Source: a virus. Taken from it: 30,004 nucleotides of DNA. Positions 1 to 30,004 of this stretch are shown here, one piece after another (position 1 is the stretch's first letter; each line of letters opens with the position of its first letter). The translations under genes were made by a program, and so were the position numbers. The notes under the pieces were generated by a model. It was not told the origin of the DNA and searched no databases. It worked only from the letters and a program-made list of their open reading frames with translations. The stretch is taken from positions 1-30,004 of the IMG/VR virus record IMGVR_UViG_3300035010_000018; one strand, 5' to 3'.

Positions 1-558
1 GTAAAAATCGGTGCATTCCTTCCAACCCAAAGGAACTTCAGAAGCGGGCTTCCTGAAAAGAAAAACCACCTTTCCGTTTTCGATTGGGGCGGTTTTTAAT
101 TCTAACCGTTTTAAGCGAGCTTCATGGTTATCAACCTGCGATTGATTGGCTTTTAGGTCTAAACTTACCTGAATGTTTTTCAGCGTTTGAAGCTTCACAA
201 AATCCGCCCAGGTGTATTGGTTCGGTGGAGCAGTATTTCCGAACTTTACAGTTCTTTTTCTGATGAGTACTTTATTTTGCTGATCTTGAAAGGTCTTTGA
301 TATTTCCACCTCATTGACAAAAACGTTTGTTGTGATCTGTCCACCCTCAAAAAAAAGCACTTCGTCATTGATAGCAACCACACCAGGCGAAACGGTATTC
401 GCTGAACCGGCTACGGGATCACAACCCGCCAGTATAGTCATGTGACCGGCAACACTTCCCAATACATCATAAAGCTTGATCGCTTCCATAATGTTCGCCA
501 TAAGGTCATTGGTTAACGGTACGCCTCCGGTCTGTAAAAATTCAATATTCAGTTTCAT
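1..558 (-). CDS. Tail fibre/collar-like protein, N-terminal part (cut by window edge)
   Basis: The frame opens at an ATG at 558 and stays open for 186 codons to the window edge, so the C terminus is missing. The N-terminal half has short beta-rich stretches. After a helical linker around residues 140-155 comes a segment containing FLFRKPASEVPLGWKEC, which resembles the P-x-GW signature of phage tail-collar domains. Its start codon overlaps the upstream stop as ATGA, which implies translational coupling. It follows the gpJ-like baseplate gene and one small gene, the usual place for a fibre gene. Role in receptor binding is inferred from position and the collar-like motif; the actual tip is outside the window. 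Confidence 0.6.
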   Translation of the reverse strand, partial: MKLNIEFLQTGGVPLTNDLMANIMEAIKLYDVLGSVAGHMTILAGCDPVAGSANTVSPGVVAINDEVLFFEGGQITTNVFVNEVEISKTFQDQQNKVLIRKRTVKFGNTAPPNQYTWADFVKLQTLKNIQVSLDLKANQSQVDNHEARLKRLELKTAPIENGKVVFLFRKPASEVPLGWKECTDFY

Positions 559-1049
559 ATAATTTCGATTTTGTAATTTTTTGACTGGAGCATGTAATAT
601 TCAATTTCTGCCCGCAGCTGTATTTGATTGATATCAGAGTCCGGAATCTTTACAATGAAATCAAATTCAGAATACAATTCCGCCTCCGTGTAGATGTAAA
701 TCGGATTTTCATCTCCGAAAAGCCATTTCGTTTTTGTGCGCCACTGATCGTCTTCAGCTTCAGTATAGATATAAGTTGCATCGAATAACACCGCCTTAAC
801 AATTCTTATTCTCCGTTCTACAGGGTCGAAAACATCATTAAGCCTTTTTTGCATGGAAAACTTTTGACAGGTTGTATTAAGTCGTATTAAGTTTCTTTTT
901 CTCGTTCTTAAAAACACTAAATAAAGATTCATCAGTGGTTTTATAAGCATTACAGAAAATGAAATATTAAAAGGAACCCTTTCAAAGGTAGGTAGCCAGT
1001 CAACTGCCAGTTTGCCAAAAGCAATATTAAATACCTTATCTTTCATCAA
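555..1049 (-). CDS. Baseplate-proximal protein of unknown function
   Basis: This 164-residue protein has no family I can name. It lies between the gpJ-like baseplate protein and the fibre gene, where Mu has gp48 (a gpI-like tail protein), so it may do a similar job of linking fibre to baseplate. The sequence is mixed alpha/beta. Residues 28-62 are basic and hydrophobic, and the YIYTEAE motif occurs twice (near residues 93 and 118), which suggests an internal duplication of a strand-turn unit. Both ends overlap the neighbours by ATGA. The first two codons are both Met, so the start could shift by one residue. The functional suggestion rests on position only. Confidence 0.55.
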   Translation of the reverse strand: MMKDKVFNIAFGKLAVDWLPTFERVPFNISFSVMLIKPLMNLYLVFLRTRKRNLIRLNTTCQKFSMQKRLNDVFDPVERRIRIVKAVLFDATYIYTEAEDDQWRTKTKWLFGDENPIYIYTEAELYSEFDFIVKIPDSDINQIQLRAEIEYYMLQSKNYKIEII

Positions 1050-1909
1050 ACTATATATTGAAGTCCTGTAAAATCTTCTACTTTAAACCTGCCTGATTGT
1101 GGAATGACAGACATATTAACAGGCTGATACAAACCATATCCGTTAACTGCCGGATCAATCCATTTTGTTTCTATAGAAAGCGTTTGCAAGTCCTCCACAC
1201 CGTCAACGGCCAGAATTGCGGATTCTAGTTTTTGTACACTCAGCTCACCGTTAAAAGGAAGGTTTTTTAAAAAATTGTTTATCGCATCATTGACCGGATA
1301 TTTTGCGGTGATAATGTTCATTCCGTTTTCTCGTAATACCATAGGATCATATTTGATTTTAAAGGCAAACCGAAGCATATCAGGTAAGTAATTAACAAAG
1401 GTTACATGATCTCCTGCAGGTGCAATTTCTTCAATATATCGGCCGAATGCTGTCATTACCTCATCTGGAAAAATTTCTTCCAGATTTTCAGGAGCTATCT
1501 TTATGACAATTCTAACTTTCCCCTGGCTTATAACACGATTACAGGCTGCATATTTAATAATTTTACTAGCTTCAATCTGTTCGCCGGTTGCTTCAATAGG
1601 GATTCCATTCTGCATGTATGTGCTGCTAAACTGGTCTGAATCTTCCAGAAGATCGAATCCAAATTGAAAACGCAGTGATTCTGTCCGATATCTTTTGAGG
1701 TTAAAAACCTTTTGAGCTGCTATCAGTTCCTGGACCTCCTGAAGGTGGAGCATAGCCGAAAGCTGAAAATTATAAATAGCCCAGGCACACACCTCCAAAA
1801 ACCGCCGCCATAAAGATGTTTTGCTATCTGAATCCAATGTGCTTAAATTCGGATCCGACTCTTTTGCAGAAAGAAGTTCTGCGAGTATTTCTAAATATGT
1901 TTTGTTCAT
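1046..1909 (-). CDS. Baseplate J-like protein
   Basis: A 287-residue protein that resembles the gpJ/Mu gp47 baseplate wedge family. The central part (about residues 130-205) follows the family pattern: a hydrophobic strand, then IEEIAPAGDHVTFVNY, then strands of alternating hydrophobic residues. Near residues 215-245 the stretch NFLKNLPFNGELSVQKLE leads into an AILAVDGVEDLQ segment, which matches the G-x-x-V/hydrophobic/GV-x-D motif typical near the end of baseplate J proteins. The N terminus is helical. It is shorter than Mu gp47. It sits between the LysM and fibre-side genes, as expected for baseplate assembly. Assignment is by motif pattern and context. Confidence 0.7.
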   Translation of the reverse strand: MNKTYLEILAELLSAKESDPNLSTLDSDSKTSLWRRFLEVCAWAIYNFQLSAMLHLQEVQELIAAQKVFNLKRYRTESLRFQFGFDLLEDSDQFSSTYMQNGIPIEATGEQIEASKIIKYAACNRVISQGKVRIVIKIAPENLEEIFPDEVMTAFGRYIEEIAPAGDHVTFVNYLPDMLRFAFKIKYDPMVLRENGMNIITAKYPVNDAINNFLKNLPFNGELSVQKLESAILAVDGVEDLQTLSIETKWIDPAVNGYGLYQPVNMSVIPQSGRFKVEDFTGLQYIV

Positions 1910-1912
1910 TAT

Positions 1913-2206
1913 TTAACCTACTTTAAAGTCTTTTGACACTTTCATCCATCCAACACCTTTGCCTTCAGGAACACTAATACTATCATTTACACCCATAGCC
2001 GGCTGAAGGGATTGCCGCATAAAATAGCTTACTGTATCGGGATCCGTTTCAAGATCATCAGGAACCGTTAAGCTCATACCAGGTGTTAGCTGATCCGTGA
2101 GGGACATTTCGTTGAAAACAGCAATATCAAAACTGTTTTCAACAATGCCGGTGTACATTATTGCGATATCAAGGAAATTCTGATTATTTAGGACTGTTAT
2201 CACCAT
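1913..2206 (-). CDS. LysM-like small tail protein
   Basis: A 97-residue protein whose first half looks like a LysM fold: a strand, a helix (NFLDIAIMYTGIVENSFDIA), then FNEMSLTDQLTPGMSLTVP, where the PGMSLTVP turn corresponds to the closing G-x-x-L-x-I/V-P of LysM. Such domains bind peptidoglycan, or join tail tube to baseplate as in Mu gp43 and P2 gpX. No signal peptide is present, so it is probably a virion part and not a secreted enzyme. Its start lies 23 bases inside the holin gene, implying coupled translation. The C-terminal 40 residues match nothing I recognise. Confidence 0.55.
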   Translation of the reverse strand: MVITVLNNQNFLDIAIMYTGIVENSFDIAVFNEMSLTDQLTPGMSLTVPDDLETDPDTVSYFMRQSLQPAMGVNDSISVPEGKGVGWMKVSKDFKVG

Positions 2207-2723
2207 TTTTTAAACTGTTGATTGTACTAACTGCTACCTTTATTTTATCAGTGATCTTTTTAAAATAGCCCCATATATCAAAACCGGCTTTAGGCAGATT
2301 CTCAAAGAATATAGAGTAAAATTCAATAGCACAAGGAATAACAATAGCAATGAGGGTAAGGGTTATATCGTGGTCCGTATATGTACTTTTACCGAAGCTT
2401 TTAATCCTGAAAATTTTTTCAATGTAATATGATAATACTATTAAAAGGAAATAAGAAACAGACTTTGCGATTGAATTCCGGATCTTCATACTTGAAAATC
2501 CATATTTCCAAAAGTTGCTCTCAATCTTTGAGTTTTTCCAAAGGTTCCAACTGGCAAGGACACCGCTAATGAAATCCCCAAGCATTAACCCCAGCAATAG
2601 CATAAAACAAAGCTGAAGGTCACTGAATGAAGCCAGGCCGATTGCAGGAATAGCAACAGCAGGCTTTTTAACGGCTGTGGCAATGGCCAGAAAAGGTTTT
2701 TTATAGTTATTGAGCTCTTTCAT
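2184..2723 (-). CDS. Holin, phage holin family 4-like
   Basis: A 179-residue membrane protein. Hydrophobic segments lie near residues 37-59, 88-105 and 121-142, with a further weakly hydrophobic stretch at 10-33. The motif LMLGDFISGV (about 46-55) matches the D-x-x-[ST]G motif of the holin-4/toxin-secretion holin family. A holin forms inner-membrane holes that release the endolysin at lysis time. It sits within the baseplate genes, far from the M15 endolysin near 20.3-20.8 kb but close to the u-spanin candidate at 3687-4229. The family assignment is good; holin function is inferred from it. Confidence 0.75.
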   Translation of the reverse strand: MKELNNYKKPFLAIATAVKKPAVAIPAIGLASFSDLQLCFMLLLGLMLGDFISGVLASWNLWKNSKIESNFWKYGFSSMKIRNSIAKSVSYFLLIVLSYYIEKIFRIKSFGKSTYTDHDITLTLIAIVIPCAIEFYSIFFENLPKAGFDIWGYFKKITDKIKVAVSTINSLKNGDNSPK

Positions 2724-2724
2724 A

Positions 2725-3012
2725 TTAGATATTTATTTTTAAATTCTCATACCCGCCTGAAAGATCAATATCCGGATTCTGGTATCCATCATAGCCCAGC
2801 TGTATGTTTAAATCTCGTTTAAATTGATTGTCATTCCTGTTTTTCTTCAGCTGAAGGATCGCTGCGAATCCTAAAACTGGTGCCATTTTATATTCCCCTG
2901 GATGTGCAAAAACGATATCAGCAACATGCTGTGTATCTGATTGCACTACTGAAAAATCGCCGTTTCTTATTACGGGATTGTGATTTTCATCAACTTCGAT
3001 ATCTCTTCTCAT
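2725..3012 (-). CDS. gp46/gp25-like baseplate protein
   Basis: A 95-residue protein with the shape of Mu gp46 and T4 gp25-like baseplate proteins: an N-terminal acidic strand with RNGDFSVVQSDTQHVADIV, then HPGEYKMAPVLGFAAIL, then a long polar region ending in a strand. The pattern 'D-T-x-x-x-x-x-I-V-x-x-x-P-G-E-x-x-x-x-P-x-x-G' is the recognisable part. These proteins join the wedge around the central hub. It lies between a small tail gene and the holin gene, with one-base spacing on each side. Two ATTTAAAC motifs 11 bp apart occur inside it on the coding strand. Confidence 0.6.
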   Translation of the reverse strand: MRRDIEVDENHNPVIRNGDFSVVQSDTQHVADIVFAHPGEYKMAPVLGFAAILQLKKNRNDNQFKRDLNIQLGYDGYQNPDIDLSGGYENLKINI

Positions 3013-3013
3013 A

Positions 3014-3217
3014 CTAATTAATTGTTCCTGTGCCGGTAAATGCCCCCTGTGCGTTGGTTCCGGTAATGGTTACAGTTCCGCTCTTTAAATACTGTTTAAT
3101 AAGCATTAAAAGCTTTTCTGCGTACTCCTGTTTAGCCTGTGATCTGTCAGTTTTAGTTTCCATATCCGTTTGCAGCTGGACTACGCCGTTGATGAATTGT
3201 GCATCATTTAAAGCCAT
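3014..3217 (-). CDS. Small tail-module protein of unknown function
   Basis: A 67-residue protein. The N-terminal 45 residues are predicted to be helical with many charged and Gln residues. The last 20 residues are Gly/Thr-rich beta sequence (GTVTITGTNAQGAFTGTGTI), similar to repeats found in tail-spike or needle tips. Position directly after the gpV-like spike gene fits a small tip or spike-associated part, but that is inference. Its stop is one base from the next gene and its start overlaps the gpV stop. Confidence 0.5.
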   Translation of the reverse strand: MALNDAQFINGVVQLQTDMETKTDRSQAKQEYAEKLLMLIKQYLKSGTVTITGTNAQGAFTGTGTIN

Positions 3218-3711
3218 TACTTAAATAGATTTTTAGTGTCGTTTTTAATTTGTTCAAACATAAGCTTATCCGGATCCGAGAATTGTCCTGGCCCTGAAGG
3301 CGTGGTTATGATTGCGTTTTTGAGCTGATCAAATGTATCTGTTAGAATATCCTTCAGGTTGCTGGCTTGGTTTTTAATTTCAAATTTTCCTGCTGACATT
3401 TCAAACTTTGCGCCTCCGAGTGTAATGACTACTTTATCAATCCTGGTATATTTTACAATTGCCGTTTCGGCGGGTTCGTTCTCCACCACAAGACAGAGAA
3501 CTTCGGAACCCAGGGCCGGATAGATAATAATACAGTCATCAAACTCCTGATCGATAGCATTCAGACGAACATCATATAGCGGTGGTAGATCTTCCCGTTC
3601 TACAGTGCATGTTACCCCTGTTATTTCAGTGACAATACCAATAGAAGACGAACGATTAACAGGCAGAGCTTTTTGGCTTTCTCTTCTTATAACCTCAAGA
3701 AACTTCTCCAC
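3217..3711 (-). CDS. Baseplate assembly protein V-like (tail spike)
   Basis: A 164-residue protein resembling the gpV/Mu gp45 baseplate spike family. Residues about 18-90 look like the OB-fold that opens gpV proteins (SIGIVTEITGVTCTVERED, then a beta-rich core with LGSEVLCLVVENEPAETAIVKY). Next comes a short beta run (VVITLGGAKFEMSAGKFEIK), as in the start of a beta-helix spike, and a helical tail. It would form the membrane-piercing point under the gpD-like hub. Its first 25 bases overlap the end of the upstream spanin candidate, so the order hub, spanin, spike is interrupted by a lysis gene. Confidence 0.7.
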   Translation of the reverse strand: MEKFLEVIRRESQKALPVNRSSSIGIVTEITGVTCTVEREDLPPLYDVRLNAIDQEFDDCIIIYPALGSEVLCLVVENEPAETAIVKYTRIDKVVITLGGAKFEMSAGKFEIKNQASNLKDILTDTFDQLKNAIITTPSGPGQFSDPDKLMFEQIKNDTKNLFK

Positions 3712-4229
3712 GGTATTTTACTAAGAATAAACAGCAAAAGACAAAACAGAGCTATTCTTCCGGCATATAGGCAAACCATTTGAAAAGTGCTGAACTCAGC
3801 AGGAACCGGAACTTTTTGAACTACCGGATACGGAACTGGAATTCTCTTGACATTACTTTCATGCTCTTTAATGTATTCCTCTTTCCATTTAAGAAAAAGC
3901 TGCTGAGCTGCGGTACTAATTTGAATGTTGAGTTTTCCATCCTTCAGGGAAACATCGGATTTAACTCCTTTGGTGTTTTTCTGCTGGGGATCACGTAAAA
4001 CCGGCTTGTTATTAACACAGTCAACATATGCCTGATAATACATACTATCCGGAACGGATAACAAAACGGTATCTTTAACAATAACAGTTTTTGTCGTAAC
4101 ATTGGAAAAACTATCTTTTTCGACGAGTGGCGGGGATAATTGATTTAGTTCCTGGTTTGTCTTTTGTCTTGCGTTGCACGCGAGGAGTAACAGTAATGTG
4201 GCCGTAAGTAGGCCTATTAAATTCTTCAT
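3687..4229 (-). CDS. Probable unimolecular spanin (u-spanin-like lipoprotein)
   Basis: A 180-residue protein with a lipoprotein signal (LLAC, Cys18 followed by Asn) and a hydrophobic segment at about 151-170 followed by a short basic tail. The middle 130 residues would lie in the periplasm. They include the proline-rich RIPVPYPVVQKVPVP just before the membrane segment. An outer-membrane lipid anchor plus an inner-membrane C-terminal anchor is the layout of u-spanins such as T1 gp11, which fuse the two membranes at lysis. The gene starts 119 bases inside the gpD-like gene in another frame and ends 25 bases inside the gpV-like gene. Alternative: an unrelated envelope lipoprotein. The topology is seen; the function is inferred. 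Confidence 0.6.
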   Translation of the reverse strand: MKNLIGLLTATLLLLLACNARQKTNQELNQLSPPLVEKDSFSNVTTKTVIVKDTVLLSVPDSMYYQAYVDCVNNKPVLRDPQQKNTKGVKSDVSLKDGKLNIQISTAAQQLFLKWKEEYIKEHESNVKRIPVPYPVVQKVPVPAEFSTFQMVCLYAGRIALFCLLLFILSKIPWRSFLRL

Positions 4230-5235
4230 TGCTTTTAATTTTAAATGATATTTTGTTTTGTCTCTTGATTCCGTCGGAACCGTTGATTGTCGTATTTACC
4301 GTGTCAATAAAATATTGTCCGTCACGGTAACCGGTTGGATAGTTCGGGTCTTTGATCTGAGCGCTGTCTCCTGGTTCAGTTCTGGGATAGAACCATCCAT
4401 CAATAGAACCCTCGTATCCGTCAAAAACTATTGAGTTGTAATGTTTTTCACACCATTCTTTCAGCTGCTGCTGTGATAGATTGAGCGGTGCATGAAGCGA
4501 AATTTCGCTTTCTCCCACGTCTCCAAATTCGTACGTTACTTTTTTGTTAGCGGATCCTTTTTGCATACTGACCGCTTTTATAAACCTTTTACGACTTTCT
4601 TTCGTTTTGTACTTCAGGTCTGTACTTGATCTGATGTTTTTTCCGAAAGTGAAATCGTGCATTATTTGAGGTTTAAAATCAACCGTCAAACCGGCATAAA
4701 GAACTTTACCTTTAAAAAAGCATCGAACACCGTATTTATCTTTGAGGTCCTCTATAACCTTGTATGGCGTTGCGCGCTCAATCATATATTTGCCCACTGG
4801 CATATCAAGTGCCTGGATCTGATATCCGGGTGCAATGAATTGTAATACTTCTCTCAGTGTGGCGGACTTAAAAGTGTGGTTAATAAGCGGCATCTTTTTA
4901 AGCTTATACATTTCATCCTCGCATTCCAGCACAATAGGTATTTCCGCCCCTACCTCCGTTATATATCCGGAAAACTCCGTGAACAGTTCGTTATTGTAAC
5001 CAGCTTCTATCACAATGGAATCTCCAGCTTTGATATAATCTAAAAGGTTTTTACGTTCAAGTGAAAGCCTTTTATTATTTTCTTCGGCTTTTTTAAACTC
5101 CCTGGGCAGTTCAATTTTCGCGGTATCTGAGAATTTCTCTATACTGCTTTCGATGGAGATTGAACTGGCAATATGAAACCGTACCCGTTCTGCAATAGTG
5201 ATCCGGATACTGATATTATAGTAATGAAAAGGCAT
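4111..5235 (-). CDS. Tail hub protein, gpD/Mu gp44-like
   Basis: A 374-residue protein resembling the late control gpD/T4 gp27 hub family. An early beta-rich domain contains the pattern SSIEKFSDTAKIELPRE and then IKAGDSIVIEAGYN, matching the 'S-x-x-x-x-T-x-x-I-x-L/P ... G-D-x-V-x-I-x-x-G' opening of hubs. A middle domain has LREVLQFIAPGYQIQ followed by a KYGVRCFFKGKVLYAG motif. The C terminus is very basic and coincides with the overlapping start of the spanin candidate. The hub joins the tail tube to the spike. It starts at the stop of the DUF6046 gene. Confidence 0.75.
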   Translation of the reverse strand: MPFHYYNISIRITIAERVRFHIASSISIESSIEKFSDTAKIELPREFKKAEENNKRLSLERKNLLDYIKAGDSIVIEAGYNNELFTEFSGYITEVGAEIPIVLECEDEMYKLKKMPLINHTFKSATLREVLQFIAPGYQIQALDMPVGKYMIERATPYKVIEDLKDKYGVRCFFKGKVLYAGLTVDFKPQIMHDFTFGKNIRSSTDLKYKTKESRKRFIKAVSMQKGSANKKVTYEFGDVGESEISLHAPLNLSQQQLKEWCEKHYNSIVFDGYEGSIDGWFYPRTEPGDSAQIKDPNYPTGYRDGQYFIDTVNTTINGSDGIKRQNKISFKIKSNEEFNRPTYGHITVTPRVQRKTKDKPGTKSIIPATRRKR

Positions 5236-5852
5236 TATGAATTCGGATTAATAAGAGTAAATGACACCTCGTTTATACTGGAAGCAGCTAAAGTAAACTG
5301 AACTGTATCCATATAGCCCTCTACCGGCGTTATAGAAACATCTTTTAGATAAATCCTTGAGATATTTTTTTCGACAAATTGATCTCCCTCTATTTTTAAA
5401 GTATCATTTACTTCAAATAATCTACAAAGGTCTTCGACCTTTTGCGTAGGATACTTCCTGTTATGTAGATCAATCAAAATCCCTCTCATTTCGATGTTCC
5501 AGGGTTTTGTTCCCCAACGTTCGACCACAACTGCATCACCACCGGAAACTTCTGTTTCAATTAGATTTTTTTCCCTGGAAAAATTAATCATCATAGGTGG
5601 AGCATAAATCGATCCGTTTCCATCACTTTCCAACATCTGGGAAAACCTTAACTTAACTTCGTTTTCTGCTATTCCGTATATTAAAGTTATAGCCTCAAAG
5701 TCCGGATCATAATCATCATAAACCTGTATATCATAATCGTTTTCGCTTCGTGTAACAACAGCCTGGTTAATCCGGTTATTGATTGCCATGATTCCAAAAG
5801 CCGCTGCGTAGCGTGCCGTAAGATTTAAAACAACTGATTCACCTATATTCAT
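5235..5852 (-). CDS. DUF6046-like tail protein
   Basis: A 205-residue protein with the core YAPPMMINFSREKNLIETEV followed by a gap and then IEMRGILIDLHNRKYPTQKVEDLCRLFE, which I recognise as the DUF6046 pattern found in Bacteroidota contractile-tail prophages. It sits between the tail chaperones and the gpD-like hub, where Mu has gp43 (DNA circularisation/LysM type). A role in linking tube to baseplate is likely but inferred. Its ATG shares one base with the stop of the frameshifted chaperone frame (TAATG), which supports that frame being translated. Confidence 0.6.
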   Translation of the reverse strand: MNIGESVVLNLTARYAAAFGIMAINNRINQAVVTRSENDYDIQVYDDYDPDFEAITLIYGIAENEVKLRFSQMLESDGNGSIYAPPMMINFSREKNLIETEVSGGDAVVVERWGTKPWNIEMRGILIDLHNRKYPTQKVEDLCRLFEVNDTLKIEGDQFVEKNISRIYLKDVSITPVEGYMDTVQFTLAASSINEVSFTLINPNS

Positions 5853-6357
5853 TATGTTAATTTTTTAACGCTTAAAATCCCCATATCTGCCAGCCATCCG
5901 ATCTGCGCCCATTTCATTGCCCAGGTGTCATCATCGAGCTCCTCCGGAAAGGGAACATGAAGGAAGTGGCTGATTAAGGCGTCCGCCTTCATGAACAAAT
6001 CACTTTCCTGGTTATAGTTTAGGCCGGAGCCTTCTAAACTTTCCCAAACTTTCCCTGACGGATAGGAATCAATTCAGTTAACAATCCGGCAGCCGCATAA
6101 AATAGCCCGTCGTCTGCCATTACGCGTTCTTTTTCTGTCAGAATGCAATTTTTTACTAAAATTTCCTGCCCCTTTTTCGGGTCTGAGTTCATGAATTTCA
6201 TCGACTGACCAACAACGGAACGTTCCGGCACCAACGCCAGAACCTCAAGTTCTTCAGTTGCCTCATCGTTCAGGGGTAGAATTAATGATTTAAGTTTATC
6301 TCCATGCTCTTTTTTTAGAGCGTCTTTGGTTTCCTGGCTTACTGGTTGTAATGACAT
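5852..6357 (-). CDS. Tail assembly chaperone, long form made by -1 frameshift
   Basis: This joins the upstream frame (codons 1-103, 6357-6049) to the -1 frame from 6049 to the TAA at 5854-5852, giving about 168 residues instead of 107. The extension contains the segment DDDTWAMKWAQIGWLADMGI near its end and has no stop. In lambda-like and P2-like phages the longer chaperone (gpGT, E+E') carries the C-terminal part that recruits tube subunits to the tape measure. The slippery site, spacer and hairpin are listed separately. The extension cannot be a good independent gene at its 5' end because it overlaps the upstream frame. It is seen as an open frame; its translation by frameshift is inferred. 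Confidence 0.8.
6016..6040 (-). other. Likely frameshift-stimulating hairpin
   Basis: Starting 8 nt after the slippery heptamer, AGTTTAG (6040-6034) can pair with CTAAACT (6022-6016). The 11-nt loop can itself form AGGC/GCCT around TCCG in an alternative fold. The zero-frame TAG stop lies in the 5' arm. A spacer of 8 nt is within the range known to favour -1 frameshifting. The pairing is seen; the stimulating role is inferred. Confidence 0.6.
6034..6357 (-). CDS. Tail assembly chaperone, short form
   Basis: A 107-residue protein directly downstream of the tail tube gene. It begins with a helical acidic region (SQETKDALKKEHGDKLKSL), then contains a strand (LEVLALVPERSVVGQSM) and a KNCIL motif. 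This matches small tail chaperones of the gpG/Mu gp41 kind in length and position. It ends in TAG at 6036-6034 after the codons for QGKFGKV. The sequence immediately before that stop holds a lambda-type slippery site. It would bind tape measure protein during tail assembly. Note that the tape measure gene is far away at 15628-17634 on the other strand. Confidence 0.7.
   Translation of the reverse strand: MSLQPVSQETKDALKKEHGDKLKSLILPLNDEATEELEVLALVPERSVVGQSMKFMNSDPKKGQEILVKNCILTEKERVMADDGLFYAAAGLLTELIPIRQGKFGKV
6049..6055 (-). other. Programmed -1 frameshift slippery heptamer
   Basis: On the coding (minus) strand the heptamer reads G GGA AAG with codons 102-103 of the short chaperone in exactly the phase needed for tandem -1 slippage. 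It is the same heptamer as the lambda G/GT site. After slippage the next codon is GTT at 6049-6047, which opens 65 further codons. A second GGGAAAG at 6045-6039 is in the wrong phase. Confidence 0.8.
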
Positions 6358-6401
6358 TTTTAAATTGTATTTTATTGTTTAAATAGAGTTTTAATAAATT
6401 T

Positions 6402-6818
6402 CTAAGGCAGCACATCAAGATCCACCTTAAGGGCAAAAAGATCAAACTTTTTCTCAAGCCCCATATCGCCGGTCACTTCCCGGCCGTTGTTTTTGAATTT
6501 GGCAATGATCTTATCAACAATGATCACGTTGTACTCATTTACAAATTCAACTGTAATAGTAAAGGGTTTAATTTTTAGAATATCACCGCCGGCGGCTCTT
6601 TCAAGCGGAACAAGATCCGCCATCATTAAAGAGATTCCCGCAGATGGTGTTTTCTTACCCCATGACCAGGACGTGGCATCAATACCAAGCGTATGATTTA
6701 ATTGGTGCTCCTGCTCGTTTCCGTACTCGATTGACTTAACCTCGATCGGAATACCGTTCAGCTGCACCTTTACATCCGCACTATCATAGGCTTTCCCGTT
6801 TCTTATGATATCACTCAT
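6402..6818 (-). CDS. Tail tube protein
   Basis: A 138-residue beta-rich protein next to the sheath gene. The N-terminal strand region (YDSADVKVQLNGIPIEVKSI) followed by an EYGNEQEH turn, a GKKTPSAGISLMMADL segment and the closing FALKVDLDVLP strand fits contractile tail tube proteins. The length is usual for them. It would form the hexameric inner tube through which DNA passes. Order sheath, tube, chaperone pair is the standard contractile-tail order, which supports the call. Confidence 0.7.
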   Translation of the reverse strand: MSDIIRNGKAYDSADVKVQLNGIPIEVKSIEYGNEQEHQLNHTLGIDATSWSWGKKTPSAGISLMMADLVPLERAAGGDILKIKPFTITVEFVNEYNVIIVDKIIAKFKNNGREVTGDMGLEKKFDLFALKVDLDVLP

Positions 6819-6820
6819 GA

Positions 6821-8062
6821 TTACAATTTCGTTTTAAGGTTAATAGTTCCGTTAATCTCTCCAATATTACCCTTTGGCACTATACTGTATCCTACATTTA
6901 ACACCTTATTGACGATAACATCACTATCGGCATCGATGTAAGTCTTTCCTCCGGATATTTCGCCGGCTCTTTCCATATCTGCAAAAATTCCGTCACCGAT
7001 AGCACCCAGAGCAACCACCACACCAGGCATCAATTTGCCGGTATCTTTGTTCACTGCAGGATTGGTTTTAACTTTAGGCAGATAAGCAATCCTCAAAGCT
7101 CTTCGGGCCTTTTTTGCAGTTCGACCGTAAGCCACTGTATGCTCATTGATATTACCGTTATCATCAAGGATCACCGGCGCGCATACATGATCATTATTCA
7201 GTCTAACACCCGCAAGTCCGGTATAAGTAATTCCGAAAACATATCCTTTATTCTCCAGGGTTTGTAAATCAGAATACTGATCTTTTATTTTCTTATGGTT
7301 TGAAAGTCCTGGATTTACAAGAAGTTTTTTTGCTCCGTTGGTAAGATTTAGAGTTTCGTTTTCACCGATGTTCTGATTAACAGCACATGAGGCGCATACA
7401 CCCAGCACGGTGCCAATATTTGCGTACTTTTGAGCCAGTCCGGTCTTTTTCTCAGCAACATCGAAATCCTGGCCGATAACAACAGTAACACCTTCAGCCG
7501 GTAGATCCGGAAGAGCTCTAAGGTTGGCGGAACTGGAAGCATTGCCACCGTAAGCATAGCCTTCCAGGAATATAGACACGGGCATATGATTCTCTTCTGA
7601 CCACTCCTCTAATAGTTTTGCAGTTGCAATACTATTGTAAACATCATCCGGAACACCATTGAGCATTACAAGCGTAGATCCGGCTGTGAGATTGACACCT
7701 ATTGCCACCTGCTTAATCTTTCCTTCAGCAAAAATCATCAGCTTTTTAGCCGGGGCATCACAGAGATCGACAAGCTTTTTCGTTTGCTCTTCAAGGATTA
7801 AATAGAGCTCAGTTGACGAACCTGCGAACCGATAAAATTCGGATAGGTGTTCATAGACATGTACGTTATTTTCCGAATCATAAGCTGCATCAATTCCCAA
7901 TGCTTCAACGTCATTAAGGTTATACACTACAACAGGAAAATCATATTCTAACCCTGAAGGTTTAGGCCCGGTCAATACAATTCCCGAAATGGAGTCGTCC
8001 GTTCCCAGTCGGTTGGTTCCGACATTGCCTCTTTTAATATTTACTCCGTTAATATTTGACAT
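6821..8062 (-). CDS. Tail sheath protein (DUF2586-like)
   Basis: A 413-residue protein that fits the DUF2586 sheath family of Bacteroidota and Mu-like phages. Features include an N-terminal strand with NINGVNIKRGNVG, an SGIVLTGPKP motif, a variable outer domain in the middle (about 110-240), and a C-terminal domain containing VKTNPAVNKDTGKLMPG and GAIGDGIFADMERAG, ending in a strand that would donate to the neighbouring subunit. The sheath contracts on infection. It lies one gene downstream of the capsid gene and three bases upstream of the tube gene. Confidence 0.75.
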   Translation of the reverse strand: MSNINGVNIKRGNVGTNRLGTDDSISGIVLTGPKPSGLEYDFPVVVYNLNDVEALGIDAAYDSENNVHVYEHLSEFYRFAGSSTELYLILEEQTKKLVDLCDAPAKKLMIFAEGKIKQVAIGVNLTAGSTLVMLNGVPDDVYNSIATAKLLEEWSEENHMPVSIFLEGYAYGGNASSSANLRALPDLPAEGVTVVIGQDFDVAEKKTGLAQKYANIGTVLGVCASCAVNQNIGENETLNLTNGAKKLLVNPGLSNHKKIKDQYSDLQTLENKGYVFGITYTGLAGVRLNNDHVCAPVILDDNGNINEHTVAYGRTAKKARRALRIAYLPKVKTNPAVNKDTGKLMPGVVVALGAIGDGIFADMERAGEISGGKTYIDADSDVIVNKVLNVGYSIVPKGNIGEINGTINLKTKL

Positions 8063-8068
8063 TGTTAA

Positions 8069-8338
8069 TTATTTAGGGTTTTGACCTGCATTATCTGCAT
8101 CACCAGCATTAGAAGTGTCATCAGCAGTATTGTTTACTTCGTCTTTTTTAGACTCAGCTTTTGGACGTTTTACCGTTTCGATTTTACCGATAACAGCACC
8201 GTCCTTGTCTTTTGGCAAGCTGTAACGTGCAAAATCAGGATCAGTGAACCATTCACCCGCTGGGTTCAGAAATAGCTCCGGAAACTGCGGATTATCTTTG
8301 AAAAGCTGATCCGCATATTGTTTTTGATCTTTTGTCAT
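8069..8338 (-). CDS. Small protein between capsid and sheath, unknown function
   Basis: An 89-residue protein. The N-terminal half has an ordered, aromatic-rich pattern (QFPELFLNPAGEWFTDPDFARY). The C-terminal 30 residues are a low-complexity acidic Asn/Asp/Ala tail. The FLNPAGEWFTDPDFA segment resembles small phage proteins often seen after the capsid gene in Bacteroidota prophages, but I cannot name the family. A head decoration or head-tail joining role would fit the position only. A hairpin lies between this gene and the capsid gene. Confidence 0.5.
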   Translation of the reverse strand: MTKDQKQYADQLFKDNPQFPELFLNPAGEWFTDPDFARYSLPKDKDGAVIGKIETVKRPKAESKKDEVNNTADDTSNAGDADNAGQNPK

Positions 8339-8361
8339 AAAATTTTAGATTGTTAGAATAA

Positions 8362-8383
8362 ATCGGCTCACGTTTGAGCCGAT
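8362..8383 (-). terminator. Hairpin after the capsid gene, possible attenuator
   Basis: ATCGGCTC (8362-8369) and GAGCCGAT (8376-8383) form a perfect 8-bp stem with a 6-nt loop in the 62-bp gap downstream of the capsid gene. On the minus strand only a weak T tract follows, so it looks like a partial terminator or an mRNA 3' protector that keeps capsid mRNA high relative to tail mRNA. Confidence 0.5.
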
Positions 8384-8400
8384 GTTTTTAATGGATATTA

Positions 8401-9318
8401 TTACTCGTTATCTGAAACAATCGCTCCGAAGCCGTGCTCCTGCTTTTTCTCAGTAAGGCCGTATGTGTGGAGCCTTACTTCTGATTGTGGGTCTTTTGAA
8501 CGGGTATCATTCTTTCTTTCTTTGAAAAGTACCGATACAGCTTCGATATGATAAACCGTATTCGGTGCATAATAGAAGACTGATGCTCTCTGATCGCCCA
8601 CCGCTGGAACTGCACCGAGTGACTTTAAATTTCCGTCGGTACCATAAAGTGGCGTGTCATTATTTTCAAAAAATTTCATTTTAAAGAACCTTTTGATCTC
8701 GCCGGTTTCTTTATCAAACTCCAGGTCACGGTAGTTATTTGTATTTGCTCTGTCAGCTAATAGATCCGATCTGTGCTCATCACTCAATACAGTGTAAAGG
8801 CCGTTTTTGTCCGGAAGGTTTAATTTTAAGACTCTATTGTAAAAATTTAATAGGTCTTTGTAGGTAAGTCTTTTTCTGCCTTCAAACACTTCACCGGTAG
8901 TTCTGATAACAGGCATATGACCATCCACATTTTTTTTCGGTGCCAGCTTATTCAATGAATAATCTCTAACTCCAATTTTAAAAGTATTGGTATGTTCCAC
9001 CCTTATCGCTGCCTCTTTATCGAAAGCCATTCCGCGAAGTTCTTTGTCTGTGCATAGGGTTGGTGTAGTATCCAGCTTATCCCATAAGATCAGACCTTTT
9101 TTTCCTGTCATTGGCACTGGTGTAAAGTCTGAATCAGCGTTAACTTTAAAGCCAACATTGTTAATAAGTTTGTTAAACAGGATTCCATCCTCACCAATGG
9201 CAGCAGGGTTTGGTGCCTTTAGCGTGCCGATAAAATCGTCATTGTAGTTCCTGAAGTCTTCCAGTAACTGGGGCTCTAAAAATTGGACCGTCCATAATCC
9301 GTCTTGCATTTCTCCCAT
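8401..9318 (-). CDS. Major capsid protein
   Basis: A 305-residue protein directly after the protease/scaffold gene, the Mu order I-Z-T. It opens with WTVQFLEPQLLEDFRNYNDDFIGTL and has the central segment AAIRVEHTNTFKIGVRDYSLNKLAPKK; both look like the N arm and spine parts of Bacteroidota Mu-like capsid proteins. The C-terminal half contains VFYYAPNTVYHIEAV, a beta strand typical of the capsid A domain, and RLHTYGLTEKKQ near the end. I expect an HK97 fold. The gene is followed by a hairpin, as for highly expressed structural genes. Confidence 0.7.
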   Translation of the reverse strand: MGEMQDGLWTVQFLEPQLLEDFRNYNDDFIGTLKAPNPAAIGEDGILFNKLINNVGFKVNADSDFTPVPMTGKKGLILWDKLDTTPTLCTDKELRGMAFDKEAAIRVEHTNTFKIGVRDYSLNKLAPKKNVDGHMPVIRTTGEVFEGRKRLTYKDLLNFYNRVLKLNLPDKNGLYTVLSDEHRSDLLADRANTNNYRDLEFDKETGEIKRFFKMKFFENNDTPLYGTDGNLKSLGAVPAVGDQRASVFYYAPNTVYHIEAVSVLFKERKNDTRSKDPQSEVRLHTYGLTEKKQEHGFGAIVSDNE

Positions 9319-9320
9319 GC

Positions 9321-10478
9321 TTATTTTTGATATTTTGCGTTAAACAATGCCTGGAATTTTTCGGTATCTTCTGCCGCCATTTTTTCCAGACCTTTAGGAT
9401 CTTCTTTCTGCCACTGGGCAAAATCCCAGTTTTCACGCCCAGCTGCTGCGGCACCTTTCCCGCTGCCGTTCTGAATAACAGCCCCAATATTCGGAGCGGC
9501 TGGTTTTGCCGGTACAACGGTTTTAAAAACCAATTCCAACGCTTCAACTCCGGAGGTTGCTCCAATGGTTTCGTAGGTTTTTTTTTCATCGTCAGAGAAC
9601 TTTTTCCCCAAGGCAGCTTCTGCACCGTCAATAAGGCTTTTAACCCTTCCGTCCTCGTATTGCTTCAGTTTTGCTTCTGCGGCTTCTTTACCAATCTTTT
9701 CAAGATTACCGGCCGCTTCAGTATCTGAAAATTTCTTTTGCAGTGCATCCAGTACAGCAGTATCGGAGCTTTGCGCGTTTAGGCCCTGAAGGGCGAACGC
9801 TGTAATTAATAACTGTTTCATATTGTCGTTAAAGTTTGATTGAGGTAATTGCGGTTTATCCAGAATACTGGCCGCAGGAGTCGGAAGGTTCGTAAGCAAT
9901 GCTCCGTACATATTGTAAACTTCGGCTTCTCCAACGTCGTCCGGATCGAATGCCGGATATACCGTACTAACAGACGCCGGAATAACAGATGCCACAATAC
10001 CCAGGTCTTGAGCTTCCTGAGCGCCCAGCCAAGTATCAGCTGTAAGCCACAAAGCAACCTCTTCACGGGTTTTTCCGGTTCGCATCATGAGTTTATCAAT
10101 GAAGTTATCTTCCATCAAGCGTAAAAGCTTTGCACTGGACTCATGGTCTTTTGCATTGCCGTAAGAGCCGCTGTGGGGTGCATGAATCATCACGTATCCG
10201 TTATTTACTATTTCTACATCTGTGGCAGATAGAATGATAACAGCCCCCATACTCGCAGCTAATCCGTCTACAATTATTTTAATTTTTGAATTGGATCGTT
10301 CAATGGCATTACATATAAGATTTCCGGCAAATACATCACCCCCGTACGTGTGGAGCCTGATTATAATTTCAGCGTATTTAGATTCAAGGGCATTCAGATA
10401 ATAAATGAAAGCCTGTCCATCATATTCCCAGATGGTCCCGTACATTGTTAAAACATTTTCTTTAATTCCGAAAATCAT
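9321..10478 (-). CDS. ClpP-like prohead protease with C-terminal scaffold domain
   Basis: From the ATG at 10478 the protein has 385 residues; a TTG at 10499 would add seven but is less likely. Residues 1-160 are a ClpP/S14-like protease: GGDV near 46-49, the nucleophile Ser76 in AASMGA, His99 in MIHAPHSG and Asp148 in TADTWLGA form the triad. The C-terminal half is Ala/Lys/Glu-rich and helical, as in scaffolding proteins. Met220 (ATG at 9821) starts a run that could be a separately made scaffold, like lambda Nu3 or Mu Z. It lies just upstream of the capsid gene. It would clear the scaffold from the prohead. Confidence 0.85.
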   Translation of the reverse strand: MIFGIKENVLTMYGTIWEYDGQAFIYYLNALESKYAEIIIRLHTYGGDVFAGNLICNAIERSNSKIKIIVDGLAASMGAVIILSATDVEIVNNGYVMIHAPHSGSYGNAKDHESSAKLLRLMEDNFIDKLMMRTGKTREEVALWLTADTWLGAQEAQDLGIVASVIPASVSTVYPAFDPDDVGEAEVYNMYGALLTNLPTPAASILDKPQLPQSNFNDNMKQLLITAFALQGLNAQSSDTAVLDALQKKFSDTEAAGNLEKIGKEAAEAKLKQYEDGRVKSLIDGAEAALGKKFSDDEKKTYETIGATSGVEALELVFKTVVPAKPAAPNIGAVIQNGSGKGAAAAGRENWDFAQWQKEDPKGLEKMAAEDTEKFQALFNAKYQK

Positions 10479-10496
10479 GCTTGATTGAATTTTCAG

Positions 10497-10504
10497 CAAA
10501 CTTA
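10497..10504 (-). promoter_or_regulatory. Candidate -7 box of the leftward late operon
   Basis: TAAGTTTG on the minus strand fits the Bacteroidota -7 consensus TAnnTTTG and lies 18 nt before the protease ATG at 10478. No TTG sits at the usual spacing upstream, so it may need an activator, as Mu late promoters do. Confidence 0.5.
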
Positions 10505-10531
10505 AGAGCGAAATGCAAGGCTTTTTTTTTG

Positions 10532-10590
10532 TTCGGCAAGGGTTGCCACTTCTAAAAAAAACACTCTGTGAAGTTTGGATGTTTGCCGAA
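10532..10590. promoter_or_regulatory. Inverted repeat in the divergent late control region
   Basis: TTCGGCAA (10532-10539) and TTGCCGAA (10583-10590) are perfect inverted copies separated by 43 bp, in the 123-bp gap between the two divergent late operons. The centre holds short A and T tracts. This is a plausible binding site pair for a late activator that turns on both operons. The repeat is seen; its role is inferred. Confidence 0.45.
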
Positions 10591-10601
10591 AATGTATATC
10601 A

Positions 10602-11045
10602 ATGGCAAAAAGAGTTAATAATGAACCTTTGCGCGCTTTAGCTGAAAAGATGTTTGTGGAAGAAGGACTGACGGCGAAAGCCATTGCCGACACCATAGAC
10701 GTAACAGAGCAAACCGTCGGCAGGTGGCGAAAAGGGATACAGGGTGATATATCCTGGGATGAAAAAAGAAAACAATATCTGTCTGCACCCAACAACATTA
10801 AAAAGGTCCTGATGACTGAACTCAGCGACCTGGCGGAAGGAAAGGATTCCCGGATCGATGTTAAAGCTATTTCAGCAGTTACAAAAGCAATAGAATTATT
10901 GTCTGATAAGGTTTCTGCCCAGATTGCTATGGCTGTATTCAAAGAATTCGATTCCTGGATGGCCGTGCAGGATCCGGAAGCTGCTATTTCTTTTCTCGAA
11001 TGGCATAAGATGTTTTTACTCTATAAAGCTCAGCAGGAACAGTAA
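10602..11045 (+). CDS. Terminase small subunit-like protein
   Basis: From the ATG at 10602 it is 147 residues. A TTG at 10575 in the same frame is less likely, as MAKRVNNEPLRALAEKMF is a natural N terminus. Residues 24-45 form a helix-turn-helix (TAKAIADTIDVTEQTVGRWR), then DISWDEKRKQYL, a pattern seen in small terminases and in Mu gp27-like (DUF1804) proteins. The rest is helical. It would bind the packaging start on phage DNA and bring in the large subunit. Its stop shares a base with the next start (TAATG). It opens the rightward late operon. Confidence 0.75.
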   Translation: MAKRVNNEPLRALAEKMFVEEGLTAKAIADTIDVTEQTVGRWRKGIQGDISWDEKRKQYLSAPNNIKKVLMTELSDLAEGKDSRIDVKAISAVTKAIELLSDKVSAQIAMAVFKEFDSWMAVQDPEAAISFLEWHKMFLLYKAQQEQ

Positions 11046-12640
11046 TGAGCGATACGGATTTTAAACTGACCAAGGCCTATGAAAAAATGCTCCGTGAATA
11101 CGATGAGCATTGCAAAGGCATACATCAAAGTACCGGATCCGGACTAAACCCAAACCAGACACCAACAGAAAGAAGGAAACAACGACTGGATTGGGAAAAG
11201 GATTACATCACATGGTTTGAGGAGATGTTCCCGCATTATGCTAAAGTTAAATGCGCGTGGTATCATAAAAAACTGGCGGATCTGATTATTAAAAATCCGG
11301 TTTGCGACGTGCTGGCGGAAATTTACCGCTCCGGTGCAAAATCTGTACATATTGACCTGGGAATTCCCATGTACCTCTATGTAACCGGACAGCTTAAATT
11401 CATGCTCCTTTTTGGCCAGACAGATAAGAAAGCTAAAAAACTTATTTCTGATATCCAGGCCGAATTTATGCACAATCAAAAATTTGTGCATTATTACGGA
11501 AAAAAGTTTAAATACGGTGACTGGTCTGAAGGTGATTTTACAACAACCGACGGCGCGAAATTCATGACCTCGACACCAGGATCCTCACCCAGAGGTTTGC
11601 GTGAAGGAACATCCCGTCCGGACTATATCGTTTTTGATGACGTTGATACGAGACAACGAGTTAACAACGATGACCTGAGCAAAAAGCTTTTTGACTTTGC
11701 GTGGGAAGATGCCAAAGGTACCTTTGACGAAGGATCACCTTATCGCCGGTTTGTAGTAGCTAATAATAACTTCCATAAAAATACCCTGATCAACCAGCTG
11801 AAGGAAGAGTTTAAGTTGATTACTAAACGACTGAAAGAAAACGGACTGAAAAGCACTTTCTTTACGCTCACGGTTCCGGCGGTGAAAAACCTTACCACTT
11901 ATGAACCTAACTGGCCGGAGAAAACTTCCGCCGAATACTGGAAACAGAAATATCTTTCTACACCGTACCGCTCTTTTATGCGCGAATATATGCACATGCA
12001 TATCGTTGAGGGTAAAATCTTTAAAAATGAATGGATCCAGTACAAACCTCGATTGAGATTCAGTCAGTACGAAGCTTTAGTTTTTTACGGGGATTTATCG
12101 TACAAAGATGAAGGCGATTACAAAGCGATGATTTTTGCCGGCAAAAAGGCCAGGGAGTTTCATGTGCTCACTTCTTTTGTCCGTCAGGTATCACGATATA
12201 ACGTCGCTAAATGGCTATATGAATATGTACAGGATCACAACCTGCTTAATTATAATATCCAGTACTATATCGAAGGGCTTTTTGCCCAGGATGAGTTCGT
12301 CAACGACTTTGACATTGTCGGCGATGAAATGGGCTGGTACATTCCCGTAGTTGCTGATGAGAAATCAAAGTCCGGTAAGTTTGACCGTATTGAATCCATG
12401 CAGGGATATTTCCAGCGTGGAAATATTTGGTTTAACGAGGCGGAAAAAACATCTACCGACAATCAGGAACTTGTAAATCAAACCCTCGCATTCTCAAAAG
12501 GAAGCGGCGCGCATGATGACGCTCCCGATGCTCTTCAGAGTGCCATCAGCAAACTGAATGTTTCAGCATTGACAAATTCGATTCCCGGAAAAACAACAAG
12601 CCGGGAAGAAATCAAAAAAAATAACCCTAACAGATTTTAA
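11045..12640 (+). CDS. Terminase large subunit, Mu gp28-like
   Basis: A 531-residue packaging motor. ATPase part: a variant Walker A at residues 94-100 (YRSGAKS, like the RGSAKS of other terminases), a C-terminal-ward FGQT strand at 123-126, and Walker B IVFDDVD at 195-201. Nuclease part: Asp350 in YGDLSY, an acidic Glu410 in YYIEGL, and HDDAPDA at 490-496, the usual terminal acidic motif of the RNase H-like nuclease. Length and layout are normal for the family. It translocates DNA into the prohead and cuts at headful. Located between small terminase and gp36-like gene. Confidence 0.9.
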   Translation: MSDTDFKLTKAYEKMLREYDEHCKGIHQSTGSGLNPNQTPTERRKQRLDWEKDYITWFEEMFPHYAKVKCAWYHKKLADLIIKNPVCDVLAEIYRSGAKSVHIDLGIPMYLYVTGQLKFMLLFGQTDKKAKKLISDIQAEFMHNQKFVHYYGKKFKYGDWSEGDFTTTDGAKFMTSTPGSSPRGLREGTSRPDYIVFDDVDTRQRVNNDDLSKKLFDFAWEDAKGTFDEGSPYRRFVVANNNFHKNTLINQLKEEFKLITKRLKENGLKSTFFTLTVPAVKNLTTYEPNWPEKTSAEYWKQKYLSTPYRSFMREYMHMHIVEGKIFKNEWIQYKPRLRFSQYEALVFYGDLSYKDEGDYKAMIFAGKKAREFHVLTSFVRQVSRYNVAKWLYEYVQDHNLLNYNIQYYIEGLFAQDEFVNDFDIVGDEMGWYIPVVADEKSKSGKFDRIESMQGYFQRGNIWFNEAEKTSTDNQELVNQTLAFSKGSGAHDDAPDALQSAISKLNVSALTNSIPGKTTSREEIKKNNPNRF

Positions 12641-12642
12641 AA

Positions 12643-13062
12643 ATGTTTATCACAGACGACGATTACAGCGTATTGGTACGCGAAGAAATTAAGGATATCC
12701 TTTTGGAAAATTTTTCGGAAACAAAACTGAGAGCAGCCGAACAGATGGCTATAGACCAGGTAAAAAACTATTTATCCGGAAAATATGACACCGGTGAAAT
12801 TTTCTCCAGGAGTGGAGATGAGCGCAATAGCCATATCGTAATGATTACCCTGGACTGTGCGCTGTATCACCTTTACACACCGATACCTCGAAAGATGCCT
12901 GAAACACGCGCGCAACGTTATCAGGATGCAATAGACTGGCTCAAACTCGTAGCAAAGGGGGAAGGAACGGCCGATCTGCCAAAGATTAAAAACGACTCCG
13001 GAGAAACGCTTTCCGGAATTCGTTTCACTTCAAAATATACAGCTGAGAACAACCGATGGTAA
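12643..13062 (+). CDS. Mu gp36-like protein (DUF1320)
   Basis: A 139-residue protein that looks like the DUF1320/gp36 family: an N-terminal FITDDDY motif, a helix with AAEQMAIDQVKNYLSGKYD, then a HIVMITLDCALYHLYTPIPRKMPE segment and a final helix (RYQDAIDWLKLVAKGE). These proteins act at the head-tail connector of Mu-like phages. It follows the terminase by two bases. After it comes a 58-bp gap that holds two GTTTAAAC motifs 11 bp apart. Confidence 0.75.
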   Translation: MFITDDDYSVLVREEIKDILLENFSETKLRAAEQMAIDQVKNYLSGKYDTGEIFSRSGDERNSHIVMITLDCALYHLYTPIPRKMPETRAQRYQDAIDWLKLVAKGEGTADLPKIKNDSGETLSGIRFTSKYTAENNRW

Positions 13063-13070
13063 AACATAGC

Positions 13071-13089
13071 GTTTAAACACCGTTTAAAC
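13071..13089. repeat. GTTTAAAC pair, 11-bp phase (site 1)
   Basis: GTTTAAAC at 13071-13078 and again at 13082-13089, in the gap before the portal gene. The core TAAACACCGTTTAAAC (13074-13089) is identical to the minus strand of the site near 21.6 kb. See also 18757-18775 and 21616-21642. Confidence 0.7.
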
Positions 13090-13120
13090 TCGAATTAAAA
13101 CAACTTTTATATTATAACTA

Positions 13121-15622
13121 ATGAGAATATTCGGATACGAAATATCAAAGCCAAAAAAGCCCGTTTCTGCGGCTTCCGGAAATTCGGCTCCCGTTAAAGC
13201 AAATCCAAAGATTACACAGATCGCTCAAAGCTTTAAAGATAACAGCCGGAAAGATATCCAAAAATGGAGACAGGCACTTACGGCGACTATGAATCCTGAT
13301 GAGCCTAAATTCAATATTTATTATGATCTCGTGGACGATCTTTTAACCGACGGTCACACTCAGTCACAAATAGAAATGCGTAAAAGCTCCACGCTGAACA
13401 CGGACCACCACGTTATCAACCGGAAGACTAAAAAGGTAAATGAAGAAATTTCTTTTGTCCTTCAGCAGCAGTGGTTCTATAAGTTCCTGGACGGCGCAAT
13501 GGATGAAACAATTAAGGGGACGAACCTTGCAGAGTTCACTTATTTTCAAGGCCCCAATATTGGAATTAATTTCATTCCCCGCAGAAACATAGTTCCAACC
13601 AGGAAGAAGATCCTTCCCGATTTAACAAAACCGGACTTTATCAATTATGCGGATCCTGCATTTGCGCCCTGGTTACTGCAAATCGGGGAAGATTACAATT
13701 TAGGGATTATTAACAATATTATCCCGAACTTGATCTGGAAACGGAATGTAATGCAGGCTTGGGCAGAATTCTGCGAAAAGTTTGGAATGCCTTTGATTAC
13801 CGCTACCGTTAACACAACGGATACACGGGTTGTGGATAATGTTCACGAAATGTTAATTGCTTTAGGACAGGCGGGCGTAGGTACTTTTCCCCACGGAACT
13901 ACGGTACAGTTCCAGGAAGCTAATCGTACGGATGCCTATCAGGTATATGACAAATTCATGCAGGCGAACACGAATGAGATCTCAAAGATTCTGGTCGGTT
14001 CTACCATGCTGAGCGACCAGGGAACGAACCGCTCACAAACCGAAGTACATGAAAGATCACTCGACAATAGAATCGCCCAGGCAGACAAAAGAAAAATTCA
14101 GTTTTTAGTAAATGACCAGCTTTTCCCGTTACTCCGGTTACAGGGATATAACATAAGCGAAGACGATATTTTCGAGTTTAAAACTGCCGAACAGGAAACA
14201 TCACTAACAGAATTGTGGAATATCACCAGTGGACTTTTGAATAACGGATACGAAGTCGAACAAGAATGGATGAGCCAAACCTTCAACATACCCATTGAAG
14301 GCAAAAAAAAAACAGCTGAACCAGCCGTTGGATCCGCTAAAATAGCAGCACAATATTTTACCGGTCCTATGAACAAGATTCCGGACCGGTATGACTTCGT
14401 ATGCACATGCGGTAAGCATACTGCTGCTATATCAGCCGGACACGATGACAATATCAAAAAAGGCGTAAAAAAGCTTATTAAAGCCATTTTCAACAACGAG
14501 GATATCATAGGAGCAAAAGGAGAACTTATCGCCAATGAAGCTATCTTATTGGCGGAAGGTTTACGCGATAATTTTAAAACTTTCAGCCCATACACAGGCC
14601 CCGATCAGCTGGTCCTTCAGATGATGGAATATAATTGCTTCGAGTTTTCAGCAAGCAAGACAGAAGCGCGTTACGCCTCTATGATGGAACTTATGACGGA
14701 CGGAGAAAACGGCATACGCTCTTATCCTGAATTTGAAAGATTGTGCCTTGAAAAAACCGCTGATCTCAATACCCGGTACTTAGAAACAGAATATAATTTA
14801 AGCGTAGCTGTTGGACAAAATTCAGCTGCATATGTGCGTTTCATGGCAGAAAAGGACACTGTTACAAAATTAGTGCAGTATCAAACCGTCGGTGACGAAG
14901 TTGTGCGGGAAGCACACAGGATCCTGGAAGGTAAAATTTTCTCACTGGAAGATCCCGAAGCTATGAAACTCTGGCCGCCGAATGGTTTCGGCTGCCGATG
15001 TGAAATGCTTCAGTATATCGGATCCGGAAAAGTTACGCCAGGAAAAACAGGTCAGGAGCTTATGTATTCCAGGGATGTTAAATATAAAGGTTCACAGTTT
15101 GAAATAAACCGTGGTGATCTAAAGCAGGTGTTCACACAAAAACAGTTTTACAGTGACAACAAAGGACTGACTTCTGATATCAGTAAAATGACTTTTGATA
15201 AGTACGGGTTACAGAAATACAGTGATTTTAAAAAGGATTTACTGCCTGCTAAACTTGACAAAACCATCAATCCGGACAATGTTAAAGAACTCTTTAAAAA
15301 AGAAAAGGGACAGGATTATATGGGTTATACGGATTACCTGGGACGTAAAATGGTGCTTCCCGAGAAAAATTTTGATAAATCTATCAAAAATGATAAACAC
15401 CAAATGTTTCCACAAATTAAAAACATTCTGAACAAACCGGACGAAGTGTGGTTCAATGAACATAAAGACAAAACATTCAATTCCAATTACATTAAGTTTT
15501 TTAAGGATATGGCCATCCTTGTTAAAGTGGCTTTAAATCCGGAAATGGAAGGGCTGGAAATACTGGACTGGATCATTATGGCAGATGAACTGAAGCAAAG
15601 AGCCGGATTAAAAATAAAATAA
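13121..15622 (+). CDS. Portal protein fused to MuF domain and C-terminal PBECR-like nuclease
   Basis: An 833-residue protein covering what Mu makes as gp29 and gp30. Residues 1-400 fit the DUF935 portal family (IPNLIWKRNVMQAWAEFCEK, FGMPLITATV, then QTEVHERSLDNRIAQADK). Residues 425-435 hold CTCGKH. Residues 540-632 fit the Mu F-like minor head domain, ending in VREAHRIL and PPNGFGCRCE (His599, Cys625, Cys627). The last 100 residues (GYTDYLGRKMVLPEKNF, then PQIKNILNKPDEVWFNE) match the pattern of phage Barnase-EndoU-ColicinE5/D-RelE-like nucleases. MuF proteins with such tails are known as phage-borne polymorphic toxins. The portal and MuF calls are good; the nuclease call is by pattern. Confidence 0.8.
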   Translation: MRIFGYEISKPKKPVSAASGNSAPVKANPKITQIAQSFKDNSRKDIQKWRQALTATMNPDEPKFNIYYDLVDDLLTDGHTQSQIEMRKSSTLNTDHHVINRKTKKVNEEISFVLQQQWFYKFLDGAMDETIKGTNLAEFTYFQGPNIGINFIPRRNIVPTRKKILPDLTKPDFINYADPAFAPWLLQIGEDYNLGIINNIIPNLIWKRNVMQAWAEFCEKFGMPLITATVNTTDTRVVDNVHEMLIALGQAGVGTFPHGTTVQFQEANRTDAYQVYDKFMQANTNEISKILVGSTMLSDQGTNRSQTEVHERSLDNRIAQADKRKIQFLVNDQLFPLLRLQGYNISEDDIFEFKTAEQETSLTELWNITSGLLNNGYEVEQEWMSQTFNIPIEGKKKTAEPAVGSAKIAAQYFTGPMNKIPDRYDFVCTCGKHTAAISAGHDDNIKKGVKKLIKAIFNNEDIIGAKGELIANEAILLAEGLRDNFKTFSPYTGPDQLVLQMMEYNCFEFSASKTEARYASMMELMTDGENGIRSYPEFERLCLEKTADLNTRYLETEYNLSVAVGQNSAAYVRFMAEKDTVTKLVQYQTVGDEVVREAHRILEGKIFSLEDPEAMKLWPPNGFGCRCEMLQYIGSGKVTPGKTGQELMYSRDVKYKGSQFEINRGDLKQVFTQKQFYSDNKGLTSDISKMTFDKYGLQKYSDFKKDLLPAKLDKTINPDNVKELFKKEKGQDYMGYTDYLGRKMVLPEKNFDKSIKNDKHQMFPQIKNILNKPDEVWFNEHKDKTFNSNYIKFFKDMAILVKVALNPEMEGLEILDWIIMADELKQRAGLKIK

Positions 15623-15627
15623 ACAAT

Positions 15628-17634
15628 ATGGCCACAACAAAATTAATGATGTTAGTTGATCTGAGCGCAAAGCTTTTCAACAACAACATGCAAAAATTAC
15701 AGAGCAAGTGGGAAAAGGGTGTTGATAAAATGCGGGCTAAATGGAAGAGTCTCGTAGACGATATCCCTGGCTTGAATGGCGCGCTGGATAAAATTAAAAA
15801 CCCAGCGCTCTTGTTCGGTTCCTTGTTTGCAGCTTCCGTCGGTTTCCTGGGAACCGCTACCAAGATGGCGAGCGACTGGGACACCAAACTCGCGGAAATT
15901 AACGTCACTGCCGGACTTACTAAAGAAGGGCTCCGGGATCTGGGTAATCAGCTCCTCGATGTCGGAGCAAGAAATGCCAGTCCCCTGGATGAAGTGCCAA
16001 AAGCTTTCTCACGTATTATTTCAGCTGGCTTAAATGTTGACCAGTCATTAAAAGCCCTGGAACCAACCGTGCGGGCAGCAAAGGCGGGGTTCACTGACGT
16101 GGAAACAGTAGCAAGTGCCGGGATTTCCGTAATGATGTCTTCCGGAAAAGATATCAACAAGGTCTACGATGTACTTTTTCAGACAGTGAAAGAAGGTAAC
16201 GCGGAATTTAAGGATATCGCACGATATCTCCCTAAAGTAATACCGCTGGCCCGAAGTATCGGTTACGAACTGGAGGCCACGTCCGGAGCATACGCATCAT
16301 TAACCACAAAATTAAGTGCAGAACAATCCTCTACCGCGTTAGAGGGGATCATGAGAACGTTATCTAATGCCGACGTAGCAATCGGGAAAACCGACAAAAA
16401 AACCGGAAAATTTATCAGTGGTTTCAGATCACTCGGAATTAACATCTTCACCTCTACCGGAAAAATCAGGCCACTGATCGATATCGTTATGGAGCTTAAC
16501 AAACAGATGGACGGGCTGTCTGATGAACAAAAAGTAAGAAAATTAAGTAAGTTAGGGTTTGACCAATCTACGGCACTGGGATTTGGTACGTTAATGCAGG
16601 ATATTGAAGGATTAAAAAAAGCCACATTAGCAACCACCGATTCTATCGGCTCGTTAGATCAGGCTTACATCGATTCATTAACACCGACAGAACAATATGA
16701 TATCGCACAGAACCGGGTAAAAGCATCCATGATCAAATTAGGACAGGAAGCATTACCATATATGACCGCCGCAATGGAAAAGTTAGCACCAGTTTTTGAA
16801 TGGATGTACAAGCATTCCGACGTATTAATCCCCGTCTTTTTGGCACTCACCGGAACTTTAGGACTATTAACCGCTGCGACGTGGTTGTGGAATATTGCAT
16901 TAGCAGCGAACCCTGTTACATGGATTATTATTGGAATCGCGGCACTTGTTGCTATGGTAGCGGCATGTATTGTAAAATGGGACGAATGGGGAGCAACCGT
17001 CATTAAATTTCTGGGGCCGATCGGCTGGGTTATTTCCGCGGTTGTGACACTTGTAAAACATTGGGATAGTATTAAAAAGGCTTTCCAGGACGGCGGAATT
17101 TTAGAAGGTTTAAAAAGAATCGGTGTTGTTTTGATGGATGTCATTCTACAACCGATTGAGCAAATATTGGGCTTAATAGCAAAACTTCCTGGATCTTTAG
17201 GGAGAACCGCAAAAGAGATGCAGGGTACGGTCCACAAGTTTAGAGAAAATATGGACCTGACCGATACACAAGACGAAGTTAACGCAAAGCTTCGAGCGAA
17301 CGGGCTGGAAATTATGAAGCAGTATGCAGACCAGTACGACAAACAGAAAAACGCTAAAACGCCCCTGGATCCTAATTCTTTATATGGAACTACCGGCGGA
17401 GCCTTCAAAGATGAATCTGCTGAAGCAGAAAAGAAAAAAAAGCTGAAGGACGGCGTAAATAAAGTGACCGGTGATGCTAAACAAGTCCGTAACATAAAAA
17501 TTACAATAGGCTCACTGAATTCGGGCGGAATCAATGTAAAAGAAGATGCATTCAAAGGAATGACGAAGGAGGATGTTGAAAACTGGTTTAATGAGTCCAT
17601 GATGAGAATGATCAGAAACGTAGAAACAAGTTAA
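15628..17634 (+). CDS. Tail tape measure protein
   Basis: A 668-residue protein. Residues about 75-290 fit the TP901-type tape measure core (ASDWDTKLAEINVTAGLT, then FSRIISAGLNVDQSLKALE and a LPKVIPLARSIGYELE motif). A long hydrophobic stretch at about 395-452 contains two or three membrane-like segments, as expected for tape measures that insert into the host membrane. The C terminus is charged. Length would set a medium-length tail. Unusually it lies in the rightward head operon, between the portal fusion and gpG-like gene, while sheath, tube and chaperones are on the other strand 7-9 kb away. Confidence 0.85.
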   Translation: MATTKLMMLVDLSAKLFNNNMQKLQSKWEKGVDKMRAKWKSLVDDIPGLNGALDKIKNPALLFGSLFAASVGFLGTATKMASDWDTKLAEINVTAGLTKEGLRDLGNQLLDVGARNASPLDEVPKAFSRIISAGLNVDQSLKALEPTVRAAKAGFTDVETVASAGISVMMSSGKDINKVYDVLFQTVKEGNAEFKDIARYLPKVIPLARSIGYELEATSGAYASLTTKLSAEQSSTALEGIMRTLSNADVAIGKTDKKTGKFISGFRSLGINIFTSTGKIRPLIDIVMELNKQMDGLSDEQKVRKLSKLGFDQSTALGFGTLMQDIEGLKKATLATTDSIGSLDQAYIDSLTPTEQYDIAQNRVKASMIKLGQEALPYMTAAMEKLAPVFEWMYKHSDVLIPVFLALTGTLGLLTAATWLWNIALAANPVTWIIIGIAALVAMVAACIVKWDEWGATVIKFLGPIGWVISAVVTLVKHWDSIKKAFQDGGILEGLKRIGVVLMDVILQPIEQILGLIAKLPGSLGRTAKEMQGTVHKFRENMDLTDTQDEVNAKLRANGLEIMKQYADQYDKQKNAKTPLDPNSLYGTTGGAFKDESAEAEKKKKLKDGVNKVTGDAKQVRNIKITIGSLNSGGINVKEDAFKGMTKEDVENWFNESMMRMIRNVETS

Positions 17635-17636
17635 CT

Positions 17637-18167
17637 ATGAGTGTAGAATTTAAAACGGATTTTTTTGACAGATTAAGCCGAGTAAACAAATCTGCGTTTC
17701 TAAATAGGTCTATTGGCCAGGTTGGTGTTTTGGCCGTTAATTTCTCTAAAGAAAGGTTTGTTCAGAAAAACTGGCTTGACAGGAACAGACAGTCCTGGCA
17801 AGCCAGAAAAAGACCGGCGCGCGGTTCTCTTCTCGTCAAATCGGGAAGGCTTAAACGAAGCATCAGGAAACTAGCACAGGGAAACTACTACGTTTATATA
17901 GGAACCGATGTTCCCTATGCTCCGATACATAATGACGGCGGCCAAATTAATAAGACGGTTAACGTAAAGGCGCACACAAGGAGAAAAGCAAATAGCAGAG
18001 GAAGAGGAGCCAGAACCGGAGGAGCCACAATGGAAGTCAAGAGCCACCGCCGAAAAATGAACATCAATATGCCGAAGCGCCGGTTTATGGGTGAATCCGC
18101 CATTTTAAACAGAAGGATTGAGCGCTTTTTAAGCAAAGAACTAGATAATGAAATAAGCAGATCATGA
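17637..18167 (+). CDS. Mu gpG-like virion morphogenesis protein
   Basis: A 176-residue basic protein resembling the gpG/phage tail completion (gpS) family: an N-terminal helix, ERFVQKNWLDRNRQSWQARK, then LLVKSGRLKRSIRK, then YVYIGTDVPYAPIHNDGG and a C-terminal KRRFMGES motif. The SGRL-x-x-S-I and Y-A-x-x-H-x-x-G-G patterns are the family marks. A 40-residue Arg/Lys/Gly-rich insertion lies between the last two. It completes the head-tail connector. Its stop overlaps the next start as ATGA. Confidence 0.8.
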   Translation: MSVEFKTDFFDRLSRVNKSAFLNRSIGQVGVLAVNFSKERFVQKNWLDRNRQSWQARKRPARGSLLVKSGRLKRSIRKLAQGNYYVYIGTDVPYAPIHNDGGQINKTVNVKAHTRRKANSRGRGARTGGATMEVKSHRRKMNINMPKRRFMGESAILNRRIERFLSKELDNEISRS

Positions 18168-18679
18168 AAGCATTTTATAAAAAATTAATTGAAGTTTTTG
18201 AAAAGACAGAAACTAAAGACACCTACCGCATGCAAGGTCTAAACTATCCGAAATTTATTGACCTGTATGCAGGACAGGATCTGGACGAAGAAAGTTTTGA
18301 CCTTTACCCCGATCCTGCAATATTTGTTTCATGGCAGATAGATCACCGGCTAAAACCCGCACAGGTTACAATCACTTTCAGGTTGTCATTTGAACAGCAC
18401 CGGGACACGAGTAATTTAGGAAGGAATACAGCAGAAGCTTTGAAGTTCCTGGATTATAAAGAAACTACAGATGATGTGCTTCGCTCTTTTGAATCTGATG
18501 ACACTGGTAAGCTCGAACCGGCCACTGAAGAATTAAATATTGAACCTTCGATTACCGATCAATTTGTTTTAGTCTACACATGCAGCTATAAAAATAAAAA
18601 AAACACCCTGAACCATGCTCAGGGTGAAATTAATGAGATATCGTTAAAAAGCGGCCTTTTCACCGCTATGCTGGATTAA
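18164..18679 (+). CDS. Tail terminator-like protein (Mu gp37-like position)
   Basis: A 171-residue protein at the end of the rightward late operon, directly after the gpG-like gene, where Mu has gp37 (DUF1834) and other phages have the tail terminator. It is mixed alpha/beta: an N-terminal helix, then strands around PAIFVSWQIDHRLKPAQVTITFRL and a C-terminal strand FVLVYTCSYK, which fits the tail terminator fold. The family is not certain from sequence. The last 30 codons carry, on the other strand, the early-operon terminator. Confidence 0.55.
   Translation: MKAFYKKLIEVFEKTETKDTYRMQGLNYPKFIDLYAGQDLDEESFDLYPDPAIFVSWQIDHRLKPAQVTITFRLSFEQHRDTSNLGRNTAEALKFLDYKETTDDVLRSFESDDTGKLEPATEELNIEPSITDQFVLVYTCSYKNKKNTLNHAQGEINEISLKSGLFTAMLD
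18591..18626 (-). terminator. Intrinsic terminator of the leftward early operon
   Basis: Read on the minus strand, CACCCTGA and TCAGGGTG (18626-18619 and 18611-18604) form a perfect 8-bp stem with a 7-nt loop, followed by eight Ts, one A and four Ts (18603-18591). It lies inside the 3' part of the converging tail-terminator gene, 50 bases past the stop of the last early gene. Confidence 0.85.
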
Positions 18680-18984
18680 AATGCTGTGTTATCAACGTAC
18701 CATTTACCGTTTTTATTATAAATCTGTAATTGGTACGTTTTTAATTCCGTGTAACCGTTTAAACGCCGTTTAAAGAACCTTTCAACGCGGCTTTTTACAT
18801 CATCTGATAAACTTTGATCCTCAAATTTTAATCCGTATAAAGTTTTTTTTACAATCACTTCTCCGGAATAGTCGGTATTCTCGTACGGTTTATCAGGACG
18901 GTGTTTAAAAACTTCACCTGTGTTCCTGGATTTAGTCATCTGAGCAAAAGATAAACCCATGATCAAGATCAATAAAAAAGTCAT
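18676..18984 (-). CDS. Small exported protein of unknown function
   Basis: From the ATG at 18984, two bases after the upstream stop, the protein has 102 residues. It begins with a hydrophobic signal-like stretch ending in LSFAQ, with a likely cut after Ala14. An alternative ATG at 19014 would add a charged n-region (MRDIGGLVYR) and overlap the upstream gene, so the start is uncertain. The mature part is highly charged and basic with a C-terminal strand (YQLQIYNKNGKWYVDN). It is the last gene of the leftward operon, and its stop is about 50 bases from the terminator stem. Function is unknown; an envelope role or lysogenic conversion is possible. Confidence 0.55.
   Translation of the reverse strand: MTFLLILIMGLSFAQMTKSRNTGEVFKHRPDKPYENTDYSGEVIVKKTLYGLKFEDQSLSDDVKSRVERFFKRRLNGYTELKTYQLQIYNKNGKWYVDNTAF
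18757..18775. repeat. GTTTAAA pair, 11-bp phase (site 2)
   Basis: GTTTAAAC (18757-18764) and GTTTAAAG (18768-18775) lie 11 bp apart inside the coding region of the small exported protein. The core TTTAAACGCCGTTTAAA differs by one base from site 1. Confidence 0.6.
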
Positions 18985-18985
18985 T

Positions 18986-19429
18986 CTATAGACTAATCCT
19001 CCAATGTCCCTCATAATCAATTCTACTAAAATAATAGCCGCCCTTTCTTGCGGACCGGTTTGCACTAATTTGTTCTAAATTTGCATTTGAATCAGCATAT
19101 TTCTTCCATATAGGAAAGACAGCAAGATATTTGCCATATATCGTGTTTATTCCCCATTTTTTCACACCTTTAATTTCAAGGTCTTTATTTTCGCCGACCA
19201 TTCTGGAACCGAAAGTAATCATTAATATATCGTCCGGATCTTCTGGATTAATATATCGAAAATTATTTCGGTCATCGTCTTGCCTGTTCGTTTCTAATAT
19301 ATACTTCCTTCCGGTGTCTTTAACGAGTTGATCAATAGTTTTTGTGAGCTGAATAGAATCCAAATTATTGAATTGCTGAGCAAATGCATAAGCCGGCAAG
19401 AGTAGTAATAATAATAGTAATTTTCTCAT
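18986..19429 (-). CDS. Exported protein of unknown function
   Basis: A 147-residue protein with a clear signal peptide: MRKLL, a leucine-rich core, and PAYAFAQQ, cut probably after Ala17. There is no lipobox cysteine. The mature part is mixed, with the strand ILMITFGSRMVGENKDLEIK and a C-terminal RKGGYYFSRIDYEGHW stretch. I know no family. It pairs with the next, also exported, protein, which begins within a few bases of its stop. Both sit at the far end of the early operon after the endolysin and two unknown genes, so they may be accessory genes acting in the envelope. Confidence 0.6.
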   Translation of the reverse strand: MRKLLLLLLLLPAYAFAQQFNNLDSIQLTKTIDQLVKDTGRKYILETNRQDDDRNNFRYINPEDPDDILMITFGSRMVGENKDLEIKGVKKWGINTIYGKYLAVFPIWKKYADSNANLEQISANRSARKGGYYFSRIDYEGHWRISL

Positions 19430-19442
19430 GATAAATTTTTGT

Positions 19443-19474
19443 AAAAATAGAAAAAATCCTGATATCAGGATTTT
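19443..19474 (-). terminator. Palindromic intrinsic terminator
   Basis: A perfect 22-bp palindrome (19453-19474) centred on GATATC gives a 9-bp stem with a 4-nt loop. On the minus strand it is followed by a T-rich tract (19456-19443). It contains the TGA stop of the upstream gene (19467-19465) in the 5' arm. It probably reduces expression of the two exported proteins downstream. Confidence 0.7.
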
Positions 19475-19938
19475 ACGAGGGTATCAGGGGTTAAATATCC
19501 AAACCAGAAGAGATCTGCTGGATTAAAGGTGCAGCCATTCTTTAACGAAAACTTGAGGTTAGAATCATCAATTTTTATACATTCCCAACTTCTGCTAATG
19601 CCCTGGCCAACGGTACCATTTTCAAGATGTTCAAGAATCTCATCAATAATGTATTCCTGAGCATTTAGTTTAAATTCATTTAAAGAACTGTTAAGTGCAG
19701 GTTTTTGTACTGTTAGAACATCCCTGCCAACCATGTACCAGACGTTGAAATCTGAAGGTAATTCAGCATCTTTTACAGCGCATTCATAATCCTTAAATTT
19801 GACTATCTGATAACCCATTCTTATAAGTGCATCTATCACTTCACGTTTTGAGTACTCAAACCCTTTGATTTTAATAGCCTGTAAATCTGCAATCGGTTTG
19901 TGAGTAATGTTTGCTCCGAACAATTTAAATGTTTTCAT
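19465..19938 (-). CDS. Early-operon protein of unknown function
   Basis: A 157-residue soluble protein without a signal peptide. The N-terminal third contains a helix-like stretch (YSKREVIDALIRMGYQIVKF). The middle is acidic and polar and contains the aromatic WYMVGRD. The C-terminal part has many aromatics (LFWFGYL). I cannot name a family. It lies 69 bp after a small helical gene and its stop is inside a terminator palindrome, so it closes the main early transcript. A role in host takeover or regulation is possible only by position. Confidence 0.5.
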   Translation of the reverse strand: MKTFKLFGANITHKPIADLQAIKIKGFEYSKREVIDALIRMGYQIVKFKDYECAVKDAELPSDFNVWYMVGRDVLTVQKPALNSSLNEFKLNAQEYIIDEILEHLENGTVGQGISRSWECIKIDDSNLKFSLKNGCTFNPADLFWFGYLTPDTLVKS

Positions 19939-20007
19939 ATTTATTTTTATGTAAAATTATTATAGAATATCAAGGCATCAAAACGGTTTCCCGTAATCGA
20001 TGCTATT

Positions 20008-20337
20008 TTACTGTAAATTTTGATGTAATTGATTTTTAACCATTATTAAAGTGTTGTAGTTGTAACTACCAGGAAGTGCATCGAAAAGGATATCGAACTC
20101 GATCAGGTAGTTGAGAAGAGCTTCAGCCATGTAATATTTTAACTTCAGTTTGAATGCCTTGTCTTTAAAACGCATTTTAATAGCCTTCTGAAGAAGTTTT
20201 TCACGAAGTTCAACACATATTGCAACGATGCTTTTTGTCTCCTTTTTAAGCCCCTCAAAAACTATTGTGTCAAGCTCTTTCATTAAAGAGTTGATAACAC
20301 AAAGTTGAGAGTAATCAATAACAATGGTAACAGTCAT
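20008..20337 (-). CDS. Small helical protein of unknown function
   Basis: A 109-residue protein, all helical in appearance, with long Leu/Lys-rich stretches (KLKLKYYMAEALLNYLIEFDILFDAL). It starts inside the stop of the endolysin gene (ATGA), so the two are translated together. No signal peptide and no membrane segment are clear. A second Met at codon 19 could also start it. Coupling to the endolysin might point to a lysis-related regulator, but nothing in the sequence proves that. Confidence 0.5.
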   Translation of the reverse strand: MTVTIVIDYSQLCVINSLMKELDTIVFEGLKKETKSIVAICVELREKLLQKAIKMRFKDKAFKLKLKYYMAEALLNYLIEFDILFDALPGSYNYNTLIMVKNQLHQNLQ

Positions 20338-20807
20338 AGCATTACATAATTTTCTTTATCCCTTTTTTTATTGATTAAAACCCTCCATTTATAGCCTTTC
20401 TTCTCGAAGTGGGGCATATCCTTAAAAGTTTCCCAGTTACCGCCCCAGTCCCAGCCGTTCGCCTGAAAAATTGCCACACATTCCATCCAGTCCGATATCT
20501 TATCTCCGTCCCAGTCTGCTTTCGTGTCCCAACTGGCCGTTTTACCATCGATAATAAGAGCAATATCGACCGCAAGGCCATAATTATGAATACTTTGCCC
20601 TGCTTTCGCATTGGTTACTTTTTTGCCTGGTTTGCTGCGGCCTATTGTGTAAAGCTGATCCTGTTCCTGGAAGGTTCGGAGTCCTTGAGTGATCCTTATT
20701 TTTGCGCGCCCAGTCAATGCCTTGTCGCACTGTTCAATGATTTTAGTTACTTCCGCACGTACTGAAGGATGTAATAGTGAAATTCTGTCTTTTGTTACTT
20801 TGTCCAT
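20334..20807 (-). CDS. M15 family peptidoglycan peptidase (endolysin)
   Basis: A 157-residue protein resembling M15/VanY-type L-Ala-D-Glu peptidases used as phage endolysins. The zinc ligands are His74 and Asp81 in QSIHNYGLAVDI and His133 in DMPHFE. The preceding GLRTFQEQDQLY and the GWDWGGNW segment (Asp120, the likely catalytic acid region) are also typical. There is no signal peptide, so export needs the holin at 2184-2723, about 18 kb away in another operon. It follows a 79-residue unknown gene and overlaps the next gene by ATGA. Alternative: a virion enzyme, but its early-operon place fits lysis better. Confidence 0.85.
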   Translation of the reverse strand: MDKVTKDRISLLHPSVRAEVTKIIEQCDKALTGRAKIRITQGLRTFQEQDQLYTIGRSKPGKKVTNAKAGQSIHNYGLAVDIALIIDGKTASWDTKADWDGDKISDWMECVAIFQANGWDWGGNWETFKDMPHFEKKGYKWRVLINKKRDKENYVML

Positions 20808-20811
20808 GTAT

Positions 20812-21051
20812 TTAAAAATTAAAGGTTAGCTGATCGCCGCCTTTATGCTCACTTTCCTGTAATTTTTTCAATTCTCTTTTTGCTGGAACTCCTAAATACG
20901 TCCCGTAAGTACGGATTGAAATATGATATTTTGGCTCTATAAACTTGTAGAAAATCTCTTTATACGTCAATCCCTGGCGGAACTTTTGCTCCTCAGTGAT
21001 CTCCTGAATTTCGATAATTTTCTTGTAGTAGTTTTTTTTATTAAAAGCCAT
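20812..21051 (-). CDS. Small basic protein of unknown function
   Basis: A 79-residue basic protein. The middle (LTYKEIFYKFIEPKYHISIRTYGTYLG) could be a helix-turn-helix, so DNA binding is possible; I know no family. The start codon lies inside an inverted repeat that can pair over 11 bp in the mRNA and hide the ATG (see 21048-21107). It is directly upstream of the endolysin gene, so control of its translation could also change endolysin output by coupling or polarity. Confidence 0.5.
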   Translation of the reverse strand: MAFNKKNYYKKIIEIQEITEEQKFRQGLTYKEIFYKFIEPKYHISIRTYGTYLGVPAKRELKKLQESEHKGGDQLTFNF

Positions 21052-21107
21052 ACAGGTTTTGAGTATATTTGCGGTGCGAATACAAACAAAGCTCTTAACC
21101 TGTATGG
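21048..21107. promoter_or_regulatory. Inverted repeat able to mask a start codon
   Basis: CCATACAGGTT (21048-21058) and AACCTGTATGG (21097-21107) are perfect 11-bp inverted copies with 38 bp between. In minus-strand mRNA the downstream copy contains the AUG of the gene starting at 21051, so pairing would block initiation. Confidence 0.6.
21064..21071 (+). promoter_or_regulatory. Candidate plus-strand -7 box
   Basis: TATATTTG fits the Bacteroidota -7 consensus exactly and faces rightward, against the surrounding leftward operon. No good TTG is found at the usual distance, so strength is uncertain. Confidence 0.4.
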
Positions 21108-21121
21108 TTAGGGGTTTTTTT
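21078..21121 (+). ncRNA. Possible short antisense RNA with intrinsic terminator
   Basis: Downstream of the TATATTTG box, CTTAACC (21094-21100) and GGTTAGG (21106-21112) pair through a 5-nt loop with one G-U, followed by GG and seven Ts (21115-21121). Such an RNA, about 44 nt long, would be antisense to the leader of the gene starting at 21051. Its ends are estimates. Confidence 0.35.
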
Positions 21122-21124
21122 ATT

Positions 21125-21598
21125 TTAATTGACTGAAGGCATCGGAAGTTTATTTTTATGATACCATTCTTTAGATCCTGGAATCTTTGCAGCCTTATTA
21201 TATTTTGAGCGTAAACTTTTAAACTGCTTTATAAGTGAATCAAATTCATTAAGCTTGTAATCTTTAAGCGGCTTTTTCAGCGGGCTCAGTTTCATCATGA
21301 AATCATTGAACGGTTTCCAGTTCTGCGGTTCATATAAACCAATATGTTGAGCATCTTTTAATATTGTGGACCTCAATGCCTTGATTTTGTTTTCGTCCCG
21401 GATCCTAATATATTCTTCCTCCAGCGTTCTCTTTTTTTCCTTTGGGAAGAACATATAATAAATTTCTTCAAGCTCTTCAGGGCCAAGATCATTAATATTC
21501 CCAGTTCTGCCTCCTGTTTTAGCCCAAATAGATGACTGAAGGGCGATGCTGCTGAACTTCTGGATCAGATGTTCTTTCATGATGGAATTTGTAATCAT
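21125..21598 (-). CDS. Possible GemA/Mu gp16-like protein
   Basis: A 157-residue helical protein. The N-terminal part (LIQKFSSIALQSSIWAKTGG, then LGPEELEEIYYMF) and the C-terminal part (IGLYEPQNWKPFNDFMMK followed by a Lys-rich linker and LNEFDSLIKQFKSL) recall the Mu gp16/GemA family (DUF1018). These are early regulators thought to affect host gene expression and supercoiling. The resemblance is in the order of helices and the W-x-x-F-N-x-F/W motif; I cannot confirm it by search. Start could be Met1 (21598) or Met7 (21580). Phased GTTTAAAC motifs lie just upstream. Confidence 0.45.
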   Translation of the reverse strand: MITNSIMKEHLIQKFSSIALQSSIWAKTGGRTGNINDLGPEELEEIYYMFFPKEKKRTLEEEYIRIRDENKIKALRSTILKDAQHIGLYEPQNWKPFNDFMMKLSPLKKPLKDYKLNEFDSLIKQFKSLRSKYNKAAKIPGSKEWYHKNKLPMPSVN

Positions 21599-21615
21599 AT
21601 TTTATGTTTTTGGTT

Positions 21616-21642
21616 GTTTAAACAGTGTTTAAACGGTGTTTA
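21616..21642. repeat. GTTTAAAC triplet, 11-bp phase (site 3)
   Basis: GTTTAAAC at 21616-21623 and 21627-21634, then GTTTA at 21638-21642, each 11 bp from the last. The minus strand of 21642-21627 is identical to 13074-13089 (16 bases). It lies in the gap between the zinc-ribbon gene and the GemA-like gene. Confidence 0.7.
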
Positions 21643-21759
21643 TTTTAATTGTTTATGGCAGTCCGGGCATTGATTCCAGAGAACTGTTTTTAAATCGAAT
21701 TCAGAGCCGCAATGAGGGCAGATTCTCCATATTTCGTGATTATAAAATTTTAATATCAT
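21640..21759 (-). CDS. 39-residue zinc-ribbon protein
   Basis: A short gene from an ATG at 21759 to TAA at 21642-21640. It encodes 39 residues with two CxxC knuckles: Cys14-Pro-His-Cys17 and Cys31-Pro-Asp-Cys34, thirteen residues apart, the spacing of a zinc ribbon. The start overlaps the upstream stop as ATGA, which supports real translation. Such small ribbons in phage early regions often bind RNA polymerase, nucleic acid or a host protein. No family name can be given. It is easily missed because of its length. Confidence 0.7.
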   Translation of the reverse strand: MILKFYNHEIWRICPHCGSEFDLKTVLWNQCPDCHKQLK

Positions 21760-21986
21760 ATCCTATCAACCATTTTCTTTAAAACATTTTTATATGTTTT
21801 CTTAAACTCTTCTTCAGAAATCTCGACACAATCGGAGATAAACTCTGTATTGCTATGTTTTACAGGTACTACGTGTATAGTGTACATAAATAAACCGTAC
21901 TTTGCTGCCATGTAAGTAAGGCTTATAATTTCTTTTGAGCCTACACAGTAAAGAAAAGACTCGTTTTTTTTATAGTATTTATACAT
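21756..21986 (-). CDS. Small protein of unknown function behind T-arm repeat 1
   Basis: From the ATG at 21986 it has 76 residues (MYKYYKKNESFLY...). The frame is open upstream into the 47-bp repeat, but that would require a TTG start at 22028 inside the hairpin, and the other repeat copies lie outside coding frames, so the ATG is preferred. The protein is a mix of short strands and a C-terminal Lys-rich helix (EEEFKKTYKNVLKKMVD). I know no family. It is followed by the zinc-ribbon gene with an ATGA overlap. Confidence 0.5.
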   Translation of the reverse strand: MYKYYKKNESFLYCVGSKEIISLTYMAAKYGLFMYTIHVVPVKHSNTEFISDCVEISEEEFKKTYKNVLKKMVDRI

Positions 21987-21996
21987 AAAAGTATTT

Positions 21997-22043
21997 TTGT
22001 TCCCAGGAGCGGAATCGAACCGCTCCAAAAAACCGTTTGGGAT
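21997..22043. repeat. T-arm-like intergenic repeat, copy 1
   Basis: A 47-bp element identical in copies 1 and 3. On the minus strand it has TCCCA, an A/T-rich 11-nt stretch, GGAGCGG, the loop TTCGATT, CCGCTCC and TGGGA. It starts at the stop codon of the upstream gene and ends 10 bases before the ATG at 21986. See the finding on the three copies. Confidence 0.85.
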
Positions 22044-22444
22044 TAAGACAAGAATCCTTTAACCGGATCCTGACCAACAATTGTATATTCCTCTTCGTCT
22101 GCATCATCTTCGACTACATTCCTAAATAACTCTTGTAGCTCTGTTTCATACTCTTCCGGAATAATCCAAAAAAACTGATTTTCATGGCTGCTGAGCTTGC
22201 CGTTTTGCTCCCGGATCAACACTGTGTCTGTTCCGAATGCTCCGGTCTTCTGTCTTACTTGTACTACACGTCCCAGAACGCCACTCATATTACCAATCAT
22301 AGGGCCAGTAATAACAAATTTTCCTTTATCTGAACGTTGCCACGGCCTTCTCAGAATACCTCTTATTTCGGTACCTTCTTCTCTGCACACTTTTAGATAC
22401 TTTTTACACAGTTCTACCTGGTGAGTTTTGCCTTTGGTTCTCAT
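22043..22444 (-). CDS. Early-operon protein of unknown function
   Basis: A 133-residue protein. The central part (GKFVITGPMIGNMSGVLGRV, then VVQVRQKTGAFGTDTVLIRE) is beta-rich and could be a small SH3-like barrel; a KOW-type fold is a guess. The C-terminal tail is acidic (EDDADEEEY). The N terminus is basic with two Cys (LCKKYLKVC). Upstream is an 89-bp gap containing the 15-base string also found before the Cro-like gene. The stop lies at the edge of T-arm repeat copy 1. Confidence 0.5.
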   Translation of the reverse strand: MRTKGKTHQVELCKKYLKVCREEGTEIRGILRRPWQRSDKGKFVITGPMIGNMSGVLGRVVQVRQKTGAFGTDTVLIREQNGKLSSHENQFFWIIPEEYETELQELFRNVVEDDADEEEYTIVGQDPVKGFLS

Positions 22445-22463
22445 GATGTTTATTTTTTAAAAT

Positions 22464-22478
22464 TTTTGCATTATTAAT
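22464..22478. repeat. 15-base string shared with the immunity region
   Basis: TTTTGCATTATTAAT occurs here, 20 bases before the ATG at 22444, and again at 29163-29177, just before the Cro-like gene ATG at 29160. It may be a shared operator or leader sequence. Confidence 0.4.
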
Positions 22479-22533
22479 TTCTGTTTTGTTTGTAATCATT
22501 TTTATCCTGATTCCTTCACGCTCCGGGAATAGA

Positions 22534-23190
22534 TCAGTAAGGGGCGATTTTCTTTTCTTCAGCATGGCTGTAATCTATTTTTAATCTTTCCTTTTCAACT
22601 TGTTTGTGATAAGTACCACCCTTTATTTTGTCAATTTTATCATAATATGCATGATGTGCGGGAGAAAATTCCGAAACATCTAATTGATAAACTTGTTCAG
22701 GATGAAAGATTCCACTTCTTATAATATATTGATCGTAAAATACCTTTTGTAAATCTGCTCTGAGCTTGTTTTTAGTTTTTATTTTACGCTTTCTTTTAAT
22801 TTCGTTAGATGAAAATTTCTTCCACTCATGAGACATGTGTCTTTTAAAATATTCGTAAGAACATGATATTGTGATATAATCTAAATATTGTAACCTTAAA
22901 GATATTTCCCTCTTTCCGGCAGTATGCTTATATATTTCAAAATTTTGATCCTTAAAAAAGTAAGTAAGAAGCTGAAGGAAAAGTTTTATATCCAATTCTG
23001 TTGCATACTTAAAAAAATACTGCTTTTTCGTTATTTCTTCAACTTGGGACGGGCTAATATTATATTTCTTTAAAAGCTTTTTTAAAGCAATATCAGCAGC
23101 ATCCTTTTCGCCGTCAAAACCTCTGTTAGCAAGTTGCTGAATCTTAATTATCCTTTCTCTTATTTTGTCATCTATATTCATAAGATTCAA
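22534..23190 (-). CDS. DUF2786-like protein
   Basis: A 218-residue protein. Residues 6-50 (RERIIKIQQLANRGFDGEKDAADIAL, then KKLLKKYNIS) match the DUF2786 N-terminal pattern of K-I-x-x-L plus G-x-x-x-E-x-x-A-A. The rest is a long Lys/Arg-rich region with a LQYLDYITISCSYEYFKRHM helix-strand unit and a very basic stretch (about residues 130-150). DUF2786 proteins occur in phages, but their role is unknown to me. It overlaps the upstream gene by ATGA and is followed by an 89-bp gap. Confidence 0.55.
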   Translation of the reverse strand: MNLMNIDDKIRERIIKIQQLANRGFDGEKDAADIALKKLLKKYNISPSQVEEITKKQYFFKYATELDIKLFLQLLTYFFKDQNFEIYKHTAGKREISLRLQYLDYITISCSYEYFKRHMSHEWKKFSSNEIKRKRKIKTKNKLRADLQKVFYDQYIIRSGIFHPEQVYQLDVSEFSPAHHAYYDKIDKIKGGTYHKQVEKERLKIDYSHAEEKKIAPY

Positions 23191-23507
23191 TTTTCCACAC
23201 GATCAATAAAAACAACTCCTTCTCTGTAATCCTTTGTTGAATGGTAGAAATAAAAGGCTACACAATCAATTCCTGACAACATAAAGTCCTTTTCTCTCGT
23301 TCCACACTGAAAAAGGCGCGGATCCTTTGGTTTGCATTTACTATGAATAATGCATAAATCCTTGATTTTTTCAATTACTGCGTTTGTAAAACGCTTAAAA
23401 TCGTTATCCGGAATACAGGTTCGATCTATACCCGTTAGATAATCTGAAATTGCTTTTTCAAGCTTGTTTTTGGCTACATAGCCAATCGAGTAGTAGGCTA
23501 AATACAT
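23187..23507 (-). CDS. Small protein of unknown function behind T-arm repeat 2
   Basis: A 106-residue protein. The N-terminal helix (KNKLEKAISDYLTG) is followed by four Cys spread through the chain (near residues 31, 52, 58 and 68), not in a clear zinc motif. The end is beta-rich (DCVAFYFYHSTKDYREGVVFID). I know no family. The gene starts 18 bases after T-arm repeat copy 2 and overlaps the DUF2786-like gene by ATGA. Confidence 0.5.
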   Translation of the reverse strand: MYLAYYSIGYVAKNKLEKAISDYLTGIDRTCIPDNDFKRFTNAVIEKIKDLCIIHSKCKPKDPRLFQCGTREKDFMLSGIDCVAFYFYHSTKDYREGVVFIDRVEN

Positions 23508-23525
23508 ATTTTTTTGTTAATAATT

Positions 23526-23572
23526 TTGTTCCCAGGAGCGGAATCGAACTGCTCCAAAAAACCGTTTGGGAT
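23526..23572. repeat. T-arm-like intergenic repeat, copy 2
   Basis: One base differs from copies 1 and 3. The change gives A-C in the hairpin read from the minus strand but G-U in the plus-strand version. It begins at the stop codon of the 23572-23898 gene and ends 18 bases before the ATG at 23507. Confidence 0.85.
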
Positions 23573-23898
23573 TATTTTTCATGAAGAAAACTTTCTTCAT
23601 TTTCGCAATTTTGAAGATTTACATCTTCAAAATTTTCGTTAAATATTTCGTTAATAAAATCCACTTCACGTTGAAACACTATAGGCGACTGTAGTTTAAT
23701 AAAACGATGCCAGTTCCCATCTATAAAAGCATATCTGTGATAATCTAAATAAATAAAATCTCTCTGTCTCCCATGAAATTGCTCCATTGCTTTGTAGGAG
23801 GAGAATTCTTTTTTCTTTAATTCGGCACCACCTTCAAAATACTCAAGTCTAAACTTTTCGGCATCCTCTATTTTAAGCCGCTTTTTAAATTTTTTCAT
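23572..23898 (-). CDS. Small protein of unknown function between T-arm repeats 2 and 3
   Basis: A 108-residue protein rich in charged and aromatic residues. A basic start (MKKFKKRLK) leads into EKFRLEYFEGGAELKKKEF and RQRDFIYLDYHRYAFIDGNWHRFIKL. The C-terminal 30 residues are acidic. It has no family I know. It is the only gene lying between two close copies of the repeat (23526-23572 and 23911-23957), so it looks like a single-gene cassette bounded by direct repeats. Confidence 0.5.
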   Translation of the reverse strand: MKKFKKRLKIEDAEKFRLEYFEGGAELKKKEFSSYKAMEQFHGRQRDFIYLDYHRYAFIDGNWHRFIKLQSPIVFQREVDFINEIFNENFEDVNLQNCENEESFLHEK

Positions 23899-23910
23899 GT
23901 GTTGAAATTA

Positions 23911-23957
23911 TTGTTCCCAGGAGCGGAATCGAACCGCTCCAAAAAACCGTTTGGGAT
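23911..23957. repeat. T-arm-like intergenic repeat, copy 3
   Basis: Identical to copy 1 over 47 bases. It fills almost the whole gap between the DUF3164 stop (23962-23960) and the ATG at 23898, ending 12 bases before that ATG. Confidence 0.85.
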
Positions 23958-23959
23958 GT

Positions 23960-24679
23960 TTATTCTTCCGAAGAAATTGGAAAAAGATCTTCTATCTCGG
24001 TGCCGTCAGGAAAATCTACAGACGTAATAGAAAGCGGTATATAAACCTTTTTTCCCTGAGCATTAGTAGTGTAAGCTTCGATAAAAAATGCAGATCGTAC
24101 GGGCTTATATGCATCCTGAATAATCTTAACAGCATCACTGAACTGATCATCATTAAATTCTTCAGCCAGCTGCCTAAGTTCCAGTACACGTGATGACTTG
24201 AGATGACCTTTAGCATCTTTTTTGAGAAGTTTATTAACTGTACTAACCAGTTTTGCACTGTTTTCATCTTTGGCCATACTCTCAATAACTTCCTTTATCT
24301 TATCAATTCCTGCGTTTACTGTGTCGTCCCAGCCATCAACAACACGAAAGCCGTATGTTATACCATTACCCTGATCATCTGTGAAAGTATGCGTTTGTTG
24401 ACCTTGTTTTACCTGATAGGCATCCTGTTTGAGGTCGAGAAGGGTCTTTAATCCTTCAAAAATATCCAGCTTTAATATGGAAAGTTCTTCCGATACTGCT
24501 GCCAATGCTCCGACTAAGGTAGGAACGGAACTATTTACAAGGTCTTTGTAAGCCTTTCTATCCTTCTCCTTTTGGTTTTCTTTTTCCTGAAGAGTATTTT
24601 TCAACTCTTCCGGTGATACCTGATTCAGGATCTCTTTGATCTGTTCAGGTGATAATGAGTTTAAATCAATTGTTGTCAT
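23960..24679 (-). CDS. DUF3164-like Mu early protein
   Basis: A 239-residue protein that fits the DUF3164 family common in Mu-like phages. The recognisable part is KLLKKDAKGHLKSSRVLELR, then QLAEEFNDDQFSDAVKIIQDA, and a C-terminal IPLSI strand. An acidic, helical N terminus (SPEQIKEILNQVSPEEL) precedes it. The function of DUF3164 is not known to me. Position after the MuB-like gene is typical. Its ATG shares a base with the stop of the 53-residue coiled-coil gene (TAATG). Confidence 0.75.
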   Translation of the reverse strand: MTTIDLNSLSPEQIKEILNQVSPEELKNTLQEKENQKEKDRKAYKDLVNSSVPTLVGALAAVSEELSILKLDIFEGLKTLLDLKQDAYQVKQGQQTHTFTDDQGNGITYGFRVVDGWDDTVNAGIDKIKEVIESMAKDENSAKLVSTVNKLLKKDAKGHLKSSRVLELRQLAEEFNDDQFSDAVKIIQDAYKPVRSAFFIEAYTTNAQGKKVYIPLSITSVDFPDGTEIEDLFPISSEE

Positions 24680-24840
24680 TATTTCGATTGTCTTTTTGTT
24701 AATTCTTGTTTAAGTTGCTTTAGTCGCTTTTCCCGGTTCCGGAGTGTTTGATAATCTTTTGCAATGGTAATTTGCCACTCTACTATCTTAATCCGTGCTT
24801 CTATTTCTGCGATCTCTATTTTTGGAAGATCACACTGCAT
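24679..24840 (-). CDS. 53-residue coiled-coil protein
   Basis: A short gene from an ATG at 24840 to TAA at 24681-24679. The product is almost wholly helical: PKIEIAEIEARIKIVEW is followed by a basic heptad-like tail (LRNREKRLKQLKQELTKR). The start lies 11 bases inside the end of the upstream gene and the stop shares a base with the DUF3164 start (TAATG), so it fits the operon tightly. Small coiled-coil proteins are frequent in phage early regions; I cannot give a function. Confidence 0.7.
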   Translation of the reverse strand: MQCDLPKIEIAEIEARIKIVEWQITIAKDYQTLRNREKRLKQLKQELTKRQSK

Positions 24841-25201
24841 CACTGTATTTATCTATATACTGTTTGAAAGAATGTTCCTTCAGTTCGTAAACTGCTCCGT
24901 CTTCTGTTTTAATAACCTGTGTAAAATATTCTGGAAGAAGAAGCCTGAATTCTGATATCACATCCGTATCCATTATTTTGGAGATAATACCTTTGGGATT
25001 TTGTCTGGTGGTATTCAAAGTAGCAGCGCAGTTATGTCTGAAAAAGCCGAATCCGGCAAGTTTTTTACTGTCTCTTTCACTTGCAATAATTTCCCACTGC
25101 TGGTTTTCCATTATTTTTGCTTTGGTCAGGTAACTGTAACTTTGCACGATGGCAATACATATATCCTGCTCTAATATTAGTCTTATGAGTAAACTCTTCA
25201 T
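24830..25201 (-). CDS. Early protein of unknown function next to the MuB-like gene
   Basis: A 123-residue protein. The start region (MKSLLIRLILEQDICIAIVQSY) is hydrophobic but has charged residues inside, so it is probably a buried helix and not a signal. The middle has SERDSKKLAGFGFFRHNCAA and later KGIISKIMDTDVISEFRLLLPEYF. No family is recognised. It lies two bases after the MuB-like gene and overlaps the coiled-coil gene, so it is translated with the transposition genes. Confidence 0.5.
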   Translation of the reverse strand: MKSLLIRLILEQDICIAIVQSYSYLTKAKIMENQQWEIIASERDSKKLAGFGFFRHNCAATLNTTRQNPKGIISKIMDTDVISEFRLLLPEYFTQVIKTEDGAVYELKEHSFKQYIDKYSDAV

Positions 25202-25203
25202 GA

Positions 25204-26124
25204 TTAATTTTGAATTTTTATTTTTTCTCTGATTACTGTTCTTTTCAATCTTCGTAAATCGTCGATCACTTTTACATTTTGGACTTGATTGGCACTAACC
25301 GGCACTTCTTTGTAGACTGGTTTTAATTCGTTGAAGATTCTCTGTTGAGTCTGAAGGTCAGTAATACCATTTGCTGAACATATTTTTTTAGTACAGTCAA
25401 GTGTTGCACCCATAAGGTTTATATAAGCTCGGCCAAAGCGACTTTCTAACTCGTCAAAACCTAATTTTTTAAGCTTTACGCCCTTAGTGATTCTATGTTC
25501 GAGATGTGGAGTTCCGGCAATGATCAGGCTCATTTCGTCCTCTGTCTCATTGTATAAATGGATAAACCACCGAAGTGCAGAATCTTTCAGTTTATCAGCT
25601 TCGTCAACGATCAAAAGAGGTTTTATTCCTGTTCTTTTTCTGAAAAATTCTACCACCCTCATCCCCAGTTTATCAACATGCATATAGGATTTACCTGTGT
25701 CAATTCCTAACATAGTGCACAGTTCGGTCAAAAACTCACGTTTTGCCCATTCACGACAACGGATATAAAAAACACCTGTATCAACATTTCCCTGAGCATA
25801 AGATTTTAAGGGTGCACTTTTTCCGATTCCGGCCTTATCTGTGATTATCATAAAAAGGTTGTAAGCTTTAGCATCATTACAGATTTTTGTGACTTTTTTA
25901 TAGTTAATTGTTTCCGCTATTTGCCATTCTGTATCATTGTAGCCTAATGCCTTACCGACTTTTAACCACATTTCGTCTTTAATTAGTTCCCAGTTTTGAT
26001 TTCTCATTTGTGAGATTGTTGCAGTGGAAACTTCGGCTTTTGTAGCTACTTGTCCGTAGCTACCAAGCCTTTCTTTTTCTGTATCTATTGCAATAACTAT
26101 TGCAGATTTTTGTAAATTTGTCAT
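25204..26124 (-). CDS. MuB-like AAA+ ATPase, transposition target protein
   Basis: A 306-residue protein with an N-terminal helix-turn-helix (about 22-46, SYGQVATKAEVSTATISQMR), as in MuB. Walker A is DKAGIGKS at 96-103, with Asp in the first Gly position. Walker B is LLIVDEAD at 170-177. A sensor-like IIAGTPHL lies at 201-208 and an arginine pair in ELESRFGR at 225-232. MuB binds target DNA with ATP, activates the transposase and gives target immunity. It is three bases from the transposase gene, as expected. Length is near that of MuB. Confidence 0.9.
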   Translation of the reverse strand: MTNLQKSAIVIAIDTEKERLGSYGQVATKAEVSTATISQMRNQNWELIKDEMWLKVGKALGYNDTEWQIAETINYKKVTKICNDAKAYNLFMIITDKAGIGKSAPLKSYAQGNVDTGVFYIRCREWAKREFLTELCTMLGIDTGKSYMHVDKLGMRVVEFFRKRTGIKPLLIVDEADKLKDSALRWFIHLYNETEDEMSLIIAGTPHLEHRITKGVKLKKLGFDELESRFGRAYINLMGATLDCTKKICSANGITDLQTQQRIFNELKPVYKEVPVSANQVQNVKVIDDLRRLKRTVIREKIKIQN

Positions 26125-26127
26125 ATG

Positions 26128-28266
26128 TTAATAATTTTCAGACGTATTTCTTAGGATTATGTCTTCTAAAGTATCAGGAGATAAGCCGTCTCCTGAAGCT
26201 TTTTTAAGTGGAATGCTGCTATTTTCATCTGCATCCCAGTAACTATTTTCAAAGGCAGACGCCTTATTTTTATCAGTATATCTACCCATAAGAAGCGAAT
26301 CCTCTCCAATCATATTCTCCAGTTCCTTTTCTTTCAGTTCATTAATGGCTGCTTCCCTCATTTCACCAATTCCTATTGGCCTCATGTTCTTGTCTGGTCC
26401 GTAGGTTTGCGCCTGTTCCATCAATTCAGCCTCGCAGAGTGATTTCAATAGCTTCCCGTTCTTTTCCCATAAATAGCAAAGAGATAAATCGTTCAGGTCA
26501 TACGTCATTATGACCTCTTTGCCGTGATAATTTGATATGATATCGTAATATGCCGGACTGATTGAGTAATGGAACTCAACACCGACGATTTCTGTACTGA
26601 TCTGACCATTATGTTTAAGAGTGAATTTTTTTCTCAGTCCGAACAACATAGAAATTGTAGCTTCTGTCACAAATGTTACATTCGGCTTTTCACTAAAATG
26701 GTGAAGTTCAGCAGGTGAATGTTCTATTGTTTTGTGCGTTCGGGAATAAGTTGAAAGATTCGTATTTCGATAATTTTCCACATGTTGCACAACTTCTTCA
26801 ATATTTTTTTGAAAGTCCCAGCCCTCTTTAGTTGCTTCCTTTTTAATTCGCTTTAGATAATCAGCTGATCTATGAGCATATTTATGTCTTGACTGGATAC
26901 CTTCACCATAGAAATACTTTGAGTCCATATAGAACACATCCTGAAGTGTTCTGAACCATCTTTCTATACGTGCCTTGCGGTTTGCGTGAGAACTTATTGT
27001 GAACTTCACACCCTGCACAGTAGCACGCTCGAAAAAATCTATCATTTCCGGTTTATTGTGACCAGGGAATCGGTCAGTTACCCACTCGTATGGAAGGTAT
27101 CCTGCATTTTGCACCGCCATTTTCATGGCTTCCAGATATACTGAATGATTTTCCGAATATCCGAATGAATATCCCAGGATATCACCAGAATGTACATCAC
27201 GAACCGCCACAATAACTGGATATACTTCGACCTTCTTTTTCTTTTCCTTACCAGTTTTTTTGTCAATGGTGACAACCTCCACATAATGCGCGATCATATT
27301 AACACGAGTTGCATCCATTTCCCAGCAATCACCAGCATATAATGCGTTCATTTTTGGGTTGTAACCCTGAAAAATTTGAGCTTTGCGGCTTCCAGATCCG
27401 TAACGCTTCGCGCCAGTTAAAAATTGCATTTTAGGCTGCTCAAAAATTGTTTGCCCATACCAACGGCGTGAAGGCTCTTTTTTAAGTGTTAAACGGCACA
27501 TTTGCGTAACCTTTCTGATAATATGCTCCTGGCTATATGTGTAATCATTAGCATACATCTGCATAACCCAGCTAAAAACTTCAGGATCATTGTAGACTTC
27601 GGCATTACTATTGCCGGTTCTTGGCAACTGAATGATATCTACAATACTCTTATCAGTAGTTTCAAGGATGGTAATTTTTTCCTTAAGCTTCAGGTAATTA
27701 TGCGGAATATACTGAAGGTCCATATCAGTCAGTATAGGGCTTAAATCTTTGTATAGTTTGTTAGCCGTGCCGGGATATCCGTCCTTTTCATCAAGAATAA
27801 AATCAAGGACGGCACAAGCTTTAGATAGCGCAGCTCGTTGGATATCGTTCACATCTCTATAAAACTCCAGATAGTTTCTTGAAACAAGCTTTAAATGCTT
27901 TTTAAAACGTTCTTCAAGTTGAGTGAATTCCATCGACCGGCAAGCCTCTTTAAATTTATCCTTCAGTGCCTCAGCATCACCAAATAAACTTCTATAATTT
28001 TTAGGAGCCTTGTTTGGGATATTGTTAAGACAATAATAGAATTGACCCGACTGTTTACCCCAACGCCATGCCTTTCCGGAGTCCGGCATGAAGTCTTTTG
28101 CCTTTGCAAGATCACAAGCGCGTACGCCAGACTTATAAACTGATCTACTTTTCCAGAGATATGTTTCACTTACCTCACAAACTTCCATAAGCAAACGCTG
28201 TGAAATCCACAAGGATTCTGCACCGCCTGATTGTCTAATTATTATGTCTGTTGGTTGTAAGTTCAT
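26128..28266 (-). CDS. MuA-like DDE transposase
   Basis: From the ATG at 28266 (MNLQPTDIII) it has 712 residues; the longer frame would run into a GC-rich hairpin. N-terminal DNA-binding segments are followed by the catalytic core with Asp318 in CWEMDATR, Asp398 in WVTDRFPGHN and Glu435 in ARIERWF, the DDE triad of the RNase H fold. A Mu-type beta-barrel domain then spans about residues 535-610 (FTLKHNGQISTEIVGVEFHY), ending in an acidic region that in MuA binds MuB. It integrates and replicates the phage by transposition. The adjacent MuB-like gene supports it. Confidence 0.9.
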   Translation of the reverse strand: MNLQPTDIIIRQSGGAESLWISQRLLMEVCEVSETYLWKSRSVYKSGVRACDLAKAKDFMPDSGKAWRWGKQSGQFYYCLNNIPNKAPKNYRSLFGDAEALKDKFKEACRSMEFTQLEERFKKHLKLVSRNYLEFYRDVNDIQRAALSKACAVLDFILDEKDGYPGTANKLYKDLSPILTDMDLQYIPHNYLKLKEKITILETTDKSIVDIIQLPRTGNSNAEVYNDPEVFSWVMQMYANDYTYSQEHIIRKVTQMCRLTLKKEPSRRWYGQTIFEQPKMQFLTGAKRYGSGSRKAQIFQGYNPKMNALYAGDCWEMDATRVNMIAHYVEVVTIDKKTGKEKKKKVEVYPVIVAVRDVHSGDILGYSFGYSENHSVYLEAMKMAVQNAGYLPYEWVTDRFPGHNKPEMIDFFERATVQGVKFTISSHANRKARIERWFRTLQDVFYMDSKYFYGEGIQSRHKYAHRSADYLKRIKKEATKEGWDFQKNIEEVVQHVENYRNTNLSTYSRTHKTIEHSPAELHHFSEKPNVTFVTEATISMLFGLRKKFTLKHNGQISTEIVGVEFHYSISPAYYDIISNYHGKEVIMTYDLNDLSLCYLWEKNGKLLKSLCEAELMEQAQTYGPDKNMRPIGIGEMREAAINELKEKELENMIGEDSLLMGRYTDKNKASAFENSYWDADENSSIPLKKASGDGLSPDTLEDIILRNTSENY

Positions 28267-28329
28267 ATTCTTATTAAATAAAGAGAGATCTATGAAGCCG
28301 GCTCCGTTGCTCTGTCCTGGCTGTCTATG

Positions 28330-28371
28330 TTCCCGCCGTGGTGTCGAAACCACGCTGAGTCGTGGCGGGAA
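28330..28371. promoter_or_regulatory. GC-rich nested hairpins between transposase and the rightward gene
   Basis: TTCCCGCC (28330-28337) and GGCGGGAA (28364-28371) can enclose GTGGT/ACCAC (28338-28342 and 28349-28353). The ACCAC arm could instead pair with GTGG at 28362-28365, so two folds exclude each other. It would lie in the transposase mRNA leader if transcription starts upstream. Confidence 0.45.
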
Positions 28372-28377
28372 TTTTAC

Positions 28378-28385
28378 TATATTTA
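28378..28385 (+). promoter_or_regulatory. Candidate -7 box of the rightward unknown gene
   Basis: TATATTTA is one base from the TAnnTTTG consensus and sits 22 bases before the ATG at 28408. A TTG at the right distance is not clear. Confidence 0.35.
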
Positions 28386-28407
28386 CAGTGCTAACAAAAA
28401 ATATAGA

Positions 28408-28782
28408 ATGAGTAATGTTTCTTTTCTAAAACTTGCCGTATTCAAAACGGACCTCTATAAGCCGGCCTCAAAAGGAAAATCACGTCAAAAATTGGTTGAG
28501 CAGTTGTGTGAATTGTTTGGCTTTAACATATATTATAAAATGCCTTTCGCTGCCTATCAAAACGAGGAGATTTACGGAGAGGGCAAAGTTTTCGGAGAAA
28601 CTTTTGCAGTTGGCTTGGCTTCAGAGGATATTCATCGGCAGGATATTAATGTCGTGAAATTTTTCTGCGAACAGAACGATTTTGAATGGTCTGGCTTCTT
28701 ACTACTATTATTTGAAGTTGATGGTGAATTTCCGGATCAATACTTAATTGAGCAAAGCTTAAAAAAAAGAAATCTTCTTTGA
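28408..28782 (+). CDS. Lone rightward gene in the immunity/early region, unknown function
   Basis: From the ATG at 28408 it has 124 residues (MSNVSFLKLAVFKTDLYKP...). An upstream extension of the frame would cross the GC-rich hairpin, so this start is preferred. The protein has short strands and helices, including RQKLVEQLCELFGFNIYYK and ending in EVDGEFPDQYLIEQSLKKR. I know no family. It points against the Cro-like gene and the transposase, between them, and has its own candidate promoter. That is where phages often carry genes expressed in the lysogen, such as exclusion or defence genes. Confidence 0.55.
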   Translation: MSNVSFLKLAVFKTDLYKPASKGKSRQKLVEQLCELFGFNIYYKMPFAAYQNEEIYGEGKVFGETFAVGLASEDIHRQDINVVKFFCEQNDFEWSGFLLLLFEVDGEFPDQYLIEQSLKKRNLL

Positions 28783-28829
28783 CAGCTTGATCGTTTACGT
28801 TCATTTCTTTTTAAATTTCATAATATCTT

Positions 28830-28937
28830 TTATCTGCTATATGTTGTTTTGCCGATCACGAATCGACCAAATAACACCCACTCGCAAGTCAATCTATTAT
28901 CCGCAAAGACGGTAGAAATTTTAGATGGTCTAAGCAC
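28830..28937 (-). CDS. Possible 35-residue ORF between the Cro-like gene and the rightward gene
   Basis: The frame from a GTG at 28937 to TAA at 28832-28830 stays open for 35 codons and encodes STVFADNRLTCEWVLFGRFV and more. The GTG overlaps the stop of the Cro-like gene by eight bases. The composition looks coding-like and richer in GC than the surrounding gap. It could be a short gene, a fragment of an older gene, or a repeated sequence element. No start with ATG is present. The rest of the 28783-28929 gap shows nothing clear. Confidence 0.25.
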   Translation of the reverse strand: MLRPSKISTVFADNRLTCEWVLFGRFVIGKTTYSR

Positions 28938-29160
28938 TAAAACTTTCTGTACTATTTTTTGAATTCTTTTCATTGTCTTTATTTTGAGTTAATTCTTTAA
29001 TTTTATTTAGGATCTTTAGACCTTTCCCTCTTATGGGCTTTCGTTCACCTCTGGCTATTTGCCCGACGTACAAAGGGTCAGTGTCAAATTCAGCAGCTAT
29101 TTCTTGGTACGGAGTTGTAAATTTTACGGTTTTCCGTAGTTGCTTTGCTAATGTTTCCAT
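28930..29160 (-). CDS. Cro/Ner-like helix-turn-helix regulator
   Basis: A 76-residue basic protein. Residues 16-55 (TPYQEIAAEFDTDPLYVGQI, then ARGERKPIRGKGLKILNKI) form a helix-turn-helix of the XRE/Cro kind, and the last 15 residues are a polar tail. It faces the S24 repressor across a 100-bp operator region, the arrangement of Mu ner versus c and of lambda cro versus cI. Its promoter has TATATTTG at 29191-29184. Ner in Mu shuts down the early and repressor promoters; a similar job is inferred. Confidence 0.75.
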   Translation of the reverse strand: METLAKQLRKTVKFTTPYQEIAAEFDTDPLYVGQIARGERKPIRGKGLKILNKIKELTQNKDNEKNSKNSTESFSA

Positions 29161-29183
29161 ACTTTTGCATTATTAATATGAAG

Positions 29184-29191
29184 CAAATATA
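29184..29191 (-). promoter_or_regulatory. Promoter of the Cro-like gene
   Basis: TATATTTG on the minus strand matches TAnnTTTG and lies 23 bases before the ATG at 29160. TTG lies 20 bases upstream of it, inside the operator at 29196-29217, matching Bacteroidota -33/-7 spacing. Confidence 0.7.
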
Positions 29192-29195
29192 TAAC

Positions 29196-29217
29196 ATGTT
29201 GCGAATATCTGCAACAT
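29196..29217. promoter_or_regulatory. Operator 1: ATGTTGC-N8-GCAACAT
   Basis: A perfect 7-bp inverted repeat with an 8-bp centre, lying between the -33 and -7 parts of the Cro-like promoter. A repressor bound here would block that promoter. Confidence 0.6.
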
Positions 29218-29232
29218 TTAAACCGTAAAAAT

Positions 29233-29246
29233 TGCAAAATTTTGCA
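29233..29246. promoter_or_regulatory. Operator 2: 14-bp palindrome TGCAAAATTTTGCA
   Basis: A perfect palindrome 15 bases before the repressor ATG at 29261. It shares TGCAA/TTGCA half-sites with the neighbouring operator and could mediate autoregulation. Confidence 0.5.
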
Positions 29247-29260
29247 TTTAATATTTTAAA

Positions 29261-30004
29261 ATGCTGAAAATCAAAGAAATAAGAGAATCTAAAAGCCTCA
29301 CGCAAGACGACATGGTGCGTTTAACAGGCATTCCGAAGCGATCTTATGTAGATTACGAGAATGGTAAGAGTGATATCCAGCTGAGTAAATTGCAGAAAAT
29401 TGCAACAGTGCTAAATGTTGCAATTGGTGAGATTTTAGGAGAAACGAAAAGTAAAAATTTTCTTACCGTTGATAATGGTAAGGAAAACGGTAAGGAAAAC
29501 GGTGAAAAACCAAAAGTTGAAAAAGTCGTTCCATCTAACAATATGAGTAGTGAATCAAAAGCCGCATATAGTGAAGTTTTAAAAAAATTGAAATATACGG
29601 AAGGATTGGAGCTTTCAGATGATGGAGCACCATTCTATAGCTTACCAGTGAGTGCTGGCAAGGTCGCGGAATTAATTGAAATGCAGGAGGTCCCGACAGG
29701 ATACATAAATCTTCCGGGAATCCACTGTGATGCATATTTTCCGATAACAGGCGCGTCGTTTGAGCCTTATATAAAAGCAGGGGATATCATAGGCATAAAT
29801 TTCATAGATACATGGCAGAATTTGGATCCTGATTGTATATATCTAATCATTACCTACGATCAAAGAATGATAAAAAGATTAATGCACCATCCCGAAGATA
29901 GCACTTTATTAATTTGTATTTCACCGAATTACAAAGAGTTTACAATTGATAAGTTTACTATACGATACATTCATAAAGTTACCTTTTACGGTCGACCAGT
30001 TTAA
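29261..30004 (+). CDS. S24/LexA-type phage repressor
   Basis: A 247-residue protein, complete to the TAA at the window end. Residues 4-57 are an XRE helix-turn-helix (SLTQDDMVRLTGIPKRSYVDYEN). A polar linker contains repeated GKEN units. Residues about 125-245 are an S24 peptidase-like domain with a likely self-cleavage Ala132-Gly133 (PVSAGKV), nucleophile Ser166 in GASFEP and Lys205 in MIKRL. The family keeps lysogeny and is cut on RecA activation. Mu's own c repressor is not of this type, so induction here may follow DNA damage, as in lambda. Confidence 0.85.
   Translation: MLKIKEIRESKSLTQDDMVRLTGIPKRSYVDYENGKSDIQLSKLQKIATVLNVAIGEILGETKSKNFLTVDNGKENGKENGEKPKVEKVVPSNNMSSESKAAYSEVLKKLKYTEGLELSDDGAPFYSLPVSAGKVAELIEMQEVPTGYINLPGIHCDAYFPITGASFEPYIKAGDIIGINFIDTWQNLDPDCIYLIITYDQRMIKRLMHHPEDSTLLICISPNYKEFTIDKFTIRYIHKVTFYGRPV
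29400..29423. promoter_or_regulatory. Possible operator inside the repressor gene
   Basis: TTGCAAC (29400-29406) and GTTGCAA (29417-29423) form an inverted repeat with the same half-site as Operator 1 but in the opposite order. It lies within the HTH-coding part, so codon constraint may explain it. Confidence 0.3.

Follow-up and report, generated by a model that had tools for sequence, protein, structure and literature searches.

Among the described systems that lie closest to the locus analysed here, phage lambda (G/GT) and the contractile-tailed phage P2 (E/E+E') both produce a tail chaperone that is extended by frameshifting; G GGA AAG is lambda's own slip site, and the heptamer used by P2 is T-rich. 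In lambda, a short chaperone (gpG) and a low-level −1 frameshift fusion (gpGT) are encoded between tail genes, and one account describes G GGA AAG as highly shift-prone in E. coli and also mentions P2 (PMC5009743). The gp41 region of phage Mu, in which the chaperone adjoins the tube gene, is reported in PMC2628397, which cites Xu et al. 2004, to shift by −2. In addition, the solved structures 3FGX (RBSTP2171), 2OB9 (HK97 gp13) and 3KLU (YqbN) are given as phage tail assembly chaperones in PMC9603447.

The window, by which we mean the whole stretch of DNA that was analysed, comprises the 30,004 bases of a virus record (IMG/VR IMGVR_UViG_3300035010_000018). Like phage Mu, it contains Mu-like portal and head genes, with a Mu-type portal and a Mu F domain in one protein, plus a transposase and a DNA transposition protein. 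A single 833-aa open reading frame at 13121-15622 carries Portal_Mu and Phage_Mu_F together with a PBECR2 nuclease-like domain. The genes that concern us are the following.

6821..8062, minus strand: tail sheath (DUF2586, phrog_907).
6402..6818, minus strand: tail tube-like protein, directly upstream of the chaperone (phrog_4579 tail protein, 3.6e-9).
6034..6357, minus strand: predicted tail assembly chaperone of the zero frame (gpG-like), 107 aa and then a TAG (open reading frame, phrog_19076 match, AF2 model).
5852..6049, minus strand: predicted −1 frame extension (gpT-like), 65 aa plus TAA (reading frame, pN/pS, AF2 helices).
5235..5852, minus strand: next gene, DUF6046, whose start overlaps the stop of the extension as TAATG.
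15628..17634, plus strand: tape-measure protein (PF10145 1.1e-30, phrog_28).

The best PHROG match of the tube-like protein is phrog_9206, which is named major head protein, and the same protein is 33% identical to a 'tail protein' that adjoins the sheath gene in phage pippi8-1.

The zero-frame reading frame (6357-6034) encodes 107 aa and ends CAG GGA AAG TTT GGG AAA GTT TAG. Within and beyond this 3' end lie the elements listed here.

6049..6055, minus strand: candidate slip site, the heptamer G GGA AAG read in phase as X XXY YYZ (sequence; kept in 26/26 distinct sequences).
6041..6048, minus strand: 8-nt spacer from the heptamer to a putative stem (sequence).
6039..6045, minus strand: second copy of GGGAAAG, out of slip phase, 10 nt on from the first.
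6034..6036, minus strand: TAG that ends the zero frame, 12 nt past the heptamer (TAG in 26/26 distinct sequences).
6016..6040, minus strand: putative 7-bp hairpin, AGTTTAG 6040-6034 with CTAAACT 6022-6016 (not supported as a conserved element).
5990..5992, minus strand: ATG within the extension, at its codon 20 (17/32 distinct sequences lack it at that position).

The initial annotation of this DNA had proposed a G GGA AAG in exact slip phase near the end of the chaperone, an 8-nt spacer, a −1 frame of 65 codons that ends in TAATG with the next gene, and a Met about 20 codons into the extension, and each of these is present in the window (6055-6049, 6048-6041, a TAA at 5854-5852 and an in-frame ATG at 5990-5992, respectively). 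Past the slip, the −1 frame reads VWESLEG...KKLT to this TAA, the final A of which is shared with the ATG of the next gene, and the predicted fusion product has 168 aa (103 + 65). The two copies of the heptamer belong to a 10-nt tandem repeat at 6036-6055, GGGAAAGTTT, and the second copy is retained in most close relatives (not in L058, L060 or L076).

On the basis of its modelled form, which matches solved chaperones, the 107-aa protein is very probably a tail assembly chaperone. Its AF2 model, built from a 32-sequence alignment, has a pLDDT of 95.1 and a pTM of 0.83, and Foldseek matches it to 3FGX (E 1.9e-4) and then to the HK97 tail assembly chaperone 2OB9 (E 0.16). VIA-align gave 3FGX a Z of 10.3 over 91 residues, followed by HK97 gp13 (2OB9, Z 6.0) and YqbN (3KLU, Z 5.2), the latter two values falling in the range that this tool calls common. 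A profile-sequence search also ranked 3FGX first (E 1.1e-4). The protein appears to share the fold of HK97 gp13, YqbN and RBSTP2171 at a sequence identity of 5-23% in the structural alignments. A Pfam search of the chaperone returned no convincing family, and all 32 family members that were scanned match phrog_19076, which is catalogued as 'unknown function'. For the extension, the model shows a small helical domain (helices 18-30 and 40-55, pLDDT 77.6, with ends of low confidence); searched alone it gave no convincing Pfam, PHROG or fold match, and the best viral fold match, at E 0.11, was not used.

A lone in-phase heptamer is weak evidence for a programmed slip. When the same protein was recoded at random with synonymous codons according to the codon usage of the window, 25% of the recodings placed an in-phase heptamer in the last 16 codons, so the heptamer in this single genome was not used as proof; among control genes, 1/13 has one. 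An open −1 frame of 62 codons has a p of about 0.036 under a first-order Markov model of the region, and open −1 frames of such length are often supplied by downstream genes.

Comparison across relatives provides what we regard as the decisive evidence that the site exceeds chance. In a first protein scan, the heptamer stands 19 nt ahead of the zero-frame stop in the window and in 16/16 relatives, and a scan for the exact 23-mer found 23 contigs. Because selection on the heptamer was to be avoided, a site-unbiased set of 30 loci was chosen by similarity of the zero-frame protein (about 55% identity or more), which with the window makes 31 loci, 26 of them distinct. In this set, chosen without reference to the heptamer, GGGAAAG with a TAG 12 nt on is present in all 31 loci (26/26 distinct). 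When the last 60 codons were examined for columns with an invariant residue (n=19, not counting M and W), the sole single-codon columns proved to be GGA and AAG, and AAG accounts for only 21% of the codons for Lys across these genes. Among the 32 distinct sequences of a wider set, each of which was required to have the heptamer, the codon before GGA is CAG in 28 and ACG in 4, so the final G is kept through a change from Gln to Thr.

These counts also bear on the idea that a sequencing error or a recent frameshift mutation has split one gene. A single genome viewed by itself does look like a broken open reading frame, but the same break, site and stop recur in 26/26 distinct sequences and an equivalent break is found in 28/29 distinct distant loci; this comparison among relatives refutes the idea, and the probability left to it is negligible.

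If the −1 frame is translated, it should evolve as protein, and across the 32 sequences it does so, also upstream of the internal Met, and the off-frame controls do not. Proportions of changed sites (pN, pS) are quoted here because dS is saturated. From codon 7 of the extension, pN is 0.220 and pS 0.737; for the part ahead of the internal Met the values are 0.306 and 0.699, and for the overlap region 0.041 and 0.277. From the KADAL codons on, pN/pS is 0.162/0.778 in the −1 frame, compared with 0.278/0.244 and 0.329/0.126 in the other two frames.

The extension could also be a separate small gene that is started inside the −1 frame, for instance at the ATG of codon 20, with the heptamer incidental. 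The window has both this ATG and a purine-rich AGGAAAG upstream of it, and in phage fF4 the two parts are annotated as separate hypothetical proteins. The start is not shared, however: ATG occupies the position of the internal Met in 15/32 distinct sequences, and between the upstream stop of the −1 frame and the conserved KADA motif 16/32 have no ATG and 12/32 have no ATG, GTG or TTG at all. An internal start common to the family therefore fails to account for the extension, and it was rejected as a shared mechanism. A separate gene would moreover leave unexplained both the protein-like constraint on the stretch ahead of the Met and the fixation of the GGA and AAG codons, and we consider it very unlikely.

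It had also been claimed that a 7-bp hairpin containing the zero-frame stop forms part of the signal. The stem is present, and its 5' arm AGTTTAG does contain the TAG, but its place in the signal lacks support from covariation: 0/8 pairs are altered on both sides among relatives, and RNAalifold predicts no consensus pairing. Stem pairs are lost singly in up to 7/27 sequences, the innermost in 14/27, and over the 27 distinct rows 82.9% of stem cells pair, versus 83.6% in shuffles. When the 3' arm is slid along, pairing falls to 49% or below, a drop to be expected if the stem was taken from one member sequence. In the window itself, folding of the hairpin has a z of −1.64, and 17/200 shuffles fold as well. 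Since it lacks covariation and RNAalifold pairs and is broken in some relatives, the hairpin was rejected as a conserved element; it is unproven and should not be counted in the putative frameshift signal. When local folding was followed along the gene in 32 sequences, the slip itself had a mean z of −0.84 and the stretch immediately upstream one of −1.02. The strongest folding near the slip (mean z −1.93, 32 sequences) lies about 50 nt downstream, at about 5949-5998, where the KADAL codons are; structure thus peaks elsewhere than at the slip.

Relatives occur in Winoviridae phages, as well as in genomes that carry the names Tenacibaculum, Elizabethkingia, Flavobacterium, Chitinophagaceae, Dysgonomonas, Bacteroides and Prevotellaceae. 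Profile and single-sequence scans extended to gut and other phages and gave a distant set of 32 examined loci, of which three are duplicates (L077, L078, L095) and 29 distinct; L082 (Planctomycetaceae, a chance match without extension), L096 (at a contig end) and L104 (Myxococcus phage Mx4, too weak a relative) were left out of the counts. Among phage records, 6 of 19 were examined, besides fF4 and MT835775. In 28/29 distinct distant loci the zero frame stops 3 nt after a slip-like site. Ten nucleotides ahead of the zero-frame stop, the sequence is A AAA AAR or A AAA AAC in 17/29, G GAA AAR or G GTA AAR/C in 10/29 and G GGG GAG in 1/29. The sole exception is L103 (Bacteroides phage BS-TP1), in which no slip-like site was found 10 nt ahead of the stop. 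In all 29 but L088, which meets a contig end, the −1 extension continues for 51 codons or more beyond the stop, and the extensions align through a common motif, D..L....LH..P..L.D..WA. In three loci (L084, L087, L098) the −1 frame is open for just four codons ahead of the stop, which pins the shift to the slip site. Distant relatives in gut Bacteroidales phages appear to switch likewise to the −1 frame, at A AAA AAG/C or at non-canonical sites.

The non-canonical slip-like sites (G GAA AAR, G GTA AAR/C, G GGG GAG) are found in L064, L066, L081, L084, L085, L087, L091, L092, L093, L101 and L102, and others have A AAA AAG there. At G GAA AAG and G GTA AAC, judging from the codons, the P-site tRNA would be unable to re-pair in the −1 frame by normal rules. 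Pattern searches with ARAGORN spot checks (G001-G007) found tRNA-Lys(CUU) genes in Dysgonomonas, Bacteroides and Chitinophagaceae genomes and none in four Flavobacteriales genomes (Tenacibaculum, two; Elizabethkingia, one; Flavobacterium davisii, one); such a pattern may miss genes, and the binning of metagenome-assembled genomes (MAGs) may err. The possibility that AAG at the site tracks the absence of tRNA-Lys(CUU) was rejected: a Bacteroides MAG with A AAA AAG and a Chitinophagaceae MAG with G GGA AAG both have the CUU gene, so there is no clean rule that links the two.

Some distant relatives have six or seven A at the site, as slippage by RNA polymerase instead of the ribosome might use. 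The GGGAAAG of the window, however, has no run longer than three, and the phase of the heptamer is fixed in 26/26 distinct sequences, which makes a transcriptional slip highly improbable.

A programmed −1 frameshift that yields a lambda G/GT-type long chaperone is very probably the correct reading of this locus. It is strongly supported by computation because the site is conserved, the −1 extension is protein-like and constrained in its frame, no internal start is shared, the short protein has a chaperone fold and the gene order of relatives agrees; in these respects, the proposal of the initial annotation that a Bacteroidota Mu-like phage encodes such a pair stands. We infer the following scheme for whether and how often ribosomes slip in vivo and for what each form does. 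Most ribosomes would read the chaperone gene to the TAG and release the 107-aa form, and a minority would slip one base back on G GGA AAG, where the tRNAs on GGA and AAG could re-pair with GGG and AAA. Slipped ribosomes would continue for 65 codons to produce the 168-aa fusion. If the parallel with lambda holds, the short form may coat the tape-measure protein and the C-terminal domain of the long form may recruit tube subunits. For the protein of the window, trypsin would cut the junction peptide (GK then VWESLEG) right where the two frames meet, between the K of GK and the V that follows. The expected Glu-C peptides are LIPIRQGKVWE for the fusion and LIPIRQGKFGKV for the short form, and the expected tryptic peptide VWESLEGSGLNYNQESDLFMK would report −1 translation ahead of the internal Met.

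Gene order shows where this locus agrees with, and departs from, the known systems. The lambda G/GT and P2 arrangement that had been assigned to it holds on the tube side, since the chaperone gene adjoins the tail tube gene, but not on the other: sheath, tube and chaperone share one strand, and the tape-measure gene is on the other, about 9 kb from the chaperone and not downstream of it. The same opposite-strand placement, by the portal gene, is found in relatives with enough flank (L025, L034, L067, L069, L070, L072, L074, L075, L076 and L078). Elsewhere the chaperone is followed by the tape-measure gene, as in pippi8-1 and FPSV-S1 (L099, L100), L042 and the Bacteroides loci L079 and L080; in the Winoviridae phages pippi8-1 and FPSV-S1, the related gene sits between the tube and tape-measure genes. 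The frameshift pair stayed with the tube gene where the tape-measure gene sits elsewhere. The window phage differs from P2 and lambda in position relative to the tape-measure gene, and from lambda also in being a contractile-tailed, Mu-like phage of Bacteroidota. It also differs from Mu, reported to use a −2 shift (PMC2628397), since its conserved extension lies in the −1 frame, and a −2 shift would enter the +1 frame.

Among Winoviridae, fF4 carries the same gene with G GGA AAG, and pippi8-1 and FPSV-S1 carry it with A AAA AAG; in fF4 and other members, the parts are annotated as hypothetical proteins and not joined. The public record of fF4 (L041) has two separate hypothetical proteins at 7980-8515, and that of FPSV-S1 has no CDS for the extension. 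In titles and the openings of abstracts, the literature searched gave no description of a chaperone frameshift in Bacteroidota or Winoviridae phages; the word 'frameshift' is absent from the available parts of PMC8776804 and PMC12135933, and occurs once, about spanins, in that of PMC10367356. This is a known kind of system in a phage group for which the literature, searched to that depth, holds no description.

We give an even chance to a broader proposal, in which the A-site tRNA slips alone at the non-canonical sites, or some other route suited to Bacteroidota ribosomes is used, and in which the pair survived a move of the tape-measure gene to the opposite strand in the branch of the window. 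The analysis offers a likely function and a recoding event for phrog_19076, and indicates that in Winoviridae and their relatives the long chaperone is overlooked when genes are annotated. Natural sites of canonical and non-canonical kinds, from hosts in which a tRNA-Lys(CUU) gene either was or was not detected, make up a ready test set for slippage by the Bacteroidota ribosome.

Follow-up and report, generated by a model that had tools for sequence, protein, structure and literature searches.

A compact tRNA-like RNA element repeated at gene junctions of Mu-like phages, with a possible role in mRNA processing

Among the closest described systems are the t-elements of plant mitochondria and mitochondrial tRNA punctuation, in which intergenic tRNA-like structures mark the sites cleaved by tRNA enzymes (Forner 2007 and Ojala 1981, in the account given by PMC8003010). 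RNase P measures a tRNA distance of 12 bp and accepts acceptor/T-arm minihelices as substrates (PMC11143913), and the tRNA elbow is gripped by both RNase P and RNase Z (PMC4810234). Viral tRNA-like structures of the TYMV type are also RNase P substrates (PMC12710915). Small pseudoknots are substrates of this enzyme too.

The window analysed here is a whole stretch of 30,004 nucleotides from an IMG/VR viral record. Its gene set (MuA, MuB, and DUF3164) is that of a Mu-like transposable phage, relatives of which are found in Bacteroidota genomes and include Flavobacterium phage fF4. It contains three real copies of a mini tRNA-like element, all on the minus strand and all in the order stop codon, element, ATG:

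21756..21986, minus strand: gene for a 76-aa protein, downstream of copy 1
21997..22042, minus strand: mini tRNA-like element, copy 1 (CM 64.1 bits), directly 3' of the stop of the ORF at 22043-22444
22043..22444, minus strand: gene for a 133-aa protein (PHROG 33619), upstream of copy 1
23187..23507, minus strand: gene for a 106-aa protein (MYLAYY..), downstream of copy 2; its orthologues have an element in front too
23526..23571, minus strand: mini tRNA-like element, copy 2 (CM 56.2 bits), with one T-stem mismatch (GGAGCAG)
23572..23898, minus strand: gene for a 108-aa protein (MKKFKKRLK..), downstream of copy 3
23911..23956, minus strand: mini tRNA-like element, copy 3 (CM 64.1 bits), same as copy 1
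23960..24679, minus strand: gene for the DUF3164 protein, upstream of copy 3
25204..26124, minus strand: gene for a MuB-like ATPase (PHROG 296, 1.7e-36; AAA_22)

The unit, as in copy 1, is 46 nt long and consists of an outer stem (TCCCA/TGGGA) that encloses a linker (AAC-GG-TTTTTT) and a T-arm (GGAGCGG-TTCGATT-CCGCTCC), and that is followed by a tail (ACAA). An earlier note on this DNA had recognised three copies at gene junctions, in the same orientation and identical or one base apart, which is borne out by the sequence and by 100 dinucleotide shuffles, none of which gave a chance match. These copies are the sole matches across the 30,004-base record; the count of three nevertheless has to be corrected for a fourth, divergent copy at 28370-28327, which scores at chance level. 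The note had also stacked the outer pairs on the T-arm hairpin to give 12 bp, and folding recovers this stack (5+7 bp), the mismatched copy 2 folding more weakly (-12.2 versus -18.4 kcal/mol). As for the absence of a D arm, this description holds for the stem but not for the contact, because the GG in the linker, at the D-loop contact position, is invariant. The element begins 0, 0, and 3 nt after the upstream stop in copies 1, 2, and 3, and its position 73 is followed by the ATG after 14, 22, and 16 nt, respectively. ARAGORN called no tRNA in the window, and Rfam gave no match there at the gathering cut-off; with neither a D stem nor an anticodon arm, and with no family-level match, the element does not belong to the tRNA family RF00005.

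The fourth copy lies in the leader of the MuA gene:

28371..28381, minus strand: TATAG box, its first T 11 nt upstream of nucleotide 1 of the fourth copy
28327..28370, minus strand: divergent fourth copy (CM 9.1 bits, E 2.4), with relatives at the same gene
26128..28266, minus strand: gene for the MuA-like transposase (PHROG 310, 1e-26), likely start MNLQPT at 28266

This copy is made up of TCCCGC/GCGGGA and CGTGGT-TTCGAC-ACCACG, with GA replacing GG in the linker and a tail of ACAT. Taken alone, its 9.1 bits are at chance level, and its support comes from relatives in L004, L006, L008, and L012, which keep the same type at the same gene; their counterparts have GG in the linker, unlike the GA of the window. 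The TATAG box before it appears promoter-like, and such a box stands 11-13 nt upstream of nucleotide 1 of the element in 13 of 46 MuA leaders, a spacing which suggests that transcription probably begins at the element. The longest MuA ORF begins at a GTG (28353) and would overlap the fourth element; alignment with relatives indicates that this ORF is probably overcalled and that the gene starts at the ATG at 28266. In L044, L088, L094, L116, and fF4 (L185), the presumed early promoter before MuA lies between inverted repeats (for example ATTACTATA..TATAGTAAT), to which the phage repressor probably binds as its operators.

When viral contigs and genomes were scanned with sequence patterns, at least 166 elements were recovered, at least 100 of them distinct, these counts being pattern-dependent lower bounds. 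Nearly all the Bacteroidota elements lie in loci with MuA/MuB/DUF3164 homologues, and the genera that bear them include Chryseobacterium, Elizabethkingia, Epilithonimonas, Flavobacterium, Parabacteroides, Dysgonomonas, and Alistipes. Among 148 random Bacteroidota genomes, two matched, one of them weakly through tRNA-like fragments and the other being the centre genome itself; the element is therefore no feature of host genomes. A search of plasmids for the element was negative, and Winogradskyella phage Peternella_1 has none. Two other RNAs were seen near mini-elements: an Rfam DUF805b RNA directly after a copy (L086, 5984-6016; 38.3 bits), and, in a mini-element-bearing prophage of Epilithonimonas (L109, 7510-7588), a c4-2 RNA, which belongs to a family of phage antisense RNAs.

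The earlier note had named compensatory changes in Bacteroidota relatives as a check on an RNA role; this comparison was run, and both stems are kept by covariation. Compensatory change is strong in the two helices, with 95.9% of cells paired and 9 of 12 pairs altered on both sides. The covariation score reaches 0.503 (shuffled sequences, 0.107) and collapses in every slid register; a MAFFT alignment built without structure gives 0.567 against 0.104. The inner stems of the Bacteroidota set vary almost freely in sequence with pairing retained, and the outer stems, in which TCCC/GGGA is nearly fixed within this lineage, include TCCCA/TGGGA, TCCCG/CGGGA, TCCCT/AGGGA, TCCGC/GCGGA, and ACCCG/CGGGT, among others. 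Invariant throughout the set are the GG 3 nt into the linker, the TTCGA core of the T-loop, and the [AG]CAA tail; diverged elements with 6-bp stems, found in a search that did not require the GG, still have it at the same place. The coaxial helix is 12 bp long in 62 of 100 elements and 11 bp in the other 38. The element follows the upstream stop at a median distance of 2 nt, and position 73 precedes the ATG by a median of 23 nt (IQR 17-29). The proteins encoded downstream fall into 45 clusters, the largest of which is MuA (53 of 145 distinct next genes).

Outside this lineage, a pattern that fixed only TGGT and the T-arm matched many unrelated viral contigs. With this pattern of GG plus T-arm, 36 of 39 distinct matches have an outer stem of 5-6 bp flush with the T-stem, compared with 2.1 expected from shuffled flanks. 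The reverse test constrained one outer stem, the T-loop, and an AC tail, and nothing else. Of its 67 distinct matches, 56 form the inner stem, against 17% in a control that exchanged 5' and 3' strands between rows, and GG stands at linker position 3-5 in 54 of those 56; the pattern had required neither feature. Two subclasses are present in both collections: subclass A has a 7-bp T-stem, usually GGT, and the loop TTCGA[TC]T, and subclass B has a 6-bp T-stem, GGCANNCN, and the loop TTCGAGT. Linker and T-loop type are associated with p=2e-20 among the Bacteroidota elements and p=4e-11 among those of the second collection, both values being inflated by the kinship of the sequences. That the same rule holds in two collections with different outer stems argues for a real tertiary contact. 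BLAST with a 61-nt query returned only matches the size of the T-arm and missed the class. The matches in E. coli AV124 and Enterobacter FENT2 fall within tRNA clusters, where the descriptor finds no mini-element, and the CCCAAACGGTTTTTTGG matches in L026-L035 are unrelated sequence.

The named phages with unannotated copies include Gordonia phage MakoManhole, which has three, Flavobacterium phage fF4 (elements at 2400-2443 and 7119-7162 of MN850656), Streptomyces phage Dagobah, and Mycobacterium phages Theia and SWU2. The tightest common position outside Bacteroidota is just past a stop codon, the place that the elements of all hosts share; a start is often next, but not always. In the homologous group L219, L222, and L223, the start comes directly after C74, whereas some actinophage copies, as in Theia and other L200-like phages, stand just after a stop but lack an adjoining ORF start on the downstream side. 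The 5' strand of several non-Bacteroidota copies overlaps the upstream stop (distances down to -6). The element is restricted neither to this phage nor to early operons, the setting in which the earlier note described it.

A further connection with tRNA comes from the 3' end. All 100 Bacteroidota elements have an R73-C74 tail, and C74 is present in 25 of 32 elements from elsewhere; a full ACCA is found in only 7 of 57. The host tRNA genes (Chryseobacterium, Parabacteroides, and Flavobacterium; L137-L180 and L114) encode C74 in 42 of 42 distinct tRNAs and usually do not encode C75-A76. An avoidance of C75, suggested by 0 of 32 in one set, was dropped because 9 of 57 elements in another have C75 (seven of them as full ACCA). 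In sister phages, moreover, a full-length degenerate tRNA occupies the place where the mini-element is expected:

L096: full tRNA-like sequence before MuA (UCCCGGA...UCCGGGA-ACUA)
L086 and L023: full tRNA-like sequences before MuA
Porphyromonas (P. gingivalis) phage014a: full tRNA-like sequence before MuA, tail ACAA, with the ATG 17 nt on
L132: full tRNA-like sequence before the MKKFKK gene (UCCCUCG...CGGGGGA-GCAA)
L117: full tRNA-like sequence before another gene, tail ACAA
Hankyphage p00 (L186), 1767-1849: full-length but degenerate tRNA of 46.7 bits, with an early gene 27 nt further on

The tRNA of Hankyphage p00 is probably not a working one because its anticodon loop is irregular. Orthologues of the 108-aa MKKFKKRLK.. 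protein have the mini-element in front, and in L132 the full tRNA-like sequence stands there instead; from such replacement before orthologous genes, the mini and full forms look interchangeable. Common to both are the acceptor/T-arm stack, the elbow, and the 73-74 end. Mini-element and tRNA-like sequence can also stand in tandem, as they do in L120; in L289 (791-985), likewise, a mini-element is followed by a full tRNA (45.6 bits) within about 60 nt. The full tRNA-like sequences of L023, L117, and L086 have a conserved stretch before them, AAGCACGGGCGNGGNTACTGCGAGANTGTANC, which could be another structured RNA.

The tRNA-like RNA reading proposed in the earlier note is strongly supported by these findings, i.e., the compensatory changes, the elbow GG, the R73-C74 tail, and the exchange with full tRNA-like sequences. 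That the element copies the acceptor/T-arm half of a tRNA, existing as an RNA structure, is close to certain. It has a stack of about 12 bp closed by a TTCGA loop, a GG for the T-loop, and the 73-74 end; the linker GG occupies the place of G18-G19 of tRNA, opposite the T-loop, so that the D-loop contact is present without the D-arm. From this anatomy, a 3-nt linker would cross the inner helix of 6-7 bp to reach the T-loop, in the manner of an H-type pseudoknot. Encoded in the sense strand, the element rebuilds the top half of a tRNA with 11-12 coaxial bp, a T-loop locked by the linker GG, and an N73-C74 end.

What such a mimic might do is suggested by its conserved surface, which comprises the features by which RNase P and RNase Z are known to recognise their substrates: elbow, 12-bp stack, and 3' end. 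We therefore tentatively favour, at a little less than an even chance, a processing (punctuation) site for one or both of these enzymes. Host RNase P on the 5' side and/or RNase Z on the 3' side would handle the element as a pre-tRNA, by cutting or by docking; cutting would separate adjacent cistrons and set mRNA ends, as a phage version of tRNA punctuation, and the promoter copies would define where the first message begins. Where the stop overlaps the 5' strand, an RNase P cut at nucleotide 1 would remove the stop, and such copies are compatible only with cutting on the 3' side or with the absence of cutting. Base N-1 before the element is mostly A (90 of 145), compared with the U common in host pre-tRNAs. 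The stop overlap and the lack of preference for U-1 suggest that the main event may be a 3' cut by RNase Z or a docking without a cut. Two further points speak against processing. Loop L15 of RNase P RNA, a candidate for pairing with the RCAA tail, has NGU in Bacteroidales but is varied in Flavobacteriia, and those Flavobacteriia without a clear GGU leave the C74 contact unexplained there; in addition, there is little for promoter-proximal copies to punctuate.

The strongest rival, which we consider somewhat unlikely, is a cis-acting tRNA-like leader that boosts translation of the next gene by its fold, for example through docking at the ribosomal E site/L1 stalk, cutting being unnecessary. 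In vitro, an ORF was translated more strongly when tRNAs (2- to 6.3-fold) or the tRNA-like yjdF aptamer stood before it, and the yjdF effect was abolished by mutation of G19,G20 (PMC9142559), the equivalent of which is invariant in the phage element; the median of 23 nt to the ATG and the frequency of MuA transposases as next genes (53 of 145) also suit this role. However, the ACCA tail hardly mattered in that precedent, yet R73-C74 is conserved in the phage elements, and the copies of Theia and the L200-like phages, having no adjoining downstream start, show that the element is not always upstream of an ORF. Both the conserved tail and these copies argue against translation activation as a general role.

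Another possibility, less likely still, is a binding site or structural cap that acts without cleavage, in which protection of mRNA ends or repression of translation would come from the fold itself or from an RNA-binding protein of phage or host origin. The near-fixation of TCCC/GGGA in Bacteroidota while the inner stem varies looks as if the outer stem were partly read as sequence, and several copies per operon would make a regulon. The variety of outer stems in other phages (27 in 32 elements) and the substitution by full tRNA-likes with unrelated acceptor stems leave little sequence for a specific protein.

A transcription-level signal (antitermination, a put-like RNA, or an intrinsic terminator) is very improbable. 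Put and nut sites start at the early promoter, as do some copies of the element, but the copies recur tightly after stops along the operon, which antitermination does not need; as for a terminator, the T/U run precedes the hairpin instead of following it, which is the wrong polarity. A DNA-level repeat (a recombination boundary, an attachment-site remnant, or a mobile element) is scarcely credible, for although identical copies before unrelated genes (the 45 downstream clusters) suggest shuffling, the covarying helices, the single orientation to genes, and the linker/loop coupling require selection at the RNA level, and covariation and strand bias largely refute it.

Should RNase P or RNase Z cut, many phages would order their gene expression by pared-down tRNA mimics, in a manner familiar from organelles; should the role be translational, the in vitro effect of tRNA leaders would be in natural and wide use. 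In either case, a covarying RNA class exists in well-studied model phages (Theia, SWU2, and fF4) and has been missed by annotation and by Rfam, and the class is easy to test. Rfam 15 has no family that matches the mini-element, and the open-access papers searched describe no phage elements of this kind, subscription papers and preprints lying mostly outside this search, so that an earlier description is possible.

Comparison with known systems sets the element apart from each of them. The start-associated and extended-start-associated sequences (SAS/ESAS) of cluster K mycobacteriophages (PMC3203893) are likewise short repeats before some phage genes, but they consist of a 13-bp RBS-like GGGATAGGAGCCC at start codons and of DNA inverted repeats without RNA covariation; the present element differs in sequence, covaries as RNA, and is not one of them. 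Structures of the TYMV type share the acceptor/T-arm stack, the elbow mimic, and the compact linker, but each RNA virus genome has a single one, placed at its 3' terminus and usually bearing CCA, whereas the phage element is internal, multi-copy, carried by DNA phages, and ends in N73-C74. The yjdF riboswitch and grafted cis-tRNA leaders (PMC9142559) share a tRNA-like fold upstream of an ORF, and the elbow GG/T-loop is essential in yjdF; yjdF is a ligand-binding relative of tRNA-Lys with a four-way junction, whereas the phage element has two helices and no known ligand. The putative processing site has its nearest likeness in the t-elements and tRNA punctuation, as a tRNA-like structure which stands between cistrons and may mark cleavage there, in phage. 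The t-elements are organellar, whereas the phage element is a compact top-half mimic of 44-49 nt that has no anticodon arm, keeps only the GG of the D-loop, and is a presumed site of cleavage. On a broader view, which we hold with more doubt than the processing role itself, a phage-wide, so far unnamed class of cis-acting RNA in two subclasses would make host tRNA-maturation enzymes the standard cutters of polycistronic phage mRNA, a possible bacterial counterpart of mitochondrial punctuation in which the tRNAs have been stripped to their recognised core.
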